Shown here piece by piece: positions 1 to 64,000 of a stretch of DNA of 64,000 nucleotides (the stretch's first letter is position 1; every line of letters begins with the position of its first letter). Position numbers and translations under genes: made by a program. The DNA is from Jiangella muralis. Its GTDB lineage: Bacteria > Actinomycetota > Actinomycetes > Jiangellales > Jiangellaceae. The stretch covers positions 4,121 through 68,120 of the forward strand of contig NZ_KQ434760.1 in assembly GCF_001270745.1 (NCBI RefSeq), given 5' to 3'. Below the pieces are notes generated by a model. The model saw only the letters and a list, made by a program, of their open reading frames with translations, was not told the DNA's origin and searched no databases.

Positions 1-165
1 CAGGTCCCGCCCGCGTTCAGCCGCCGCTACGCCGCCGCGGCCGGGCCGGGCGGCACGCTCCGCGAACTGGAGGGCGTGGAACACTACGGCCTCATCGACC
101 CCGAATCGAGTGCCTGGCCGGCCGTCCTCGACGCCGTCGCCGGCCTGCTGGAGCCGCCCGCATGA
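1..165 (+). CDS. alpha/beta hydrolase family protein, C-terminal fragment
   Basis: The frame is open from the first base and stops at 163-165, giving the last 54 residues of a protein whose start lies before the window. The tail contains VEHYGLIDPESSAW, the form of the catalytic-histidine motif near the C-terminus of dienelactone-hydrolase-like alpha/beta hydrolases, where His completes a Ser-Asp-His triad. The nucleophile is outside the window, so no substrate can be proposed. The stop overlaps the ATG of the next gene (ATGA), which suggests translational coupling with the phosphatase. Confidence 0.7.
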   Translation, partial: QVPPAFSRRYAAAAGPGGTLRELEGVEHYGLIDPESSAWPAVLDAVAGLLEPPA

Positions 166-752
166 CCGCCACCCGCTACCTCTACCTCGCCCGCCACGCC
201 GAAGCCGCGCCCGACGAGACCGGCCTGACGCCGGCCGGACGTGAGCAGGCCCGCCTCCTCGGCGCGCGCCTCCGCGATGGCGCCGCCACGATCGACGCCG
301 TGCAGCACGGGCCGCTCCCCCGCGCGGCCGAGACCGCGCGCATCGTCGCCACGGCCCTCGGGGTCGAGCCGCGGGAGCACCCGGCGGCGGGCGACTACGT
401 GCCGCACCGCGACGGCGTCCCCGTGGCCTACCAGGGCTTCGTCGACCAGTTCGACGACGACGACGGCGATCGGCTGGCGGCGGAGGCGGTCGAGCGGTTC
501 ACCGGACCGGCCGGCGGCGACACCGACCGGCACGAGCTGGTGGTGACGCACGCGTTCACGATCGGCTGGCTGGTGCGGCACGCCCTCGACGCCGCGCCGT
601 GGCGGTGGCTGACGGTGAACCAGGGCAACGCGGCGCTGACGGTGATCCGGTACGCGCCGGAGCGCGCGCCGTCCGTCCTGGTGCACAACGACACCAGGCA
701 CCTGCCCGACGAGCTGCGCTGGACCGGGTTCCCGGACGCGCTACGCGTCTAG
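162..752 (+). CDS. histidine phosphatase family (phosphoglycerate-mutase-like) protein
   Basis: A 196-residue cytosolic protein. LARHAEA at residues 9-15 carries the RH phospho-acceptor signature of the histidine phosphatase superfamily, and the second catalytic His sits in VVTHAFTIGW near residue 130. The family hydrolyses phosphate esters through a phosphohistidine intermediate; substrates range from sugar phosphates to alpha-ribazole phosphate, and nothing here selects one. No signal peptide or membrane segment is visible. It overlaps the upstream hydrolase gene by 4 bp, so the two are likely co-expressed. Length is normal for the family. Confidence 0.85.
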   Translation: MTATRYLYLARHAEAAPDETGLTPAGREQARLLGARLRDGAATIDAVQHGPLPRAAETARIVATALGVEPREHPAAGDYVPHRDGVPVAYQGFVDQFDDDDGDRLAAEAVERFTGPAGGDTDRHELVVTHAFTIGWLVRHALDAAPWRWLTVNQGNAALTVIRYAPERAPSVLVHNDTRHLPDELRWTGFPDALRV

Positions 753-772
753 GGCGTGACTCCGGGGCCGGC

Positions 773-799
773 TCAGGGACCACCCCGAGATGTCCCTGA
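773..799. repeat. 8-bp inverted repeat (TCAGGGAC / GTCCCTGA)
   Basis: Arms at 773-780 and 792-799 are perfect reverse complements around an 11-nt spacer. It lies between the phosphatase stop and the ABC gene, about 50 bp before the proposed minus-10. No T run follows, so an operator for the ABC operon is as likely as a terminator. Confidence 0.4.
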
Positions 800-850
800 G
801 TCAGCCCTGAAACCACCCTTGAACTGCTGTTTTATCGCCAGCGATGGTCG

Positions 851-856
851 TAGCGT
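851..856 (+). promoter_or_regulatory. candidate leaderless promoter minus-10 (TAGCGT) of the ABC operon
   Basis: TAGCGT ends 7 nt before the ATG at 864, which would place the transcription start on the start codon. No Shine-Dalgarno sequence is seen before that ATG. The same hexamer and spacing recur at other starts in this window. No convincing minus-35 is visible. Confidence 0.45.
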
Positions 857-863
857 GTCCGCC

Positions 864-1793
864 ATGATCACAGCGGAACGGCTGACGAAACGCTACGGAG
901 ACAAGACCGCGGTCGACGCGATCGACTTCACGGTCCGGCCCGGCGCGGTCACCGGCTTCCTGGGCCCGAACGGCGCCGGGAAATCCACGACCATGCGCAT
1001 GGTGATGGGCCTCGATCACCCGTCCGGCGGCCGCGTCACCGTCAACGGCCGCGCCTACCGCGACCTCCCCGCGCCGCTGCACGAGGTCGGCGCGCTGCTG
1101 GAGGCGAAGGCGATCCACGGCGGCCGCACGGCCTACAACCACCTGCTGTGGCTGGCGAAGACCAACGGCATCCCGCGCCGCCGCGTCGACGAGGTCATCG
1201 GCATGGTCGGGCTGGAGGCCGTCGCCCGCAAGCGGTCCGGCGGGTTCTCGCTCGGCATGGGCCAGCGGCTCGGCATCGCTGCCGCGCTGCTCGGCGACCC
1301 CGGCGTGCTGCTGTTCGACGAGCCGGTCAACGGCCTCGACCCGGAGGGCATCCGGTGGATCCGGAACCTGATCCGGTCGCTGGCCGCCGAGGGCCGGACG
1401 GTGTTCGTGTCCAGCCACCTGATGTCGGAGATGGCGCTGACCGCCGACCACCTGCTGGTCATCGGGCGCGGCACCATCATCGCCGACACCGACATGTCCG
1501 ACTTCATCGCCCGCAACTCCGCCGCCCACGTCCGGGTCCGGTCGCCGCAGGGCGGCGTGCTGGCCGAGGCGCTGCGCGAGCGCGGCTGGGCCATCCGCCG
1601 CGACGACGACGGCGCGCTGCTCGTCGACGGCGCCACGCCCGAGCAGATCGGCGACGTCGCCGGCTCCCGCGGGCTGTACCTGCACGAACTGAGCACGGTC
1701 AGCGCCTCGCTCGAGGAGGCGTTCATGCGCCTCACCGCCGACAGCGTCGAGTACCACGCCCGCACCGACCAGCCCGTCCCCGCCGGAGTGTGA
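864..1793 (+). CDS. ABC transporter ATP-binding protein
   Basis: A 309-residue nucleotide-binding subunit. The Walker A motif GPNGAGKST, a signature region around GGFSLGMGQR and the Walker B plus D-loop segment LLFDEPVNGLD are all present. The C-terminal third is an accessory domain like that of multidrug and bacteriocin exporter ATPases (CcmA/BcrA type). It would power the permease encoded next. I chose the ATG at 864 over an in-frame codon at 756 because the family homology begins with MITAERLTKRYG. The stop overlaps a possible GTG start of the permease gene. Confidence 0.92.
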   Translation: MITAERLTKRYGDKTAVDAIDFTVRPGAVTGFLGPNGAGKSTTMRMVMGLDHPSGGRVTVNGRAYRDLPAPLHEVGALLEAKAIHGGRTAYNHLLWLAKTNGIPRRRVDEVIGMVGLEAVARKRSGGFSLGMGQRLGIAAALLGDPGVLLFDEPVNGLDPEGIRWIRNLIRSLAAEGRTVFVSSHLMSEMALTADHLLVIGRGTIIADTDMSDFIARNSAAHVRVRSPQGGVLAEALRERGWAIRRDDDGALLVDGATPEQIGDVAGSRGLYLHELSTVSASLEEAFMRLTADSVEYHARTDQPVPAGV

Positions 1794-1798
1794 CCACC

Positions 1799-2638
1799 AT
1801 GACCACGTCCTCGACCCTGACCCCGCCGGCGTCGCCGCCGGTGGCCCGCCACGACGGCAGCGGCGGCGCGCGGCTCACGTTCGGTCGCATCCTCGACGCC
1901 GAGTGGACCAAGATCCGCACCGTCCGGTCCACCGTCTGGACGCTCACCTCGCTGTTCGTCCTCAGCGTCGGCCTGACGGCGCTGATCTGCTTCGCCGCCG
2001 CCGGCGAACTGGCCGGCGAGGCCGCCGACGAGCCGATCGGCGCGTTCGCCACCTGGGGCCTGATGTTCGGCCAGATCGCCGCGCTCGTGCTCGGCATCCT
2101 GGTGGCGACCTCCGAATACTCCAGCGGCATGATCCGCACCACGCTCGCCGCGGCGCCGCGCCGGTGGTCGGTGCTGGCGGCCAAGACGACCGTGATCACC
2201 ACGCTGCTGCTGGTGCTCGGCGCCATCACGTCGACCGTCGCGATCCTGGCCGGCAACTTCTTCCTCGACCGCGAGGGGATCGGGCTCACGCTCAGCGACC
2301 CCGACGTGCTGCGGACGATGGTCGGCGGCGGCCTCTACCTCGCCGTGCTGGGCGTGTTCGGCCTGGGCCTCGGCCTGCTGCTGCGGCACACCGCCGGTGC
2401 GGTCACCGTCGGCATCGCGCTGATCTTCGTCGTCGGCAACCTGGTCGGCCTCATCCCCGGCGCGGCCGGCGAATGGCTGACGAAGCTGATGCCGGGCAAC
2501 GCCGGCACGACGATGGCCACCGTCGAGTCCTTCAACCCCGACCTGCTGGGGCCGTGGACCGGCATCGGGGTGTTCGCCGGTGAGGCGGCGCTGCTGCTGC
2601 TGATCGCCGGCTGGCTGTTCAAGCGCCGCGACGCCTGA
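1799..2638 (+). CDS. ABC transporter permease (ABC-2 type)
   Basis: A 279-residue integral membrane protein with about six hydrophobic segments, the first near VWTLTSLFVLSVGL and the last just before the C-terminal FKRRDA. It has the DAEWTKIRTVRST-type cytoplasmic N-terminus seen in actinobacterial ABC-2 exporter permeases. It pairs with the upstream ATPase in a two-gene operon. The ATG at 1799 has GGAG 10 nt upstream; a GTG at 1790 overlapping the ATPase stop is an alternative. Cargo is unknown. Confidence 0.9.
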   Translation: MTTSSTLTPPASPPVARHDGSGGARLTFGRILDAEWTKIRTVRSTVWTLTSLFVLSVGLTALICFAAAGELAGEAADEPIGAFATWGLMFGQIAALVLGILVATSEYSSGMIRTTLAAAPRRWSVLAAKTTVITTLLLVLGAITSTVAILAGNFFLDREGIGLTLSDPDVLRTMVGGGLYLAVLGVFGLGLGLLLRHTAGAVTVGIALIFVVGNLVGLIPGAAGEWLTKLMPGNAGTTMATVESFNPDLLGPWTGIGVFAGEAALLLLIAGWLFKRRDA

Positions 2639-2685
2639 CAGCGCTGCCTGAAAGGGGGGCAGTGCGTGACGGCGGTCGCGTCGGT

Positions 2686-2691
2686 TTGAAT
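2686..2691 (+). promoter_or_regulatory. candidate leaderless minus-10 before GTG 2698
   Basis: TTGAAT is followed 6 nt later by GTG 2698, the apparent original start of the phosphotransferase gene before its frame breaks. No minus-35 is obvious. Confidence 0.3.
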
Positions 2692-2792
2692 ACCGGCGTG
2701 ACCGCCTTCCGCATGCCCACGAAACTGTCCGAGTTCGCGCCCGCGGTCAGGAGCCACGGCTCACGGAGTGGGCGGCGACGCTGCCGTCGGTC

Positions 2793-3575
2793 GTGCCGGC
2801 GGTGGTGGCGCGGTGGGAATTGAACGTCGGCGAGGCGTACGAGCCGGGCGGGCAGTGCTCGTGGGTGGCGCCGGCCACGACGGCCGCCGGTGACCCCGTC
2901 GTGCTGAAGGTGGGCTTCCGGCACGCCGAGGCGGAGCACGAGGCCGAGGGGCTGCGGTTCTGGGCCGGCGACGGCGCCGTACGGGTGTACGCCGACGAGA
3001 AGTCCGGCGACACCAGCGCGCTGCTGCTGGAGCGGGCCGAGCCGGGGACGCCGCTGGCGCGGTCGCTGCCGCCGCTCGAGCAGGACGTCGTGCTGGCCGG
3101 GCTGCTGCGCCGGCTCTGGCGCCGTCCGCCCGACGGCCACCCGTTCCGCTCGCTGGCGTCGATGTGCGAGTTCTGGGCCCGCGACTTCGACCAGCGCGTC
3201 GAGTCGGCGCCGCCCGCGTTCGACCGCGGCCTGCTCGGCGAGGGCGTCACGCTCTACCGCGAACTGCCCCTCGGCAGCGACGACGACGTCCTGCTCTGCA
3301 CCGACCTGCATCCCGAGAACATCGTCGCGGCGCAGCGCGAGCCCTGGCTCGTCATCGACCCCAAGCCGTACGTCGGCGACCGCACCTACGACGCGACCCA
3401 GCACATGTTCAACATGGACCGCCTCATGGACGACCCCGGTGCGCTGTCCGACCGCATGGCCGGCCTGCTCGACCTCGACCCCGGGCGGCTGCGGCTCTGG
3501 CTGTTCGCCCGCTGCGCCCAGGAGGCGCCCGAGTGGCACGACCTCTACGACGTCGCGGTGAAGCTCGCTCCGTAG
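2793..3575 (+). CDS. aminoglycoside/hydroxyurea phosphotransferase family protein, 5' end probably frameshifted
   Basis: The 260-residue frame from GTG 2793 carries the APH(6)/hydroxyurea kinase pattern: YEPGGQCSWV near the start, the catalytic loop CTDLHPENIV and the metal-binding stretch IDPKPYVGD. These enzymes transfer phosphate from ATP to streptomycin-like or small hydroxylated substrates. The annotated start lacks a ribosome site and cuts off the N-terminus. A better start, GTG 2698, lies in another frame and reads into this one if a single base is missing near 2745-2760. The gene may therefore be a pseudogene, or the base may be a sequencing loss. It converges on the glpQ-like gene. 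Confidence 0.7.
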   Translation: MPAVVARWELNVGEAYEPGGQCSWVAPATTAAGDPVVLKVGFRHAEAEHEAEGLRFWAGDGAVRVYADEKSGDTSALLLERAEPGTPLARSLPPLEQDVVLAGLLRRLWRRPPDGHPFRSLASMCEFWARDFDQRVESAPPAFDRGLLGEGVTLYRELPLGSDDDVLLCTDLHPENIVAAQREPWLVIDPKPYVGDRTYDATQHMFNMDRLMDDPGALSDRMAGLLDLDPGRLRLWLFARCAQEAPEWHDLYDVAVKLAP

Positions 3576-3652
3576 GGTGCGTTGCCCGGGTCCGTGGCCT
3601 GCTGCGCGGTGTGCGGGCGGCGCGTCGCCGTGTGTGTCGGCGCCAGCTGCCG

Positions 3653-3704
3653 ACGATCAGGTGACGTATCGCTCGGATTCGCCGCGGCTTCGTCACCTGA
3701 TCGT
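3653..3704. terminator. 14-bp perfect inverted repeat between convergent genes
   Basis: ACGATCAGGTGACG at 3653-3666 and its exact reverse complement at 3691-3704 flank a 24-nt loop. The repeat sits midway between the convergent phosphotransferase and phosphodiesterase genes, so a bidirectional terminator is the simplest reading. No T tract is present. Confidence 0.55.
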
Positions 3705-3785
3705 TCTCGTCGGTCGTCCTTCCTCGCACCTTGCGCGGCATCCACCTGAACGCCGCTCGCTACGGCAGAGACTTGGGAGACGGCC

Positions 3786-4634
3786 TCAGCCGCGTTGGGT
3801 GAGCGACTGCGGGAAGTCGGTGATGATCCCGTCGACGCCCAGGTCCCGCATCCGCCGCATGGCGCCGGGCTCGTCGACCGTCCACACGTTGATCTCCATG
3901 CCCAGCTCGTGGACGCGGTCGATCAGCGCCTGGTCGGTGACGGTGAACTGCGGGTTCACCTGATCCGCCCAGGTCGCCAGCTCCAGCAGCTCCGCCTCGG
4001 TGGGCCGGTCGGCGTCGAGCAGGCCGACCGGCACCTCCGGCAGCGCGGCCTGGAACGCGCGCGCGTCCGCGACCACGAAGGACTGCACGCCGAGCCGGCC
4101 GTCCTCCAGCGCGTCGTCGACGTAGCCGGGGATCGCGCTCAGCTCGGCGGCCAGTTGCTCGGGCAGGCCGGTGTCGGCGTAGTGCCCGCACGGGCTGATC
4201 TCGGCCAGCAGGCCGGTACGCCGGCCGAGCAGCCGGATCACCTCCCGGACCGTGATGATCGGCTCACCGGCGAAGCTCTCGTCGAACCACGAGCCGGCGT
4301 CGAGGGTGCGCAGCTCGGCCCAGGTGAAGTCGGACACCCGGTACGACGCCCGGCCCGGGAAGCGCTCCTCCACGTCGGTGGTGCGCTGCAGGGTGCAGTC
4401 GTGGAAGTTCACCAGCCGGCCGTCCCTGGTGCGCTGGACGTCGATCTCGACGACGTCCGCGCGCTGGCGGACGGCGGCGCGGACGGCGGCGGCGGTGTTC
4501 TCCGGCGCGATGCCGGACGAGCCGCGGTGGGCGATGACGGCGGGCCCGTCGGCCTCGTCCGCCGCGACGGCGGCTGCTGGCGAGACGGTCAACAACGAGA
4601 TCACGACGAGCCCGGCGATCCTGGCGTTCCGCAC
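3786..4634 (-). CDS. glpQ: secreted glycerophosphodiester phosphodiesterase
   Basis: A 282-residue exported enzyme. The first ~30 residues form a signal peptide (a hydrophobic stretch, then PAAAVAAD). The mature part begins with AVIAHRGSSG and continues with APENT and EIDVQ, the HRG, ENT and acidic metal-binding motifs of GDPD/PI-PLC-like barrels. It would hydrolyse glycerophosphodiesters outside the membrane to glycerol-3-phosphate and an alcohol. I chose the GTG at 4634 because GGAGGA lies 6 nt upstream and it starts the signal peptide cleanly. The symbol is a family label. Confidence 0.88.
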   Translation of the reverse strand: MRNARIAGLVVISLLTVSPAAAVAADEADGPAVIAHRGSSGIAPENTAAAVRAAVRQRADVVEIDVQRTRDGRLVNFHDCTLQRTTDVEERFPGRASYRVSDFTWAELRTLDAGSWFDESFAGEPIITVREVIRLLGRRTGLLAEISPCGHYADTGLPEQLAAELSAIPGYVDDALEDGRLGVQSFVVADARAFQAALPEVPVGLLDADRPTEAELLELATWADQVNPQFTVTDQALIDRVHELGMEINVWTVDEPGAMRRMRDLGVDGIITDFPQSLTQRG

Positions 4635-4755
4635 GATACGTCCTCCGATTCGGGTGGGTGTGCACCAGGCTGTCCGATGGACGTGACGCGGAGTCGGACC
4701 CCGGCTGACAGCTCGGTGAAGACCACCCCGCGGGGCCCGGACACGGGGTGCTTGG

Positions 4756-5025
4756 ATGTCCTCCATGGACAGCGACCCCGATTCGATCGGCGACGAGCGC
4801 GTGCCGGTCGCTCAGGTGCTCAGCGGCCTCGAGGTGCACCCGCTCGCGCCGGGTGAGACGGCCATCGAGGCGTTCGTGCTGATCAAGGTCCTCGACGCCG
4901 ACGGGCGGCCCGCGTGGTCGTACCGCACCACCAACCGGCTGAACCGCGAGGAGCTGCTCGGTGCGCTGATCGTGCAGGTCGACGTGCTGCGCAAGGAACT
5001 GCGCGACGAGTGGGACGACTCCTGA
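4756..5025 (+). CDS. small hypothetical protein
   Basis: An 89-residue acidic protein of unknown function. It has no signal peptide, membrane segment or recognised motif. The sequence looks like a compact alpha/beta fold (SYRTTNRLNREELLG followed by a helix ending KELRDEWDD). Start could be ATG 4756 or ATG 4765; neither has a strong Shine-Dalgarno. It is divergent from the phosphodiesterase gene and convergent with the subtilase gene. Codon use looks like its neighbours, which supports a real gene. Confidence 0.55.
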   Translation: MSSMDSDPDSIGDERVPVAQVLSGLEVHPLAPGETAIEAFVLIKVLDADGRPAWSYRTTNRLNREELLGALIVQVDVLRKELRDEWDDS

Positions 5026-5061
5026 AAGGGGCCGGTCCCACTCGCCGCGCGTTGCTGCGGC

Positions 5062-8000
5062 CTACCGGGTGCGGATCCGGTGGACACCGCCCAGCTGGGT
5101 GCCGGCGTAGAGCCAGCGCCCGTCCGGGCTGATCTCCAGCGACACGACGTTCAGGTTCTGCAGGCCGCTGGACACGTTCACCCAGGTCTGCCCGCCGTCG
5201 GTGCTGCGCAGGACGCCGCGGCCGCCCTTGACCAGGCCGTTCGCGGAGAACGACGTGGTCGCCGCGTACCAGGTGTCCGGATCGGCAGGCGACACGATCA
5301 GGTCGCCGACCGACATCGGCACCCCGCCGGTGTCGGCGGTGCGGAACGTCTGCCCGCCGTCGTCGCTCACCTGGATGGCGGCGCCGCCGGCGACGACCCG
5401 CTCACCGTCCACCGCGACGGAGGTCACCTGGCCGTCGGCGACCTTCCGCACCGTCCGCCCGAAGTCGTCGGAGCGGTACAGGCCGGACGCGCTGCCCAGC
5501 CAGAGCCCGTCCGGGTCGGCCGGGTCCATGGCGACGGTCGTGAACATCTCGCTGTGGAACTGCTTGCGCCAGCTCTTGCCGTCGTCGTCGGTGACGTACA
5601 CCCCGACGCCGCCGAGGCTCCAGAACGGGATCACGACGCGGCCGCTGTCGGCCGGCGAGACGGCGAGGTCGAACGGCACCTCGTTGGTGCTGGCGAGGTG
5701 CTCCCACTCCTGGCCGCCGTCGGTGCTGCGGTAGACCCAGAACTGCGACAGCGCGTCCTTGCGGATCTTCCACACCGTCTCCGGGTCCTGCGGGTCGGCG
5801 GCCAGCTGCGCGACCCGGGTGCCGACGTAGGCCTCGTAGCCCGACAGCCCCCACTCGGTGCCGCCGCCGGGCAGCTTGGGCCGGGTGGGCAGGCCGGTGG
5901 CGTAGACGTCGAAGTCGGTGCCGGCCAGCAGCGTCGGCGTGCCGCGGTCGACGATCTCCAGGTCGTAGGGCGTGGCCGCCTGGACGCCGATGCGCTGCGG
6001 GTCCTCGCCGTTCTCGTCGACGGCGAACAGGCCGGCGCCCGGCGACGACCACAGCAGGCCGTCGTCCCAGGCCACGACGTCGTCCTCGATCGCGCCCACC
6101 ACCGGTTGCGGCAGCTCGGCCCAGGTCTGCCCGCCGTCGCGGCTGACGTGCTGCACCGGCCGGTAGGTGGTGACCATCAGCAGGTCGCCGCTGAGGACGA
6201 TGTCGAGCGCGCCGCCGTCCGGGATCGGGTAGTTGACGTCCCAGCCGCGCCCGCCGTCGTGCGAGCCGATGACGACGTCGTCGACCAGCAGCGCGAGCAG
6301 GTCGTCGTCGGCGGCGATGCCCTCGACGAAGCCCTCCTTCGGCGCGTAGATCTGCTCGGTGCCGGTCGGGTCGCCGGCGATCAGCCCGCGCACCGCCCAG
6401 ACCCCGCGCAGGTCCGCCAGGAACAGGTCGTCGCCGGAGACGGCGGCGCCGGTCAGTTCGCTGCCGGCGAGGTTGGGGTGGCTGACCCACGTGTCGCCGC
6501 GGTCGCGGCTGACCAGCAGCGCGTCAGCGGTGACGGCCACCAGCACCTGCGTCTGCGGGTCGCTGACCAGCGCGATCGTAGAGACGTCCGGGACGTCGAG
6601 CTGCCGCCACGTCTCGCCGCCGTCCTCCGTGCGCAGGATGCGGCCGCGGTACGCGGGGTCGGCGGTGGTGTCGAGGAACCCGCCGGTGGACCCGTTGACG
6701 GCGTACCACATGACGTCCGGGTCGTCGGCGGCCACGACGAGGTTGCCGTTGCCGGTGCCGCCGGCGACCGGCAGCCGGTTGTGCTGCCGCCAGCTCTCGC
6801 CGCCGTCGTCGGTGGTCCACGGGCCGGCCTTGAGGTACTGGGTGATGGCGGCGACGTCCGGGTCGGCCGGGGTCGTCGCGATGGGACCGGAACCCGAGTT
6901 CGGCCCGATCGGCTGCCAGGAGGCGGGGCTGTTCGAGTTGCCCACCGGCGCCACGACCTCGAACGTCGCCGAGCCGACCAGCCCGATGCCGTCCTGCGTC
7001 GTCGCGGTGACGTCGACGGCGTAGGCGCCGGTCTTCGGGCCGGTGAGGGCGGCGCGGTACCAGCTGCCGTGGTCGTGCTCGGCCTGGACGGTGACCGGCC
7101 GGCCACGCGGCGGCGTCACCGTCACCGTCGGCGGCTCATCGAGCGGGCCGGGCGTCCAGATGAACGCCTCCGACGCGCCGTCGCTGGGGTCGGGCGAGGT
7201 CTGCACGACGAGGCTGCGCGCCGCCAGCAGGTACGGCACCCGGACCTGCTCGTCGCCGGTGGTGGCGACGATCCAGCCGGACAGGTCGGCGTCCTGCTCG
7301 GGCCGGTCCGCGGACACCGCGACCTCGACCTCGAGCTCGCCGCCGGCCGGGATGGTCGCCTCGGCCGGCGTGACGGTGGCCGTGCCGGCGCTGCCCGGCG
7401 CCTGCTGCGCCGTCAGCGCGACCGTGACGTCGGCGTCCGACGTGTTGCGCAGGGTGGTCGTGCCGCTGCCGCCGATGACCGGGGTGGAGAGGTCGGCCAG
7501 GCCGAGCGACACCGAGGCCGGCGAGGCGATCACGTCCGCCGCGGCCGCGGCGGCGACGTCGAGCCGTCCCGCGCCGGAGATGGTCGGGCCGGCCTCGACC
7601 GGCGCCGCCGACCCGGTGAGCCGCGCGTTCACGTCGGTGGCGGCGTCGTCGGGACGCAGCTGGCGCACCAGCGCCGCGGCCCCGGCGACGTGCGGGGCGG
7701 CCATGCTGGTGCCGGACAGCCGGTACTGGCCGGGCGCCCACCACTCGGTGGGGATCGCCGACATGATCTCGAAGCCGGGAGCGACGAGGTCGGGCTCGAT
7801 CGAGTAGTCCGGCGACGGGCCGCGCGAGCTGAACCCCAGCACCTGGTCGGTGACGTCCTCGCCGGAGATCTCGACCTGCACGGGGCCGGCCCCGAGGTCA
7901 CGCTTCAGCACCTCCCACTGCGACTCCAGCAGGCCCATGACGACCAGCTGGTCCATCCGGAAGTCGTCGCCGGAGATCGCGTTGCTCGGCAGCGGGACGT

Positions 8001-9363
8001 CGACGACGCCGGGCTCGGCCGCGGCGCTGTCGAGGGCGGACGGCGCCCCGGGGTTCTCGCCCATCAGCACCGGGCCGCCGTAGTTGTCGATGTAGGCGAG
8101 CAGCGCGACGGCGCCGCGCTCCTCGGCCAGCCGGGCCTGCTCGATCATCCACGGCGCGACGTCGGTGATCAGGGCCGGCAGGTTCTGCCGGTAGGCCACC
8201 ACCTTGCCGGTGACGTCGCCGACGCGGTCGTAGTCCTCCTCGTTGCCGTCGCCGACATCGACCAGCTCACCGACCACCGGCGCGTCCGGCGCCGGTGCGG
8301 AGAACGGCACCCGGAAGGTGGCGATCGGCTCCTGACGGGGCGCGGCCAGCCGGGCCGTCGGCAGCACCAGGGCGCTGGCGGACGCGCCGACCGACAGGAC
8401 GCCGTCGGCCAGCGCCGGGCTGCCCATGGTGTGCGCGCCGGGGCCGGAGTTGCCGGACGACGCGACCACGACGACGCCGGCCTCGGTGGCGGCGGTGGCC
8501 GCGAGACCGATCGGGTCGGTGCCGTCGCCCGGACCGCCGAGGCTCATGTTCACCACGTCGGCCCGGTAGGGGTTGTCCGGGTCGGTGGCGGCCTCGAGAC
8601 CGGCGATGATGTCGGACTCCCAGCCCTCGCCGCGCGCGTTCATCACCTTGTAGGCGGTCAGCTGCGCGCCGGGGGCGACTCCGGTGACCGGTGCGGCCGG
8701 ATCGCCGGTGCCGGCGATGATGCCGGCGACGTGGGTGCCGTGGCCGTTGTCGTCCATCGGGTCGTCGTCGCCGTTGTAGAAGTCGTACCCGGCGACGACC
8801 TTGTGGTCCGGGCCGAACCCGCCGCCCAGCGACGGGTGCGTGTAGTCGACGCCGGAGTCGAGGACGGCCACGACGGTGCCGGTGCCGTCGGCGGGCCCGC
8901 CGGCCGGCGCCTCCTGCTCCCACACCTCGGGGGCGCCGACGAGCGGCACGCTGACGTCGGTGCTGGCCCTGACCCGCTGGTCCGGGACGACGTCGGCGAC
9001 GCCGGGCAGCGCCCGCAGCGCGTCGACGTCGTCGGCCGGGACGGTGAGCGCGACGGCGTGCACCAGGTCGGTGAACTCGTGCTCGACCTCGGCGTCGATG
9101 CCCTGGTCCGCGGCCGCCGACAGCATCGTGCGCTGGGCGGCGACGGCGGCCCGCTCGGTCTGTGCGCTCGCGGCCGCGAGTTCGGCGGGCGCGACGGGTT
9201 CGCCGTCGGGCCCGGCCATGAGGACGATGACGCGGGTGTCCTGTCCGGCCGCCGGGTCGGTCTCGGCGGCCGCGCCGGTGGCGAACGGGGCCAGGCCGGC
9301 CGCGGCGAGGGCGACGGCCAGTGCGGCGCCGGATCCGGCGCGGAGTCGTCGAGCAATCATCAT
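5062..9363 (-). CDS. secreted S8 subtilase with C-terminal Asp-box (BNR/sortilin-like) repeats
   Basis: A 1433-residue exported protease. Residues 1-34 are a signal peptide. Roughly 43-131 resemble an inhibitor I9 propeptide. The catalytic triad is Asp169 in AVLDSGVDYTHP, His208 in NGHGTHVAG and Ser near 551 in SGTSMAAPHVAG. A PA-like insert lies between His and Ser. From about residue 810 to the end there are some ten Asp-box repeats such as TDDGGESW, SRDGGQTW and STDGGQTW, the pattern of VPS10/BNR beta-propellers. The start at ATG 9363 or 9360 follows GGGAG. The long divergent spacer points to shared regulation with the next gene. Substrate is unknown. Confidence 0.9.
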   Translation of the reverse strand: MMIARRLRAGSGAALAVALAAAGLAPFATGAAAETDPAAGQDTRVIVLMAGPDGEPVAPAELAAASAQTERAAVAAQRTMLSAAADQGIDAEVEHEFTDLVHAVALTVPADDVDALRALPGVADVVPDQRVRASTDVSVPLVGAPEVWEQEAPAGGPADGTGTVVAVLDSGVDYTHPSLGGGFGPDHKVVAGYDFYNGDDDPMDDNGHGTHVAGIIAGTGDPAAPVTGVAPGAQLTAYKVMNARGEGWESDIIAGLEAATDPDNPYRADVVNMSLGGPGDGTDPIGLAATAATEAGVVVVASSGNSGPGAHTMGSPALADGVLSVGASASALVLPTARLAAPRQEPIATFRVPFSAPAPDAPVVGELVDVGDGNEEDYDRVGDVTGKVVAYRQNLPALITDVAPWMIEQARLAEERGAVALLAYIDNYGGPVLMGENPGAPSALDSAAAEPGVVDVPLPSNAISGDDFRMDQLVVMGLLESQWEVLKRDLGAGPVQVEISGEDVTDQVLGFSSRGPSPDYSIEPDLVAPGFEIMSAIPTEWWAPGQYRLSGTSMAAPHVAGAAALVRQLRPDDAATDVNARLTGSAAPVEAGPTISGAGRLDVAAAAAADVIASPASVSLGLADLSTPVIGGSGTTTLRNTSDADVTVALTAQQAPGSAGTATVTPAEATIPAGGELEVEVAVSADRPEQDADLSGWIVATTGDEQVRVPYLLAARSLVVQTSPDPSDGASEAFIWTPGPLDEPPTVTVTPPRGRPVTVQAEHDHGSWYRAALTGPKTGAYAVDVTATTQDGIGLVGSATFEVVAPVGNSNSPASWQPIGPNSGSGPIATTPADPDVAAITQYLKAGPWTTDDGGESWRQHNRLPVAGGTGNGNLVVAADDPDVMWYAVNGSTGGFLDTTADPAYRGRILRTEDGGETWRQLDVPDVSTIALVSDPQTQVLVAVTADALLVSRDRGDTWVSHPNLAGSELTGAAVSGDDLFLADLRGVWAVRGLIAGDPTGTEQIYAPKEGFVEGIAADDDLLALLVDDVVIGSHDGGRGWDVNYPIPDGGALDIVLSGDLLMVTTYRPVQHVSRDGGQTWAELPQPVVGAIEDDVVAWDDGLLWSSPGAGLFAVDENGEDPQRIGVQAATPYDLEIVDRGTPTLLAGTDFDVYATGLPTRPKLPGGGTEWGLSGYEAYVGTRVAQLAADPQDPETVWKIRKDALSQFWVYRSTDGGQEWEHLASTNEVPFDLAVSPADSGRVVIPFWSLGGVGVYVTDDDGKSWRKQFHSEMFTTVAMDPADPDGLWLGSASGLYRSDDFGRTVRKVADGQVTSVAVDGERVVAGGAAIQVSDDGGQTFRTADTGGVPMSVGDLIVSPADPDTWYAATTSFSANGLVKGGRGVLRSTDGGQTWVNVSSGLQNLNVVSLEISPDGRWLYAGTQLGGVHRIRTR

Positions 9364-9449
9364 GCTCCCGAGGTCATACCGCGGGCGGGGGTTCCGCGGG
9401 TTTGCCACATTCGTAGTGGTTGTGACTCCGGGTATCAATGGCTGTGGCT

Positions 9450-9486
9450 GGCCGCTTGCGGCCGGTGGCACAATCCGGCCACAATC
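9450..9486. promoter_or_regulatory. palindrome and direct repeat in the divergent subtilase/regulator promoter region
   Basis: GGCCGC-tt-GCGGCC at 9450-9463 is a perfect inverted repeat. CACAATC occurs at 9469-9475 and again at 9480-9486, an 11-bp period close to one helical turn. Both lie between the divergent starts and are plausible operator sites. Confidence 0.35.
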
Positions 9487-9551
9487 GCCGGACGCCGGCC
9501 GCGAGGTCCCCAGCAGCGGCGAGCCCTTCAAGGGAAAGGGGGAAGGGGACG

Positions 9552-10526
9552 ATGACGACCGACGACGACTCCTCGCTCGCGCCCGTGGGCCTCGCCCCGT
9601 TCGACGAAGAGGTCTACCGTGCCCTCCTGACCTGCGTCGATGCCACTCCGGCGACGCTGGCGCAGCAGCTGGGGCAGCCGGAGGGCCGGGTCGACCGCGC
9701 GTGCGGGCGGCTGCACGGGCTCGGGCTGGTGATCCGGATGTCCGGACGGCGCCGCCGCTACACCGCCGTCGACCCCGAGTCGGCGCTCGACGCGCTGGTC
9801 CGCGAGCGCGCCGGCGAGCTGGACCAGGTGCGCGGCTCCGCCCTCGCACTGTCGTCGATCTTCCACGCCGCCCGCCGCCAGGCCGGTGGCGGCAGCACCG
9901 TCGAGCTGCTCAACGGGCCCGAGGAGCAGGGCCGCTGGTTCGTCCGGCTGCAGCACCAGGTGCGCTCGGAGATGATGGTGATGGACCGCCCGCCGTACGT
10001 GCTGGCCGCCGTCAACCCGGTCGAGCCGGTGCGCCTCGACAGCGGCGTGCACTGGCGGGCCATCTACGCGCCCGAGGCGCTGGAGATCCCCGGCGCCATG
10101 GACGAGATCGACGACTTCACCCAGCGCGGCGAGCAGGGCCGCGTCCTGCCCGGCCTGCCGATGAAGCTGGCCATCGCCGACCGCCGGGTCGCGCTGCTCC
10201 CGTTGTCGATGGAGGTGGGCCACGCGCAGGGACTGGTGATCCGCGAGTCGACGCTGCTCGACGCGCTGGTGGAGCTGTTCGAGGTGTACTGGGCCCGGGC
10301 GACGCCGCTGACGTCCCCGACCGCGCCTCTCGCCCCGGACGCGCCGGACGAGGACCGGCAGCTGGTGCGGCTGCTGGCGGCGGGGCTGACGGACAACGCG
10401 ATCGCGCGGCAGCTCGGGTTGTCGACACGGACCATGCGGCGGCGCACCCGGCGGCTGTTCGACCAGCTGGAGGCGACGAACCGGTTCCAGGCCGGCATCC
10501 AGGCGGCGCGGCGCGGGTGGTGGTGA
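9552..10526 (+). CDS. TrmB-like / LuxR-C-terminal transcriptional regulator
   Basis: A 324-residue regulator with two DNA-binding regions. The N-terminal ~85 residues look like a TrmB-type winged helix (TLAQQLGQPEGRVDRACGRL). The C-terminus has a LuxR-type helix-turn-helix (LLAAGLTDNAIARQLGLSTR). The middle resembles a phospholipase-D-like sensor fold of TrmB proteins. The ATG at 9552 follows a GGGGGAAGGGG ribosome site. It is transcribed away from the subtilase, and regulators of this architecture often control the neighbouring secreted protein, so the subtilase is the first target to test (inference). Confidence 0.82.
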   Translation: MTTDDDSSLAPVGLAPFDEEVYRALLTCVDATPATLAQQLGQPEGRVDRACGRLHGLGLVIRMSGRRRRYTAVDPESALDALVRERAGELDQVRGSALALSSIFHAARRQAGGGSTVELLNGPEEQGRWFVRLQHQVRSEMMVMDRPPYVLAAVNPVEPVRLDSGVHWRAIYAPEALEIPGAMDEIDDFTQRGEQGRVLPGLPMKLAIADRRVALLPLSMEVGHAQGLVIRESTLLDALVELFEVYWARATPLTSPTAPLAPDAPDEDRQLVRLLAAGLTDNAIARQLGLSTRTMRRRTRRLFDQLEATNRFQAGIQAARRGWW

Positions 10527-10566
10527 ATGGCAGCGGCGGACGGGCGAGCATGCCAGGATGTGCGCC

Positions 10567-11169
10567 GTGCCACGGATACCCACTGCTGCCGCTGCCGTCG
10601 CCCTCGGGCTGCTCCTGCTCACGGGCTGCGGCGGGGACGACCCGGCCGGCGACGCGCCCGCGACGACCGCCTCCGCGACCAGCCCTGAGACCAGCGAGCC
10701 GCCGGCGACCCCGTCGGACCCCGAACCGACACCGACCGGCACGGACGGGTCCGACGGCTCGGACGGGCCGGCCGACGACCCCCTGGCCGCGCTGGACCCG
10801 TGTGCGATGGTCGACGCCGCCGGGCTCGCGTCGCTCGAGCTGACCGGCGGCGAGGCGAAGGAGGTCGGCGAGGCGCGGGCCTGCCGCTACCGGTTCGAGG
10901 GGCCGACGCTGGACGAGAGCTTCACCGTGTCGATCGAGCTGTTCGGCGGCCACGGCGCCGCCGACATCGTCGCGACGGACGTCCAGCCACTGCCTGCGGT
11001 CGGGTCGCACGAGGCGGTCACGTTCACCGGCACCACCGGCGGCTGCGTCGTCAGCCTCGCCGTCACCGAGACGTCCCGCCTCGATTCCACCGCCGTCGGC
11101 GGCGATGCCGCGCTGGCCTGCGACCACGCCGCCGCCCTGGCCGCCGCCGCCGAGCCCGCGCTGCCCTGA
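10567..11169 (+). CDS. DUF3558-like lipoprotein
   Basis: A 200-residue predicted lipoprotein. The N-terminus is a short hydrophobic signal ending in the lipobox LLTGC. A Pro/Thr/Ser/Asp-rich linker follows. The C-terminal domain begins DPCAMVDAAGL and contains a matching ACRYRF element, as in DUF3558 lipoproteins of actinomycetes. The Cys pair is probably a disulfide outside the membrane. I prefer GTG 10567 because AGGA lies 8 nt upstream; ATG 10558 is in frame. No function is known for the family. Confidence 0.75.
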   Translation: MPRIPTAAAAVALGLLLLTGCGGDDPAGDAPATTASATSPETSEPPATPSDPEPTPTGTDGSDGSDGPADDPLAALDPCAMVDAAGLASLELTGGEAKEVGEARACRYRFEGPTLDESFTVSIELFGGHGAADIVATDVQPLPAVGSHEAVTFTGTTGGCVVSLAVTETSRLDSTAVGGDAALACDHAAALAAAAEPALP

Positions 11170-11179
11170 CGGACGGACG

Positions 11180-12013
11180 CTACTCGGGCGTCGCGTCGCG
11201 CTCCCCTCTCCGGGCGAGGCTGTCGCGTTGCCCGGTGTGCACGTCGACCGCCCACTCCCAGCCGGGCTTGGGCGACGGGCCGATGCGCGGGTCGCTGGGT
11301 TCGCGGCCGTCGCGCAAGGCGTGCACGTACGCGCGATCGAGGTCGATCCGCGCGCGTAGCTGGTCGGCCCCGCCGACGGAGCCGTGGCCAGGGACGACGA
11401 CCTCGACGTCGTCCGCCACGTCGTCGAACAGCCGCAGCGCGGCGAGGTAGTCCTCGATCGGGTCCGCGGTGGCGCCCACGTCGAGCATCGGGACGAGGAC
11501 GTCGGACAGCATGTCGCCGGCGACCAGCACACCGGGCTCCTCGACCAGCAGCGCGGCATGGCCCGGGGCATGCCCCCGATGCTCGAGGATCCGGACCCGC
11601 GGGCCGTCCCAGGGAAGCTGCGCGGTTCCGGCGGGCAGGCCGGTGATGCGGCCGAAGAGGTCCAGCGGCACGTCGTCGGCGATCTCGGGCGGCAACCCCT
11701 CGGCGGCGCGGGCCCGCCACTGCGCGTCCGCCAGCAGATCTCGCATGAAGGCCGCGCAGCCGGCCGTGCCGTAGCGGGGCGCCTCGCCGAGGTCGGCGTG
11801 CCAGAGCACGTGGTCCCAGTCGGGATGCGTCGCGAAGCCCGCCACCACCGTCTGGCCCGCCGCGGACAGGTCGGTCGCGAGGCAGGTCAGCTCGTCGGTC
11901 GTGAGGCCGGGGTCGACGAGCAGGACGCCGTCGCGGCCCTGCACGACGACGGCGTTGTTCTCGAGCAACGCGCTCTGGTGAACGTGCACACCCTCCGCGA
12001 CCTGCGTCAGCAT
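11180..12013 (-). CDS. MBL-fold metallo-hydrolase
   Basis: A 277-residue metallo-beta-lactamase-fold hydrolase. The first metal motif reads THPDWDH, a form of HxHxDH with Asp where the second His usually sits. Later metal ligands appear in EHRGHAPGHAALL, VAGDMLSDV and VVPGHGSVGG. Such proteins hydrolyse esters, thioesters or lactones, and the substrate cannot be read from the sequence. The gene converges on the DUF3558-like gene with a 10-bp gap and lies about 40 bp downstream of alkB on the same strand. The substituted ligand may alter metal loading. Confidence 0.85.
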   Translation of the reverse strand: MLTQVAEGVHVHQSALLENNAVVVQGRDGVLLVDPGLTTDELTCLATDLSAAGQTVVAGFATHPDWDHVLWHADLGEAPRYGTAGCAAFMRDLLADAQWRARAAEGLPPEIADDVPLDLFGRITGLPAGTAQLPWDGPRVRILEHRGHAPGHAALLVEEPGVLVAGDMLSDVLVPMLDVGATADPIEDYLAALRLFDDVADDVEVVVPGHGSVGGADQLRARIDLDRAYVHALRDGREPSDPRIGPSPKPGWEWAVDVHTGQRDSLARRGERDATPE

Positions 12014-12056
12014 GGTGCCGCCTTCCGCTCGTGGTTGGCACCGGCTGGTCGCGACG

Positions 12057-12689
12057 CTAGCGCACTCCCCTGGGCCGGAACTGGACGCTGATGCGCGGGC
12101 CGACCGGCTTCGCCGTCTTCGGGACCGCGTGCTCCCACGTGCGCTGGCAGGACCCGCCCATGACCAGGAGGTCGCCGTGGCCGACGGCGAAGCGGAGGGT
12201 GGCGCTGCCGCCGCCGCGCTGGCGCAGCAGCAGGGCTCGCGGCGCGCCGAGCGAGACGATGCCGACCATGGTGTCCTCGGTGCGGCTGCGCCCGATGGTG
12301 TCGCCGTGCCACGCGACGCTGTCGCGGCCGTCGCGGTAGAAGCACATGCCGGCGGTGGTGAACGGCTCGCCCAGCTCGGCGGCGTAGTGCCGGCTCAGCG
12401 CCTCGCGGGCGTCGGTGAGCAGCGGATCGGGCAACGGCTCGTCGTCGCCGTAGAAGCGCACCAGCCGCGGGACGTCGACCACCCGCTCGTACATGGTGCG
12501 ACGCTCGGCCCGCCACGGCACCGACTCGACCAGCCCGGCGAACAGCTGGTCGGACCCGGCGACCCACCCCCGCCGGACGTCGACCCAGGCGCCCCGGGTG
12601 AGCACGGTGCGCTCGACGGCGGCACCGAGCGGGCCGAGTGTGGCACCGCTGACGGCGTCGAGCAGGGAGGCTTGGAAGGCAACGCTCAT
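12057..12689 (-). CDS. alkB: AlkB-family 2-oxoglutarate/Fe(II) dioxygenase (alkylated DNA repair)
   Basis: A 210-residue AlkB homologue. The iron ligands His128 and Asp130 (AWHGD) and His187 (TWEHAVPK) are present, as are the 2-oxoglutarate-binding and adjacent arginines in PRISVQFR (Arg199, Arg205). AlkB proteins oxidatively remove methyl groups from 1-methyladenine and 3-methylcytosine. The start ATG at 12689 lies 6 nt after a TAGCGT minus-10, so the mRNA is probably leaderless. A near-consensus LexA box overlaps the promoter, indicating SOS control. It is divergent from the ArsR-SRPBCC gene. Confidence 0.9.
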   Translation of the reverse strand: MSVAFQASLLDAVSGATLGPLGAAVERTVLTRGAWVDVRRGWVAGSDQLFAGLVESVPWRAERRTMYERVVDVPRLVRFYGDDEPLPDPLLTDAREALSRHYAAELGEPFTTAGMCFYRDGRDSVAWHGDTIGRSRTEDTMVGIVSLGAPRALLLRQRGGGSATLRFAVGHGDLLVMGGSCQRTWEHAVPKTAKPVGPRISVQFRPRGVR

Positions 12690-12695
12690 GCCGCC

Positions 12696-12701
12696 ACGCT
12701 A
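12696..12701 (-). promoter_or_regulatory. candidate alkB promoter minus-10 (TAGCGT)
   Basis: On the minus strand TAGCGT ends 6 nt before the alkB ATG. With a 17-bp spacer the minus-35 would read TAGAAC and fall inside the LexA box. Confidence 0.5.
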
Positions 12702-12709
12702 CCCTGATT

Positions 12710-12723
12710 CGAACGAACGTTCT
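12710..12723. promoter_or_regulatory. LexA (SOS) box upstream of alkB
   Basis: The 14-mer CGAACGAACGTTCT matches the Gram-positive SOS box CGAACRNRYGTTCG at 13 of 14 positions, with intact GAAC-N4-GTTC half-sites. It ends 20 bp before the alkB start and covers the minus-35 and spacer, where LexA would block RNA polymerase. Confidence 0.7.
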
Positions 12724-12753
12724 ACAGGTGAACCAACCACGAACTGATATTCC

Positions 12754-12783
12754 TTGACACGAATATTCTTGTTCGTGAATACT
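12754..12783 (+). promoter_or_regulatory. promoter of the ArsR-SRPBCC gene
   Basis: TTGACA at 12754-12759 is a perfect minus-35. AATACT at 12778-12783 follows after 18 bp and ends 6 nt before ATG 12790, so the transcript is probably leaderless. The spacer holds the palindrome GAATATTC (12761-12768) and the pair ACGAA/TTCGT (12759-12763, 12772-12776), a likely autoregulatory operator. Confidence 0.65.
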
Positions 12784-12789
12784 GCGGGC

Positions 12790-13665
12790 ATGGACGTGAT
12801 CCTCTCCGCACTGGCCGACCCGGCCCGCTGGCGGCTCGTGCGCCTGCTGGCCGAGCGGCCCCGCTCGGTGGGCGTCCTCGCCCAGCTCGCCCATGCACGC
12901 CAGCCGCAGACGACCAAGCACCTGCAGACCCTCGAACGCGCCGGCCTCGTCACCTCCCAGCGCAGCGGCCAGCGCCACATCTACGCGTTGCGCTCCGATC
13001 CCCTCCGCGACCTGGCCGCCGCGCTGGGTCAGCTCGCCGACGCCGCCGAACAGGCGGCCGGCCCGCACGCGACCTTCGACCGCTACGGGCTCAGCCTCCA
13101 GGCCGAACGGCTCGCCGCGGACGAGTCGGGGTGGGCCGACGGCCGCTCCTTCCGGTTCTCCAGGCAACTGCCGGGACGCTCCGAACTCGTCTGGCGCCAC
13201 TTGACCGAGCCGGACCTGCTCGCCCGCTGGTGGACGCCCGAGGACCTGCGCGTCTCCGAGCTCGCCTTCGAGGCACGGCCGGGTGCGCCGATCATCCATG
13301 AGTACCGCGACGCCGAGGACGCCGACGGGTCGGACCCGGTCGCCGGACGCGCCGAGGGCATCGTCACCGAGGTACGCCCCGGCGAGCGTCTCAGCTACCG
13401 GCTCGCCCCGCTGCTGCCCGACGGCGGACACGCCTTCACCGCCCACGTCGAATACGACCTCCGGCCCACCGGCGCCGGCACGGACCTCGACGTCGCACTT
13501 CGCATCGCCGACAGCACGGTCGAATCCGCGGACTTCATCGCGGGCATCGAGATCGGCTTCGGCCAGAGCCTCGACACACTCGCGGCGACCCTCGCCGCCG
13601 ACCCCCACGACGACCTCGACGCCAACGGCCTCGAGCACGACACCAACCCGAGGAGCACCGAATGA
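12790..13665 (+). CDS. ArsR-type regulator fused to an SRPBCC (AHSA1-like) domain
   Basis: A 291-residue two-domain protein. Residues 1 to ~85 form an ArsR winged helix: ALADPARWRLVRLLAE at the start, then the recognition region PQTTKHLQTLERAGLV. Residues ~120-280 form an AHSA1/START-like ligand pocket (RFSRQLPGRSELVWRHLTEP, then LLARWWTPEDL). Members of this fusion class are usually ligand-responsive repressors. I chose ATG 12790 because upstream in-frame codons lie inside the promoter. No metal-binding Cys cluster is seen, so it is not a typical metal sensor. Its stop overlaps the next start by 4 bp. Confidence 0.85.
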   Translation: MDVILSALADPARWRLVRLLAERPRSVGVLAQLAHARQPQTTKHLQTLERAGLVTSQRSGQRHIYALRSDPLRDLAAALGQLADAAEQAAGPHATFDRYGLSLQAERLAADESGWADGRSFRFSRQLPGRSELVWRHLTEPDLLARWWTPEDLRVSELAFEARPGAPIIHEYRDAEDADGSDPVAGRAEGIVTEVRPGERLSYRLAPLLPDGGHAFTAHVEYDLRPTGAGTDLDVALRIADSTVESADFIAGIEIGFGQSLDTLAATLAADPHDDLDANGLEHDTNPRSTE

Positions 13666-14261
13666 CCCCGCAGACCGACCGCCGCCGAGTCGTCACCAAC
13701 ATCGCGCTCTCGCTCGACGGCCACTACAGCGGGCCGGACCCGCAGGACATGCGGTGGGTGCTGCCCTACGCCGTCACCGACGTCGCCCGCGACCACCTGA
13801 CCAGCCTCTGGGAACCGGCCACCACCGCCGTCATGGGGCGGGTCAACGCCGAGGGGTTCCTCGGCTTCTGGCCCACCGTCATCGGCGCCCCCGGCGCCGA
13901 CCCGCGCGACGAAGCCTTCGCCAAGTGGCTGGTCGAGACCGACAAGGTGGTCTTCTCCTCCTCGCTCCGCGAGGCGCCGTGGGAGCGGACCACGATCGTC
14001 GACCGGCCGGCCGCCGAGGCGATCGCGGAACTCGGGGCGACCGAGGGAGGCGACCTCCTCGTGCTCTCCAGCGCGAGCGTCATCAAGGCCCTGCTGGCGG
14101 CCGACCTGGTCGACCGGCTGGCGCTCACCCTCTTCCCGGTCTTCCTCGGCGGCGGGCCGCGCCTGTTCGACGACGGCCTGCCGACCGCCGAGTGGACTCT
14201 GGTGAGCGAGGTCCCGGGCGAGCACGGCATGGTGTCCCTCGTCTACGACCGCATCCGCTGA
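13662..14261 (+). CDS. RibD C-terminal-domain (dihydrofolate-reductase-fold) protein
   Basis: A 199-residue protein of the RibD_C family: VVTNIALSLDGHYSG at the start, VMGRVNAEGF in the nucleotide site, and LALTLFPVFLGGGPRLFDD near the end. The family has a DHFR-like NADPH-binding fold; most stand-alone actinobacterial members have no known substrate. It is coupled to the ArsR-SRPBCC gene by an ATGA overlap, so that regulator probably controls it. Two further paralogues lie at 15849-17071 in the sigma factor operon. Confidence 0.87.
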   Translation: MTPQTDRRRVVTNIALSLDGHYSGPDPQDMRWVLPYAVTDVARDHLTSLWEPATTAVMGRVNAEGFLGFWPTVIGAPGADPRDEAFAKWLVETDKVVFSSSLREAPWERTTIVDRPAAEAIAELGATEGGDLLVLSSASVIKALLAADLVDRLALTLFPVFLGGGPRLFDDGLPTAEWTLVSEVPGEHGMVSLVYDRIR

Positions 14262-14270
14262 ACCGGCGTC

Positions 14271-15509
14271 CTACCCCGACTCCAGCCGGTCGCGGCGACG
14301 GGTCAGGGCGGCGGACTCGGCGGTGTTGCCGGCCAGCGCGATGGCCTCGTCGTACGCCGCCCGCGCCTCCTCGGTCCGGCCGAGCCGGCGCAACAGCTCG
14401 GCCCGGGTCGCGTGGAACGCGTGGTAACCGGCCAGCGAGGCCCCGAGCCGGTCGACGGCGGCCAGGGCGACGGCGGGGCCGTCGAGCTCACCGACCGCGA
14501 CCGCCCGGTTCAGGACGACGACCGGCGACGGGTCGACGGCGGCGAGCTGGTCGTAGAGGGCGATCACCTGCGACCAGTCGGTGTCGCGGACGTCGCGGGC
14601 GGACGTGTGCACGGCGTTGATCGCGGCGAGGAGCTGGTAGCGGCCCGGCGCCACCCCGGAGGCCAGCCGCTCGCGCACCAGCCGATGGCCCTCGGCGATC
14701 AGCGCCGCGTCCCACGTGCCGCGGTCCTGCTCGTCGAGGGAGACCAGCTCGCCGCCCGGCGACACCCGGGCGGTGCGGCGGGCCTCGGTGAGCAGCATCA
14801 GCGCCAGCAGGCCGGCCACCTCGCCGTCGTCGGGCAGCAAGGTGCGGATGAGGCGGGCCAGCCGGATCGCCTCGGCGGTGAGGTCGTGCCGCACGGGGTC
14901 GGGGTCCGGGCCGGTCGCCAGGTAGCCCTCGTTGTAGACGAGGAACAGGACGGCCAGCACGCCGGAGACGCGGGCCGGGAGGTCCGCCGCGGACGGCACC
15001 CGGTACGGGATGCGGGCCGCCTTGATCTTGGCCTTCGCGCGGCTGATGCGCTGTCCCATGGTGGCCTCCTGCACCAGGAAGGCCCGGGCGATCTCCGGCA
15101 CCGTCAGGCCACCGACCATGCGCAGCGTCAGCGCGACCCGGGTCTGCATCGCCAGCGCCGGGTGGCAGCAGGTGAAGATCAGCCGCAGCCGCTCGTCGTC
15201 GATGGCGCCGAGCGGCTCGGGCGGGTTGTCGCCGAACACGAGCCCCGCCTCCTTCTGCTTGTCGTCGCGCTTGGACTCGCGCCGGAGCCGGTCGATCGCC
15301 CGGCGGTTGGCGGTGGTGGTCAGCCAGGCGCCCGGGTTGGCCGGAACGCCGTCGGACGGCCACCGCTCGACGGCGGCCGCGAACGCCTCGGCCGCCGCCT
15401 CCTCCGCGACGTCGAGGTCGCCGAACCGCTTGGTCACCGAGGCGACCACGCGCGCCCACTCCTCGCGGTGCGCCCGGGTGATCTCCGCGCGGACGTCGGC
15501 CCCGCTCAC
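14271..15509 (-). CDS. ECF42-type RNA polymerase sigma factor with C-terminal TPR-like domain
   Basis: A 412-residue sigma factor, far longer than a usual ECF. Sigma-70 region 2 lies at about residues 15-80 and region 4 follows (ALTLRMVGGLTVPEIARAFL). A long C-terminal extension of the DUF6596/TPR type ends in a helical repeat. This architecture next to a DGPF-motif protein defines group ECF42, in which the extension is reported to be needed for activity and no classical anti-sigma factor is linked. The GTG at 15509 overlaps the DGPF stop by 4 bp (GTGA), which fixes the start. It is last in a four-gene operon and converges on the RibD_C gene at 14261. Confidence 0.92.
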   Translation of the reverse strand: MSGADVRAEITRAHREEWARVVASVTKRFGDLDVAEEAAAEAFAAAVERWPSDGVPANPGAWLTTTANRRAIDRLRRESKRDDKQKEAGLVFGDNPPEPLGAIDDERLRLIFTCCHPALAMQTRVALTLRMVGGLTVPEIARAFLVQEATMGQRISRAKAKIKAARIPYRVPSAADLPARVSGVLAVLFLVYNEGYLATGPDPDPVRHDLTAEAIRLARLIRTLLPDDGEVAGLLALMLLTEARRTARVSPGGELVSLDEQDRGTWDAALIAEGHRLVRERLASGVAPGRYQLLAAINAVHTSARDVRDTDWSQVIALYDQLAAVDPSPVVVLNRAVAVGELDGPAVALAAVDRLGASLAGYHAFHATRAELLRRLGRTEEARAAYDEAIALAGNTAESAALTRRRDRLESG

Positions 15510-15829
15510 AGCAGCGGCCGGACCTCGACCCTGCGGTTGCACGCCTTCGATCCCTCGGCGGCGAGCCGGAGGGCGACGTCGAGGTCGGGCGCCGCCATGA
15601 TCCAGAAGCCGGCGAAGTACTCCTTCGTCTCCAGGAACGGGCCGTCGGTGATCAGCGGCTCGCCACCCCGGTTGTCGATGACGGTGGACGTCTCGGGCCC
15701 CGCGAGGCCGCTGGCGAACACCCAGTTGCCGTCGGCCTGGAGCCGCTCGTTGAACGCGTGGATGGCCGTCATCTCGTCGGCCGTGGCCGAGCCGGTGCGG
15801 TCGTCGATCACGGAAACCATGTACTTCAT
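15506..15829 (-). CDS. YCII-related DGPF-domain protein
   Basis: A 107-residue protein containing TDGPFLETKE, the DGPF signature of YCII-like proteins linked to ECF42 sigma factors. The fold is a small ferredoxin-like alpha/beta barrel. No biochemical activity is established for the DGPF family. Its stop overlaps the sigma factor start by 4 bp, and it lies 19 bp after the RibD_C gene, so all four genes should be co-transcribed. Confidence 0.92.
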   Translation of the reverse strand: MKYMVSVIDDRTGSATADEMTAIHAFNERLQADGNWVFASGLAGPETSTVIDNRGGEPLITDGPFLETKEYFAGFWIMAAPDLDVALRLAAEGSKACNRRVEVRPLL

Positions 15830-15848
15830 CCCGGCATCATCTCCTGTG

Positions 15849-16451
15849 TCAGCCGGTGGCGTAGCGCGGACGGCCGGCCGGTCGGTAGACCTGGAGCAGG
15901 AAGCCCTTCGGGAAGGCGCGCGACTCGACCAGGTCGAGCGCGAGGTCCGGGCCGTCGTCGGGGAACAGCCGCGTGCCCCGGCCGACGACCACCGGTGCGA
16001 CCAGCAGCGTCAGCTCGTCGACGAGGTCGTTCGCGAGCAGCCAGCGGGTGAGCTCGCCGCTGCCGTGCACCTGCAGCTCGCCGCCCGGGGCGGCCTTCAG
16101 CTCCCGGACGGCGTCCGCGCCGGCGACGACGGTGGCGGGCGCCCAGCTCGGGTCGGTGAGCGTGGTCGACGCGACGTACTTGGGGCGGTCGTTGAAGGCG
16201 CGTCCGATGCGGGTGTCCGCCATCTCCTCGATGGCGCCCCACGTGCTGGCGAAGAACTCGTAGGTGCGGCGGCCGAACAGGAACGCCCCGGCCCGCTCGC
16301 ACAGCTCGTCGACGTAGCCGAGCGCCTCGTCGTCGAACAGCGGCAGCGCCCAGCCGCCGCGGTCGAAGCCGGGGTCGAGGTCGGGGTGCGCCCCGCCGTT
16401 GGCCTGCATGACGCCGTCGACGGTGACCTGCATGACGGTGGTGAGCTTCAT
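15849..16451 (-). CDS. RibD_C (DHFR-fold) protein, tandem paralogue B
   Basis: A 200-residue RibD_C family protein. It opens MKLTTVMQVTVDGVMQANGG, has FLFGRRTYEFF in the nucleotide-binding region and ends APVVVGRGTRLFPDDGP plus a YRPAGRPRYATG tail. It is clearly a duplicate of the gene at 16466-17071, with long identical stretches such as GGELQVHGSGEL and RWLLANDLVDELTLL. I chose ATG 16451 because family homology starts there. Substrate unknown. Confidence 0.9.
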   Translation of the reverse strand: MKLTTVMQVTVDGVMQANGGAHPDLDPGFDRGGWALPLFDDEALGYVDELCERAGAFLFGRRTYEFFASTWGAIEEMADTRIGRAFNDRPKYVASTTLTDPSWAPATVVAGADAVRELKAAPGGELQVHGSGELTRWLLANDLVDELTLLVAPVVVGRGTRLFPDDGPDLALDLVESRAFPKGFLLQVYRPAGRPRYATG

Positions 16452-16465
16452 GATCGCCTGCCCTC

Positions 16466-17071
16466 TCAGTTCGTGGCGTACTGCGGGCGTCCGGCCGGCC
16501 GGTAGACGTGCGCCGTGATGCCGTTGGCGAAGGCCCGCGCGTCGGCCAGTTCGAGCGCCGCGTCCGGGCCGTCGTCCGGGAACAGCCGCGTGCCCTGGCC
16601 GACGACCACGGGGTAGGTCAGCAGTGTCAGCTCGTCGACGAGGTCGTTCGCGAGCAGCCAGCGGGCCAGCTCGCCGCTGCCGTGCACCTGCAGCTCGCCG
16701 CCCGGCCGCGCCTTCAGCTCCCGGATCGCCGCGACGTCGCCGGCCAGGACGGTGGTGTCCGCCCACGCCGGGTCGGTGAGCGTGGCCGAGGCGACGTACT
16801 TGGGCCGCGAGTTCAGCGCCGTCCAGATGAGGCTGTCGCCCGGGTCGGCCCACGTCCCCCAGGAGGCGGCGAAGATCTCGAACGTCCGCCGGCCGAACAG
16901 GAACGCGTCGGCGCGCCCGTAGATCTCGCTGAGGTACGTCTCGCCCTCGCCGTCGAACAGCGGCAGCGCCCAGCCGCCGCGCTCGAACCCGCCGCGGCGG
17001 TCCTCGCCCGGCCCGCCGAGCCCCTGCATGACGCCATCGACGGAGACGTTCGTGGTGATGGTCAGTCTCAT
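16466..17071 (-). CDS. RibD_C (DHFR-fold) protein, tandem paralogue A
   Basis: A 201-residue RibD_C family protein, first gene of the ECF42 operon. It starts MRLTITTNVSVDGVMQGLGG and has FLFGRRTFEIF and VVVGQGTRLFPDDGP. It shares most of its length with the next gene, so the pair arose by tandem duplication, and divergence is concentrated in the first half. A candidate ECF42-type promoter lies 56-82 bp upstream. Its role is unknown; NADPH-dependent reduction of a small molecule is the family expectation. Confidence 0.9.
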   Translation of the reverse strand: MRLTITTNVSVDGVMQGLGGPGEDRRGGFERGGWALPLFDGEGETYLSEIYGRADAFLFGRRTFEIFAASWGTWADPGDSLIWTALNSRPKYVASATLTDPAWADTTVLAGDVAAIRELKARPGGELQVHGSGELARWLLANDLVDELTLLTYPVVVGQGTRLFPDDGPDAALELADARAFANGITAHVYRPAGRPQYATN

Positions 17072-17126
17072 GATCGCGGTTCCCTCTCGTCGGAGCGGCC
17101 CTTGGTGGGCAGCCTCTCACCCCTGC

Positions 17127-17153
17127 TACGAACGCGACCGCCCCGTTTCGACA
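17127..17153 (-). promoter_or_regulatory. candidate ECF42-dependent promoter of the RibD_C/DGPF/sigma operon
   Basis: On the minus strand TGTCGA (17153-17148) is followed after 17 nt by CGTA (17130-17127). TGTCGA is the minus-35 I recall for ECF42 in Streptomyces; the minus-10 fits less exactly. The placement suggests autoregulation. Confidence 0.5.
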
Positions 17154-17207
17154 TCGCTCCCGGAGATTTCTCGCGACGACGGTGACGGAGGACACCTCCA
17201 CGACGGG

Positions 17208-17261
17208 TTCAATTACGAGACTCGCAGGTCTAGTATCTACTTTCAGAACTCGTCAGTCTCG
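17208..17261 (+). promoter_or_regulatory. promoter and inverted repeat of the MFS/TetR operon
   Basis: TTCAAT (17208-17213), a 17-bp spacer and TAGTAT (17231-17236) form a plausible sigma-70 promoter. CGAGACT (17216-17222) and its reverse complement AGTCTCG (17255-17261) flank the minus-10 and could bind the TetR protein encoded downstream. Confidence 0.5.
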
Positions 17262-17279
17262 GAATCACCCGGAGTGGTC

Positions 17280-18827
17280 ATGACCCTCGCACCGCCCGAC
17301 ACCGAGTACGCCACCTCCACCCGGCACCAGCGCCGCTGGGCGACGCTCGGGGTGCTGTCGTTGAGCCTGGTGCTCATCGGCATGGACACCACCGTCCTGA
17401 ACACGGCGATCCCGACCATGCAGCGCGACCTCGGCGCGACCGCCAGCGAGTTGCAGTGGATCATCGACGCCTACACGCTGGCGTTCGCCGGGCTGCTGCT
17501 GACGGCCGGCGCGTGGGGCGACAAGTACGGCCGCAAGCTCGCCCTCGCCGCCGGGCTGATCGTCTTCGCCGCCGCGAGCGTCTGGGGCGCCATGGCGAAC
17601 GACCCCACCACCGTCATCGCCGCGCGGACGGTGATGGGCATGGGCGGCGCCCTGATCATGCCGAGCACGTTGTCGATCCTCATCGACGTGTTCCGCGACC
17701 CGAAGGAGCGCAAGCGGGCCATCGGCGTGTGGGCGGCGATGGCCGGCATCGGCATCGCGGGCGGCCCGGCCGTCGGCGGCTGGCTGCTCGAGCACTTCTG
17801 GTGGGGCTCGGCGCTGATGATCAACGTGCCGATCGCCGGCGCCGCGCTGCTGCTCGGGTTCTGGCTGGTGCCGGAGTCGCGGGACCGGACGGCGCCGCGG
17901 CTGGACCTCGTCGGCGCGGCGCTGTCGTGCGCCGGGCTGGTCGCGCTCGTCTGGGCGCTGATCGAGGCGCCTGCACGCGGCTGGACGAACGGCGTCACGC
18001 TCGGCGCGGTCGCGGCGTCGCTGGCGATCCTGGCCGGCTTCGTGCTCTGGGAGCGCCGCCACCCGCACCCGATGCTGCCGGTCGAGTTCTTCCTGAACCG
18101 CCGCTTCAGCGTGCCGGCGATCTCGATCACGCTGGTCTTCTTCGCGATGATGGGCGCCGCGTTCTTCCTGTCCGTCTACCTGCAGACGGTGCTCGGCTAC
18201 ACCCCGCTGGAGGCCGGGTTGCGCATCCTGCCGCTGGCGATCGGGCTGGTCATCGGCGGTCCGGCGGCCATGGCGGTCGCGCAGTGGGTCGGCGAGAAGT
18301 GGCCGACGGTGTTCGGGCTGGCGCTGCTGGCGGTGTCGTTCTGGATCTTCACCGGGACGACGGTCGGCAGCGGCTACGCGCCCCGCGGCCTCACCGCCAC
18401 GATCGTCATGGGGTTCGGCATGGCGTTCGCGATGGGCCCGGCGACGGAGTCGGTGATGGGCGCGGTGCCACGGGCCAAGGCCGGCGTCGGCTCGGCGGTC
18501 AACGACACCGTCCGGCAGGTCGGCGGCGCGCTGGGCGTCGCGGTGCTGATCTCCGTCCTGAACTCGGTCTACTCTGCGCAGGTGGACGACGCCGCCGCCC
18601 AGCTCCCCGCCGAGGCCGCGCACGCCGCCGGCGACAGCATCCAGGGCGCCTACGCCGCCGCCGGCGAACTGCCCGCCGAGCCCGCCGCCGCCCTCGTCCA
18701 CGCCGCCGACGCCGCGTTCGTCGACGCCATGACCACGACGACCGCCGTCGCCGGGATCGTCGTCCTGGTCGGCGCGCTGGTCGCGCTGCTGTGGCTGCCC
18801 AACCACGCCCGCGATGAACAGGCCTGA
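17280..18827 (+). CDS. MFS transporter, DHA2 (EmrB/QacA) drug efflux family
   Basis: A 515-residue membrane protein with about 14 transmembrane segments. Motif C-like IGIAGGPAVGGWLLEHFWW and the loop motif GAWGDKYGRKLALAAG are typical of proton-driven DHA2 multidrug exporters. The ATG at 17280 has GGAG 6 nt upstream. The last 14 bp overlap the TetR gene, which is the usual repressor-exporter pairing, so expression is probably induced by a substrate of the pump. Which drugs it moves cannot be told from sequence. Confidence 0.92.
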   Translation: MTLAPPDTEYATSTRHQRRWATLGVLSLSLVLIGMDTTVLNTAIPTMQRDLGATASELQWIIDAYTLAFAGLLLTAGAWGDKYGRKLALAAGLIVFAAASVWGAMANDPTTVIAARTVMGMGGALIMPSTLSILIDVFRDPKERKRAIGVWAAMAGIGIAGGPAVGGWLLEHFWWGSALMINVPIAGAALLLGFWLVPESRDRTAPRLDLVGAALSCAGLVALVWALIEAPARGWTNGVTLGAVAASLAILAGFVLWERRHPHPMLPVEFFLNRRFSVPAISITLVFFAMMGAAFFLSVYLQTVLGYTPLEAGLRILPLAIGLVIGGPAAMAVAQWVGEKWPTVFGLALLAVSFWIFTGTTVGSGYAPRGLTATIVMGFGMAFAMGPATESVMGAVPRAKAGVGSAVNDTVRQVGGALGVAVLISVLNSVYSAQVDDAAAQLPAEAAHAAGDSIQGAYAAAGELPAEPAAALVHAADAAFVDAMTTTTAVAGIVVLVGALVALLWLPNHARDEQA

Positions 18828-19407
18828 CGAGCCGCGCCGCGGCCGGCCGCGCGACCCGGAGGCGGACCGCCGCATCCGGGAGGCCGCGGCCGGCCTGCTG
18901 CTGGAGCGCGGCGTCGACGGCATGACGGTCGACGCGGTCGCGGAGCGGGCCGGGGTCGGCAAGGCGACCCTCTACCGGCGCTGGGCCAGCAAGGACGAGC
19001 TGGCGCTGGCCGCCGCCGAGACGTTGTTCGAGCTGGAGGTCCGGGTCCCCGACACCGGCTCGCTGCTCGGCGACCTCGCCGAGATCTACACGGACGTGCT
19101 GCGCCTGGCCGGCAGCGACAACGGCCGGGCGTTCTTCCGGCTGGCCGCGACGGAGGCCGGCCGCGACCCCCGCGTCGGCGAGCTGTACCGCGCCTCGCTG
19201 GCCACCCGGCTGGCCGAGTCCGGCGTCGTCTTCGACCGCGCGATCGCCCGCGGCGAGCTCCCCCCGGACGTCGACCGCCAGCTGATGTTCGACTGGTTCG
19301 GCGGGATCATCGTGCTGCGCATCCTCACCAACGTCGCGCTCCCCCGGCCCGAGGACGCCGAGACGCTGGCCCGAGCGACGATCTACGGCTTCGGCGCCCG
19401 CAGCTGA
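18814..19407 (+). CDS. TetR family transcriptional regulator
   Basis: A 197-residue TetR protein. The N-terminal helix-turn-helix contains MTVDAVAERAGVGKATLYRR followed by WASKDELALAA. The C-terminal domain resembles the TetR_C_11-type ligand and dimer domain (TDVLRLAGSDNGRAFFR). It overlaps the MFS gene and probably represses it through the inverted repeat at 17216-17261. Its 3' end overlaps the convergent LysR gene by 25 bp. Confidence 0.92.
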   Translation: MNRPDEPRRGRPRDPEADRRIREAAAGLLLERGVDGMTVDAVAERAGVGKATLYRRWASKDELALAAAETLFELEVRVPDTGSLLGDLAEIYTDVLRLAGSDNGRAFFRLAATEAGRDPRVGELYRASLATRLAESGVVFDRAIARGELPPDVDRQLMFDWFGGIIVLRILTNVALPRPEDAETLARATIYGFGARS

Positions 19408-20279
19408 CCCGCGGCCGCCGCGACGACGGCGTCGGTCAGCTCGTCCAGCAGCGGCGACGCCAGCTTCCAGCGCTGCCAGTACAGCGGCACGTCGAGGTGG
19501 CGGCCGGGCGCGATCTCGACCAGCCGGCCGTCGTCGAGGGCGGGGCGGGCCATCGACTCCGGCAGCAGCGCCCACGCCAGCCCCAGGATCGTCGCCTCGG
19601 CGAAGCCGTGGGAGGTGGGGACGACGGTGACGGGGAGGACGATCCGGCGGCCGGTCAGCTCGCGGACGAACCGGTCCTGCAGCGCGTCCTTCCGGTTCAG
19701 CAGCAGTGACGTCGCCGCCGCGAAGGCCGCCGCCGCCGGGCCGTCCGGGAACCAGCGCCGGGCGAACGCCGGGGTGGCGACGCCGAGGTAGCGCATGCGG
19801 CCGAGCGGGCGCACGCCGCAGCCCTGCACGGCGTGCGGGTCGGCGGTGACGGCGGCCATGACGGCGCCCTCGCGTAGCAGCGTCGCCGAGTGGTCCTGGT
19901 CCTCCTGGTGCAGCTCGAACCGGGCGCCGCGCCCGTCCGCCAGCCCCGTCAGCGCCGGCAGGAACCACGTCGCCAGCGAGTCCGCGTTGACGGCGACCGC
20001 CAGCCGCACCTCGACGTCGTCGGAGGCCAGGCCGGACAGCGCCTCGCTCTCCAGCAGCCGCACCTGGCGCGCGTACCGGGCCAGCAGCTGCCCGGCATCC
20101 GTGGCGCCGGCCGGGCGGGTGCGGCTGACCAGCACGCGGCCCAGCCGCGACTCCAGCGCCTTGACCCGCTGGCTCACCGCCGACGGCGTGACGTGCAACC
20201 GGCGGGCGGCGGCCTCGAAGCTGCCCTCCTCGACGACGGCGGCGAACGCGCTGAGCTGGGCGAGGTCGATGCGCATCAT
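19383..20279 (-). CDS. lysG: LysR family regulator, ArgP/LysG type
   Basis: A 298-residue LysR regulator. The winged helix shows FEAAARRLHVTPSAVSQRVK and the effector domain follows. ArgP/LysG proteins sense lysine or arginine and activate the LysE/ArgO exporter. The divergent neighbour is a LysE protein, which supports the name. ATG 20279 lies 6 nt after TAGCAT on the minus strand, so the message is probably leaderless and overlaps the proposed binding site. Its 3' end overlaps tetR by 25 bp. Confidence 0.88.
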   Translation of the reverse strand: MMRIDLAQLSAFAAVVEEGSFEAAARRLHVTPSAVSQRVKALESRLGRVLVSRTRPAGATDAGQLLARYARQVRLLESEALSGLASDDVEVRLAVAVNADSLATWFLPALTGLADGRGARFELHQEDQDHSATLLREGAVMAAVTADPHAVQGCGVRPLGRMRYLGVATPAFARRWFPDGPAAAAFAAATSLLLNRKDALQDRFVRELTGRRIVLPVTVVPTSHGFAEATILGLAWALLPESMARPALDDGRLVEIAPGRHLDVPLYWQRWKLASPLLDELTDAVVAAAAGQLRAPKP

Positions 20280-20288
20280 GAAGCCATG

Positions 20289-20312
20289 CTAAGGAAGGCG
20301 TAGAAACTTTAG
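20289..20312. promoter_or_regulatory. candidate LysG binding site between lysG and lysE
   Basis: CTAAG (20289-20293) and CTTTAG (20307-20312) form an imperfect inverted repeat in the divergent promoter region. It overlaps the lysG minus-10 TAGCAT (20291-20286), fitting autoregulation plus lysE activation. Confidence 0.45.
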
Positions 20313-20336
20313 CTGGCCTATGGTCCACGCCGGCCC

Positions 20337-20342
20337 TAGCGT
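20337..20342 (+). promoter_or_regulatory. candidate leaderless minus-10 (TAGCGT) of lysE
   Basis: TAGCGT ends 7 nt before GTG 20350 and no Shine-Dalgarno is present. This supports GTG 20350 over ATG 20320 as the start. Confidence 0.45.
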
Positions 20343-20349
20343 CGACGGC

Positions 20350-20949
20350 GTGTCCAGTGCCGTCGTCGGGTTCGCCACGTCCCTCTCGCTGATCGTCGCG
20401 ATCGGCGCCCAGAACGCGTTCGTCCTGCGCCAGGGCCTCGCCCGCCGGCACGTCGTCCCCGTCGTCGCGGTGTGCGCGGTGGCGGACGCGGCGCTGATCG
20501 GCGCCGGGATCGCCGGGCTCGGCGCCGCGTTGACGACGCACCCATGGGCGCTGGACGTGGCCCGCTACGGCGGGGCGGCGTTCGTGCTCGGGTACGGCGC
20601 GCTGGCGGCGCGGCGGGCGCTACGGCCGTCGGCGCTGGTCGCCGGGGCGGGAGCGGCGGCGACGGCGCGGGCGGCGGTGCTCGCCTGCCTCGGCTTCACC
20701 TTCCTCAACCCGCACGTGTACCTCGACACCGTCGTGCTGCTCGGCGCGCTGGCCAACCAGCACGGCGACGACGGCCGCTGGCTGTACGGAGCGGGCGCCA
20801 TGGCGGCGTCGCTGAGCTGGTTCACCGCGCTCGGGTTCGGCGCCCGGTCGCTCAGCGCGGTGTTCGAGCGGCCGGGCGCCTGGCGGGTGCTGGACGGCCT
20901 GATCGCCGTCGTCATGCTCGCGATCGGTACCCGCCTGCTGATTGGGTGA
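20350..20949 (+). CDS. lysE: LysE/ArgO family amino acid exporter
   Basis: A 199-residue membrane protein with about six hydrophobic segments. The N-terminal region [18 protein letters not shown] and [19 protein letters not shown] are LysE/ArgO signatures. It exports basic amino acids when lysine or arginine pools rise, under control of the divergent LysG. I chose GTG 20350 because a minus-10 sits 7 nt upstream and the first helix follows directly; ATG 20320 is in frame. Its 3' end overlaps the SARP gene by 38 bp. Confidence 0.9.
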
Positions 20950-21637
20950 GCAGCGACTCGATCGCCTCCGACGGGTCGAGGCCCAGCTCGTCGGCCAGCA
21001 GCCGCCGGTACTCGCCCAGCTGGTGCGAGGCGACCGACCGGTTGCCCTCGGCCAGGTGGGCGCGGATCAACGCGCACCACGCCGACTCCCGCAGCGGCTC
21101 GGCCGCGATCGCCCGGTACGCCACGTCGATGGCCGCGCCGAACCGGCCCGCCGTGGTGAGGCGGCGGCTGAGCGCCTCGAGGGCGTGGATGCGCAGCTGA
21201 CGGTGCCGCTCGCGCTCCAGCTGCAGCCACTCCTCGTCCCAGCCGGGGAGGATGTCGTCGGTGAGCAGGTCGGCCGAGTCCGGCAACCGGTCGCGGCCGG
21301 CCGGGTCGAGCAGGACGCGCGCGAGCCCCGCGCTCTCAGCGAGGTCGACCCGGACCGACGGCCGCAGCTGGAGCTCGTCGCGGCCGCTGTGCACCAGGCC
21401 GGCCGGGAGCTGGCCGATCCGCCACAGCGCCGTGCGCAACCTCGCCCGCGCCTGCGCCTGCGGCACCCAGCCCCAGAGCTGGCCCGTCACCGCGTCGCGG
21501 CGCTGCGCACCGCCGTTGACGGCGAGGTAGGCCAGCAGCCGCCGCGGGCTGGTGGGCAGCGCGACCGGGACCCCGGCGACGAGGACCTCGAAGGCCCCGA
21601 TGACGTGGAGGTCAGCCATCTGTTCCACCGCAGCCAT
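20912..21637 (-). CDS. SARP/BTAD-type transcriptional regulator
   Basis: A 241-residue regulator. Residues ~10-95 are an OmpR-like winged helix ([20 protein letters not shown]) and ~100-235 a bacterial transcriptional activator domain ([20 protein letters not shown]). This is the short SARP architecture without an NB-ARC ATPase domain. SARPs commonly activate secondary-metabolite or other specialised gene clusters. It lies 102 bp downstream of, and on the same strand as, the five-gene unknown operon and may regulate it (inference). ATG 21637 has GGGGGG upstream; ATG 21619 is also possible. Confidence 0.87.
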
Positions 21638-21739
21638 ATCGACACCCCCCGGTTGGCCGGACCCACGCGATGGCTCGCGGGTCCGGCCTAGTCAATGTTG
21701 TACTCGCATGATCGCGACTCGCCTAGGGTGTGCCGGCGC

Positions 21740-23257
21740 CTACTCCAGGAAGTCCTCCGCGTAGCAGCTGTAGATGCTCGCCTGGTCCTTCAACCGGTCG
21801 ATGATCCACGCGTTGAACTGCTTGAACGCCTTCGGCAGCGCCAGCAGCCCCAGTCCCCACTCGGCGCCGGAGGCGTAGGCGATGATCTGGCTCATCTTCA
21901 CGATCCCGCCGGCGATGTCCTCGTCGAGCAGCCGCAGGTTGGTGGTGAGCCGGTCCTCGGGCACCTGCGGGCCGAACAGGTCCGGATGCAGCAGCCGGCT
22001 CAGGACGCGGCTCCACTCCTCGGCCCTGGGCATCTCGTTGTCGCGCTTGATGAGGAACACCTGGGTGTCGGTGGCGAACCGGTCGTCCATGCCGGGCTGC
22101 TTGATCTTCTCCAGCACGCAGCTCAGACGCTTGGCCGCCTCCGGTGTCAGCGTGGGCAGCAGCGGGGTGACCCGCACGATCACCTCGTCCAGCACGAGCG
22201 GGTCCGGCGGTGGCGTGTAGTCGCGGTACACGGTGATCTCGACCCGGCGGTTCAGGGTGTGCAGGCGGGTCGAGAACGGCCGGTCCTCGCCGTAGCTCTC
22301 GATGACGTATTCGATCCGCTCCACCGTCCCGACGGGCAGCCGGCCGGCCTGCTGGGCGACCAGCTCCTTGAGCCGGGCGGCCACCGCCTGGGCCCGGCGG
22401 CGGCCGAGGTCGAGGTTGTAGGCACGGGTGCCGACGGGGTCGGTGTGGCCCTGCGCGACGATCTTCGTCACGATGCGCCGCGAGTACCAGCTGCGGACGA
22501 TCTCGCGCGCCAGCGAGGCGATCAGCCGCTCGTGCTCCTCGGTCAGCGTGGCCTTCGCGAACGGGAACCCGCGTAGCGACCGCTGGTCCACCGGCGCCAC
22601 GACCGCCCCGACGGTCCGCGGCAGCAGCGCGTACACGACCAGCTTGTAGGTGGCCGCCTGGTCAGCCGTCAGCTGCGTGGACAGCCCGGCCGCCGCGGCC
22701 AGTGAGCCGGGCGCGAGCTCCAGCGCCTCCTCCAGCCAGCGGTTCAGCGTCCACGGCCCGACCGAGACGGCATCGAACGGCGGCACCTTCGACGGGTGCG
22801 CCTTCTGGCAGAAGCGGTGGAACGCCCGGAGCTTGTCCTGCTCGACGACGTCGAACGGCACCGTCTCGACGACCAGGACGTGCACGGTGCTGCTGGGCCC
22901 GGCCTTGGGCAGGTCCGGCAGGTCGACCAGCAGGCGGTCGCCCCAGCCCGGCTCCGCGCCCACGTTCGCCCGTGCCCCCGAGATCATCCACAGGATCCGT
23001 TCGGTCCGCACCGTCACCTCGGCGCTCACCAGCGGCTTGGCCCGCAGCACGTCGGGCAGCTCGGCGAGCGCCTCGGGCGGGAAGGTGCGGGTGAGCCGCG
23101 ACAGGGCCGGCGCGGCCTGCTCCTCGAAGGCCGGCTCGCCCGGCGCCTCCTCGTAGAGGTGCCCCCACGACTCCTGCGCCTCGGCCGGCTCGGGCGCCGC
23201 CTCGGCCGGCGCGAACGGCGACTCCAGGAGGGCGGTGGTGAGCGGTTCGCTCGTCAT
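21740..23257 (-). CDS. OmpA-like-domain protein with acidic SPF N-terminal tail
   Basis: A 505-residue protein, last of the five-gene operon. Residues 1-50 are disordered and acidic, with SPF at 13-15. Residues ~235-345 match the OmpA/MotB peptidoglycan-binding fold: GHTDPVGTRAYNLDLGRRRA (from 270) and NRRVEITVY (336-344). The rest is unrecognised. There is no signal peptide or membrane segment, so how the domain would reach peptidoglycan is unclear. The start is set by GGAGG 5 nt before ATG 23257. Its translation-initiation region is identical over 13 nt to that of the 26370-28568 gene, which also carries the SPF tail. Confidence 0.8.
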   Translation of the reverse strand: MTSEPLTTALLESPFAPAEAAPEPAEAQESWGHLYEEAPGEPAFEEQAAPALSRLTRTFPPEALAELPDVLRAKPLVSAEVTVRTERILWMISGARANVGAEPGWGDRLLVDLPDLPKAGPSSTVHVLVVETVPFDVVEQDKLRAFHRFCQKAHPSKVPPFDAVSVGPWTLNRWLEEALELAPGSLAAAAGLSTQLTADQAATYKLVVYALLPRTVGAVVAPVDQRSLRGFPFAKATLTEEHERLIASLAREIVRSWYSRRIVTKIVAQGHTDPVGTRAYNLDLGRRRAQAVAARLKELVAQQAGRLPVGTVERIEYVIESYGEDRPFSTRLHTLNRRVEITVYRDYTPPPDPLVLDEVIVRVTPLLPTLTPEAAKRLSCVLEKIKQPGMDDRFATDTQVFLIKRDNEMPRAEEWSRVLSRLLHPDLFGPQVPEDRLTTNLRLLDEDIAGGIVKMSQIIAYASGAEWGLGLLALPKAFKQFNAWIIDRLKDQASIYSCYAEDFLE

Positions 23258-23270
23258 GACGACCTCCGTC

Positions 23271-24560
23271 TCAGCCGCGGCCGTTGGTGGCGGCGACGGT
23301 GGGCGGCGGCGACGGCACGGGCGGCGGTGCTGCGGGGATGCGCAACGGCTGGGCGCTCAGGCTCCCGGCCACGCCGCCGACGGGCCGGTCCTTCACCCGG
23401 TCCCCGGTCGCGGACTGCCACAGGTCGATGATCCGGTTCATGTCCTGCAGCAGCTGGGCGTTCACGCCGCCGGCCAGCGGCACGTAGAGGGTCTCCGCCT
23501 TCTCGCCGGTGTCGAACGCGCCCAGCTCGATCGCCCGCAGCATCGCCGACATCAGGTCGGCCAGCTCGAACAGCTCGCGCGATCGCGCGGCCGGCTGCAT
23601 GCCGACCCGCTGGGCGATCTTCGCCAGCCGGTCCGCGGCGCTGGTCGCGTCGGCCCGCAGGTCGACCACGATCGGCGTGTCCGGAGTCTCGAGCGTCAGG
23701 TGGAACCAGCTCATCGTCGTGACGTACACGAACTCCTCGCGAGCGAGCTGGCCGCCGCGACGGCGCATGGTCATCATGTCCTTGAGCGCGCTGCACAGGA
23801 ACGCCACGTACTCCTTGTCGGTGGCGTTCGGGCCGCTCTCGTTGCGGGCGTTCTCGATGCCGAGCCACACCTGCCGCAGCAGTTCGGTCCACTTCTCCCG
23901 GAACCCGGTGTTGACGCCGCTGCCGGTGTCGGACTTCCAGTCCTGCTCGCCGGCCGACCCGGGCCGGGCCCAGCGGGCCGGGATCGGATGCGGCAGGTCC
24001 ATGCCGAACATCCGCCACATGCAGTTGCGCCGGTTGACCCGGTCGTCCGGCCGCACGCTGCTGGTGACGCCGCCGATGGAGAACAGCGGCGGGTCGCGGA
24101 AGAACAGCTCCTCGGTGGCCCGCAGCCAGCGCAGCCCGCCGGCGGAGAGCGTGTCCAGGGTCTCGCCGGTGACCAGGCGGCGGACCACCTCTGCCAGCAC
24201 CTCGAACACCCCGGTCGACTCCACGAGGTACGCGTAGGCCGCGTGGTCCCACGCCAGCCCGCTGGCCTGCAGTCGCAGCGGCTGGCCGCCGAAGACGTCG
24301 GGATCGGCCAGCACCACACCGGACGGCGCGACCTCGGCGCCGCCGATCACCTGGGGCCGGGGCAGGTTCAGCGTCTCCACGACGTCGGCGGCGCCGAGGA
24401 ACGGTTCGAGGGTGGACGGGTCGCCGAACGCGGGCACCGTCCGGGCGCTGTCCCATGCCTCGTCGAGCCAGCGGCTGAGCTGGATCGGGTGGACGAGGAA
24501 CACGTCCCGGCGGTCGCGGCCGGGTGTTGCGGCGAACAGCTGGGCAAGGTTTCTGAACAT
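23271..24560 (-). CDS. conserved-looking protein of unknown function
   Basis: A 429-residue protein without a recognised domain, signal peptide or membrane segment. Distinctive blocks are HPIQLSRWLDEAW near residue 24, LRWLRATEELFFRD and NRRNCMWRMFGMDLPHPIP in the middle, then a helical second half. The C-terminal ~25 residues are Pro/Ala-rich. It lies 13 bp upstream of the OmpA-like gene and 22 bp downstream of the 168-residue gene. The Trp-rich middle and good codon use argue for a real, structured protein. No function is proposed. Confidence 0.75.
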   Translation of the reverse strand: MFRNLAQLFAATPGRDRRDVFLVHPIQLSRWLDEAWDSARTVPAFGDPSTLEPFLGAADVVETLNLPRPQVIGGAEVAPSGVVLADPDVFGGQPLRLQASGLAWDHAAYAYLVESTGVFEVLAEVVRRLVTGETLDTLSAGGLRWLRATEELFFRDPPLFSIGGVTSSVRPDDRVNRRNCMWRMFGMDLPHPIPARWARPGSAGEQDWKSDTGSGVNTGFREKWTELLRQVWLGIENARNESGPNATDKEYVAFLCSALKDMMTMRRRGGQLAREEFVYVTTMSWFHLTLETPDTPIVVDLRADATSAADRLAKIAQRVGMQPAARSRELFELADLMSAMLRAIELGAFDTGEKAETLYVPLAGGVNAQLLQDMNRIIDLWQSATGDRVKDRPVGGVAGSLSAQPLRIPAAPPPVPSPPPTVAATNGRG

Positions 24561-24582
24561 GTCGTGGGCCCCCTTCGGCAGG

Positions 24583-25089
24583 TCAATCGACCGGGGTCTG
24601 GGCCGGCAGCCGCGGCAGCCGGGGTCCCAGCCGGATGGGCTGGCCGGCGCCGTTCCACACCTCGAGCCGCGCGATGTCCTTGCCGCGGGTGCGGTCCAGC
24701 GTGACGGTTCCGGAGGAGCCGGAACCGCGGTCGATGCCGAGCAGTTCCGGCTCCTCCTCGCCGGCGGCCTGCACGGCTACCCGGGCCGCCGTCGCCGGGA
24801 GCGGCTCCAGCTCGACCCGCTCCCGGTCCTTGTCCTGGAACCGCCGCGCGCTCACCAGGACACCGCCCGGCGCGAGCCGGCCGGTCAGGGCGCCGAGCAC
24901 TCGATAGTCGAGGGCGGTGCGCCGCTGGGCCACGGAGGCCGGTCGATCCCCGTCGCCGCGACGCCGGTCATCGTGCAGCTCGGTGGTGTGCTGGGTGATC
25001 GCGGTGGCGACGTCGTGCAGCGCCGTCACGAACTCGCGCAGCGTCGCCTCGGACGGCAGGCCGCCGTCCGGTGGGCGGTCAGCGGACAT
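24583..25089 (-). CDS. protein of unknown function in the SPF/OmpA-like operon
   Basis: A 168-residue protein with no recognised motif. Residues ~13-60 look helical (REFVTALHDVATAITQHTTE) and the remainder is beta-rich (GTVTLDRTRGKDIARLEVWN). It has no signal peptide. GGAGGAG lies about 6 nt before ATG 25089, and the gene sits 22 bp from each neighbour, so it is a solid member of the operon. An adaptor-like role is only a guess from its small size. Confidence 0.7.
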   Translation of the reverse strand: MSADRPPDGGLPSEATLREFVTALHDVATAITQHTTELHDDRRRGDGDRPASVAQRRTALDYRVLGALTGRLAPGGVLVSARRFQDKDRERVELEPLPATAARVAVQAAGEEEPELLGIDRGSGSSGTVTLDRTRGKDIARLEVWNGAGQPIRLGPRLPRLPAQTPVD

Positions 25090-25111
25090 GTCGATCTCCT
25101 CCTCCAGTGGG

Positions 25112-26377
25112 TCAGGCGGCCCGCGCGGGCGCCCCGGGCGAGAGCCGGGCCAGCCAGTCGAGCAGGTCCCGGCGATGGGCCGGACCGTTCACCGGGTCCG
25201 TGACCGGCCTGATCGCCAGCCACGCCAGCACCGCCAGCGGTTCCCGGCGGGCGAGGTACTGCGAGGTCAGCAGCGACGGCCCGGCCCGGCGGGCCAGGGC
25301 GTCGAGCGCGTCCGGCGACCGGCGGGCCGGGTCGGCGACGGCGGACAGCGGCCGGCCGCCGAACGCGGCCATCGGCTGCCGGGTGCAGACCCGGACGATG
25401 TCGTCGAGCGCGTCCACGCTCAGCCGGGCCAGGCCGGCCGTCTCGGACGGCGCCCGTTCCGGCGGGTGGCGGCGCGCCCAGGCGACGGCCAGGACGTCCC
25501 ACGGCCCGGCGCCGAACCAGCTCCGGCACAGGGCGGCGTTGACGATCACCCGGATCCACGGGAACGGGTGCGGATCGCCGTGAACCGCCTGGTAGACCGC
25601 CGCGGTGTCGCCGTCGACCACGTTGGCCAGCGCCGGCAGCGGCGCCCAGCCGGCCTGGGCGAACGCGTGGACGTCGGCCGCCAGCTCGCTCGCCCACGCC
25701 CGCCACGCCTCGGCCAGCTCGCGGGACCGGGGCGCCAGCGCGACCGCGAGGGCGTCGGCCAGCTCCGCGTTCCAGCCGGTCAGGTGGCCGACCTGATGGC
25801 CGCATTCGTGCAGGATGGCGGTCGGGTAGCTGAGGTTGTGCCGGGTGAGCTTGATCGCCGCGACGGGCGACGGGCTGGTGCGGTCCCAGAGCCGGACGTC
25901 CGCACGCAGGATCGCCGCTCCCAGGCCCTTGTCGACGTAGACGACGGCCGGCGGCGCCGCGATGCCGACCCGGCCGAGGATCACGTCGAGGCTGTCGCCG
26001 GCGATCACGTCCAGTCCGCTCAGCACGGCGGCGAGCGCCGGGTTGGTGCGCGAGCCGACCGCGTCGCCGTAGAAGTCGAGGATGGTCTCGACCTGCAGGT
26101 AGCGGCGGCGCAGCGCGAGCACGCTACGGCGCACCGCGACGGTGTCGTCGCCGCGGGTCAAGGCGGTCGAACAGTGCGCCGCCTCCAGTGAGAGGTCCGC
26201 GACGACGGCGGCGAGCCGGTCGCGTACCCGCATGCGCAGGTACTCCTCCAGACCCGCCCAGGCGGCGGGCGCGGCGATGGTGTCCAGGTCGGCCAGCGCG
26301 TCGACGGCGTGCCGCCAGTGCGCGATCTCCGCCGCCAGCTGCACGCGCTCGGGCTCGGCCGGGTCCGGCTCAGCCAT
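25112..26377 (-). CDS. putative HExxH zinc metalloprotease-like protein
   Basis: A 421-residue protein. Residues 190-198 read HECGHQVGH, a HExxH zinc motif with a further His, and Glu231 in SELAADVHAF is a credible third ligand in the E-x-x-A-D context of gluzincins. The motif is preceded by NLSYPTAIL, the usual helix entry. No signal peptide is seen, so it would act in the cytoplasm or on a partner. I cannot place it in a named peptidase family. The start overlaps the preceding gene's stop (ATGGCTGA, 8 bp), indicating tight coupling to that large SPF protein, a possible substrate (inference). Confidence 0.75.
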   Translation of the reverse strand: MAEPDPAEPERVQLAAEIAHWRHAVDALADLDTIAAPAAWAGLEEYLRMRVRDRLAAVVADLSLEAAHCSTALTRGDDTVAVRRSVLALRRRYLQVETILDFYGDAVGSRTNPALAAVLSGLDVIAGDSLDVILGRVGIAAPPAVVYVDKGLGAAILRADVRLWDRTSPSPVAAIKLTRHNLSYPTAILHECGHQVGHLTGWNAELADALAVALAPRSRELAEAWRAWASELAADVHAFAQAGWAPLPALANVVDGDTAAVYQAVHGDPHPFPWIRVIVNAALCRSWFGAGPWDVLAVAWARRHPPERAPSETAGLARLSVDALDDIVRVCTRQPMAAFGGRPLSAVADPARRSPDALDALARRAGPSLLTSQYLARREPLAVLAWLAIRPVTDPVNGPAHRRDLLDWLARLSPGAPARAA

Positions 26378-28568
26378 GGCGCAGTCCCGGGCGGATCGCG
26401 AGCACGGGCGTTCCGGGCGTTCCGGCCGCGAGCGCGTCTCGGCCGGCGAACGGGAACGTGAACGTCAGGGTCAGCCCGGCGGCCGGGTCCTGGGCGGCGC
26501 CCGCCAGCGTCGGACCGGCGGCCGGCAGCTCCTTGGCCAGCGCGGTGATCATCCCCTCCGCCAGCGCCTCCGCCAGCGCGCGGCGGCGCTCGGGCGGCAT
26601 GGGGCGCGGCGCGTTCAGGGCGCGGGACCGGCCCAGCCGCTGCGTCAGCCAGTCCCGGGCCGGCGGACCCAGCAGCCGCCGGACGGCCGCGATGACCTGG
26701 GTGTGCGCCCGGCGGTCCAGCTGCGCGGCCAGCGTGTGCGCCATCCGTTCGCCGATCCGCAGGTGCACCCGCAGCCGCGGTGCCGGGCCGGACAGGTCGA
26801 CGCGGACGGCCAGCCGCCGCACCCGCCGGGCGTGCCCGGGCCGTCCGGGGACGACGACGCGGAACAGCCGCTGCCCCGGCGCGGCGGGAACCCGGGCGCC
26901 GGTACGGGAGCCGGCGGCGCCGAGCGCCGGGCGCCGCAGCAGCGCACCCGCCACCTGCGGCGTCAGCTCGCCGAACTCGTCCGGCGACAGCGTGCCGTCC
27001 TCGTCGGCTGCGGCCAGGTGCCCGCGCCGGGTGCCCGGCATCGCCTCGAACAGGTGCACCTCCACCTCGGCCGGCCAGCTGCCGACGCCGTCGTCGAGCA
27101 GCCGCTCCTCGAGCGTCTCCTCGCCGCTGACGACGATCGCCCGGGCCGTGGGGCGGCTGAGCAGCACCCGGTACGGGTGGCTGTACGCGCGGTAGCGGTA
27201 GCGCGGGCGCGGGCCGCGCGGCATCATGATCCACCCGCCGGCCTCGGTCTCGCCCTCGTCCTCCCCCAGGTCCGCCCGGAGCACCCGCGGCGGCAGGTAC
27301 CGGGCGGCCGCCTCGGCGAACGCCTCCTGGACCTCGGCCGCGACGCGGACGTCGTCGGCCAGCGACTCCGCCGGCAGCGAGAGCACCTGCCGCACCGTCT
27401 CCTCCAGCGTCGACACCAGCGCCTCCGCCCCGAGCACCGCGGCCTCCTCGTGCTCCAGGCGCAGCAGCCGCAGCCCGGTGTCCGCGATCGGCGGGGCCAG
27501 CGACTTCGCCGCCTGCCGGCCGACGAACGGCGCGATGAACGTGGCCAGCGGCCCGGCCAGCAGCCGCTTCACGCGGTCCCGCCCGATCAGCCGGACCGCC
27601 GTGCGGACCAGGGGCATCGCGGCCGTGACGGCGGGGATGAACTGCTCCACCGGCGCCACCGGCGCCTCGCCCGGCGTCGCGTCGGCCAACTCGGCGGCCA
27701 GCCGGGCCCGCGCGGCGTCGAGGTCGGCGACCGGGTCCTCACCGGCCGCCCGGCCGGCGTCGGCGGCGGAGAGCAGGAGCTCCTCGGCCGCCGCCTCGTC
27801 GGTGACGGTGAGCGCCTGCGCGTACTGGCGGTCGAAGTCCTCCGCGACTTCCCGGCCGGTCTCCGGGGCGCGGATGCCGAGCTTGGCCGCCAGCGCGGCA
27901 GCCGGACCCTGCAGCGACGCCGGCAGCCGGTTGCGTGCGGCGTTGAGCACCCGCTTGACCAGCGGCTCGACCAGCTTCTTGAGGATGCCCGTCAGCTGGC
28001 CCAGGCCGGTGATGCTGCCCAGCACGCCCAGGCCGGTTCGTGCCACCGCCGTGGCGGCGGTCTTGACCTTCGCGAAGCCGCTCTTCACCTTGGCGACCAG
28101 GCCGCCCAGGAACTGCTCGGCGGCCGGGCTCATCGGGTCGGTCCGCGCCTGCGCCGCGGCGAGCTCGATCTCGTCCTCGGCCACCGACTCCGGGGTGCGG
28201 CCGGCGAACGTCTCCTCGAGATGGTCGAGCACCCGCCGTGCCTCGTCGAGCAGCCGGGCCGACCACGCCTCCAGCTGGGCGTCCCGGCCGTCCGCCTCAC
28301 CCTCCGACGACGTGGTCAGGTGCACGGCCGCGGCCTCGTCGACCAGCGCCTCGACGGCGTCGTCGAACGCCTCGTCCTCCAGCTCGGCGAGCAGGTCCTC
28401 GAACAGCTCGCCGTCGTCGCCGGCCGCTTCGAGCCGGCTGGTCGAGAACGGGGAGAGCAGTCCGGGCAGCGTCAGCTCGGCCGCGCCGGGCTCGGCCGGT
28501 GGCCCGGGCGGCCGCTCGGCCTGCAACGCGCTGCCGACGAAGGGCGACACCATGGCGGGCGTGTTCAT
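26370..28568 (-). CDS. large SPF-tailed protein with basic amphipathic segment, unknown function
   Basis: A 732-residue protein, first large gene of the operon. The N-terminus has two SPF motifs (8-10 and 39-41) in a Pro/acidic context, then an acidic helix (GELFEDLLAELEDEAFDDAV). Residues ~153-232 are a basic amphipathic, Gly-rich stretch (GILKKLVEPLVKRVLNAARN) that could bind membranes or pack as a coiled bundle. The remainder, ~235-732, is unrecognised, with Arg-rich beta-like regions near the C-terminus. No signal peptide is seen. GGAGG precedes ATG 28568 by 6 nt. Two proteins of one operon sharing the SPF tail suggests a common targeting or assembly tag. Confidence 0.75.
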   Translation of the reverse strand: MNTPAMVSPFVGSALQAERPPGPPAEPGAAELTLPGLLSPFSTSRLEAAGDDGELFEDLLAELEDEAFDDAVEALVDEAAAVHLTTSSEGEADGRDAQLEAWSARLLDEARRVLDHLEETFAGRTPESVAEDEIELAAAQARTDPMSPAAEQFLGGLVAKVKSGFAKVKTAATAVARTGLGVLGSITGLGQLTGILKKLVEPLVKRVLNAARNRLPASLQGPAAALAAKLGIRAPETGREVAEDFDRQYAQALTVTDEAAAEELLLSAADAGRAAGEDPVADLDAARARLAAELADATPGEAPVAPVEQFIPAVTAAMPLVRTAVRLIGRDRVKRLLAGPLATFIAPFVGRQAAKSLAPPIADTGLRLLRLEHEEAAVLGAEALVSTLEETVRQVLSLPAESLADDVRVAAEVQEAFAEAAARYLPPRVLRADLGEDEGETEAGGWIMMPRGPRPRYRYRAYSHPYRVLLSRPTARAIVVSGEETLEERLLDDGVGSWPAEVEVHLFEAMPGTRRGHLAAADEDGTLSPDEFGELTPQVAGALLRRPALGAAGSRTGARVPAAPGQRLFRVVVPGRPGHARRVRRLAVRVDLSGPAPRLRVHLRIGERMAHTLAAQLDRRAHTQVIAAVRRLLGPPARDWLTQRLGRSRALNAPRPMPPERRRALAEALAEGMITALAKELPAAGPTLAGAAQDPAAGLTLTFTFPFAGRDALAAGTPGTPVLAIRPGLRHG

Positions 28569-28586
28569 GACGACCTCCAGGGACGA

Positions 28587-28604
28587 CTACGGGAGGGACC
28601 GTAG
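28587..28604. repeat. 6-bp inverted repeat upstream of the SPF operon
   Basis: CTACGG (28587-28592) and CCGTAG (28599-28604) are separated by 6 nt, in the 58-bp gap before the 732-residue gene. It could be a small operator or an mRNA hairpin. Confidence 0.3.
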
Positions 28605-28626
28605 GCGGCGCCCGTGTGCGTGATCG

Positions 28627-28845
28627 TCACCGTGGCGTCTCCGGCCCGTCTCGGCTGTCGTCATCGGGCCCGGGGTCGAGCGCCAGCAGCGCGGTCAGCC
28701 AGTGGCCCAGCTGCTCGCCGGCCGCCGCCGCGGAGCCGCGCACCAGGCGGCCCTCGACGTCGCCGGTCGCCAGCATCCGTACCTTCAGGTCATCGCCGTC
28801 CACCCAGCAGCGGACGACGACCACACACCAACGCGGACGGGGCAT
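28627..28845 (-). CDS. small hypothetical protein upstream of the SPF operon
   Basis: A 72-residue protein. Residues 5-50 look like a folded alpha/beta unit (VRCWVDGDDLKVRMLATGD), and the C-terminus is acidic. It is on the same strand as the five-gene operon, 58 bp before it, and follows the response regulator gene by 75 bp. No Shine-Dalgarno is evident, which lowers confidence. No motif is recognised. Confidence 0.5.
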   Translation of the reverse strand: MPRPRWCVVVVRCWVDGDDLKVRMLATGDVEGRLVRGSAAAAGEQLGHWLTALLALDPGPDDDSRDGPETPR

Positions 28846-28920
28846 GGGGGCAGCCTGCCGCCGCGGCGTCTGCCGGCCGTATGCCCACCCGTCACCCGCG
28901 CCGTCGCCGGGACCGGTCGG

Positions 28921-29601
28921 TCAGGCCGGCGGGCGGGCGCTGACCAGGCCGGTCTGGTAGGCGATGACGACGAGCTGGGCGCGGTCACGGGCGCCGAGCT
29001 TGATCATCGCGCGGCTGACGTGGGTCTTGGCGGTCGCCGGGCTGAGCGACAGTTCGGCGCCGATCTCGGCGTTGGACCGGCCGGTGCCGACGAGGGCGAG
29101 CACCTCGCGCTCGCGCTGGGTGAGCACGCCGAGGCGATCCTCGGCCACCTGGTACGCCGTCCGGGCCGCGGTGAACTGGGCGATCAGCCGCCGGGTGATC
29201 TTGGGGGCGAGCAGCGCCTCGCCGGCGGCGACGACGCGGATGGCGTGCAGCAGCTCCTGTGGCCCGGCGTCCTTGAGGAGGAACCCGCTGGCGCCGGCCT
29301 CGAGCGCGTCGAACACGTACTCCTCGGTGTCGTACGTCGTGAGGATCAGCACCTTCACCCGGTCCAGCCCGGGGATGGCGGCAATGCGGCGGGTCGCCTC
29401 GATGCCGTCGAGGCCGGGCATGCGGATGTCCATCAGCACGACGTCGGGACGGGACTCGCGGCAGCGCTCGATCGCCTCGGCGCCGTCGGCCGCCTCGCCG
29501 ACGACGTCGATGTCCTCTTCGACGTCGAGGAGGACGCGGAAGCCGGTGCGCACGAGCACCTGGTCGTCGGCGAGGACGACGCGGACGGTGGCGGACGTCA
29601 T
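28921..29601 (-). CDS. NarL/LuxR family response regulator
   Basis: A 226-residue response regulator. The receiver domain has the acidic pocket ADDQ (11-14), phospho-acceptor Asp58 in VVLMDIRMPG and Lys in LLKDAG. The C-terminal GerE-type helix-turn-helix starts LTQREREVLALVGTGRSNAE. Its start overlaps the kinase stop by 4 bp (ATGA). The pair reads directly towards the SPF operon on the same strand, and the MMPL transporter is divergent, so either could be its target. Confidence 0.93.
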   Translation of the reverse strand: MTSATVRVVLADDQVLVRTGFRVLLDVEEDIDVVGEAADGAEAIERCRESRPDVVLMDIRMPGLDGIEATRRIAAIPGLDRVKVLILTTYDTEEYVFDALEAGASGFLLKDAGPQELLHAIRVVAAGEALLAPKITRRLIAQFTAARTAYQVAEDRLGVLTQREREVLALVGTGRSNAEIGAELSLSPATAKTHVSRAMIKLGARDRAQLVVIAYQTGLVSARPPA

Positions 29602-30794
29602 CGGGCGGCGACCTCGACGCTGTTCAGCGGCAGCCGGGCGCACACCTTGAAGCCGTCGCCGTCGGGGCCGGCCTCGAACGTCCCGCCGAGCAGCTCGCAC
29701 CGTTCCCGCATGCCGGCCAGCCCGCGGCCCGGCTCGACCGGCGGGCCGGGCGGGGCGCTCAACTCGCCGCCGTCGTCGGCGATCGAGACGCGCAGTTCGC
29801 CGCCGCCCAGCTCGAGGCCGACGGCGACGCGGGCCGGCCCGGCGTGCCGGATGACGTTGGTGATGCCCTCCTGGACGATGCGGTAGGCGGCGCGGTCGAC
29901 GTCGTCGGGGACGACCCCGGCGGGCACCGCCCCCGTCACCGTGACGTCCAGGCCGGCCCGCCGCCCGACGGCGACCAGCTCGTCCAGCGCGCCCAGGCTC
30001 GGCCCGGGCGAGCCGTCGTCGTCGCCGCGCAGCACGCCGAGGACGGAGCGCATCTCGCGCAGCGCCCGGGCGCTGGTCTGCTCGATCGTCAGCAGCGTCT
30101 CGCGAGCCCGCTCCGGCCGCTTGTCCAGCACGTGCGCCGTCACCCCGGCCTGCACGTTGATGATCGCGATGGCGTGCGCGACGGTGTCGTGCACCTCGCG
30201 GGCGATGCGCAGCCGCTCGGCGTCGACGCGGCGGCGGGCCTCCTCCTCGCGGGTCCGCTCGGCCACCTCGGCCCGCTGGACGGCGTCGGTGGCGATGACG
30301 CGGCGGGAGCGGACCGACTCGCCCAGCGCGGCGGCCATGATGGTGGCGCCGATGCGGAACGCCAGCCAGCCGATGCCCTCGCCGCCGGTGTCGGCCGTGG
30401 CGATCCAGACGACGGCCAGCACCGTGAGTCCGTTCGCGACGACGACCAGCGAGCGCCGCCCGTCGCCGTGCGCCGTCACCGTGTAGATGGCCACGAACAG
30501 CGACAGCCAGCCGGGGCCGTCGGGGAACCCGGAACCGAAGTAGGCGACGCTGACCAGGCCGGTCACGATGAAGACGGGGATCGGCCAGCGCCGCCGCACC
30601 AGCAGGACCAGGCCGCTGAGCATGAGCAGCGCGTTGCCGGGGATGCCGAGCGCCTCGGCCGGCCCGCCCAGCTCGGGCTCGCGCTCGATGGCCGAATGCG
30701 TGCCCTGCACCTGCAGCAACGTGACGAAGCCGGCGATCAGCACGTCCTGGGTGCGCGCCGACAACGTCGGGAGGCGCTGTACCAACCGCTCCAT
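29598..30794 (-). CDS. two-component sensor histidine kinase (HisKA_3 type)
   Basis: A 398-residue membrane kinase. About four or five hydrophobic segments lie in residues 15-160 with only short loops, so it probably senses a membrane signal. The phospho-accepting His202 is in RIAREVHDTVAHA. The HATPase region has NVIRHAG and a GRGLAGMRER glycine loop. ATG 30794 is 7 nt after TACGAT on the minus strand, suggesting a leaderless transcript; an upstream in-frame codon would overlap that element. It forms an operon with the response regulator. Confidence 0.92.
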   Translation of the reverse strand: MERLVQRLPTLSARTQDVLIAGFVTLLQVQGTHSAIEREPELGGPAEALGIPGNALLMLSGLVLLVRRRWPIPVFIVTGLVSVAYFGSGFPDGPGWLSLFVAIYTVTAHGDGRRSLVVVANGLTVLAVVWIATADTGGEGIGWLAFRIGATIMAAALGESVRSRRVIATDAVQRAEVAERTREEEARRRVDAERLRIAREVHDTVAHAIAIINVQAGVTAHVLDKRPERARETLLTIEQTSARALREMRSVLGVLRGDDDGSPGPSLGALDELVAVGRRAGLDVTVTGAVPAGVVPDDVDRAAYRIVQEGITNVIRHAGPARVAVGLELGGGELRVSIADDGGELSAPPGPPVEPGRGLAGMRERCELLGGTFEAGPDGDGFKVCARLPLNSVEVAAR

Positions 30795-30925
30795 GGCAGC
30801 GATCGTAGCGACGCGCGCCCACACCCGGCGTCGTCCACCCGGTGCGGCGGGCTACTCCCGGTGGCGTAGCCGGACGCGCTCGGCGGCGGACGACGGCGGC
30901 CGGGCCGTGCTTCCAGGATCACGGT

Positions 30926-33151
30926 ATGACGACTACACCGATGCACAGGCCGGGGCCGCTGGGGCGGCTGGCCGGCGTGGCGTTCCGGCACCGCTGGCGG
31001 GTGCTGATCGGCTGGGCGGCGGCGCTGGCCGTCGCCGTGGGGCTCGCGGCGGCGTTCGGCGGGGACTACGAGGTCGACTACTCCAGCCCGGGCAGCGACT
31101 CGCAGCAGGCGCAGCGGCTGCTCACCGACCGGTTCCCGGCGCAGGCCGGCGAGCCGGTGGACGTGGTCGTGCGCACGGACGCGCCGGTCACCGACCCGTC
31201 CGTGCAGGCCGAGGTCGGCGCGCTGCTGGCCGAGCTGAGCACGCTGCCGCACGTCACCGCCGTCGACGACCCATACACGACGCCCGGCGGGCTGGCGCCG
31301 GACGGCCGGACGCTGACGGCGCGGCTGAACCTCGGCGTGGACGCGCCGGAGAACATGCCGGTCGAGGACACCGAGCGGCTGCTGGCCGCGGCGGAAGCGG
31401 CCGAGCGGCCCGGGCTGGACGTCGCGCTGGGCGGCGACACGATCCGCATCGCCGAGTCCGGCGAGTTCGGCAGTGAGATGGTCGGGCTGGTCGCCGCGGC
31501 CGTCATCCTGCTGGTGACGTTCGGGACGGTGGTGGCGGCCGGGCTGCCGATCGGCGTCGCCGTCGCCGGGCTGGCGATCAGCTCGACGCTGGCCGGACTG
31601 GTCGCGGCAGTGATGGACGTGCCCGACTGGGCGCCGATCCTGGCGTCGCTGCTGGGCATCGCGCTGGGCATCGACTACGTGCTGCTGATGGTGACGCGGT
31701 TCCGCGAATGGCGGGCGGCCGGGCTGGCGCCGCCGGACGCGGCCGTGGCGACGCTGGACACCGCCGGGCGCGCCGTCATGGTGGCCGGCAGCACGGTGAT
31801 GATCAGCATGTTCGGGCTGTTCGCGATGGGGCTGTCGTTCATGCGCGGCGCGGCCGTCGTGACGATGGTCGCCGTCCTCATCGTGATGGCGGCCGCGGCG
31901 ACGCTGTTCCCGGCGCTGCTCGGCTTCTTCGGGCACCGGATCGAGCGGTGGCGGCTGCCGATCGGGCGGCGCCGCGGCGCGGTGACGGTCGCCGAGGGCG
32001 GCCACGTGCAGCCGTCTCGGGCGTGGCTGCGATGGAGCCGGCTGATCGAGCGCCGCAACGTCCTCGCCGTCGTGCTGGGCGGCGGGCTGATGCTGGCGCT
32101 GGCGGCGCCGTTCCTGGGCGCCCGGTTCGGCTTCCCCGACGCCGGGAACGACCCGGCGAGCCACTCCAGCCGGCAGGCGTACGACCTGCTCGCCGACGGG
32201 TTCGGTGCGGGCGCGAACGGGCCGCTGCTGCTGGTCGCGGACCTGCCCGGCGGCGGGGCCGACGCGAACGCCCTGCCGGAGCTGGCCGACACCGTCGCCG
32301 CCACGCCGGGCGTCGCCGCCGTCCTGCCCGCCGTCGTCACCGAGGCCGGCGACGCCGCGCTGCTCACCGTCATCCCGTCGGGCGGGCCGCAGGACGCCGC
32401 GACGGAGGATCTCGTGCACACCCTGCGCGACGACGTGCTGCCGGGCGCACCCGTCGACGTGCACGTGGGTGGCGTGACGGCCGCGGCGATCGACGTCAAC
32501 GAGTCGATGGCCGACGGGCTGCCGCTGCTGATCGGCGGCGTCGTGACGGTGTCGATGGTGCTGCTGCTGGTGTCGTTCCGCAGCGTCGTCATCATGCTGA
32601 CCGCCGCGGTGATGAACCTGCTCTCCGTCGCCGCCGCGTACGGGGTGGTGGCGCTGGTGCTGGAGGGCGGCTGGTTCGGGCAGCTGGTCGGCGTCTCGAC
32701 GGAGACGCCGATGCCGGCGTACGTGCCGGTGGTGATGTTCGCGGTGCTGTTCGGGCTGTCGATGGACTACGAGGTGTTCCTGATCAGCCGCATGCGCGAG
32801 TCGTGGCTGCGCACGTCCGACAACGCCCGCGCGATCGTCGACGGGCTGGCCGGGACCGGCCGGGTCATCACGGCGGCCGCGGCGATCATGGTGACGGTGT
32901 TCGCGGCCCTGGTGCCGAGCCCGGACGTCGTGCTGAAGTCGCTCGGCGTCGGCATGGCGGCGGCGATCCTCATCGACGCGACCATCGTGCGCATGCTGCT
33001 CGTCCCGGCCGTCATGCACGTGCTCGGCCGGGCCAACTGGTGGTCGCCGCAGTGGCTGGACCGGCGGATGCCGCAGCTCTACGTCGAGGGCCGGCCAGAG
33101 CTCTTCCTCCCGGCGGCCGAGCGCGAGCGTGAGCCGGTGGGGACGATCTAG
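30926..33151 (+). CDS. MMPL family transporter (RND superfamily)
   Basis: A 741-residue membrane protein with two MMPL repeats. The first transmembrane segment is near residue 25, a periplasm-side-like loop follows, and a cluster of helices contains GIALGIDYVLLMVTRFRE. The second half repeats this with FGLSMDYEVFLISRMRE. These paired D-Y motifs are the proton-relay region of actinobacterial MMPL lipid or drug exporters. The ATG at 30926 has AGGA 7 nt upstream. It is divergent from the histidine kinase. Cargo cannot be inferred. Confidence 0.92.
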   Translation: MTTTPMHRPGPLGRLAGVAFRHRWRVLIGWAAALAVAVGLAAAFGGDYEVDYSSPGSDSQQAQRLLTDRFPAQAGEPVDVVVRTDAPVTDPSVQAEVGALLAELSTLPHVTAVDDPYTTPGGLAPDGRTLTARLNLGVDAPENMPVEDTERLLAAAEAAERPGLDVALGGDTIRIAESGEFGSEMVGLVAAAVILLVTFGTVVAAGLPIGVAVAGLAISSTLAGLVAAVMDVPDWAPILASLLGIALGIDYVLLMVTRFREWRAAGLAPPDAAVATLDTAGRAVMVAGSTVMISMFGLFAMGLSFMRGAAVVTMVAVLIVMAAAATLFPALLGFFGHRIERWRLPIGRRRGAVTVAEGGHVQPSRAWLRWSRLIERRNVLAVVLGGGLMLALAAPFLGARFGFPDAGNDPASHSSRQAYDLLADGFGAGANGPLLLVADLPGGGADANALPELADTVAATPGVAAVLPAVVTEAGDAALLTVIPSGGPQDAATEDLVHTLRDDVLPGAPVDVHVGGVTAAAIDVNESMADGLPLLIGGVVTVSMVLLLVSFRSVVIMLTAAVMNLLSVAAAYGVVALVLEGGWFGQLVGVSTETPMPAYVPVVMFAVLFGLSMDYEVFLISRMRESWLRTSDNARAIVDGLAGTGRVITAAAAIMVTVFAALVPSPDVVLKSLGVGMAAAILIDATIVRMLLVPAVMHVLGRANWWSPQWLDRRMPQLYVEGRPELFLPAAEREREPVGTI

Positions 33152-33172
33152 CCCGTCCACGAGACGTCAAGA

Positions 33173-33210
33173 AGCCCCGACGCGGAGTCACAGCAGCACG
33201 CGTCGGGGCT
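33173..33210 (+). terminator. terminator hairpin after the MMPL gene
   Basis: AGCCCCGACGCG (33173-33184) and its exact reverse complement (33199-33210) form a 12-bp stem around a 14-nt loop, 22 bp after the MMPL stop. No U tract follows, as is common in actinomycetes. Confidence 0.7.
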
Positions 33211-33317
33211 CAGCTGGGATCATCGGTGTAGACGCACCTCCCCCAGCCAAGACCAACCCTACTCCTTGACGGGCCACTTGTCTCAGTGTCACTCTGGCGG
33301 GCTAACTACATCGGGAA

Positions 33318-33355
33318 TCCGCCCGGCGTAGTCCAGAGATGGGCTACCGGGCGGA
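33318..33355. repeat. 9-bp inverted repeat in the leader of the 44-residue ORF
   Basis: TCCGCCCGG (33318-33326) and CCGGGCGGA (33347-33355) can pair. An alternative pairing of GTAG (33328-33331) with CTAC (33344-33347) excludes part of it. The structure lies about 50 nt before the ribosome site of the small ORF. Confidence 0.35.
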
Positions 33356-33403
33356 CTGTAGACGCGGTTCACTCGGCGCCCTCGGCACTTGGGAGGAATC
33401 CGA

Positions 33404-33538
33404 GTGAGTCGCGGCAACAGGCAAGAACGCACGACGTTGGAGCGCTTGGAGAGGCTTCATCGTCATACCAGTCTCATCGGTCAGATCCTGCGGGATCTCT
33501 GGCCGCTGTTCGTGGTGGCGTTCTTGATTCGGATGTGA
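33404..33538 (+). CDS. small membrane-active-looking protein (44 residues)
   Basis: GTG 33404 follows GGGAGGA by about 6 nt, the best ribosome site in this gap. It encodes 44 residues: a basic N-terminal half (SRGNRQERTTLERLERLHRH), then a hydrophobic C-terminus (LWPLFVVAFLIRM) that could form a single membrane helix. It is less GC-rich than its neighbours. Terminator-like hairpins lie on both sides (33173-33210 and 33582-33605), making it a stand-alone transcript. Function unknown; a toxin-like or regulatory membrane peptide is only speculation. Confidence 0.5.
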   Translation: MSRGNRQERTTLERLERLHRHTSLIGQILRDLWPLFVVAFLIRM

Positions 33539-33581
33539 CCTCGGATCGGGTCGGCTGAGGCCGGGCCACCAGGGAGCGAAC

Positions 33582-33605
33582 GGGGACCGGCGAGAGCCGG
33601 TCCCC
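33582..33605. terminator. strong GNRA-loop hairpin between the small ORF and ftsY
   Basis: GGGGACCGGC (33582-33591), a GAGA loop and GCCGGTCCCC (33596-33605) form a perfect 10-bp stem, extended by GAA/TTC beyond one bulged base. It lies between convergent ends and can serve both strands. Confidence 0.75.
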
Positions 33606-33631
33606 TTCGTGCGTCCGGCTCGCCCGATCAC

Positions 33632-34816
33632 TCAGCCCAGGATGCCGTCGACGAAGGCCTCGGGGTCGAAGGGGGCGAGATCGTCGGGCCCCTCCCCGAG
33701 GCCGACCAGCTTGACCGGGACGCCCAGCTCGCGCTGGACGGCGACGACGATGCCGCCCTTGGCGGTGCCGTCGAGCTTGGTGAGGACGATGCCGGTGACG
33801 TCGACGACCTCGCCGAAGACGCGCGCCTGCACGAGGCCGTTCTGCCCGGTGGTGGCGTCGAGGACGAGCAGGACCTCGTCGACCGGGCCGTGCTTCTCGA
33901 TGACCCGCTTGACCTTGCCCAGCTCGTCCATCAGGCCGACCTTGGTCTGCAGCCGCCCGGCGGTGTCGACGAGGACGGTGTCGGCCTCCTGCTCGATGCC
34001 GGCCTTGACGGCGTCGAAGGCGACGCTGGCGGGGTCGCCGCCCTCGGGGCCGCGGACGGTGACGACGCCGACGCGGTCGCCCCAGGTGGTGAGCTGGTCG
34101 GCGGCCGCCGCCCGGAACGTGTCGGCGGCGCCGAGGACGACGTCGCGGTCCTCGGCGACCAGCACGCGGGCCAGCTTGCCGACCGTGGTCGTCTTGCCGG
34201 TGCCGTTGACGCCGACCACCAGCACGACGGCGGGCCGGCCGTCCTCGACGTGCCGCTCGGTGCGCAGCGCGCGGTCCAGCGCCGGGTCGACGAGGGCGAT
34301 CAGCTCCTCGCGGAGCAGGGTGCGGGCGGCCTCGGGGTTCTGCACGCCCTCGACGCGGGCCCGGGTGCGCAGCCGCTCGACCAGCTCCTGCGCCGGCGCG
34401 ACGCCGAGGTCGGCCATCAGCAGGGTGTCCTCGATCTCCTCCCACGTCTCGTCGTCGAGGCGCTCGCGCGAGAGCAGGCTGAGCAGGCCCTTGCCGAAGC
34501 CGGACTGCGAGCGGGCCAGCCGCGAGCGCAGCCGGGCCAGCCGTCCGGCGGCCGGCTCGGGGCGTTCGAGGACCGGTTCCTCGACGACGGGCTCGGCCGG
34601 CGCTTCGGGCAGCTCGACGTCGGTGATCGGCGCCCGCTGCTCCTCGACCGGTGTGGTGGCGTCGTCGCCGACCCCGGGCAGGACGTCGGCCCCGTCGGCC
34701 CCGGGCCGCGGCGCGGGCGCCTCGACCTGGCCGCGCCGGCGGCGGGGCACCAGGAACGCTGCGAGGGCGATGCCCAGGACGACCACGACGGCTGCGACGA
34801 TGACGATGTACTCCAC
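33632..34816 (-). CDS. ftsY: signal recognition particle receptor FtsY
   Basis: A 394-residue SRP receptor GTPase. A membrane helix (EYIVIVAAVVVVLGIALAA) at the N-terminus is followed by an acidic linker, the NG-domain four-helix N part, then GVNGTGKTTT (G1), DTAGR (G3) and TKLDG (G4). It docks ribosome-SRP complexes at the membrane with Ffh and 4.5S RNA. GTG 34816 has GAGG 9 nt upstream, while ATG 34825 sits directly on it, so I prefer GTG. Position downstream of smc matches the conserved actinobacterial order. Confidence 0.96.
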   Translation of the reverse strand: MEYIVIVAAVVVVLGIALAAFLVPRRRRGQVEAPAPRPGADGADVLPGVGDDATTPVEEQRAPITDVELPEAPAEPVVEEPVLERPEPAAGRLARLRSRLARSQSGFGKGLLSLLSRERLDDETWEEIEDTLLMADLGVAPAQELVERLRTRARVEGVQNPEAARTLLREELIALVDPALDRALRTERHVEDGRPAVVLVVGVNGTGKTTTVGKLARVLVAEDRDVVLGAADTFRAAAADQLTTWGDRVGVVTVRGPEGGDPASVAFDAVKAGIEQEADTVLVDTAGRLQTKVGLMDELGKVKRVIEKHGPVDEVLLVLDATTGQNGLVQARVFGEVVDVTGIVLTKLDGTAKGGIVVAVQRELGVPVKLVGLGEGPDDLAPFDPEAFVDGILG

Positions 34817-34890
34817 GGCCGCCATCCTCGCACGTTCTCAGCGGCCCGCCGGACGATGCCCGGCGGCTCCGCGGCTCGCGGCTCCGCGGG

Positions 34891-35241
34891 TCAGGCGGCC
34901 CGGTGCGTCACCTCGGCGGCGCCGCCGATGCGGGGCAGCGCCGCGGGAACGCTCGCCGGCTCCGCCTCCGAACCGTCCGCGGCCTCCGCGGCGGACGACG
35001 AGGACGACGAGGAGGACGCGGGCCGGGCCAGGCGCCGGGCGATGCCGCGGCGGGCGACGCGCAGAGTGTGGAAGGCGGCGTCGCGCCAGTCGTCCATGCG
35101 GGCCACCGTGAGGAACCGCCAGTGGCGCAGTCTTCGCCGCACCACGGCCGAGCTCGCCAAGTGGTAGTACGCGCCGACTGCGGCCAGCACGGCCGTCGCC
35201 ACCATCACGATCACCAGCATCGCCACTACTACTGCCGTCAT
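34891..35241 (-). CDS. small single-span membrane protein between smc and ftsY
   Basis: A 116-residue protein. Residues 1-30 form one membrane helix (VVVAMLVIVMVATAVLAAVG), then a basic region (VRRRLRHWRFLTVARMDDWR). The C-terminus carries an eight-Ser run and an acidic tail. The orientation suggests a cytoplasmic C-terminus. A GGGGGTG ribosome site precedes ATG 35241. No family is recognised. The location between two genes of chromosome and membrane-targeting biology may be coincidental. Confidence 0.6.
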   Translation of the reverse strand: MTAVVVAMLVIVMVATAVLAAVGAYYHLASSAVVRRRLRHWRFLTVARMDDWRDAAFHTLRVARRGIARRLARPASSSSSSSSAAEAADGSEAEPASVPAALPRIGGAAEVTHRAA

Positions 35242-35414
35242 GTGACACCCCCGTTGGTCACATCAGTAACATCTTTCACACCTGCACCACCGACGGTAGC
35301 GCACGTGCACCTTGGTCACTGCACATTCATGACGCGCGGCGTGTCCGTCCGGTTGCCCCACGCGCCACAGGGACCATTCCAGTACCCAGGAGCGCGCCGG
35401 CCATGCCCGGCGGG

Positions 35415-38400
35415 TCAGACCGGCTCGGTCTCCCGGATGCGCTGCGAGATGACCGCGGTGACGCCGTCGCCGCGCATGGAGACGCCGTAGAGGGCGTCGG
35501 CGATCTCCATGGTCCGCTTCTGGTGCGTGATGACGATGAGCTGGCTGCGCTCGCGCAGTTCCTCGTAGATGCTCAGCAGCCGGCCGAGGTTGGTGTCGTC
35601 GAGCGCCGCCTCGACCTCGTCGAGGATGTAGAACGGGCTCGGCCGCGCCTTGAACAGCGCCACCAGGAACGCGACGGCCACCAGCGAGCGCTCGCCGCCG
35701 GACAGCAGCGACAGCCGCTTGACCTTCTTGCCCGGCGGCCTGGCCTCGACCTCGATGCCGGTGGTGAGCATGTCGTCGGGCTCGGTCAGCACCAGCTTGC
35801 CCTCACCGCCGGGGAACAGCCGGGAGAACACGTCGGCGAACTCGCGGGCGGTGTCCTCGAACGCGGACGCGAACACCTGCTGGACGCGGTCGTCGACCTC
35901 CTTGACGATGTCGAGGAGGTCGGCGCGGGTCTTCTTGAGGTCCTCGAGCTGCTCGGTGAGGAACGCGTGCCGCTCTTCCAGCGCCGCGAACTCCTCCAGT
36001 GCCAGCGGGTTCACCTTGCCCAGCGCCGTCAGCCCGCGTTCGGCCGTCTTGAGCCGCTTGAGCTGCTGCTCGCGCACGTACGGGATCGGCTCGCGCGGCT
36101 CGCCGTCGTCGCCGGGCGGGACGGGGACGAGCAGGTGCGGGCCGAACTCCTCGATCAGCGTGCCCGGGTCGACGCCCAGCTCCTCCAGCGCCTTGGTCTC
36201 CAGTGTCTCGACCCGCATGCGGTGCTCGGCGCGGGCCAGCTCGTCGCGGTGGACGCTGGACGTGATCTCGTCCAGCTCCGTGGACACCTCGCGCACGCGC
36301 ACCCGCTCCGCCGTCAGCGCCTGCTCGCGCTCGGCCCGCAGCTCCTGCATCTCGTCGCGCTCGGCGGCGGCCAGCTCCAGCGACCGTTCCAGGTACCGCA
36401 GCACGACGGCGGCCCCGCGGCCCACGGCGGCGGCGACCCGGGCCTCCGCGGCGCGGCGGCTGGCGGCGGCGACGGCGGCCTCGCGGGCGGCCCGTTCCTG
36501 CCGGGCGGCCCGCTCGAGGCTCTCGGCCCGGCCGGTCAGCGCGCGGGCCCGTTCCTCGCCGGTGCGCAGCGCCAGCCGCGCCTCGGTCTCGGCCTGCCGG
36601 GCGGCGCGGGACCGCTCGGCCAGCCGGTCGCGCTCGTCGGTGGACGGCTCGACCTCGTCGTCGCCGATCTCCTCGGCGGCGGCCAGCCGCTCTTCCATCT
36701 CCTCCAGCGCGCCGAGGTCGCGGTCGCGGGTCTCCTCGGCCTGCGCGACGGACGCGGCCAGCCGCTCTGCCTCCTCGGACGCGGCCCGCGCGGTGCCGCT
36801 GAGCCGGCCCAGCTGCTCGGCGACGGAGGACAGCTCGGCGTCGGACTCGCGCAGCTTCGTCAGCGCGGCGGACTCGGCGGCGGCCGCCTCGGCCCGGGCC
36901 CGCTCGGCGGCGGCCAACTTGCGGCCGAGGTCCTCGGCCTTGCCGGTGGCGATGGCCAGCCGGTCGGCGGCTTCGTCGACGGCGGCCTGCACCTCCAGCA
37001 GGCTGGGCGCGCTGCTGGACCCGCCGAAGGCGCGGTCGCGTCCCAGCAGGTCGCCCTCGCGCGTGACGGCGATCAGCTCGGGCAGCTCGGCCACCAGCGC
37101 GCGGGCGGTGGCGAGGTCGTCGACGGCGGCGATGCCGCGCAGCAGGTTGGTCAGCGCGGGCCGCAGCTCGGCCGGCGTGGTGACGAGGTCGACCACGTAG
37201 CGCAACCCGCCAGGCAGCGGCTGCCAGGACGCGGGATCGTCATACGGTGCGCCGCCGACCAGCAGGCCGGCCCGGCCGAGATCCTCCTCGCGCAGCAGCC
37301 GCAGCGCGGTGACGGCGTCGTCGACGGACCCGACGGCGACGGCGTCGGACGCGGCGCCCAGCGCGGTCGCGACCGCGGCCTCCCAGCCGGACTCGACGGT
37401 GAGCAGCGCGGCCACCGACCCGAGCACGCCGGACAGCCGGTCGGACGCGGCCAGCAGCGCCTCGGAGCCGTCGCGGCGGGCCAGCCCCATCTGCAGCGCC
37501 TCGTGCCGGGCGCCCAGCGCGGACCGCTCGCCCTCGGCGGCCCGCTCCTGCTCGCGCAGCTTCGTCAGGACGTCGTCGGCGGCGGCCAGCGCGGCGGCGG
37601 CCCGCTCGTGCTCGCTGTCGAGGCCGTCCTCGCCGACGGACAGCCCGGCGACGGTGGTCTCGATGACGGTGTGCTCGTGCTCGGCCGCGGCGGCGCGGCG
37701 CAGCGCCTCCTCGCGGGCGGCGCCGAGGCGGGTCAGCTCGGCTTCGGCCGCGGCGGCCCGGCGGCGGGCGCCCTCGAGCTGGCCGGACAGCCGGGCCACG
37801 CCCTCGCGGCGGTCGGCGCTGGCGCGGGCGGCGGCGGCCAGCCGGCGCTCCTCGGCCTCGGCCGCCTCCTCGGCGCCCCGGCGGGTCTCCAGCGCGTCGT
37901 CGAGCGCCTCGCGGGCGGCGGCGATCTGCTCCTCGAGCTCGGCCTCCTGCTCGCGGACGGCGGCCGCCTCCTGCTCCAGCTCGTCGGGGTCGCGGCCGGA
38001 GCGCGGCGCCTCGCCGGCGGCGGACAGGTGCCGGGCCCGCTCGGTGGCCAGCGACGCGGTGCCGCGGACCCGCTCGCGCAGCCCGGACAGCTGGTACCAG
38101 GCGTCGGAGGCCTGCGTCAGCCGCGGCGCCACCTGGGCGACCTCGGCCTCCAGCCGGGCCTCGGCGGCGCGCGCCTGCTCCAGCGCACGGGCCAGTTCGG
38201 CCTGCCGGGCCTTCAGCGCGGTCTCGTCGGCGACCTCCTGCTCGAAGCTCGCCCGGGCCTGCACCAGCTCGTCGGCGAGCACCCGCAGCCGGGAGTCGCG
38301 GAGGTCGGCCTGGATGGTGGCGGCCCGGCGGGCCAGCTCGGCCTGCCGGCCCAGCGGCCCGAGCTGACGGCGCAGCTCCGCGGTGAGGTCCTGCACGCGG

Positions 38401-38966
38401 GTGAGGTTGGCGGCCATCGCCTCCAGCTTCCGCAGCGCCTTCTCCTTGCGCTTGCGGTGCTTGAGGACGCCGGCCGCCTCTTCGATGAAGCCGCGGCGGT
38501 CCTCGGGCGTGGCCGACAGGACGGCGTCGAGCTGGCCCTGGCCGACGATGACGTGCATCTCGCGGCCGATGCCGGAGTCGGACAGCAACTCCTGCACGTC
38601 CAGCAGCCGGCAGGACTGGCCGTTGATGGCGTACTCGGAGCCGCCGTTGCGGAACATCGTCCGCGAGATGGTGACCTCGGAGTACTCGATCGGCAGCGCG
38701 CCGTCGGTGTTGTCGATGGTGAGGACGACCTCGGCGCGGCCGAGCGCGGGACGCCCCGCGGTGCCGGCGAAGATGACGTCCTCCATCTTGCCGCCGCGCA
38801 GGCTCTTGGCCCCCTGCTCGCCCATGACCCAGGCCAGGGCGTCGACGACGTTCGACTTACCCGAACCGTTGGGCCCGACCACACAGGTGATGCCCGGTTC
38901 CAGGCGTAGCGTCGTGGACGACGCGAAGGACTTGAATCCCCGTAACGTCAAGTTCTTCAGGTGCAA
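35415..38966 (-). CDS. smc: chromosome segregation protein SMC
   Basis: A 1183-residue SMC ATPase. The Walker A GPNGSGKSNVVDAL lies near residue 32, long coiled coils flank a central hinge (~residues 500-660), and the C-terminal head has the ABC signature LLSGGERSL and Walker B ILDEVEAALDD. With ScpA and ScpB it forms the loop-extruding condensin that compacts and separates chromosomes. The start is TTG 38966, supported by GGGGAG 8 nt upstream and the canonical start MHLKNLTLRGFKSFA. The Shine-Dalgarno lies partly in a hairpin. Confidence 0.97.
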   Translation of the reverse strand: MHLKNLTLRGFKSFASSTTLRLEPGITCVVGPNGSGKSNVVDALAWVMGEQGAKSLRGGKMEDVIFAGTAGRPALGRAEVVLTIDNTDGALPIEYSEVTISRTMFRNGGSEYAINGQSCRLLDVQELLSDSGIGREMHVIVGQGQLDAVLSATPEDRRGFIEEAAGVLKHRKRKEKALRKLEAMAANLTRVQDLTAELRRQLGPLGRQAELARRAATIQADLRDSRLRVLADELVQARASFEQEVADETALKARQAELARALEQARAAEARLEAEVAQVAPRLTQASDAWYQLSGLRERVRGTASLATERARHLSAAGEAPRSGRDPDELEQEAAAVREQEAELEEQIAAAREALDDALETRRGAEEAAEAEERRLAAAARASADRREGVARLSGQLEGARRRAAAAEAELTRLGAAREEALRRAAAAEHEHTVIETTVAGLSVGEDGLDSEHERAAAALAAADDVLTKLREQERAAEGERSALGARHEALQMGLARRDGSEALLAASDRLSGVLGSVAALLTVESGWEAAVATALGAASDAVAVGSVDDAVTALRLLREEDLGRAGLLVGGAPYDDPASWQPLPGGLRYVVDLVTTPAELRPALTNLLRGIAAVDDLATARALVAELPELIAVTREGDLLGRDRAFGGSSSAPSLLEVQAAVDEAADRLAIATGKAEDLGRKLAAAERARAEAAAAESAALTKLRESDAELSSVAEQLGRLSGTARAASEEAERLAASVAQAEETRDRDLGALEEMEERLAAAEEIGDDEVEPSTDERDRLAERSRAARQAETEARLALRTGEERARALTGRAESLERAARQERAAREAAVAAASRRAAEARVAAAVGRGAAVVLRYLERSLELAAAERDEMQELRAEREQALTAERVRVREVSTELDEITSSVHRDELARAEHRMRVETLETKALEELGVDPGTLIEEFGPHLLVPVPPGDDGEPREPIPYVREQQLKRLKTAERGLTALGKVNPLALEEFAALEERHAFLTEQLEDLKKTRADLLDIVKEVDDRVQQVFASAFEDTAREFADVFSRLFPGGEGKLVLTEPDDMLTTGIEVEARPPGKKVKRLSLLSGGERSLVAVAFLVALFKARPSPFYILDEVEAALDDTNLGRLLSIYEELRERSQLIVITHQKRTMEIADALYGVSMRGDGVTAVISQRIRETEPV

Positions 38967-38976
38967 TGGACCGACT

Positions 38977-38990
38977 CCCCTGCTGAGGGG
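38977..38990 (-). promoter_or_regulatory. hairpin sequestering the smc Shine-Dalgarno
   Basis: In the smc leader CCCCT-cagc-AGGGG forms a 5-bp GC hairpin (38990-38977 on the minus strand), and its 3' arm overlaps the AGGGGAG ribosome site 8 nt before the TTG start. This would lower translation. Confidence 0.45.
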
Positions 38991-39012
38991 GCCAGCCTAC
39001 AACCGCTAAAGG

Positions 39013-39228
39013 TCAGGTCAGGGCAGGTTGCGGCACATGCGTGTCGCTGAGCACAGCGTCGTCGAGGAGCCGACCGTGCTCGACCGCTGCCTCGGCAAGC
39101 TGGTCGTTCTCGACCTGCAGCCGCAACACCTGCGCTTCGAGGTCGGTCACCCGCCTGCGCAAGCGCTGTACCTCGGTCGTGAGCCTCGGATCCGTTCCCC
39201 CGACATAACCCAACAGCGCCTTCGCCAT
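39013..39228 (-). CDS. small coiled-coil protein upstream of smc
   Basis: A 71-residue protein. After MAKALLGYVGGTDPRL it is one helical heptad region (EVQRLRRRVTDLEAQVLRLQ) followed by a short acidic tail. A strong GGAGGG site 8 nt before ATG 39228 supports the start. I recall short proteins of this kind in actinomycetes, but know no function. It is 46 bp upstream of smc on the same strand, so expression may be linked. Dimerisation through the coiled coil is likely. Confidence 0.75.
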   Translation of the reverse strand: MAKALLGYVGGTDPRLTTEVQRLRRRVTDLEAQVLRLQVENDQLAEAAVEHGRLLDDAVLSDTHVPQPALT

Positions 39229-39257
39229 TGTCGAAGCCCTCCAGAAGGCCTGAGAAT

Positions 39258-39268
39258 GTGATGATCAC
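39258..39268. promoter_or_regulatory. 11-bp palindrome upstream of the coiled-coil gene
   Basis: GTGAT-g-ATCAC at 39258-39268 is symmetric and lies 30 bp before the ATG at 39228, in an AT-richer stretch suited to a promoter. Regulator unknown. Confidence 0.3.
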
Positions 39269-39384
39269 TTTTCGTGTGTGACGCGGCACCCGTCTGAACG
39301 TAGACGCACAGGCCGCAACGCATACCAGCATCTCACCGGACGTACCTCTCGGTCAACTCGTTCGGAGGATTCCCTCAGCGGGTC

Positions 39385-40245
39385 TCACCAGCGCGCATGC
39401 CGTGGCCGAGGCTGGCAGCGAGGACAGGTGTACGACGATCTGTTCATGAACGGGTCACGCCGGATCGGGGTGCCGCAGCGGCGGCACGGACGCCCCTCCT
39501 GCCCGTAGGCGTCCAGCGAGCGGTCGAAGTACCCGCTCTCGCCGTTGACGTTCACGTAGAGGCTGTCGAATGACGTGCCGCCCTGCTGGAGCGCGGCCGC
39601 CATGACCTCACGGACGGCCCGCAGCACTCGCGTGACGTCGGGCCGGCGCAGCGTCTCGGTGGGCCGGGCGAAGTGCAGCTTCGCCCGCCACAGCGCCTCG
39701 TCGGCGTAGATGTTGCCGACGCCGGAGATCAGCGACTGGTCCAGCAGCGCCCGCTTGACGCCCGTGTGACGGCGCCCCAGCGCCAGCCGGAACGCCTCGT
39801 CGTCGAACGCCGGGTCCAGCGGGTCGGGCGCGATGTGCGCGATCGGGACGGGCACGCCGTCCGGCCCCAGCCCGGCGACGGCCAGGCCGCCGAACGTGCG
39901 CTGGTCGACGAAGCGCAGCTCGGGGTCGCCGTCGGCGAAGACGAACCGGACCCGCAGGTGCGTCTCGTCCGGCGCGGCGCCCGGCTGCACCAGCAGCTGG
40001 CCGCTCATGCCCAGGTGTCCGACGACCGCGCGGACGCCGTCGTCCAGCGGCAGCCACAGGTACTTGCCACGCCGCCGGGCGTCGGTGAAGGCCGCCTCGA
40101 CCAGTGAACCGGCGAAGTCGGCGGGGCCGGCGACGTGCCGGCGGACGGCGCGGGCGTGCGCCACCTCGACGTGGTCGATGACGCGGCCGACGGCGTGCGC
40201 GGCGAGGCCACGCCGGACGACCTCGACTTCAGGGAGTTCGGGCAC
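39385..40245 (-). CDS. mutM: formamidopyrimidine-DNA glycosylase
   Basis: A 286-residue bifunctional DNA glycosylase/AP lyase. The N-terminal MPELPEVE supplies the catalytic Pro2 and Glu3 after Met removal. The helix-two-turn-helix contains [15 protein letters not shown], and the C-terminal zinc finger has CRRCGTP and CPRC. It excises 8-oxoguanine and formamidopyrimidines, which matters in a GC-rich genome. The gene overlaps rnc by 17 bp, as in other actinomycetes. Confidence 0.97.
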
Positions 40246-40969
40246 CGGAGTCGCCGGCCGCGGCCTGTTCGGCCTCGGCGGCCTCGCTGAGCGCCTTCCA
40301 GGCCAGCTCGGCGGCCCGCGCCTCGGCCTCCTTCTTGCTGCGGCCGGTGCCGGTGCCGCGCACCTCGCCGCTGACCACGACGTCGGCGGTGAACGTCTTC
40401 GCGTGGTCGGGGCCGTCCTCGGCGATGCGGTACTCGGGGACGCCGAGCGCGTGCCGCGACGTCAGCTCCTGCAGCGACGTCTTCCAGTCCAGCCCGGCGC
40501 CGAGCAGCGCGGACGCCTCGATGAGGTCGTCGACCAGGCGGTGCACCAGCGCCGACGTCTCGACCAGGCCGCGGTCGATGTAGACCGCGCCGATCAGCGC
40601 CTCGACGGTGTCGGCGAGGATGGACGACTTGTCCCGCCCGCCGGTGGTCTCTTCGCCGCGGCCGAGCCGGACGAACCGGCCCAGCTCGAGCTCGCGGCCG
40701 ACGGAGGCGAGCGCGCGCATGTTGACCACGGCGGCTCGCAGCTTCGCCAGCTGCCCCTCGGAGAGATCGGGGTGCAGCCGGTACAGCGCGTCGGTGACGA
40801 CCAGGCCGAGCACGGCGTCGCCCAGGAACTCCAGCCGCTCGTTGGTCGGCAGCCCGCCGTTCTCGTACGCGTACGAGCGGTGGGTCAGCGCCAGCTGCAG
40901 CAGCTGGGGCTCGATGGGCACGCCAAGACGCCCCTCCAACACGGACAGGGATGGGGCCTCGGACGTCAC
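40229..40969 (-). CDS. rnc: ribonuclease III
   Basis: A 246-residue double-stranded RNA endonuclease. The signature [13 protein letters not shown] carries the magnesium ligands, [14 protein letters not shown] is the second catalytic block, and the C-terminal dsRNA-binding domain starts [13 protein letters not shown]. It processes rRNA precursors and structured mRNAs. A short Ala/Glu-rich tail follows the dsRBD. It overlaps mutM and lies 22 bp after rpmF. Confidence 0.97.
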
Positions 40970-40991
40970 CAGGAAGCTCCTACGTGAGCCC

Positions 40992-41195
40992 TCAGACGTC
41001 GCCGACCTGGCGACCGTTGTACTCCAGGAACAGCGGCGTGCCCTGGGAGTCCTCGACCACGGTGGCGCGGTGAGCGACGACCCAGGTGGTGCGCCCGTTC
41101 ACGGTGCGCTGCTGGACCTGCGGCAGCTTCGCCTTCCACTGCGAACGGCGGTGGCGGGTGTTGCTGCGCGACATCTTCCGCTTCGGGACGGCCAC
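40992..41195 (-). CDS. rpmF: 50S ribosomal protein bL32 (zinc-free form)
   Basis: A 67-residue ribosomal protein starting [20 protein letters not shown] at GTG 41195. It lacks the CxxC pairs of zinc-ribbon bL32, as in mycobacterial bL32, so it does not need zinc. It sits 2 bp after the DUF177 gene, the usual partner, and before rnc. The C-terminal half ([18 protein letters not shown]) is longer than in minimal bL32. Confidence 0.95.
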
Positions 41196-41197
41196 GG

Positions 41198-41821
41198 CTA
41201 GCTCTCTTCCATCGGGCCGGCCCTGTGCGAGCCGGACTCTTGCGTTTCGTCGATGGTCAACCCGGCCAGGGCCGCCCACCGTGGATCTGTGGCGTCGTGC
41301 GCGTGATCCGGGTCGTCGGCCAGCCGGGCGCCGCAGTCCGGGCACAGGCCCGGGCAGTCGTCCTGGCAGACCGGCGACTGCGGCAGTGCGAGCACCACCG
41401 CGTCCCGGACCGGTTGTTCGAGGTCGAGGAGGTCGTCCTCGACCCGCAGTTCTTCGTCGTCGGTCTCGGTGTCGGGGTCGTCGGCCCGTTCCGGGTAGAC
41501 GTACAGTTCCTGGACCTCGGCGACGACTTCGCCGTCGACGGACTCCAGGCAGCGCACGCACTCGCCCGTGTACGGGGCCCGGACGGTGCCGGACACCAAC
41601 ACGCCCTCCATGACCGACTCGAGCCGCAGGTCCAACTCGATTCCGGTCCCTTCGGGCACCCCGACCACCGCACCGAGTCCGAGATCGGCAGGCGCCGGAA
41701 CCGTGAGAGAGACGTTCTGGGTCGACCCCGGCCGTCGTCCGAGCTCGTGGGTGGCGAGTACGAACGGGGCGCGCGGATCGAGCGTGCTCAGCGTAGTCAA
41801 CTCTCGTGCTGGTTTGGGCAT
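41198..41821 (-). CDS. DUF177 (YceD-like) protein
   Basis: A 207-residue DUF177 protein. Two cysteine pairs, CVRCL in the middle and [13 protein letters not shown] near the C-terminus, are typical and may bind zinc or structure the fold. YceD-family proteins are linked to rpmF and to 23S rRNA accumulation in plants and bacteria. The C-terminal ~40 residues are acidic and variable. The gene is followed 2 bp later by rpmF, with which it is co-transcribed. Confidence 0.92.
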
Positions 41822-41828
41822 GCGAACC

Positions 41829-41849
41829 TCGGCCTCAGCGTGAGGCCGA
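41829..41849 (-). terminator. hairpin between the sepIVA and DUF177 genes
   Basis: TCGGCCTC-agcgt-GAGGCCGA is an 8-bp stem 27 nt after the sepIVA stop and 7 nt before the DUF177 ATG. It could end the sepIVA transcript or act as a leader structure; TACCAT at 41861-41856 is a possible minus-10. Confidence 0.45.
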
Positions 41850-41876
41850 CGACCGATGGTACTAGACGGCGGCCCG

Positions 41877-42524
41877 CTACCCCAAACCCGACGTGAGCTT
41901 GTCGGGCTGCGGGTCGCGGCCGCCGGATCCTGGCTCGTCGGGCGAGTCGTCGGCGTCCGCGCCGAACCGCTCGGCCCGGCCGTCCGAGCCGGCGCCGAAG
42001 TCGTCCTGCGCGCCGTCGAGCTGCGGCACGACGACCGGGTTGCCGTTGCGCCGTTGCGACAGCTCCTCGTAGGCCGTGGGGTGGCGCAGCTGCTCGCGGC
42101 CGTCGCGGACGGTCTCGACGATGCGGGCCGCCGAGATCTCCAGCCGGGCCAGCTTCGCGTCGACGTAGTCGTCGGCGTCGCTGCGGATGTTCTCGGCCTG
42201 CTCGCGGGCCTGCCGCAGGATCTCCTCGGCCTCCAGCCGGGCCGCCTGGGTGACGGCGTGGTCGGCCACCAGGCGGGCCTGCTCGGCGTTGGCGTTGGCG
42301 AGGACGCGCTCGGCGTTGCCGCGCGCCTCGATCAGCAGCGCCTCGCGTTGCCCCAGGACCGCCTCGGCCGCCTGCAGGTTGGCAGGCAGCCCTTCGCGGA
42401 CCTCGTCGAGCAGGGCCAGCAACTGCTGTTTGTTCACCATTGCGGTGGACGACATGGGCATCGTCCGCGCCGAGTCGACGAGTGCGACGATCTCGGCGAT
42501 CTTGTCATGAACCTCCATGACCAT
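41877..42524 (-). CDS. sepIVA: SepIVA-like (DivIVA-related) cell division protein
   Basis: A 215-residue coiled-coil protein. The first ~60 residues (KIAEIVALVDSARTMPMSST) match the DivIVA-related N-terminus of mycobacterial SepIVA, and a long helix spans ~60-150. The C-terminal ~60 residues are acidic and disordered. SepIVA is a septum and polar-growth factor in mycobacteria, encoded at this same position upstream of DUF177-rpmF-rnc-mutM-smc. ATG 42524 or the in-frame ATG 42518, which is better spaced from GGGGG, may be used. Confidence 0.85.
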   Translation of the reverse strand: MVMEVHDKIAEIVALVDSARTMPMSSTAMVNKQQLLALLDEVREGLPANLQAAEAVLGQREALLIEARGNAERVLANANAEQARLVADHAVTQAARLEAEEILRQAREQAENIRSDADDYVDAKLARLEISAARIVETVRDGREQLRHPTAYEELSQRRNGNPVVVPQLDGAQDDFGAGSDGRAERFGADADDSPDEPGSGGRDPQPDKLTSGLG

Positions 42525-42548
42525 CCCCCTAGGTGTGCCGGCGCGGGA

Positions 42549-43028
42549 TCACCGGCGTCCCAATCTCTCCTGAAGCCGCTGGAGCACCACGTCGGGCACC
42601 AGCCCAGCGACGTCACCGCCGTAGGACGCTACCTCTTTCACCAACGAGGACGAAAGGAACGAGTAGTCGGGATTGGTCGCCACGAACAGCGTCTCCAATC
42701 CCGTCAGGCGGTGGTTCATCTGCGCCATCTGTAGTTCATAGTCGAAATCGGTGACCGCGCGCAGGCCTTTCACGACAGCCGGGATCTCGCGTTGACGGGC
42801 GAAATCGACCAAGAGCCCCTCGAAGCTCTCGACCCGGACGGCGGGCAGGTGCCCGCACGCCTTCTCCAGCAGGTCGATGCGCTCGTCGACGGAGAACAGC
42901 CCCTTCTTCGACACGTTCACCAGGACGGCGACGACGACCTCGTCGAACAGGCTTGCGGCCCGCTCGATGACGTCGAGGTGACCGTTCGTGACCGGGTCGA
43001 ACGAGCCTGGGCACAGACAGCGGCGCAC
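42549..43028 (-). CDS. coaD: pantetheine-phosphate adenylyltransferase
   Basis: A 159-residue coenzyme A biosynthesis enzyme. PGSFDPVTNGHLDVI is the nucleotidyltransferase T/HxGH motif, and NPDYSFLSSSLVKEVA is the C-terminal signature. It adenylates 4'-phosphopantetheine to dephospho-CoA. Length is standard. It lies between rsmD and sepIVA, the usual actinobacterial order. Confidence 0.97.
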   Translation of the reverse strand: MRRCLCPGSFDPVTNGHLDVIERAASLFDEVVVAVLVNVSKKGLFSVDERIDLLEKACGHLPAVRVESFEGLLVDFARQREIPAVVKGLRAVTDFDYELQMAQMNHRLTGLETLFVATNPDYSFLSSSLVKEVASYGGDVAGLVPDVVLQRLQERLGRR

Positions 43029-43046
43029 ATGTCCTCCTGTGTCATT

Positions 43047-43625
43047 TCACCGGGCGCGACCGTACCAGAGCACGGTCTCGCCGTACCGCCGTTCCCGGCC
43101 CGGATCGATGTCGTCGGGCCAGGTCACCGGCGCGCTGCGGCGGTCGCGTTCGACGACGACCACCGCGTCCGGTGCGAGCCAGCCCGCCGTCAGTGAGACG
43201 AGTACCCCACTCAGCTCGGCGTCAACCATCGCGTACGGCGGATCGGCCAGCACGACGTCGTACGGGGCGTCCGGCGGCGCGGCCAGCACCCGCTCGACCG
43301 TAGACGCGACGACGACGGCGCCCGGCAGCCCCACCGCCTTGACGTTCGCCCTGATCACGGCCGCTGCGCGGGCGTCGGATTCCACCAGCAGGCAGTGCTC
43401 CGCGCCGCGCGACAGCGCCTCCAGGCCGAGGGCGCCGCTGCCCGCGTAGAGGTCGAGGACGCGCAGCCCGCCGAGGCCGCCGGGGCCGCCGGGGCCGCCG
43501 CCGAACGTCGCCGCCAGGGACGAGAACAGCGCCTCGCGCACCCGGTCCGACGTCGGCCGGGTGCGGTTGCCGGGTGGTACGGACAGCCGCCGGCCGCCCG
43601 CGGCGCCGGCCACGATGCGCGTCAC
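43047..43625 (-). CDS. rsmD: 16S rRNA (guanine966-N2)-methyltransferase RsmD
   Basis: A 192-residue methyltransferase. RIVAGAAGGRRL and RPTSDRVREALF open the fold, VLDLYAGSGALGLEALSRGA is the SAM-binding motif I, and DVVLADPPY is the NPPY-like catalytic motif IV. It methylates 16S rRNA on the 30S subunit. A GGPGGPGGLGGL insert before motif I comes from a short GC-rich repeat and is probably a flexible loop. coaD follows by 18 bp. Confidence 0.95.
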   Translation of the reverse strand: MTRIVAGAAGGRRLSVPPGNRTRPTSDRVREALFSSLAATFGGGPGGPGGLGGLRVLDLYAGSGALGLEALSRGAEHCLLVESDARAAAVIRANVKAVGLPGAVVVASTVERVLAAPPDAPYDVVLADPPYAMVDAELSGVLVSLTAGWLAPDAVVVVERDRRSAPVTWPDDIDPGRERRYGETVLWYGRAR

Positions 43626-43653
43626 CGGCGGACCGCCCCGGGTGGTACGGACC

Positions 43654-44625
43654 TCAGAGCCAGCCGCTGCGGCGCAGCTTTCGATGGAGCAACAGACACG
43701 CGCCTATCATGACGCCCACGACCAGCGGGTAGCCGAAGGACCAGTGCAGTTCGGGCATGTGGTCGAAGTTCATGCCGTAGATCCCGGCGATCATCGTCGG
43801 CACGGCCACGATCGCGGCCCACGCCGAGATCTTGCGCAGGTCGACGTTCTGCTGCATGGTCACCAGCGACAGGTTGGCCGCCAGCACGCCCGTGAGCAGC
43901 TCGTTCTGCGCCTCCACCATGCGGTCGACGCGCAGCAGGTGGTCGAGGATGTCGCGGAAGTACTCGCTCAGGCCGGCGCACAGCGCGACGCGGCCCCTGG
44001 TGAGGTCCTCCATGACCGGCACCAGCGGGTCGACGGCGATGCGGAACTGCAGGACCTGCCGCTTCAGCGAGTAGATCGCCTCGGTGGCGTCGGCCGCGCC
44101 CGGCTGGAACACCAGCCGCTCGGTCTCGATGACGTCCGCCTCGACCTGCCGGGCCAGCCGCGTGTAGCTGTCCGCGACGAGGTCGCTGACGGCGTACAGC
44201 ACGCCGGCCGGACCCGCGTCGACCAGCCACTTCTCCGACTCGACGCGGTCGCGGACGGTGTCCAGCGGGTTGATGGCGCCGTGCCTGACGGTGATGACGA
44301 AGTCGTCGCCGATGAACATCATGATCTCGCCGACGTCGAGCGTGGCGGCGTCGTCGCGGTGCTCGAGCGTCTTGAACACGGCGAAGACGGTGTCGCCGTA
44401 CAGCTCCAGCTTGGGCCGCTGATGCGCGTTGACGGCGTCGTCGACGGCCAGTGGGTGCAACTTCAGCTCGTCGACGATGAGGTCGAACTCCTCGTGCGTG
44501 GGCTCGAACAGGCCGATCCACAGGAAGCAGTCGCCGCGCGCCTTGGCACGCTCGAACGCCTCGCTGATGTCGCCGTCGATCTCCTCGCGCGCACCGTCTC
44601 GGTAAATGGCCTTGTCCACGATCAC
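43654..44625 (-). CDS. corA: CorA family magnesium/cobalt transporter
   Basis: A 323-residue channel-type divalent cation transporter. The long cytoplasmic N-terminal domain contains LYGDTVFAVFKTL, and two C-terminal helices carry the YGMNF selectivity motif (GIYGMNFDHMPEL). CorA works as a pentamer. The C-terminal HRKLRRSGWL is a basic inner-face tail. It is 28 bp upstream of rsmD on the same strand and may share its transcript. Confidence 0.95.
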   Translation of the reverse strand: MIVDKAIYRDGAREEIDGDISEAFERAKARGDCFLWIGLFEPTHEEFDLIVDELKLHPLAVDDAVNAHQRPKLELYGDTVFAVFKTLEHRDDAATLDVGEIMMFIGDDFVITVRHGAINPLDTVRDRVESEKWLVDAGPAGVLYAVSDLVADSYTRLARQVEADVIETERLVFQPGAADATEAIYSLKRQVLQFRIAVDPLVPVMEDLTRGRVALCAGLSEYFRDILDHLLRVDRMVEAQNELLTGVLAANLSLVTMQQNVDLRKISAWAAIVAVPTMIAGIYGMNFDHMPELHWSFGYPLVVGVMIGACLLLHRKLRRSGWL

Positions 44626-44757
44626 GCCCCGATTCCAGCACGGCCGCGGCGCCCGATCCGGCCGCCAGGCGTCAAGAAAGCGTTGAGATTCGGCCGCGCG
44701 GCGTCAGGACCGCGCGCAGGCCCGTCTCGGCCCGGCCCGTGACCAGCTCCCCTCCCC

Positions 44758-44783
44758 CGGTTCGCGCCGCCGGTTCGCGCCGC
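44758..44783. repeat. 13-bp tandem duplication
   Basis: CGGTTCGCGCCGC occurs at 44758-44770 and again at 44771-44783 without a gap, in the non-coding stretch between corA and recG. Confidence 0.6.
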
Positions 44784-44802
44784 CGGGCGACTCCGTTCGG
44801 CT

Positions 44803-44888
44803 CGCTGGTGCTCTGCCGCCACATCCGACTGCAGAGCACCATCGCGCGATGGAGGTCTGCGGTCGGATCGGACTGCAGAGCACCAGCG
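44803..44888. repeat. two direct 22-mers and one inverted 14-mer downstream of recG
   Basis: Near-identical 22-mers lie at 44823-44844 and 44867-44888 (period 44, two mismatches). CGCTGGTGCTCTGC at 44803-44816 is the exact reverse complement of the last 14 bases of the second copy and pairs over 11 bases with the first. The arrangement allows two mutually exclusive stem-loops. The 341-bp gap 44626-44966 contains no convincing gene. Confidence 0.7.
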
Positions 44889-44966
44889 GGGTTACTGACC
44901 TCCCTCACCTGCGGATTCGTCGCCCGGCCCGGCTGGTGGCCCGCGGCCGGCCCGCGCGGCCCGGGC

Positions 44967-47150
44967 TCAGGCCTTGTCGAGGTAGTCGGCCTCCTGCTCG
45001 GCCAGCGCGGCCTCGACGGCGTCCAGCAGCGCCGGGTGCGCGGCGAGATCCGGGTCGGCCTCGACGACGGCGGCGGCGTCCTCGCGGGCCTGCTCGATAA
45101 TGTCGACGTCGCGGATGACCCGGAGCAGCTTCAGGCTGGACCGGTGGCCGGACTGCGACGCGCCGAGCACGTCGCCCTCGCGGCGGTGCTCGAGGTCGAC
45201 CTGCGAGAGCTCGAACCCGTCGCGGGTACGGGCGACCGCGTCCAGCCGCTCGCGCGCCGGTGTGCCCGGCGGCGCCTCGGTGACCAGCAGGCACACGCCG
45301 GGGATCGAGCCACGGCCGATGCGGCCACGGAGCTGGTGCAGCTGCGAGACGCCGAACCGGTCGGCGTCGACGACCACCATCATCGACGCCGCCGCGACGT
45401 CGATGCCGACCTCGATGACCGTCGTCGCGACGACCACGGGCGTGGTGCCGGTCGCGAACGCCGCCATGACCGCGTCCTTCGTCTCCGCCGGCAGCCGGCC
45501 GTGCAGGACGTCCAGGCCGACGCCCTGCAACGGGCCGGTGCGCAGGTACTCGGCCAGCTCGAGGACGGCGGCCGGGCGGCGCTTGTCGTCCTCGGCCGGC
45601 GGCGGCTCCTCCTCGGCCGAGCCGGTGTCGTCGTCGCCGATGCGCGGGCAGACGATGTAGACGCGGTGCCCGGCCTCGACCTCCTCGCGCACCCGCTGCC
45701 AGGCCCGGTCGAGGAAGTGCGGCTTCTCGTCCACCGGGACGACGTGCGTGGCGACATCGGCGCGGCCGCGCGGCACGTCGGACAGCGTGGAGATCTCGAG
45801 GTCGCCGAAGACAGTCATCGCGACCGTCCGCGGGATCGGCGTCGCGGTCATGACCAGCACGTGCGGCCGCGTGCCGTCGCGGCTCTTGGCGGCCAGCGCG
45901 GCCCGCTGCTCGACGCCGAACCGGTGTTGTTCGTCGACGACGACCAGGCCGAGGTCGAAGAACTGGACGTTCTCCTCCAGCAGCGCGTGGGTGCCGACGA
46001 CGATGCCGGCGTCGCCGGTGACGATCTCGTTCAGTGCGGTCCGGCGCTGCGCCGTCGACATCGAGCCGGTGAGCAGCGCGACCCGGGTGCCCTGGTCGGC
46101 GCCGCCGAGCATGCCGGCCTGCGCCAGCTCGCCGAGCATCGCCGTCAGCGAGCGGTGGTGCTGCTGGGCCAGCACCTCGGTCGGCGCCAGCAGCGCGGCC
46201 TGTCCCCCGGCGTCGACGACGGCCAGCATCGCCCGCAGCGCGACGACGGTCTTGCCGGCGCCGACCTCGCCCTGCAGCAGCCGGTGCATCGGGTGCGGGG
46301 TGTCCAGCTCGGTGGCCAGCTGGTCGCCGACCTGCCGCTGGCCCTCCGTCAGCTCGAACGGCAGCCGCTCGTCCAGCGCGTCGACCAGCCCGCCCGGCGT
46401 GGCCCGGCGCGGCTTCGCCGGCAGCGCGGCGGTCGACAGGCGACGCCGGGCCAGCTCCGTCTGCAGGACGAACGCCTCTTCGTACCGCAGCCGGTGCTGC
46501 GCCCGCTTGGCCTTCTCGATGGCCTTGGGCCGGTGCACGGCGTGCAGGGCCTCGGTGAGACCGGGCAGGTGCCGCCCGCGCAGGACCTCGGCGGGGATCG
46601 GGTCCGGCGGGTCGCCGAGCTGCTGGAGCACGACGTCGACCGTCTTCGCGATCAGCCAGGAGGGGACCTTCACGCTGGCCGGATAGACCGGGATGATCTC
46701 GTCGGCGTACTTCTCGGCCGCCTCCTTGATGTCGCCGGCGTCCTCGGGGAACATCTCGTACTCGGGGTGCGCGAGCTGGCGCTGGTCGCGGAACGTGCCG
46801 ACCTTGCCGGCGAACAGACCGATGCGCTCCGGGCGAAGGTCACGCTCGCGCCATGCCTGGTTGAAGAACGTCAGCCTCAGCTCGCCGGTGCCGTCGGTGA
46901 CGACCGCCTCCAGGATCGAGCCGCGGCGGTTCTTCATGCTCCGCCTCGAGACGCTCTTCACCATGGCGACGACGGTGACCAGCTCGTCCTCGCGCAGTGA
47001 GCTGAGCTCGGTCAGCTCGCCGCGCTGCACGTAGCGGCGCGGATAGTGGCGCATGAGGTCGCCGACGGTGTGCAGGTCGAGCGTGCTCGCCAGCGCCTTC
47101 GCGGTCTTGTCGCCGACCACGGGGGTCAGCTGTGTGTCGAATCCGACCAT
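44967..47150 (-). CDS. recG: ATP-dependent DNA helicase RecG
   Basis: A 727-residue helicase that reverses stalled forks and processes Holliday junctions. The N-terminal wedge domain (~1-250) includes HYPRRYVQRGEL. Walker A is QGEVGAGKTVVALRA, the DExH motif is VVVDEQHRFG, and the C-terminal helicase part has HQLRGRIGRG and GDVLGASQSG. An acidic insert, EEEPPPAEDDKRR, lies in the C-terminal lobe. ATG 47150 overlaps the DAK2 stop by one base (TGATG); GTG 47153 is an alternative. Confidence 0.97.
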   Translation of the reverse strand: MVGFDTQLTPVVGDKTAKALASTLDLHTVGDLMRHYPRRYVQRGELTELSSLREDELVTVVAMVKSVSRRSMKNRRGSILEAVVTDGTGELRLTFFNQAWRERDLRPERIGLFAGKVGTFRDQRQLAHPEYEMFPEDAGDIKEAAEKYADEIIPVYPASVKVPSWLIAKTVDVVLQQLGDPPDPIPAEVLRGRHLPGLTEALHAVHRPKAIEKAKRAQHRLRYEEAFVLQTELARRRLSTAALPAKPRRATPGGLVDALDERLPFELTEGQRQVGDQLATELDTPHPMHRLLQGEVGAGKTVVALRAMLAVVDAGGQAALLAPTEVLAQQHHRSLTAMLGELAQAGMLGGADQGTRVALLTGSMSTAQRRTALNEIVTGDAGIVVGTHALLEENVQFFDLGLVVVDEQHRFGVEQRAALAAKSRDGTRPHVLVMTATPIPRTVAMTVFGDLEISTLSDVPRGRADVATHVVPVDEKPHFLDRAWQRVREEVEAGHRVYIVCPRIGDDDTGSAEEEPPPAEDDKRRPAAVLELAEYLRTGPLQGVGLDVLHGRLPAETKDAVMAAFATGTTPVVVATTVIEVGIDVAAASMMVVVDADRFGVSQLHQLRGRIGRGSIPGVCLLVTEAPPGTPARERLDAVARTRDGFELSQVDLEHRREGDVLGASQSGHRSSLKLLRVIRDVDIIEQAREDAAAVVEADPDLAAHPALLDAVEAALAEQEADYLDKA

Positions 47151-48760
47151 CACTCGACTCCGAGCAGTAGCGGGTAGCGGGGTTGGCCGCCGCGGTACAC
47201 GACGGTGTCGGCCTCGGGGTGGCCGCGGCGGACGGCGCGGGCGACGCCGTCGGCGAGGCCCTGGCCGGCGCCGTCGCCGGTGACGACGGTGACCAGCTCG
47301 CCCCCTGCCGCGAGCATACGGGCGACCACCTCGGTGGCGACCTCGAGCAGGTCGGCGCCGATCACCGCGAAGTCGCCGTCGACCACCCCGAGCACGTCGC
47401 CCGGCCGGCACACCCCAGCCATCGTGACGGCCTCCCGTGCGGCGATGGTGACGGCGCCGTGACGGGTCTGGCCCGCGGCGGCCGTCATCGCGACGACGTC
47501 GGCGTCGAAGGCGCGGTGCGGCTCGTGGACGGCGAGCGCGGCGAGGCCCTGGACCTGCGCGACCGTGGGGATGACGGCGGCCCTTCTGCCGTGGGTGCGC
47601 AGCTCGGCGGCGGCCGCCTCCGCGACCGGCACCGCGTCGCGCTCGTTCGGCAGGATGACGACGTCGCCGGTGCGGCCGGCGTCGCCGCGGTCGACGGCGG
47701 CCAGCATCTCGCCGGTGGACGGACGATGCCCCGTCGCCGTCGCCACGACGACCGCTCCGGCCTCGGCGAACAACTCGGCCAGCCCGTCGCCGGCGGCGAA
47801 CGCGACGATGACCCGCTGGTGGGTCTCGGGCGCGGGCCGGGCGTGCTGGACCGGCAGGTAGGTGACGCTGATGCGGTGCGGCCGGCCGGCGGCGATGCCC
47901 GCCTCGATGGCCGCGCCCGCGTCGTCGGTGTGGACGTGCACGTTCCACTCCTCGCCGGCGCCGCTGACGACCAGCGAGTCGCCCAGCCCGGCGAGCGTCT
48001 GTTTCAGCGTGTCGACCTCGCGCCGGGTGGCGTCGAGCAGGTACATGACCTCGTAGGCGGGCTCCGGTGCCGGCGGCTCCGGCCGGGCCGGCGCGGGGAC
48101 GGTGTGGGCGCCGACGGTGCGCGGGCGGGGCAACGGCCGCCGTCCGGTCAGCACCGTGTCGAACGCGTCCAGCAGCACCGTCAGCCCTCGCCCGCCCGCG
48201 TCGACGACGCCCGCTCTGCGCAGGACGTCCAGCTGGTCGGGGGTCCGGTCGAGGGCCTCGTGGGCGGCTGCCGCCGCGGCCAGCGCGACGGCGGCGAGGG
48301 TGCTGTCCGTCGCGGCCGCGCGGCGTTCGGCAGCGTCGGCTGCGGCACGGGCGACCGTGAGGATGGTGCCTTCGACCGGCTCCGCGACCGCCCGGTGCGC
48401 CTCGTCGGCGGCGTTGACGAGCCCGCTGGCCAGCGCGCGCCCGTCCGCCAGCGTCGTGCCCGGACGGCTCAGCACGTCCGCCACCCCGCGCAGCATCTGC
48501 GCGACGATGATCCCGGAGTTGCCGCGAGCGCCCATGAGCGCTCCGCGTGCGGCCGCCTCGGCGGTGGCGGCCAGCGTCGGCTCGGCGTCCTCGGCCTGCT
48601 GGAGCGCGGCCTCCACCGTGAGGTACAGGTTGGTCCCGGTGTCGCCGTCGGGCACCGGATACACGTTCAGCGCGTCGATCTCCTCACGGGCCGCCGCGAG
48701 CGCGTCCAGGCCGGCACGGCACCACCGCAGCAGGATCTCAGCGTCGGGAACCGGTGGCAC
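47150..48760 (-). CDS. DAK2-domain protein, FakA-like fatty acid kinase family
   Basis: A 536-residue protein with an N-terminal DhaL/DAK2 ATP-binding domain ([31 protein letters not shown]) and a C-terminal DegV-associated half. In Firmicutes FakA phosphorylates fatty acids bound to FakB (DegV). Actinobacterial versions lie before recG as here, and the substrate in this group is not settled. GTG 48760 starts the protein, and its stop overlaps the recG start. No DegV gene is in the window. Confidence 0.88.
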
Positions 48761-48784
48761 CCGGCGAGACTACCCCGCGCCGGT

Positions 48785-48814
48785 TTGTTATCTGGCGCGG
48801 CGGCCCGGTACGCT
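48785..48814 (+). promoter_or_regulatory. rpmB promoter
   Basis: TTGTTA (48785-48790), an 18-bp spacer and TACGCT (48809-48814) lie about 80 bp before the GTG of rpmB, between divergent genes. Confidence 0.55.
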
Positions 48815-48893
48815 GGGGCGGTTGTTCGCGCCGGGTTCCCGGTGCGGGCACGTTGACCGTTGTCTTCCATCATCCGTCTCAGTAGGAGTCTCC

Positions 48894-49082
48894 GTGGCTG
48901 CCACCTGCGATGTCTGCGGCAAGGGCCCGGGCTTCGGCAACTCGATCTCGCACTCGCACCGCCGGACCCCGCGTCGCTGGAACCCGAACATCCAGACCGT
49001 GCGCACGGTCGTCGGGGGCACCCCCAAGCGGCTGAACGTCTGCACGTCGTGCCTCAAGGCCGGCAAGGTCGCGCGCCGCTGA
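48894..49082 (+). CDS. rpmB: 50S ribosomal protein bL28 (zinc-binding form)
   Basis: A 62-residue ribosomal protein starting at GTG 48894, with TAGGAG 5 nt upstream. [12 protein letters not shown] and CTSCLKAGK provide the two CxxC pairs of the zinc-ribbon form, in contrast to the zinc-free bL32 in this window. Actinomycetes often carry alternative bL28 copies, and this zinc form is the one usually used when zinc is ample. It is divergent from the DAK2 gene and followed by an intrinsic terminator. Confidence 0.96.
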
Positions 49083-49101
49083 CGCTTGCCTGAACGACCA
49101 T

Positions 49102-49138
49102 GAACCGCTCCCCTGGTGGGGGCGGTTCATTGTCTTTT
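49102..49138 (+). terminator. intrinsic terminator of rpmB with U tract
   Basis: TGAACCGC (49102-49109) pairs with GCGGTTCA (49123-49130), and CCC with GGG inside. The stem is followed by TTGTCTTTT, a true U-rich tail and the most classical terminator in the window. Confidence 0.85.
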
Positions 49139-49169
49139 CCGCAGGTGGTTTCGGTTGGCCGGGCAACGG

Positions 49170-50120
49170 TCATCCCCCGGCGAAGTGGTCGTGCCCTCCC
49201 GGCGCGTCGTACTCCGCCCCGCCGACGGTCACCCCCGAGCCGGCCGACACCGAGCCGATCACCGTCCACCGCTCCGGCAGTTCCACCTCAGCGGGGAACG
49301 TCGCCACCAAGGCGTTGTCGTCGCCGCCGGTGAGCACCCAGGCGAGCGGATCGGCGCCCAGGGCCGACGCGACCTCGCGCAGCGGCCCGGCCACCTCGAG
49401 CAACGTGGGGTCGACGTCGATGGACACCCCGCTGGCGGCGGCGACGTGGCCCAGATCGCCCAGGAGCCCGTCGCTCACGTCGCACATCGCCGTCGCGCCC
49501 AGCGAGGCGGCCTCAGCCCCCGCTCCGTACGGGACCCGGGGCCGCCGGTGCGCCTCGACGACGGCGCGCGGCGTGCGGAAGCCGCGGCTCAGCACCTGGA
49601 AGCCGGCCTCCGCCCAGCCGAGCCGCCCGCACATCGCGACGACGTCGCCCGCCCGGGCGCCGGCCCGGGTCACGGGCTCGGCGCCGGAGAGCGTGCCCAG
49701 CGCCGTCACCGAGACGACGATCAGCGGCGAGCGCACGACGTCGCCCCCGACGACGGAGGCGCCGACCAGGGCGGCCTCCTCGCCCAGGCCGGCGGCCAAC
49801 GAGACCGCCCACGACGCCGGGAGGTCGGCCGGCAGGCCCAGGCCCACCACGAGGGAGGTGGGCCGCGCGCCCATCGCCTCGATGTCGGAGAGGTTCTGCG
49901 CGGCCGCCTTGTGACCGACGTCGGCAGGGTCGGACCAGTCGCGGCGGAAGTGCCGGTTCTCCACCAGCAGGTCGGTCGTCACGACGACGCGGCCGTCGGG
50001 CGCCGCGACCACGGCGGAGTCGTCGCCGGGGCCCAGGAGGACGTCCGGGCCCTGCGGCAGCCGCGCGGTCACGGCGTCGATGAGGCCGAACTCTCCCAGT
50101 TCGCCAACGCTGTCGGGCAT
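49170..50120 (-). CDS. thiL: thiamine-monophosphate kinase
   Basis: A 316-residue ATP-dependent kinase making thiamine diphosphate, the active cofactor. GPGDDSAVVAAPDGRVVVTTD and HKAAAQNLSDIEAMGA are PurM/ThiL-type motifs, and CDVSDGLLGDLGHV binds substrate. I chose ATG 50120 because the family start MPDSVGELGEF follows it and GAGGGAG lies upstream; an in-frame codon at 50201 is too early. It is divergent from the Lrp-type gene. Confidence 0.95.
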   Translation of the reverse strand: MPDSVGELGEFGLIDAVTARLPQGPDVLLGPGDDSAVVAAPDGRVVVTTDLLVENRHFRRDWSDPADVGHKAAAQNLSDIEAMGARPTSLVVGLGLPADLPASWAVSLAAGLGEEAALVGASVVGGDVVRSPLIVVSVTALGTLSGAEPVTRAGARAGDVVAMCGRLGWAEAGFQVLSRGFRTPRAVVEAHRRPRVPYGAGAEAASLGATAMCDVSDGLLGDLGHVAAASGVSIDVDPTLLEVAGPLREVASALGADPLAWVLTGGDDNALVATFPAEVELPERWTVIGSVSAGSGVTVGGAEYDAPGGHDHFAGG

Positions 50121-50205
50121 TCTCTGCGCTCCCTCTTCTCCCGCACGATTCCTCGACCAGGTAGGTTGACCCCTTCGCACACAGGACGCGTGAGAGGGCA
50201 AACCC

Positions 50206-50442
50206 GTGGTCGTACAGGCTTACATCCTGATCCAGACCGAGGTGGGCAAGGCCGCCGAGGTCGCCCGGAGGATCGCCGAGATCGACGGCGTCACTCTCGC
50301 CGAGGACGTCACCGGGCCGTACGACGTCATCGTGCGGGCCGAAGCCAGCAACGTCGACGACCTGGGGAAGCTCGTGGTCGCCCGGGTGCAGACGGTCGAC
50401 GGCATCACCCGCACGCTCACGTGCCCAGTCGTCCACATCTGA
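50206..50442 (+). CDS. Lrp/AsnC ligand-binding (RAM) domain protein without DNA-binding domain
   Basis: A 78-residue stand-alone RAM domain (AYILIQTEVGKAAEVARRIA, then GPYDVIVRAEA). It lacks the N-terminal helix-turn-helix of Lrp/AsnC regulators, so it probably forms a ring that binds amino acids or another regulator. Such minimal proteins are widespread in actinomycetes near thiL. The DUF3515 lipoprotein gene starts inside its last codons (50421), so the two are coupled. Confidence 0.92.
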   Translation: MVVQAYILIQTEVGKAAEVARRIAEIDGVTLAEDVTGPYDVIVRAEASNVDDLGKLVVARVQTVDGITRTLTCPVVHI

Positions 50443-50882
50443 CGCCGGCCGTCATCCTCCTCGCGACGGTGCTGGCCGGCTGCGGGTTCGGTGCCGTCGA
50501 CGTCACGCCGCACGAGCCCGAGCCCGGCAGCGCCGACGTCTGCGCCGCCCTCCAGGATGCCCTCCCCGACACCGTCGACGACGCGATCCGGCGCGACGTC
50601 GACCCGTCCTCGGAGTACGTGGCCGCCTGGGGGCAGCCGGCGATCGTGCTGCGCTGCGGCGTCCCGATGCCCGCCTCCTACCGCCCGGACGCCCAGCTGT
50701 TCGACGTCGAAGGCGTCGGCTGGCTGGCCGACGAGGGCGAGGGCGGCATGTTCTTCACCGCCGTCGACCGGGAGGTGCTGATCGAGGTCGCCGTCCCCGA
50801 CGACTACGCGCCCGAGGCGAACGTGCTGACCGACCTCGCGACGGCGATCCTCGACACCGACCCGGAACGCGCCCTGCGCTAG
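50421..50882 (+). CDS. DUF3515 lipoprotein
   Basis: A 153-residue lipoprotein. GTG 50421 begins a short signal (LLATVLAGC lipobox) overlapping the end of the Lrp-type gene by 22 bp. The mature part has ADVCAALQDALP and VLRCGVPMPASYRP, the DUF3515 pattern with two Cys after the lipidated one. DUF3515 genes sit beside ddl and thiL in many actinomycetes; function is unknown. Its TAG stop is part of the minus-10 hexamer of the next gene. Confidence 0.9.
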   Translation: MPSRPHLTPAVILLATVLAGCGFGAVDVTPHEPEPGSADVCAALQDALPDTVDDAIRRDVDPSSEYVAAWGQPAIVLRCGVPMPASYRPDAQLFDVEGVGWLADEGEGGMFFTAVDREVLIEVAVPDDYAPEANVLTDLATAILDTDPERALR

Positions 50883-50885
50883 CGT
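50880..50885 (+). promoter_or_regulatory. candidate leaderless minus-10 of the GNAT gene, overlapping a stop codon
   Basis: TAGCGT starts with the TAG stop of the DUF3515 gene and ends 6 nt before ATG 50892. A leaderless transcript beginning at the start codon is implied. Confidence 0.45.
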
Positions 50886-50891
50886 CGGATA

Positions 50892-51398
50892 ATGCCCACC
50901 ACCCTGACGACGGACCGCCTCACCCTCCGCCCGATCGAGCAGCGCGACGCCGACGCGTGGGCCGCCATGAACGCCGATCCGGCCGTCATGGAGCACTTCA
51001 CCACCGGCCCGCTGGACCGCGCCGCGGCGGACCGCATGCTCGCCAGGATGCGCGAGCAGCATCTGCAGGAGGGGTTCGGCCTGGCCGCGGTCGAGCGGAC
51101 GGCCGACGGGGTGTTCCTCGGCTTCACCGGCATGCACCGCCACCCGTGGTTCCCCGGCGAGGTCGAGATCGGCTGGCGGCTGACCCGGCACGCCTGGGGC
51201 CACGGCTACGCCACCGAGGCGGCGACCGCCTGGATCGAGCACGCGTTCGGCGAGCTGGGCCTGCCGCGGCTGATCTCGGTCACCGTCCCGGAGAACGAGC
51301 GGTCGATCGCCGTGATGCGCCGGCTCGGCTTCACGCTCTGGCAGGAGACGACGCACGACGGCCTCGACGTCGTCGTGTACGCGCGCGACGCCACCTAA
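50892..51398 (+). CDS. GNAT family N-acetyltransferase (RimJ/RimL type)
   Basis: A 168-residue acetyltransferase. TTDRLTLRPIEQRDADAW is the usual RimJ/RimL start, RHAWGHGYATEAATAW binds acetyl-CoA, and VTVPENERSIAVMRRLGF is motif B. Substrates may be protein N-termini or small amines, and none can be assigned. ATG 50892 lies 6 nt after the TAGCGT element. Its last 4 bp overlap the convergent ddl gene. Confidence 0.9.
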   Translation: MPTTLTTDRLTLRPIEQRDADAWAAMNADPAVMEHFTTGPLDRAAADRMLARMREQHLQEGFGLAAVERTADGVFLGFTGMHRHPWFPGEVEIGWRLTRHAWGHGYATEAATAWIEHAFGELGLPRLISVTVPENERSIAVMRRLGFTLWQETTHDGLDVVVYARDAT

Positions 51399-52507
51399 CG
51401 CAGCCCGGTCGGCCGGCGCAGCGCGGTGTCGACGAGGCGGTCGACCAGCGACGGGTAGTCGATGCCGGTCTTCGCCCACAGCTGCGGGAACATCGACGTC
51501 GGCGTGAAGCCCGGCATGGTGTTCAGCTCGTTCACCACGAGCGAGCCGTCGTCGCGGAGGAAGAAGTCGACCCGGGCAAGGCTCTCGCAGGACAACGCCT
51601 GGAACGCGTCGATGGACATCCGGCGGACCCGTTCGGCGACGTCGGCCGGGAGGTCGGCGGGGATGTCGAGCGCGACGTCGTCGCCGGGCAGGTACTTGGC
51701 CTCGAAGTCGTAGAGGTCGTGGCCGGCGCCGAGGCGGATCTCGCCGACGACGCTCGCCTCGGGCTCGCCGCCGCCCTGGCCCTCCAGCACGGCGCACTCG
51801 ACCTCGCGGCCGGTGACGGCCTCCTCGACCAGCACCTTCGGGTCGTGCTCGCGGGCGGCCAGGACGGCGGCCTCGAGCTCGGACTCGTCGTGCACCTTGC
51901 TGACGCCCATGCTCGATCCGGCGCGGGCCGGCTTGACGAACACCGGGTAGCCGAACGCCTCGACCTCGGCGACGACGCGGTCGCGCTGCGGCTCCCACGC
52001 CGACGGGCGCACCAGCACGTGCCGGGTCACGGGCAGCCCGGCGCCGGCCAGCAGCAGCTTCATGACGTGCTTGTCCATGCCGACGGCCGAGGCCAGCACG
52101 CCGGACCCGACGTAGCGGACGTCGGCCAGTTCGAGCAGCCCCTGGATGGTGCCGTCCTCGCCGTACGGGCCGTGCAGCAGCGGGAACACGACGTCGACCG
52201 TGCCCAGCGCGTGCGGCACCTCGCCCGGCGACTGCACCGACAGCGCGCCCCGCCCGGGCAGCACGACGGTGCCGCCCTCGTCGTCGACGGCAGGCATGGT
52301 GTGGCCGTGGATGGCCAGCCGCTCCGGGTCGGCGGTGGTCAGCACCCAGCGGCCGGACGTCGTGATGCCGATCGGCAGCACCTCGTACCGGCGCGGGTCG
52401 AGCGCGGCCAGGACGCCACCGGCCGTGACACACGAGATCTCGTGCTCGGAGCTTCGGCCGCCGAAGACGACGGCGACCCTGATGCGACGGTCCTGCGAGT
52501 AGTTCAC
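51395..52507 (-). CDS. ddl: D-alanine--D-alanine ligase
   Basis: A 370-residue ATP-grasp ligase for peptidoglycan precursor synthesis. VVFGGRSSEHEISC, HGPYGEDGTIQGLLEL, FVKPARAGSSMGVSKV and NELNTMPGFTPTSMFPQ are the standard ligase blocks. The Tyr/Phe position that distinguishes D-Ala-D-Lac ligases was not resolved. GTG start at 52507. It is followed by the convergent GNAT gene and lies 19 bp after gpsA. Confidence 0.96.
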   Translation of the reverse strand: MNYSQDRRIRVAVVFGGRSSEHEISCVTAGGVLAALDPRRYEVLPIGITTSGRWVLTTADPERLAIHGHTMPAVDDEGGTVVLPGRGALSVQSPGEVPHALGTVDVVFPLLHGPYGEDGTIQGLLELADVRYVGSGVLASAVGMDKHVMKLLLAGAGLPVTRHVLVRPSAWEPQRDRVVAEVEAFGYPVFVKPARAGSSMGVSKVHDESELEAAVLAAREHDPKVLVEEAVTGREVECAVLEGQGGGEPEASVVGEIRLGAGHDLYDFEAKYLPGDDVALDIPADLPADVAERVRRMSIDAFQALSCESLARVDFFLRDDGSLVVNELNTMPGFTPTSMFPQLWAKTGIDYPSLVDRLVDTALRRPTGLR

Positions 52508-52526
52508 CGCGCCGACCCTACCGTTC

Positions 52527-53534
52527 TCAATGTCCGTGCCGTTCGGGCTTGGCCGAGCGGGACAGCAGCGACCCCACCATCTCGGCGGGCGTGAGCTCGC
52601 CCCGGACCACCCCGGTGACGTGCTCGACGATCGGCATGTCGACGCCGTGGCGTCCGGCGAGGTCGAGGATCGACTCGCACGACTTGACCCCCTCGGCGAC
52701 CTGCCGGGTGCCGGCGACGATCTCGGCGACGGTCTTGCCGCGGCCCAGCTGCTCGCCGAACGAGCGGTTGCGCGACAGCGGCGACATGCAGGTGGCGGCG
52801 AGGTCGCCGAGCCCGGCCAGCCCGGAGAACGTGTACGCGTCGGCGCCCAGCGCGGCGCCGAGCCGGGCGGTCTCGGCCAGCCCGCGGGTGATGACGCTGG
52901 CGCGGGCGTTGTCGCCGAAGCCGAGCCCGGCGGCGATGCCGACCGCGAGCGCGATGACGTTCTTGACGGCGCCGCCCAGCTCCGCCCCGACGAGGTCGTG
53001 GTTGGTGTACGGGCGGAAGTGCGGCGAGTGGCAGGCCCGCTGGATGGCCTTCACGAGGTCGTCGTCGGCGGCCGCGACGACGCTGGCGGCGGGCTGGCGC
53101 TGGGCGATCTCGCCGGCGAGGTTGGGCCCGGAGACGGCGGCGATACGCTTCGGGCCGGCGCCGGTGACATCGTCGATGACCTCGCTCATCCGCTTCGCCG
53201 TGCCGAGCTCGACCCCCTTCATCAGGCTGACCAGCGCCGCGGACGACGGCAGCGCGGGCGCCCACTCGGCGAGGTTCGAGCGCAACGACTGCGACGGCAC
53301 CGCCAGCACGACGAGGTCGGCCTCGTGCGCGGCCTCGGCGGGTTCGTGGGTGGCCCGGATCGCGAGCGGCAGCCCGACGCCGGGCAGGTAGTCGGGGTTG
53401 GTGTGGGTGGCGTTGATGGCGTCGCACAGCTCCGGGCGGCGGCCCCAGATGGTGACGTCGGCGCCGGCGTCGGCGAGCACGAGCGCGAACGCCGTCCCCC
53501 ACGAGCCGGCCCCGAAGACGGCGGCGCGGGTCAC
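52527..53534 (-). CDS. gpsA: glycerol-3-phosphate dehydrogenase [NAD(P)+]
   Basis: A 335-residue cytosolic enzyme reducing dihydroxyacetone phosphate to sn-glycerol-3-phosphate for phospholipid synthesis. GAGSWGTAFALVLADAGADV is the nucleotide-binding motif, and GAELGGAVKNVIALAVGIA contains the catalytic Lys. GTG 53534 overlaps the plsC stop by 4 bp (GTGA). plsC-gpsA-ddl forms a lipid and cell-wall precursor operon. Confidence 0.96.
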   Translation of the reverse strand: MTRAAVFGAGSWGTAFALVLADAGADVTIWGRRPELCDAINATHTNPDYLPGVGLPLAIRATHEPAEAAHEADLVVLAVPSQSLRSNLAEWAPALPSSAALVSLMKGVELGTAKRMSEVIDDVTGAGPKRIAAVSGPNLAGEIAQRQPAASVVAAADDDLVKAIQRACHSPHFRPYTNHDLVGAELGGAVKNVIALAVGIAAGLGFGDNARASVITRGLAETARLGAALGADAYTFSGLAGLGDLAATCMSPLSRNRSFGEQLGRGKTVAEIVAGTRQVAEGVKSCESILDLAGRHGVDMPIVEHVTGVVRGELTPAEMVGSLLSRSAKPERHGH

Positions 53535-54304
53535 GGCTGCTCCTCCGGTTGCTGCTTCGGGTCGCCGACCGGCGGCAGCCCGACCGCCTTGGGGTCGAAC
53601 CGCTCGGCCGGCGCGACCTCGCCGCGGATCTGCGCCAGCTGCGCGGTGATGGCGGCCATGATGCGGTCGGTGGCGATGCGCAGGACGGTGGAGTCGACCG
53701 GCCGGCCGCGCAGGTCGTCGAGCGGGATCGGCGGCCCGGCGATGACGGACATCGTCTTGCGCGGCAGCAGCCGGATGCGCTTGGAGTACGGCGCCAGCAC
53801 GTGGTTGGCGCCCCACTGCGCGACCGGGATGACGTCGCAGCCGGTCTCCAGCGCGACCCGCGCGGCGCCGGTCTTGCCGACCATCGGCCAGAGGTCCGGG
53901 TCGCGGGAGATGGTGCCCTCGGGGTAGATCGCGACCAGCTCACCGGCCTTGACGGCGGCGACGGCGGCCCGGTACGCCTGCGACGCGTCGCGCGACTCGC
54001 GGTACACCGGGATCTGCCCGGCGGCCGTGATGAGCCGGCCGAACACCGGCACCCGGAACACGCCGGACTTCGCGAGGTACCGGGTGGCGCGGCCGTTGTC
54101 CCACAGGAAGTGCGCGAACGACAGCGGGTCGAAGTGCGAGATGTGGTTGCCCGCGACGATCACTCCGGTGCCGCCCGGCGGAATGTTCTCGCCGCCGCGC
54201 CAGTTCTGCCGGGTGAAGGTCATGAGGAACGGACGGATCAGGGTTGCGATGAACTTGAACGCGAACCCCACCCCCGCCGGCCCGTTCGCACTCGGTCCCG
54301 CCAC
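53531..54304 (-). CDS. plsC: 1-acyl-sn-glycerol-3-phosphate acyltransferase
   Basis: A 257-residue acyltransferase that makes phosphatidic acid. NHISHFDPLSFAHF contains the HX4D catalytic motif and IYPEGTISRDPD the EGT substrate motif. A short hydrophobic N-terminal region may attach it to the membrane. GTG 54304 has GGAGGGAGAGG just upstream, the reason for this start. gpsA, which makes its precursor glycerol-3-phosphate, follows directly and overlaps it. Confidence 0.95.
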   Translation of the reverse strand: MAGPSANGPAGVGFAFKFIATLIRPFLMTFTRQNWRGGENIPPGGTGVIVAGNHISHFDPLSFAHFLWDNGRATRYLAKSGVFRVPVFGRLITAAGQIPVYRESRDASQAYRAAVAAVKAGELVAIYPEGTISRDPDLWPMVGKTGAARVALETGCDVIPVAQWGANHVLAPYSKRIRLLPRKTMSVIAGPPIPLDDLRGRPVDSTVLRIATDRIMAAITAQLAQIRGEVAPAERFDPKAVGLPPVGDPKQQPEEQP

Positions 54305-54418
54305 GTACCTCTCCCTCCGCCCACGTGAATGCCCGCAGACAGTGTCGCTCCACCGGGGTGCGCGCGTCGAACCGGCCACCGGCGCGCCGCGCGAGCCGAT
54401 GCGCCAGACTGGATCTCG

Positions 54419-55063
54419 ATGACGACACCGCAGCGCTGGACGATCGTGATCCCCGTCAAGCGACCCGAGCACGCCAAGACCCGCCTGGCCGACGCCGTCG
54501 GCGAGCACCGCCCGCGGTTCGCCCGCGCGTTCGCCGCCGACACCGTCCAGGCCGCCCTCGACTGCGCGCCGGTGGCCCGCGTCATCGTGGTGACCGACGA
54601 CGACGAGGCGGCCGCCGAGGCGCGGACGCTGGGCGCCGAGGTCGTGGCCGACGCGCCCGACGCGGGGCTGAACGCGGCGCTGCGGCACGGCGCTGCGGTG
54701 GCCCGGCACGCCGACGCCTCGGCCGCCGTGGCGACGCTCTCCGCCGACCTCCCGGCGCTGCGCCCGGCCGAACTGGCCCGCGTGCTCGACGCGGCCGCGG
54801 CGCACCCGCGGTCGTTCCTCGCCGACGCCGCGGGCGTCGGCACCACCAGCTACGCCGCCGGTCCGGGCGCCGCGTTCGAGCCGGCCTTCGGCGGGCGGTC
54901 CCGGGCGGCGCACCGGCTGGCCGGCGTCGTCGAACTGGACCTCGACGACGTCACGACGGTCCGCCGCGACGTCGACACCGCCGTGGACCTCTGGGACGCC
55001 CGCCGCCTCGGCGTGGGCCCGCGGACGGCCGCGTTGCTAGCCGAGCTGGACGTCGCGCTCTAG
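54419..55063 (+). CDS. cofC: 2-phospho-L-lactate guanylyltransferase (F420 biosynthesis)
   Basis: A 214-residue CofC nucleotidyltransferase. TIVIPVKRPEHAKTRLADAV is the family start, TLSADLPALRP the metal-binding loop and FGGRSRAAHRLAG the acceptor site. It activates phospholactate or phosphoenolpyruvate with GTP in coenzyme F420 assembly. ATG 54419 is preferred over an in-frame ATG at 54329. Partner cofD/cofE genes are not in the window. It converges on the HU-like gene. Confidence 0.92.
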   Translation: MTTPQRWTIVIPVKRPEHAKTRLADAVGEHRPRFARAFAADTVQAALDCAPVARVIVVTDDDEAAAEARTLGAEVVADAPDAGLNAALRHGAAVARHADASAAVATLSADLPALRPAELARVLDAAAAHPRSFLADAAGVGTTSYAAGPGAAFEPAFGGRSRAAHRLAGVVELDLDDVTTVRRDVDTAVDLWDARRLGVGPRTAALLAELDVAL

Positions 55064-55077
55064 ACCCGGGACGGCGA

Positions 55078-55114
55078 CGAGCCGGGCGGGGGCTCGCGGC
55101 CGCCGCCCGGCTCG
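55078..55114. terminator. 12-bp hairpin between convergent cofC and the HU-like gene
   Basis: CGAGCCGGGCGG (55078-55089) and its exact reverse complement (55103-55114) flank a 13-nt loop, 15 bp after the cofC stop. It can serve both strands. Confidence 0.7.
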
Positions 55115-55119
55115 GGCGC

Positions 55120-55149
55120 CTGCTCGGGTGCTGCTCGGGTGCTGCTCGG
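55120..55149. repeat. 11-bp tandem repeat, 2.7 copies
   Basis: CTGCTCGGGTG at 55120-55130 and 55131-55141, then a partial copy, abutting the 3' end of the HU-like gene. It probably arose by slippage. Confidence 0.6.
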
Positions 55150-55150
55150 T

Positions 55151-56083
55151 TCAGCTGCGCGTCGACGGCGGCGTGGTGGTGCCCGGGGCCGACGTCGAGG
55201 CCGGGGCCGCGCTGGTCGTCTTGGCGGGGGCCGCGGTCGTCTTCTTGGCGGCCGTGGCGGCGCCGGCGGCCGGGGCCACGGTCTTCTTCGCCGCCGTGGC
55301 CTTGCGGGCGGTCGTGGTCTTCTTCGCCGCCGCCGTCGTGGTCTTCTTGGCCGCCGTGGCGGTCGTCTTCTTCGCGGCGGTCGTCGTCTTCTTCGCCGCC
55401 GTCGCGGTCGTCTTCTTCGCGGCGGTCGTGGTCTTCTTCGCCGGCGTCGCGGTCGTCTTCTTGGCCGCCGTGGTCGCCTTCTTGGCGGCCGCCGCCGTCG
55501 TCGCCTTCTTGGCGGCGGTGGTCTTGCGGGCAGCCGGGGCGGCCGTCTTCTTCGCCGCGGTGGCCGTCGTCTTCTTCGCGGCCGGCGTGGTGGACTTGCG
55601 GGCCGGTCCGGCTGCCTTCTTCGGCGCCGCCGGGCGGCTGGCCGGCACCTTGCGCGCGGTCGACGCCGCCTTCTTCGCCGGCGCCGCGGCCGTGGTGTCC
55701 TTCGACTCGCCGCGAACCGCGACGGCCGCCTTCTTCGCCGCCGACGACACCGAGCGTGTCGCCGACTCCGCGGCTGCGGCGGCCTGGGCCGGCACCAGCG
55801 ACAGCGACTCCTTGACCCGCGTGCTCGCCTTCTTCACGCCGGCGACGACGTCCTGCAACTCGTCGGCCGGGCTGAACGTGGCCACCGTGCGCTTCTTGGA
55901 CTTCTTCTTGGCGCTCTTGTCCTTGTCGCGGTCGAAGACGCCGAGCCCCTTGACGGCGACCTTCTCGCCCGCGGCCAGCGAACGCTGGATGCCCTCGACG
56001 ACGGAGTCGAGCGCGTGCTGCGCCACCTCGCGGTTGCCGTCGAAACCGTCGGCAATGCGGTCGATCAGTTTCTTCTTCCCCAC
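55151..56083 (-). CDS. hup: HU-like nucleoid protein with long lysine-rich AAKKTT tail
   Basis: A 310-residue histone-like protein. Residues 1-~85 resemble HU (KLIDRIADGFDGNREVAQHA, then VKGLGVFDRDKD and TFSPADELQDVVAG), but the segment that forms the DNA-gripping beta arms is shorter than in typical HU. Residues ~100-300 are Lys/Ala/Thr-rich with many AAKKTT-like repeats, as in actinobacterial HupB/HupS. The tail binds DNA non-specifically. GTG 56083 follows GAGGAG. The position beside leuDC matches Streptomyces hupS. A nested hairpin abuts its ribosome site. Confidence 0.88.
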   Translation of the reverse strand: MGKKKLIDRIADGFDGNREVAQHALDSVVEGIQRSLAAGEKVAVKGLGVFDRDKDKSAKKKSKKRTVATFSPADELQDVVAGVKKASTRVKESLSLVPAQAAAAAESATRSVSSAAKKAAVAVRGESKDTTAAAPAKKAASTARKVPASRPAAPKKAAGPARKSTTPAAKKTTATAAKKTAAPAARKTTAAKKATTAAAAKKATTAAKKTTATPAKKTTTAAKKTTATAAKKTTTAAKKTTATAAKKTTTAAAKKTTTARKATAAKKTVAPAAGAATAAKKTTAAPAKTTSAAPASTSAPGTTTPPSTRS

Positions 56084-56091
56084 CGTTGCTC

Positions 56092-56145
56092 CTCAGCCGT
56101 CTCGCCCGGCGGGCGAGTTCATCTCACCCACCATAGACGGCTGAG
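56092..56145 (-). promoter_or_regulatory. nested hairpin directly upstream of the HU-like gene
   Basis: CTCAGCCGTC and GACGGCTGAG (56136-56145 and 56092-56101) form a 10-bp stem. Inside it CTCGCCCG-g-CGGGCGAG (56101-56117) forms a second hairpin. The outer arm touches the GAGGAG ribosome site, so this may be the leuD terminator, a translational control element, or both. Confidence 0.55.
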
Positions 56146-56163
56146 GGCAGCGGATCAGGGACT

Positions 56164-56754
56164 TCAGACCAGCGTGCGCGGCTTGTGCGACGGACGGGCC
56201 GCCTCGAAGTCGTCGATCGCGTCGGGGTGACGCAGGGTGAGCCCGATGTCGTCGAGGCCCTCCATCAGCCGCCAGCGGGTGTAGTCGTCGACCTGCAGCT
56301 GCGCGACGATGTCGCCGCACGTGACCACGCGCTGATCGAGGTCGACGCTCACCTCGGTGCCGGGCGCGTTCTCGAGCGCCTTCCAGATCAGCTCGACGTC
56401 GTCCTGGCTGAGCTCGCCGGTGAGCAGCCCCTGCTTGCCGGAGTTGCCGCGGAAGATGTCGGCGAACCGCGACGACAGCACGGCCTTGAAGCCGTAGTCC
56501 TTGAGCGCCCAGACGGCGTGCTCGCGCGACGACCCGGTGCCGAAGTCGGGGCCCGCGACGAGCACCGAGCCGGCCGCGAACGCCGGGTTGTTCAGCACGA
56601 ACGTCTCGTCGCCGCGCCACGCCGCGAACAGGCCGTCCTCGAACCCGGTGCGGGTGACCCGCTTGAGGTACACCGCCGGGATGATCTGGTCGGTGTCGAC
56701 GTTGCTGCGCCGCAGCGGGACGCCGACGCCGGTGTGCCGGATGAACTTCTCCAT
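56164..56754 (-). CDS. leuD: 3-isopropylmalate dehydratase small subunit
   Basis: A 196-residue subunit of isopropylmalate isomerase in leucine synthesis. [16 protein letters not shown] and [20 protein letters not shown] are the conserved swivel-domain motifs. It pairs with LeuC, whose gene ends 8 bp upstream. ATG 56754 begins the canonical [14 protein letters not shown]. Standard length. Confidence 0.97.
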
Positions 56755-56762
56755 GACGTCTC

Positions 56763-58172
56763 CTACGATGCCGGCTCGAGGTCGGCGGGCGACGACAGCG
56801 TGCCGCGCACGCTCGTCGCGGCCGCCACCAGCGGGCTGACCAGGTGGGTGCGGCCGCCCTTGCCCTGACGGCCCTCGAAGTTGCGGTTGGACGTGGACGC
56901 GCTGCGCTCGCCCGGCGCCAGCTGGTCGGGGTTCATGCCCAGGCACATCGAACAGCCGGCGTGCCGCCACTCGGCGCCGAACGCGGTGAAGACCTCGTCC
57001 AGGCCCTCCTCCTCGGCCTGCAGCCTGACCCTCGCCGACCCGGGCACGACGAGCACGCGGACGGTGTCGGCCTTCTTGCGGCCCTTGACGACGGCGGCCG
57101 CGGCGCGCAGGTCCTCGATGCGGCCGTTGGTGCACGACCCGATGAACACGGTGTCGACGGCGATGTCGCGCAGCGGCGTGCCGGCCTCGAGCGCCATGTA
57201 CTCCAGCGCCCGCCGGGCGGCCGCCTTCTCCGACTCGTCGGCGAAGCTGTCGGGGTCGGGGACGGACGCCGACAGCGGCAGCCCCTGGCCCGGGTTGGTG
57301 CCCCATGTGACGAACGGCTCCAGCGCGTCGGCGTCGATCGTCACCTGGGCGTCGAACACGGCGTCGTCGTCGGTGTAGAGCGTGCGCCAGTACTCCAGCG
57401 CGGCGTCCCACTCCTTGCCCTGCGGCGCGTGCGGGCGGCCGTCGATGTAGGCGAACGTGGTGTCGTCGGGCGCGATCATGCCGGCGCGGGCGCCGGCCTC
57501 GATGGACATGTTGCAGATCGTCATGCGCGCTTCCATGGACAGTGCGCGGACGGCCTCGCCGCGGTACTCCAGGACGTAGCCCTGACCGCCGCCGGTGCCG
57601 ATCTTGGCGATGACCGCGAGGATGATGTCCTTCGCGGTGACGCCCGGCTTCAGCGTTCCCTCGACATTGATCGCCATCGTCTTGAACGGCCGCAGCGGCA
57701 GCGTCTGGGTGGCGAGCACGTGCTCGACCTCAGAGGTGCCGATGCCGAACGCCAGCGCGCCGAACGCGCCGTGCGTCGACGTGTGCGAGTCACCGCAGAC
57801 CACCGTGAGACCCGGCTGCGTCAGGCCCAGTTGCGGCCCGACGACGTGCACGATCCCCTGCTCGGCATCGCCCAGGGAGTGCAGCCGCACACCGAATTCC
57901 TGACAGTTCCGCCGCAGCGTCTCGATCTGCGTGCGGCTGGTGAGGTCGGCGATCGGCTTGTCGATGTCGAGTGTCGGGGTGTTGTGGTCCTCGGTGGCCA
58001 GCGTCAGGTCCGGACGGCGGACCGGGCGGCCGGCCAGTCGCAGGCCGTCGAAGGCTTGCGGACTGGTCACTTCGTGGACAAGATGAAGATCGATGTAAAG
58101 GAGGTCGGGCTCACCCTCGGCTCGACGCACGACATGCGCGTCCCATACCTTCTCCGCCAGGGTCTGGCCCAT
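56763..58172 (-). CDS. leuC: 3-isopropylmalate dehydratase large subunit
   Basis: A 469-residue aconitase-family subunit that isomerises 2- to 3-isopropylmalate. [33 protein letters not shown] and the Cys pair in [12 protein letters not shown] hold the [4Fe-4S] cluster. ATG 58172 begins [15 protein letters not shown]; an in-frame codon at 58211 would lie within the divergent promoter region. It is first of the leuCD operon, divergent from the IclR gene. Confidence 0.97.
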
Positions 58173-58216
58173 CACCTGCTCCGTTCGTCGGTCTGATCTC
58201 GGTGGATACACACCAC

Positions 58217-58246
58217 TTGCGATCTCGCATGTTGAGATGGCAATAT
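58217..58246 (+). promoter_or_regulatory. promoter and operator of the IclR (ndgR-like) gene
   Basis: TTGCGA (58217-58222), an 18-bp spacer and CAATAT (58241-58246) end 6 nt before ATG 58253, implying a leaderless message. ATCTC (58222-58226) and GAGAT (58234-58238) form an inverted repeat in the spacer, a possible autoregulatory site also facing leuC. Confidence 0.5.
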
Positions 58247-58252
58247 CGAGTC

Positions 58253-58975
58253 ATGGACAACTCTAGCGGAGTCGGCGTTCTAGACAAGGCGGCACTCGTC
58301 TTGTCCGCCCTCGAGGCGGGCCCGGCCACCCTCGCCAACCTGGTGGCCTCCACCGGACTCGCCCGGCCGACGGCCCACCGTCTCGCCGTTGCGCTGGAGC
58401 ACCACCGGCTCGTCTCCCGCGACCTGCACGGCCGATTCGTCCTGGGGCCACGCCTCGGCGAACTGGCCACCGCCGCAGGTGAGGACCGTCTACTGGCCGC
58501 CGCGGGCCCCGTCCTGGCCCGGCTGCGCGAGGCGACCGGCGAGAGCACGCAGCTCTTCCGCCGCCAGGGCGACCAGCGCATCTGCGTCGCCGGCGCCGAG
58601 CGCCCCAGCGGCCTGCGCGACACCATCCCCGTCGGGGCGACCGTCACCATGCTGGCCGGGTCGGCGGCCCAGGTGCTGCTCGCCTGGGAAGAGCCCGAGC
58701 GCATGCACCGCGGCCTCCAGGGGGCGCGCTTCACCGCGACGATGCTGGCCGCCGTCCGCCGTCGTGGCTGGGCGCAGAGCGTCGGCGAGCGCGAGCCCGG
58801 CGTCGCCTCGGTGTCGGCGCCCATCCGCTCCTCCAGCGGCCGCGTCGTCGCCGCCGTCTCCGTCTCCGGGCCGATCGAGCGGCTCACCCGGCAGCCGGGG
58901 CGCGTGCACGCCCCCGCCGTCCTCGCCGCGGCCGAGCACCTCACCGGCGTGCTGCGAAGCGCCGAGGACGGCTGA
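58253..58975 (+). CDS. ndgR: IclR family regulator, NdgR/AreB type
   Basis: A 240-residue regulator. The winged helix (TLANLVASTGLARPTAHRLA) is followed by an IclR effector domain (SGLRDTIPVGATVTMLAGSA). In Streptomyces NdgR/AreB is divergent from leuCD and regulates leucine and other amino acid genes, the same arrangement as here. ATG 58253 follows the minus-10 by 6 nt. Its 3' end overlaps the convergent MFS gene by 35 bp. Confidence 0.88.
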   Translation: MDNSSGVGVLDKAALVLSALEAGPATLANLVASTGLARPTAHRLAVALEHHRLVSRDLHGRFVLGPRLGELATAAGEDRLLAAAGPVLARLREATGESTQLFRRQGDQRICVAGAERPSGLRDTIPVGATVTMLAGSAAQVLLAWEEPERMHRGLQGARFTATMLAAVRRRGWAQSVGEREPGVASVSAPIRSSSGRVVAAVSVSGPIERLTRQPGRVHAPAVLAAAEHLTGVLRSAEDG

Positions 58976-60089
58976 CGGCGACGGCCGCGGCCACCGTCAC
59001 CAGGGCGGCGCTCACCCACAGCGGCGCCCGGACACCCGCCGTCAGCGCGGCGCCGGCCAGCCAGGGGCCGGCCGCGGCGCCGGCGTTCATCGCCGCCGTC
59101 GCGTAGGCGCCGGCCAGCCGCGGCGCGCCCGTCGCCGCCCGGAGGGCGCGGGCGATCAGCGCCGACCCGACGGCGAACGACAGCGTCCCCTGCACGACCA
59201 GCAGCGCCAGCAGGACCGGCTGACGGTGCGCCAGCAGCGCCGTCAGCATCCAGCCGGCCAGCAGCGCCGTCGTGAGGGCGGCCAGCGCGCGCCGCGGGGC
59301 GGGCCGGTCGGCCACGCGGCCACCGATCGTCACCCCGGCGAACGACCCGAGCCCGAACAGCGCCAGCGCCGGCGGCACCCAGCCGTCGCCGAGGCGCGCG
59401 ACCTCCGTGACCACCGGCGCGAGGTACGTGAACGCGCCGAACGTGGCGGCGTTGACGAGCGCGCCGAGCAGCAGGATCAGCCGGAGCCGGGGACGGCGCA
59501 GGACGGCCAGCTCGGCCCGGGCACCGGTCGCCGCCGGCTGGTCGGCGGGCGCGCGGGGCACGGCCCGGACGATGGCCACGAGCGCCGGCACGCAGGCGGC
59601 GGCGACCGCCCAGAACGGCGCCCGCCAGCCCCATAGCTGGCCGAGCAGCGCTCCGCCCGGCACCCCCGCGATGCAGGCGACCGTCACCCCGCTCAGCAGC
59701 ACCGAGGTCGCCCGCCCGGTGTTCCTGGGCCCCGCCATCGCGGTGGCCGTTCCCAGCGCGACGGCCAGGAACCCGGCGTTCGCCACCGCGGCGACCACGC
59801 GCGTCGCGACCAGCACCCCGTAGCTGCCGGTCGTCGCCGCCACGACATGCACGAGGAGGAAGGCGGACAGGAAGGTCAGCAGCGCCGACCGCGGCGACCA
59901 GCGGCGGCTCAGCAGCGCCATCGCCGGCGCCCCCACGACCATGCCGACGGCGTAGGCGGACGTCAGCGACCCGGCGGCCGCGACGGAGACGGACAGGCCG
60001 GCGGCGATCTGCGGCACCAGGCCGGCCAGCATGAATTCGGACGTGCCCTGGGCGAACACGGCCAGGGCGAGCAGGTAGACGACGGGCAT
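58941..60089 (-). CDS. MFS transporter, Cmx/CmrA chloramphenicol-exporter-like
   Basis: A 382-residue 12-helix MFS protein. The N-terminal FAQGTSEFMLAGLVPQIAAG resembles Cmx/CmrA and DHA1 drug exporters, and GRATSVLLSGVTVACIAGVP contains motif C. Substrate is uncertain and resistance should not be assumed. ATG 60089 has GGAG 7 nt upstream; a GTG at 60101 is possible. A perfect 22-bp palindrome lies ~90 bp upstream. It overlaps the convergent ndgR-like gene by 35 bp. Confidence 0.88.
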   Translation of the reverse strand: MPVVYLLALAVFAQGTSEFMLAGLVPQIAAGLSVSVAAAGSLTSAYAVGMVVGAPAMALLSRRWSPRSALLTFLSAFLLVHVVAATTGSYGVLVATRVVAAVANAGFLAVALGTATAMAGPRNTGRATSVLLSGVTVACIAGVPGGALLGQLWGWRAPFWAVAAACVPALVAIVRAVPRAPADQPAATGARAELAVLRRPRLRLILLLGALVNAATFGAFTYLAPVVTEVARLGDGWVPPALALFGLGSFAGVTIGGRVADRPAPRRALAALTTALLAGWMLTALLAHRQPVLLALLVVQGTLSFAVGSALIARALRAATGAPRLAGAYATAAMNAGAAAGPWLAGAALTAGVRAPLWVSAALVTVAAAVAVSRPRRFAARR

Positions 60090-60180
60090 GACGGACTCCA
60101 CGAGACCCGGAACGGCGATGGACGCGTCTGGCCGGGGTCCGGTGGAGTCTGCGGATGCGAATGCGGGCAGCGTCGAGCCA

Positions 60181-60202
60181 CGCCACCGGCCGGCCGGTGG
60201 CG
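60181..60202. repeat. perfect 22-bp palindrome
   Basis: The 22 bases read identically on both strands: arms CGCCACCGGCC (60181-60191) and GGCCGGTGGCG (60192-60202). It lies between the DUF3800-like stop and the MFS start on the same strand, so it may be a terminator or a strong operator site. Confidence 0.6.
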
Positions 60203-60239
60203 GTTAGCGGGACGCTTCCGGGCTGCGCACGCCGCGAGC

Positions 60240-61232
60240 CTACGGCGCCGGCCGGCCCGCGTGCGACGGGTTTTCCGTCGCCGCCGTCCCGCGCTGGCCG
60301 AGCGCCGCCCAGCTCGCGTCGTCGGCCCAGAGGGAGCCGGGGTCGACGTACGGGCGCAGCAGGCCGGCCAGCTCGGGGTCGTGCGCTCCGGCGAGCTCGT
60401 CCTCGGCGATGCGCCGGGCCACGCCGGCGAGGAAGTCGGCGACCTGCACGCGCGGCTCGGTGATCGAGTCGGCGAAGCGCAGGCCGGCCAGCCGCCCGTT
60501 CAGGGTGCCGAGCGCGGCGATGCGCTCCGGCGTGAGGATCCGCTGCTCGTCGTGCAGGACCCGGACCGGCCGGCCGCCGGAGCTCCAGTGCTCGACCACG
60601 CGGGCGAAGGCGGGCACGAGCGGGTCAAGCGACGGGACCGCGCCGGGCCCGCGGTCGAGCGCGTCGCGCAGGTCCGCGGCCCGTTCCCGACCGGCCAGCA
60701 GGGCGGCCACGACGTCACCGGCCGCGCCGGTCGCCGGCCGCAGCTCCGACACCGCGACGGTGAACGCCGCCGCCGGATCGTCCGGCGCCGGTCGCCGCCC
60801 GGCCGCGCGCAACAGGTCGTTCGACGCCGTCAGGAACGTTGTCCACCGCGCTGTCCCGAACGCGCGCGGCCCGGCCCGGTACAGCGCGGCCGCATCGGCC
60901 TCCGACCCGTCCGCCACCGCCGCCACCACCCGCGTGACCAGCAGGAACGGCTTGTCGACGAGATGGACGTGCGCGCGTCCGGCGATCGGGCCGCCGGCGC
61001 CGAGGAACCACGCCAGCGCGTCGCGGTGCTTGCTGCGCAGCAGGTGGTTGGCCTTGTACTCGACGGCGGGCGAGCGGATGCGGGCGCGCAGTTCGGCCAC
61101 GCATGCCGCCGCCGCGGCGGCGTCGACGCGGACGCTGCCGTAGCCGAAGACGTCGGTGTTGCCGCCGGCGAGCCGCTCTCCCTCGGAGCCGGACTCGTCG
61201 CAGGCGATCTCGACCGCCGCGGACCCGTCCAT
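60240..61232 (-). CDS. DUF3800-like protein
   Basis: A 330-residue soluble protein. The start AVEIACDESGSEGERL matches the DESG motif of DUF3800, a family with an RNase-H-like acidic core found in bacteria and phages. FADSITEPRVQVADFLAG near residue 260 supplies the later acidic residue typical of the family. Function is unproven; nuclease or defence roles are only proposed. TAGGGT lies 8 nt before ATG 61232, a possible leaderless promoter. It is 11 bp downstream of the MFS gene on the same strand. Confidence 0.7.
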   Translation of the reverse strand: MDGSAAVEIACDESGSEGERLAGGNTDVFGYGSVRVDAAAAAACVAELRARIRSPAVEYKANHLLRSKHRDALAWFLGAGGPIAGRAHVHLVDKPFLLVTRVVAAVADGSEADAAALYRAGPRAFGTARWTTFLTASNDLLRAAGRRPAPDDPAAAFTVAVSELRPATGAAGDVVAALLAGRERAADLRDALDRGPGAVPSLDPLVPAFARVVEHWSSGGRPVRVLHDEQRILTPERIAALGTLNGRLAGLRFADSITEPRVQVADFLAGVARRIAEDELAGAHDPELAGLLRPYVDPGSLWADDASWAALGQRGTAATENPSHAGRPAP

Positions 61233-61243
61233 GCGCACCGACC

Positions 61244-62404
61244 CTAGCGCCGTCCCAGCACGGCGACGGCGGCGATCGGCGCCAGGAGCAGGGTCAACGC
61301 CCCCGACAGCACGAGGCCGCCGGTGACCCCGGCCAGTTCGATCAGCGGCCCGCCGGCCAGCAGCCCGAGCGGCGCGGCCACCGTCGCGCCGGTGGTCCAG
61401 AGCGTGACGACCGGCTGGTGCTCGTCGGGTGCCAGCCCGGACTGCACGAAGCAGTACACGACCGGCGTGAACGGCGCCCACACCAGGCCGCCGAGCCCGA
61501 ACACGATCATCGCGACGGTCAGGTCCCCGGTGACGGAGAGCGCGATCGGGCACAGCGCCCACAGCGCGACGATCGCGACGAGGACGTGCCGCTGCGGCAG
61601 GTTGCGCAGCTGGTTCACGAGGGCGGCGCCGACGAACGCGCCGGCGCCCAGCGCGCCCCACAACAGGCCCAGCGCGGACGCCCCGGCGTCGAGCGTCCCG
61701 CGGACGTACAGCGGCAGCGCCACCTCGATCGGCATGTACAGGAAGTTGAAGAAGAACACGACGACCAGCAGCCGTGCGGCGACCGGCCGGCGGCGCAGGA
61801 TCCGCCAGCCCGACTCCCCCGCGACCTGCCGGCGCCGTGGGCGCACGTCCCTCGGCGCCGACAGCAGCACGGCGGCCAGCAGCACCAGTGCCCCGGCGGC
61901 GTCGGCCAGCAGCGCCACCCCGGCGCCGGCGGAGGCGACGACGATGCCGCCCAGCACCGGGCCGACCACGTACAACGCGACCGACGTGTTCAGGCCGAGC
62001 AGCCCGTTGACGGCGAACCTGCCCTCGTCGCCGGCCATCGACGTCGCCAGCAGGCGGCGGCTGCTCGACCCGGCCAGCCGGAACAGCGACCCCACCAGGA
62101 GCCCGCCGATCAGCACCGGCAACGTCAGCCGGTCCGTCACCGCCAGCACGCCGAGCGCCGTGAACGTCACCGCCCGCAGCACGCAGTCGGCGAGCAGCAG
62201 CGTCCGCGGCGGCACCCCGGCCCGGCCCAGCCCGATGACCGACGCCAGGATCGTCGACAGCACGAACGGCGCCGCCGCGACCAGCCCGATGGCGACGGCG
62301 CGCGGCACGCTCCCGTGGATCGACAGCGTCTGCACCGGCATCGCCACCAGCAGCATGCCGGTGCCGGCGCCGGCCAGCAGGTCGCCGGCGAGCAGCCCGG
62401 CCAC
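61244..62404 (-). CDS. MFS transporter
   Basis: A transporter with about 12 hydrophobic segments, 386 residues from GTG 62404. The frame is open further upstream, and the upstream codons (RNRSYREVLRHRG) look like the usual cytoplasmic N-terminus of MFS proteins. A CTG at 62455, overlapping the VOC stop as CTGA, may be the true start. Motif A is not obvious. The VOC and AraC genes lie upstream on the same strand, so co-expression is likely. Substrate unknown. Confidence 0.85.
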   Translation of the reverse strand: MAGLLAGDLLAGAGTGMLLVAMPVQTLSIHGSVPRAVAIGLVAAAPFVLSTILASVIGLGRAGVPPRTLLLADCVLRAVTFTALGVLAVTDRLTLPVLIGGLLVGSLFRLAGSSSRRLLATSMAGDEGRFAVNGLLGLNTSVALYVVGPVLGGIVVASAGAGVALLADAAGALVLLAAVLLSAPRDVRPRRRQVAGESGWRILRRRPVAARLLVVVFFFNFLYMPIEVALPLYVRGTLDAGASALGLLWGALGAGAFVGAALVNQLRNLPQRHVLVAIVALWALCPIALSVTGDLTVAMIVFGLGGLVWAPFTPVVYCFVQSGLAPDEHQPVVTLWTTGATVAAPLGLLAGGPLIELAGVTGGLVLSGALTLLLAPIAAVAVLGRR

Positions 62405-62451
62405 GCCCCGGTGCCGCAGGACCTCGCGGTAGGAGCGGTTGCGCGTCAGGT

Positions 62452-62862
62452 TCAGGACGCCTGGTTGATGCGGATGACGTTGCCCGACGGGTCGCGGAAC
62501 GCGCAGTCGCGGATGCCGTACGGCTGGTCGGTCGGCTCCTGCAACACCTCGGCGCCGCTGGCCTGCAGCCGGTCGAAGACGCCGTCGAGGTCGGGGGTGG
62601 CCAGCGTGAGCGCGCCGTAGGTGCCCTTGGCGATCAGCTCGAGGATGGTGCGGCGCTCGTCGTCGGTGATGCCCGGGTCGGCGGCCGGCGGGTGCAGGAC
62701 GACGGACGTGCCCGGCTGGTTCGGCGGACCGACGGTGAGCCAGCGCATCCCCTCGTAGCCGACGTCCATGCGCAGCTCGAAGCCGAGGACGTCGCGGTAG
62801 AACGCGAGTGCGGCGTCGGGGTCGGTCTGCGGGAGGAACGTGTTGTGGATGGTGATGTCCAT
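62452..62862 (-). CDS. VOC family (glyoxalase-like) protein
   Basis: A 136-residue single-domain VOC protein. IHNTFLPQTDPDAALAFYRD opens the first beta-alpha-beta unit, and ECF-like ends such as YGIRDCAFRDPSGNVIRIN close the second, with metal-site candidates His and Glu. VOC proteins include glyoxalases, dioxygenases and drug-binding proteins. It lies 5 bp downstream of the AraC gene. Possibly used in detoxification with the adjacent exporter (inference). Confidence 0.87.
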   Translation of the reverse strand: MDITIHNTFLPQTDPDAALAFYRDVLGFELRMDVGYEGMRWLTVGPPNQPGTSVVLHPPAADPGITDDERRTILELIAKGTYGALTLATPDLDGVFDRLQASGAEVLQEPTDQPYGIRDCAFRDPSGNVIRINQAS

Positions 62863-62867
62863 GGACG

Positions 62868-63317
<450 letters not shown>

Positions 63318-63403
63318 CCTCAGAATCCTGCCACGCCCGCCCGGCGGCGGCCAGCGGGGAGCCTTCCGCGGCGGCCGGCGCCGGAGGTCCGGACGCCGTC
63401 GAG

Positions 63404-63432
63404 TTGATCTTGATCCGCGGCCGGAGTAAGAT
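63404..63432 (+). promoter_or_regulatory. leaderless promoter of the DUF222 gene
   Basis: TTGATC (63404-63409), a 17-bp spacer and TAAGAT (63427-63432) end 7 nt before ATG 63440. This is the cleanest sigma-70-type promoter in the window, and the transcript should start at the ATG. Confidence 0.7.
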
Positions 63433-63439
63433 CATCTAC

Positions 63440-64000
63440 ATGTTCGAAGAAGCGCTGTCGTCTGCACCGCCACCGGGTATCGACCCGGTGGTGGCGCCGG
63501 ACGCGGTGGCGTGGCCTCCTGAGCTGGACGGCTGGGAGCCGTTCGACCCGGTCGCCGAGATCGACCCGGCGCTGTTGCGAGAGCTACGCACCCAGCAGCC
63601 CGCTCCGTCGATGAGCGAGGCGAGCCAGGGGCCGGCGTTGGCGGAGCTGCTGGCGGTGTTCGACCCGTCGGAGGCCGACACGTACGACCTGGTCGAGGCC
63701 GCGGCCGGATGGGCGCGGCTGACGGCCTGGGCGGCCGCCGGTGAGGCCGCCGCGCTGGCCGAGCTGGCGTCGCGTCCGGAGCTGCGGCCGGGCGCCTCGG
63801 GCCACAGCTCACTGAACCCGGTCACCAACACCGCCGTCGAGCTCGCCGGACGCTGCCAGCTCACCACCCGGCAGGCCGAGAACCAGGTCGGCCACTCCCT
63901 CCAGCTGGTGCAGGACTTCTCGGACACTCACGCGGCGCTCTCGGCCGGCCTGATCGACCTGCGCCGGGCCCGGGTGATCACCGACGAGCTCGGCGGCCAG
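63440..64000 (+). CDS. DUF222-domain protein (probable HNH endonuclease), N-terminal part
   Basis: The first 187 residues of a protein cut by the window end. Segments such as ELAGRCQLTTRQAENQVGHS and AALSAGLIDLRRARVITDEL are typical of the DUF222 domain, which in actinomycetes usually precedes a C-terminal HNH nuclease. The HNH part is outside the window. These proteins are often present in many copies per genome, and their role is unresolved. The start is ATG 63440, 7 nt after TAAGAT. An acidic, Pro-rich first ~50 residues precede the domain. Confidence 0.85.
   Translation, partial: MFEEALSSAPPPGIDPVVAPDAVAWPPELDGWEPFDPVAEIDPALLRELRTQQPAPSMSEASQGPALAELLAVFDPSEADTYDLVEAAAGWARLTAWAAAGEAAALAELASRPELRPGASGHSSLNPVTNTAVELAGRCQLTTRQAENQVGHSLQLVQDFSDTHAALSAGLIDLRRARVITDELGGQ

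Follow-up and report, generated by a model that had tools for sequence, protein, structure and literature searches.

The window, a 64-kb stretch (64,000 nucleotides) of Jiangella muralis DNA, carries on its minus strand an operon whose genes are all open at the coordinates in Table 1. From P7 onwards the junctions are an 8-bp overlap followed by spacings of 22, 22 and 13 bp, in agreement with an earlier note on this DNA that described five tightly packed minus-strand genes with one such overlap. The five genes encode P7, P6, P5, P4 and a protein referred to here as the cargo.

Table 1. Genes, domains and motifs of the operon and its flanks, in window coordinates.
Feature	Position	Strand	Basis or remark
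P8, small gene upstream of P7, 72 aa	28627..28845	-	related ORFs in close Jiangella loci
P7, core protein bearing the SPF motif twice near its N-terminus, 732 aa	26370..28568	-	no significant family; relatives; AF2 model
P7, first SPF motif, residues 8-10	28539..28547	-	sequence
P7, second SPF motif, residues 39-41	28446..28454	-	P40 and F41 each conserved in 90% or more of 61 relatives
P7, cationic amphipathic stretch, residues 148-230	27879..28127	-	net charge +10
P6, core protein with HExxH, 421 aa	25112..26377	-	metallopeptidase-like by motif
P6, HECGH, residues 190-194	25796..25810	-	HExxH motif
P5, small protein between P6 and P4, 168 aa	24583..25089	-	a gene often occupies this place at other loci; low sequence conservation
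P4, core protein, mostly helical, 429 aa	23271..24560	-	AF2 mean pLDDT 86.1
Cargo gene of the J. muralis locus, 505 aa, N-terminal LLESPF	21740..23257	-	sequence and Pfam
Cargo, SPF motif, residues 13-15	23213..23221	-	sequence, N-terminal ESPF
Cargo, OmpA domain, residues 231-329	22271..22567	-	35.5 bits, cut-off 27.2
SARP-like (BTAD) regulator	20912..21637	-	BTAD, E 7.5e-18

The operon is real and beyond chance, because six of its genes have dN/dS values of 0.12-0.25 against Jiangella genome G010 and the order P7-P6-P4, collinear and on one strand, recurs in 78/79 loci. The remaining locus stops at a contig end. The gene-neighbourhood survey suggested earlier thus bears out that the genes co-occur. 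A search with P6 alone as the query returned 77 loci in ten phyla, Methanosarcina among them, and within the class P4 is present in 8/393 genomes, the identical eight that have a P6 of at least 568 bits. P7, P6 and P4 are therefore a conserved core that behaves as one unit across distant genomes. Could they still be unrelated neighbours, clustered by chance and lacking a joint function? That no core protein has a known function would suit this idea. However, one gene order in ten phyla and the restriction of P4 to genomes with a strong P6 speak so firmly against it that it can be set aside for practical purposes. Nor do the five proteins all belong to known, unrelated families that fail to co-occur.

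The module is dispersed across phyla, is widespread and appears to move horizontally. It occurs in 5/12 Jiangella genomes and in 3/30 Methanosarcina genomes, in which it adjoins a gene present in 19/20 genomes of that genus. The P6 proteins of Pseudomonadota (13/14) are nested among those of Actinomycetota. No match to the core was found in 50,697 phage records, and a pattern scan of IMG/VR gave no relative of it. Five plasmid records hold P6 relatives, all distant (29-31% identity); the relatives examined in four of them are a sister type with no P4 match, and carriage by phages or plasmids was rejected. A literature search that left preprints and most subscription journals outside its range found no paper describing this cluster.

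P4 to P7 have no significant match among Pfam, NCBIfam, PHROGs and PADLOC models, and the best E-values against PDB sequence profiles, none significant, are 0.15 (P6), 0.99 (P4) and 0.029 (P7). One clue to the role of P6 is its HExxH motif. In the alignments, which like those of P4 and P7 comprise loci with an intact called gene, H190, E191, H194, Q195, E231, D235 and H270 are invariant in 54/54 relatives. Gluzincin-type zinc metallopeptidases combine HExxH with a downstream glutamate ligand. H190, E191, H194 and E231 of P6 reproduce these features in all 54 relatives, with E231 as the probable zinc ligand. P6 is thus metallopeptidase-like by motif and a putative peptidase. The earlier note had envisaged a delivery complex with its own protease; the conserved unit and the invariant HExxH agree with this, whereas the OmpA protein is no fixed part of the unit and P5 is hardly conserved.

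The AF2 model of P7 has a mean pLDDT of 82.6, with residues 1-48 mostly at low confidence. Foldseek comparison of the P4 and P7 models with the PDB gave nothing at E <= 0.001 (best 1.3 for P4 and 0.74 for P7), and the best E-value for P7 against viral models is 0.48. The best VIA-align results are TIPE3 4q9v_B for P4 (Z 6.2, 117 residues, rmsd 4.1) and 8qzc_A for P7 (Z 5.9, 117 residues, rmsd 4.9), but such Z-scores are at chance level for helical models and both were rejected as fold relatives. Comparison of the full-length models thus does not show that the folds are known, nor that they are new. Across 61/61 P7 relatives the cationic amphipathic stretch has a net charge of +9 to +43. It might be read as membrane-active; alternatively, it could belong to a helical bundle that is soluble. 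TM-like 19-mers are no commoner in P7 (23/64) than in controls (253/734).

P5 and the cargo are the variable genes. A small variable gene usually stands at the P5 position, and the sequence of P5 loses BLAST similarity across loci as fast as that of the cargo. Missing BLAST similarity alone is therefore no proof of cargo exchange. Exchange is proven because the domains differ between cargos. Even where P6 is about 60-70% identical to that of the window, the cargos received six different Pfam verdicts: OmpA, NlpC/P60, PG-binding, DUF4056, a sub-threshold lysozyme-like domain and a sub-threshold amidase. The fifth gene is thus an exchangeable cargo that happens to be OmpA-like in the window. Pfam recovers the OmpA-like domain reported earlier, and a PADLOC search finds that this part resembles ZorB/MotB (E 1.7e-5). 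At L064, L071, L074 and L075 the core is present with no credible cargo, and the first downstream genes at L067 and L097 appear unrelated.

Most cargos appear to be directed at peptidoglycan. A peptidoglycan-hydrolase domain exceeds the Pfam cut-off in 28/53 cargos scanned, and 38/53 have a hydrolase, PG-binding or OmpA domain. Lysin-type domains include VanY/M15, lysozyme, NlpC/P60, glucosaminidase and SLT. The other 15 cargos have no PG-related domain over the cut-off, and four of these have no Pfam match at all; tyrosinase, trypsin-like and phospholipase domains also occur among cargos. The Methanosarcina cargo at L058 has SLT, DUF2272 and PG-binding domains. To our knowledge, Methanosarcina archaea make no peptidoglycan.

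"SPF-tailed", as two of the proteins had been called, is a misnomer, since the motifs lie near the N-termini of P7 and the cargo and not at their C-termini. P7 usually bears the SPF-type tag twice. Many cargos have a short tag of this kind and an acidic linker at the N-terminus. The pattern [ED][STA]PF occurs within the first 60 residues of 27/66 cargos and 32/74 P7 proteins, but in none of 75 P4, 75 P6 and 689 other proteins of the loci; these patterns were picked after the sequences had been viewed. The motif is an N-terminal tag common to P7 and many cargos. Another 27/66 cargos are devoid of PF within residues 1-100, and many of these have a different common motif, WPxxxDVF-like, noticed post hoc. 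"SPF motif" as a term has 0 occurrences in the ten papers checked for it, and "spf" has 0 in the text of PMC3482391. Signal-like N-termini are rare throughout the module, with 0/64 in P7, 0/64 in P6, 1/64 in P4, 1/56 in P5 and 1/64 in the cargo, against 181/734 in controls. From these N-terminal motif, signal and TM-like counts, L033, which is nearly identical to G005, was removed, as were L014, L015 and L030-L032 as duplicates.

How should cytosolic-looking wall enzymes be understood? What if they serve the producer itself, in a complex that builds or maintains its envelope and in which the tag directs wall enzymes either to the wall or to sites of growth? The joint presence of OmpA and PG-binding domains with hydrolases in those 38 cargos would fit. 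However, an envelope function accords poorly with the patchy presence in Jiangella, the class (8/393) and Methanosarcina, the exchange of catalytic domains, the lack of signal-like N-termini and occurrence in an archaeon that, as far as we know, has no peptidoglycan. This explanation is improbable.

Another scenario is programmed lysis of the producer, in which P7, like a holin, would attack the membrane from within and the cargo, like an endolysin, the producer's wall, to release other products or sacrifice the cell. Phage holin-endolysin modules likewise combine lysin-type domains with the absence of export signals. The cationic stretch of P7 would also be explained, as would the finding that, of the 25 commonest families in 143 neighbour proteins (of 156 listed; 13 were dropped), none is a recurring immunity gene. 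Unlike those modules, however, the core is absent from the phage records and non-lysin cargos occur too: tyrosinase, trypsin-like, PhoD and PLD enzymes lyse no walls. The SLT and PG-binding domains in a host believed to be free of peptidoglycan, and a P7 that is not enriched in TM-like segments, also do not fit. Producer lysis is unlikely, albeit a more serious contender than an envelope role.

Extracellular contractile injection systems (eCIS) have cytosolic-looking effectors at the end of the gene cluster and a wide, transfer-driven distribution. The operon is similar in the position and appearance of its cargo and in its wide distribution. It differs in that PF04984, the sole sheath family searched, has no match in the organism's own genome (G000, completeness 100), which leaves the operon self-contained in this respect, as had been supposed. 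It differs also in that no phage-like family is among the 25 commonest neighbour families. Pfam, NCBIfam and PHROG searches found no AAA+ ATPase or phage-tail gene among the operon proteins.

Polymorphic toxins of the PVC type offer a second comparison. In the survey by Zhang et al. (2012; PMC3482391), such toxins have a constant N-terminal part and exchangeable enzymatic parts, OmpA, glucosaminidase and peptidases appear as enzyme types beside a system metallopeptidase, occurrence is patchy in bacteria and archaea, and many loci have no immunity gene. In most of this the operon is similar, with a common N-terminal motif and differing catalytic Pfam domains beside conserved cores, and no immunity gene recurs among its 25 commonest neighbour families. 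However, the constant part of the operon's cargos is an SPF-type tag with an acidic linker instead of a metallopeptidase domain. HExxH is found in a protein with a gene of its own, and no DUF4157-type match came up for P6, for the window cargo or among the families listed for the 53 first downstream proteins scanned. Furthermore, the window operon contains neither an AAA+ ATPase nor a phage-derived gene, and three of its core families have no significant library match.

These likenesses raise the possibility that the genes supply cargo and loading factors to a contractile injection system, or to another known secretion system, encoded elsewhere. OmpA and glucosaminidase are among the domains delivered by PVCs, loci lacking immunity genes are common there (PMC3482391), and the spread over phyla is similar. 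However, the missing sheath match is difficult to accommodate, and among 12 Jiangella genomes the sheath is found in 1/5 with the operon and 2/7 lacking it; a contractile system in trans was rejected for want of association. The core also spans phyla whose secretion systems differ greatly. Overall, delivery in trans is improbable, marginally more so than an envelope role.

The reading that we prefer, with a probability of roughly 0.45, is a non-contractile module that deploys exchangeable tagged enzymes, mostly peptidoglycan-directed, against other cells. The comparisons show a core that holds together, a common N-terminal motif, cargo exchange, a near-absence of signal-like N-termini and spread over phyla. 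Against the reading stand the cargos that have no PF motif or no PG-related domain, the core loci with no credible cargo, the lack of a recurring immunity gene among the commonest neighbour families, and the chance that the P7 stretch is soluble. For docking, release and target of the cargo we infer the following course. P7, P6, P4 and usually P5 would be made with no export signals, and the last gene would supply a cargo with its N-terminal tag and acidic linker. The tag and P7 would bring the cargo onto a putative P7/P4 complex, the cationic stretch of P7 binding either membrane or the acidic linker. P6 might then cleave the linker or P7, maturing or freeing the enzyme. The complex would exit either when a fraction of the producers lyse or through some export route, and the neighbouring SARP-like regulator might switch release on. 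In 53/79 loci a relative of this regulator is no more than 5.5 kb away from P6, and BTAD (29) is the only one of the 25 commonest neighbour families that recurs widely. Finally, the freed enzyme would open the wall of a competitor.

A more specific version, held slightly more tentatively, is an undescribed non-contractile deployment system of bacteria and archaea with P7/P4 as loader, the SPF tag as address, P6 for maturation and archaeal attack on bacterial walls. Weaponised modular PG hydrolases of archaea, able to act on bacteria only, have been described (PMC12352652); that paper counts known signal peptides in 67/210 archaeal homologues, leaves export of the rest open, and has 0 occurrences of Methanosarcina in its main text. 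The operon too has a modular PG hydrolase in archaea, but here the hydrolase bears a tag and its gene has conserved core genes as partners. If the preferred reading is right, this is a delivery or release system with core proteins in no curated family, ten phyla and a short cargo tag. It would also be one answer to how signal-less wall-cutting enzymes, archaeal ones included, reach bacterial walls (the question left by PMC12352652, section 6), and would provide a catalogue of lysins and further enzymes that already carry a tag. Should the function turn out otherwise, three conserved families in obligate partnership can still be tested as one unit.

The genes upstream of the operon have a narrower distribution. 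The kinase and response regulator noticed earlier do sit next to the operon in L014, L015, L016 and L033, all of them close Jiangella loci, but not generally, and the pair was rejected as a part of the system. P8-related ORFs extend a little further, with weak relatives also in L038, L041 and L047.

Three genes form the core of the operon: those for P7 (732 aa in the window), the HExxH protein P6 (421 aa) and P4 (429 aa). A P6-alignment scan of one genome per species found 77 loci, a lower bound because the scan depends on two peptide patterns. The loci fall into nine phyla in the P6 tree, plus one Nitrospinaceae bin (L082). In the gene-neighbourhood survey that the earlier note proposed, a six-frame search of these loci, the window and a divergent Jiangella genome (G009), P7, P6 and P4 co-occur on one strand in the same order in 78 of 79 cases. 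The exception (L108) is a contig that stops after P6. The scan query was P6 alone and therefore P7 and P4 are independent finds, with the qualification that their profiles were refined on these same loci. Among 393 genomes of the class, the P4 profile is positive in eight and strong P6 matches (>=568 bits) occur in the identical eight; beyond these there are distant P6 relatives in six (82-158 bits) and marginal ones in three. P7 is present in 5/12 Jiangella genomes, as four near-identical loci and that of G009. In the latter P7, P6 and P4 are 33-47% and the regulator 39% identical to the window's, gene order is unchanged and the last gene differs, having a VanY domain.

P5 (168 aa in the window) is a less solid member. 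With gene starts assigned by rule, as throughout the analysis, a same-strand gene lies between P6 and P4 in 56/64 loci, and its sequence similarity drops quickly (46/262 pairs at 60-80% P6 identity, 2/276 at 50-60%). Core genes are in pieces in the gene calls of L066 (P7 in two) and L107 (P7 in three, P6 in two), which may reflect broken copies or misassembly.

The gene after P4 (the cargo) is exchangeable. In 66 of 78 loci (L033, a near-copy of another, excluded) P4 is followed within 400 bp by a same-strand gene of >=140 aa, and in four more (L038, L066, L086, L090) the gene caller missed it. Four loci (L043, L083, L106, L108) are cut by a contig end; L064, L071, L074 and L075 have the core without a credible downstream cargo. 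Pfam, run on 53 first downstream genes including the window's, places a peptidoglycan-hydrolase domain over the cut-off in 28 (VanY/M15, NlpC/P60, M23, glucosaminidase, SLT, phage lysozyme) and in 38 when PG-binding and OmpA domains are added. The remaining 15 are DUF4056 (2), trypsin (3), DUF2272 alone (1), SIR2-like (1), four genes whose lysin, OmpA or PG-binding match falls below threshold (one of these is a tyrosinase) and genes without a match (4). At 50-60% P6 identity (337 locus pairs) BLAST matches P4 in 337, P7 in 328 and the cargo beyond residue 100 in only 27; at 60-80% (287 pairs) the counts are 287, 285 and 118. This loss alone is no proof of exchange because P5 fades equally fast. 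What proves it is the change of Pfam domain. Five cargos are tyrosinases (L088, L089, L091, L094, L105), and the next gene after each encodes a membrane protein; these genes are related, L088's matching the PpoB2 copper-chaperone family. The SIR2-like gene of L097 is probably not a cargo and may instead be a partner of another kind or an unrelated neighbour.

Coordinates of genes adjoining the core
Feature	Location	Position
Response regulator and kinase genes	window:28921-30794	directly upstream of operon
SIR2-like gene, without tag	L097:12956-14080	first gene after P4

The genes listed in the earlier note (P7, P6, P5, P4, cargo, SARP-like regulator and the small upstream P8) are all where it placed them in the 7.27 Mb Jiangella genome. 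The cargo's OmpA domain and the regulator's BTAD domain match in Pfam. Pfam, NCBIfam and PHROGs contain no significant hit to P4, P5, P6 or P7. "SPF-tailed" has to be corrected, since the motifs sit at the N-terminal end. Within the first 60 residues, [ED][STA]PF occurs in 27/66 cargos and 32/74 P7 proteins, and in 0/75 P4, 0/75 P6 and 0/689 other proteins of the same loci; plain SPF occurs in 29/66, 49/74 and 3/689 cargos, P7 proteins and others. Cargos have 4.7 motifs per 1000 residues over their first 100 residues and 0.02 per 1000 after that; the same first 100 are 22% acidic (controls, 12.5%). Two copies, ~25-40 residues apart, are present in P7 and in many cargos. The motif is missing from 27/66 cargos, and those of Micrococcaceae, Nocardia and Rhodococcus have a WPxxxDVF-like motif in its place. 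P-values for the enrichment are not literal because the four patterns and two lengths were chosen after viewing the sequences and related loci are non-independent. Despite this, the contrast is large.

Our best reading of the sequence evidence, with a probability of about 0.45, is that a P7/P4 complex made in the cytosol takes up the tagged enzyme, which P6 would mature and which would be released or carried to the wall of another cell. Of the delivery complex with its own protease proposed earlier, the conserved unit and the HExxH protein stand; delivery and the role of P6 belong to this reading only. H190, E191, H194, Q195, E231, D235 and H270 of P6, HExxH residues included, are invariant in 54/54 relatives, the pattern of a zinc metallopeptidase. 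All 61 P7 proteins compared are cationic across the stretch that corresponds to residues 148-230: its net charge runs from +9 to +43 (median +14, against a median of -1 in controls), and its helical hydrophobic moment exceeds the 95th percentile of the controls. The window's protein is at the low end (+10, moment 0.34). The stretch may bind membrane or acidic cargo linkers, or be a mere part of a helical bundle. P4 is predicted to be helical (AF2 model). By a crude hydrophobicity rule, signal-like N-termini occur in 0/64 P7, 0/64 P6, 1/64 P4, 1/56 P5 and 1/64 cargos (controls, 181/734), for P7, P6 and P4 not above the rule's accidental rate.

Could the enzyme be the cargo of another system? 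The PF04984 sheath, already reported missing nearby, is absent from the whole window genome and present in 1/5 operon-bearing and 2/7 other Jiangella genomes. BTAD regulators make up 29 of 143 neighbouring proteins scanned (156 listed), whose 25 commonest families include no phage-type family, and P6 has no match in phage records. We give this alternative a slim chance. The response regulator/kinase pair adjoins the operon in L014, L015, L016 and L033 and does not do so in most other loci.

Evidence on where the enzyme acts comes from Methanosarcina, with P6 in 3/30 genomes; the operon has the same surroundings in its three species (L058, L147, L148). At L058 the operon has 49.5% GC and its flanks 39.8% and 42.6%. 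A gene 3 kb away is found in 19/20 genomes of the genus, and therefore L058 is an archaeal locus and no stray contig. In its cargo Pfam identifies SLT, DUF2272 and PG-binding domains; against the cargos of the two other species, its ends align and ~residues 215-722 do not. Methanosarcina is not known to make peptidoglycan, which argues for a foreign target of this cargo. Peptidoglycan-directed cargos would also suit action on the producer's own wall, either self-lysis, which is unlikely, or maintenance of the envelope, which is more doubtful still. The remaining probability goes to functions outside these readings.

In the P6 tree (73 proteins), 13/14 Pseudomonadota fall in a 24-row clade with 11 Actinomycetota (support 100/100). 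This nesting, with SARP-like genes alongside, suggests that the operon moved between phyla. SARP/BTAD-type regulators, typical of actinobacteria, adjoin the operon in Pseudomonadota at most of the loci L092, L095-L104, L106, L108 and L109.

The gene system is rated categorically new on sequence grounds, because its three core families are unmatched in libraries and its parts are unlike those of a known delivery system. The theme of a constant part and a variable enzyme is already known. The closest concept is the PVC-type polymorphic toxin, which has a metallopeptidase domain inside the toxin and phage-derived genes (PMC3482391); by the features tested, the present core lies outside the type.

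Distant P6 relatives also occur in clusters built differently, on plasmids (L113-L116) and in class genomes (L135-L140), where a search for P4 gave no match. Their neighbours are acidic proteins that carry FLGGL-like motifs as well as Gly-rich amphipathic stretches, and these clusters may be sister systems.
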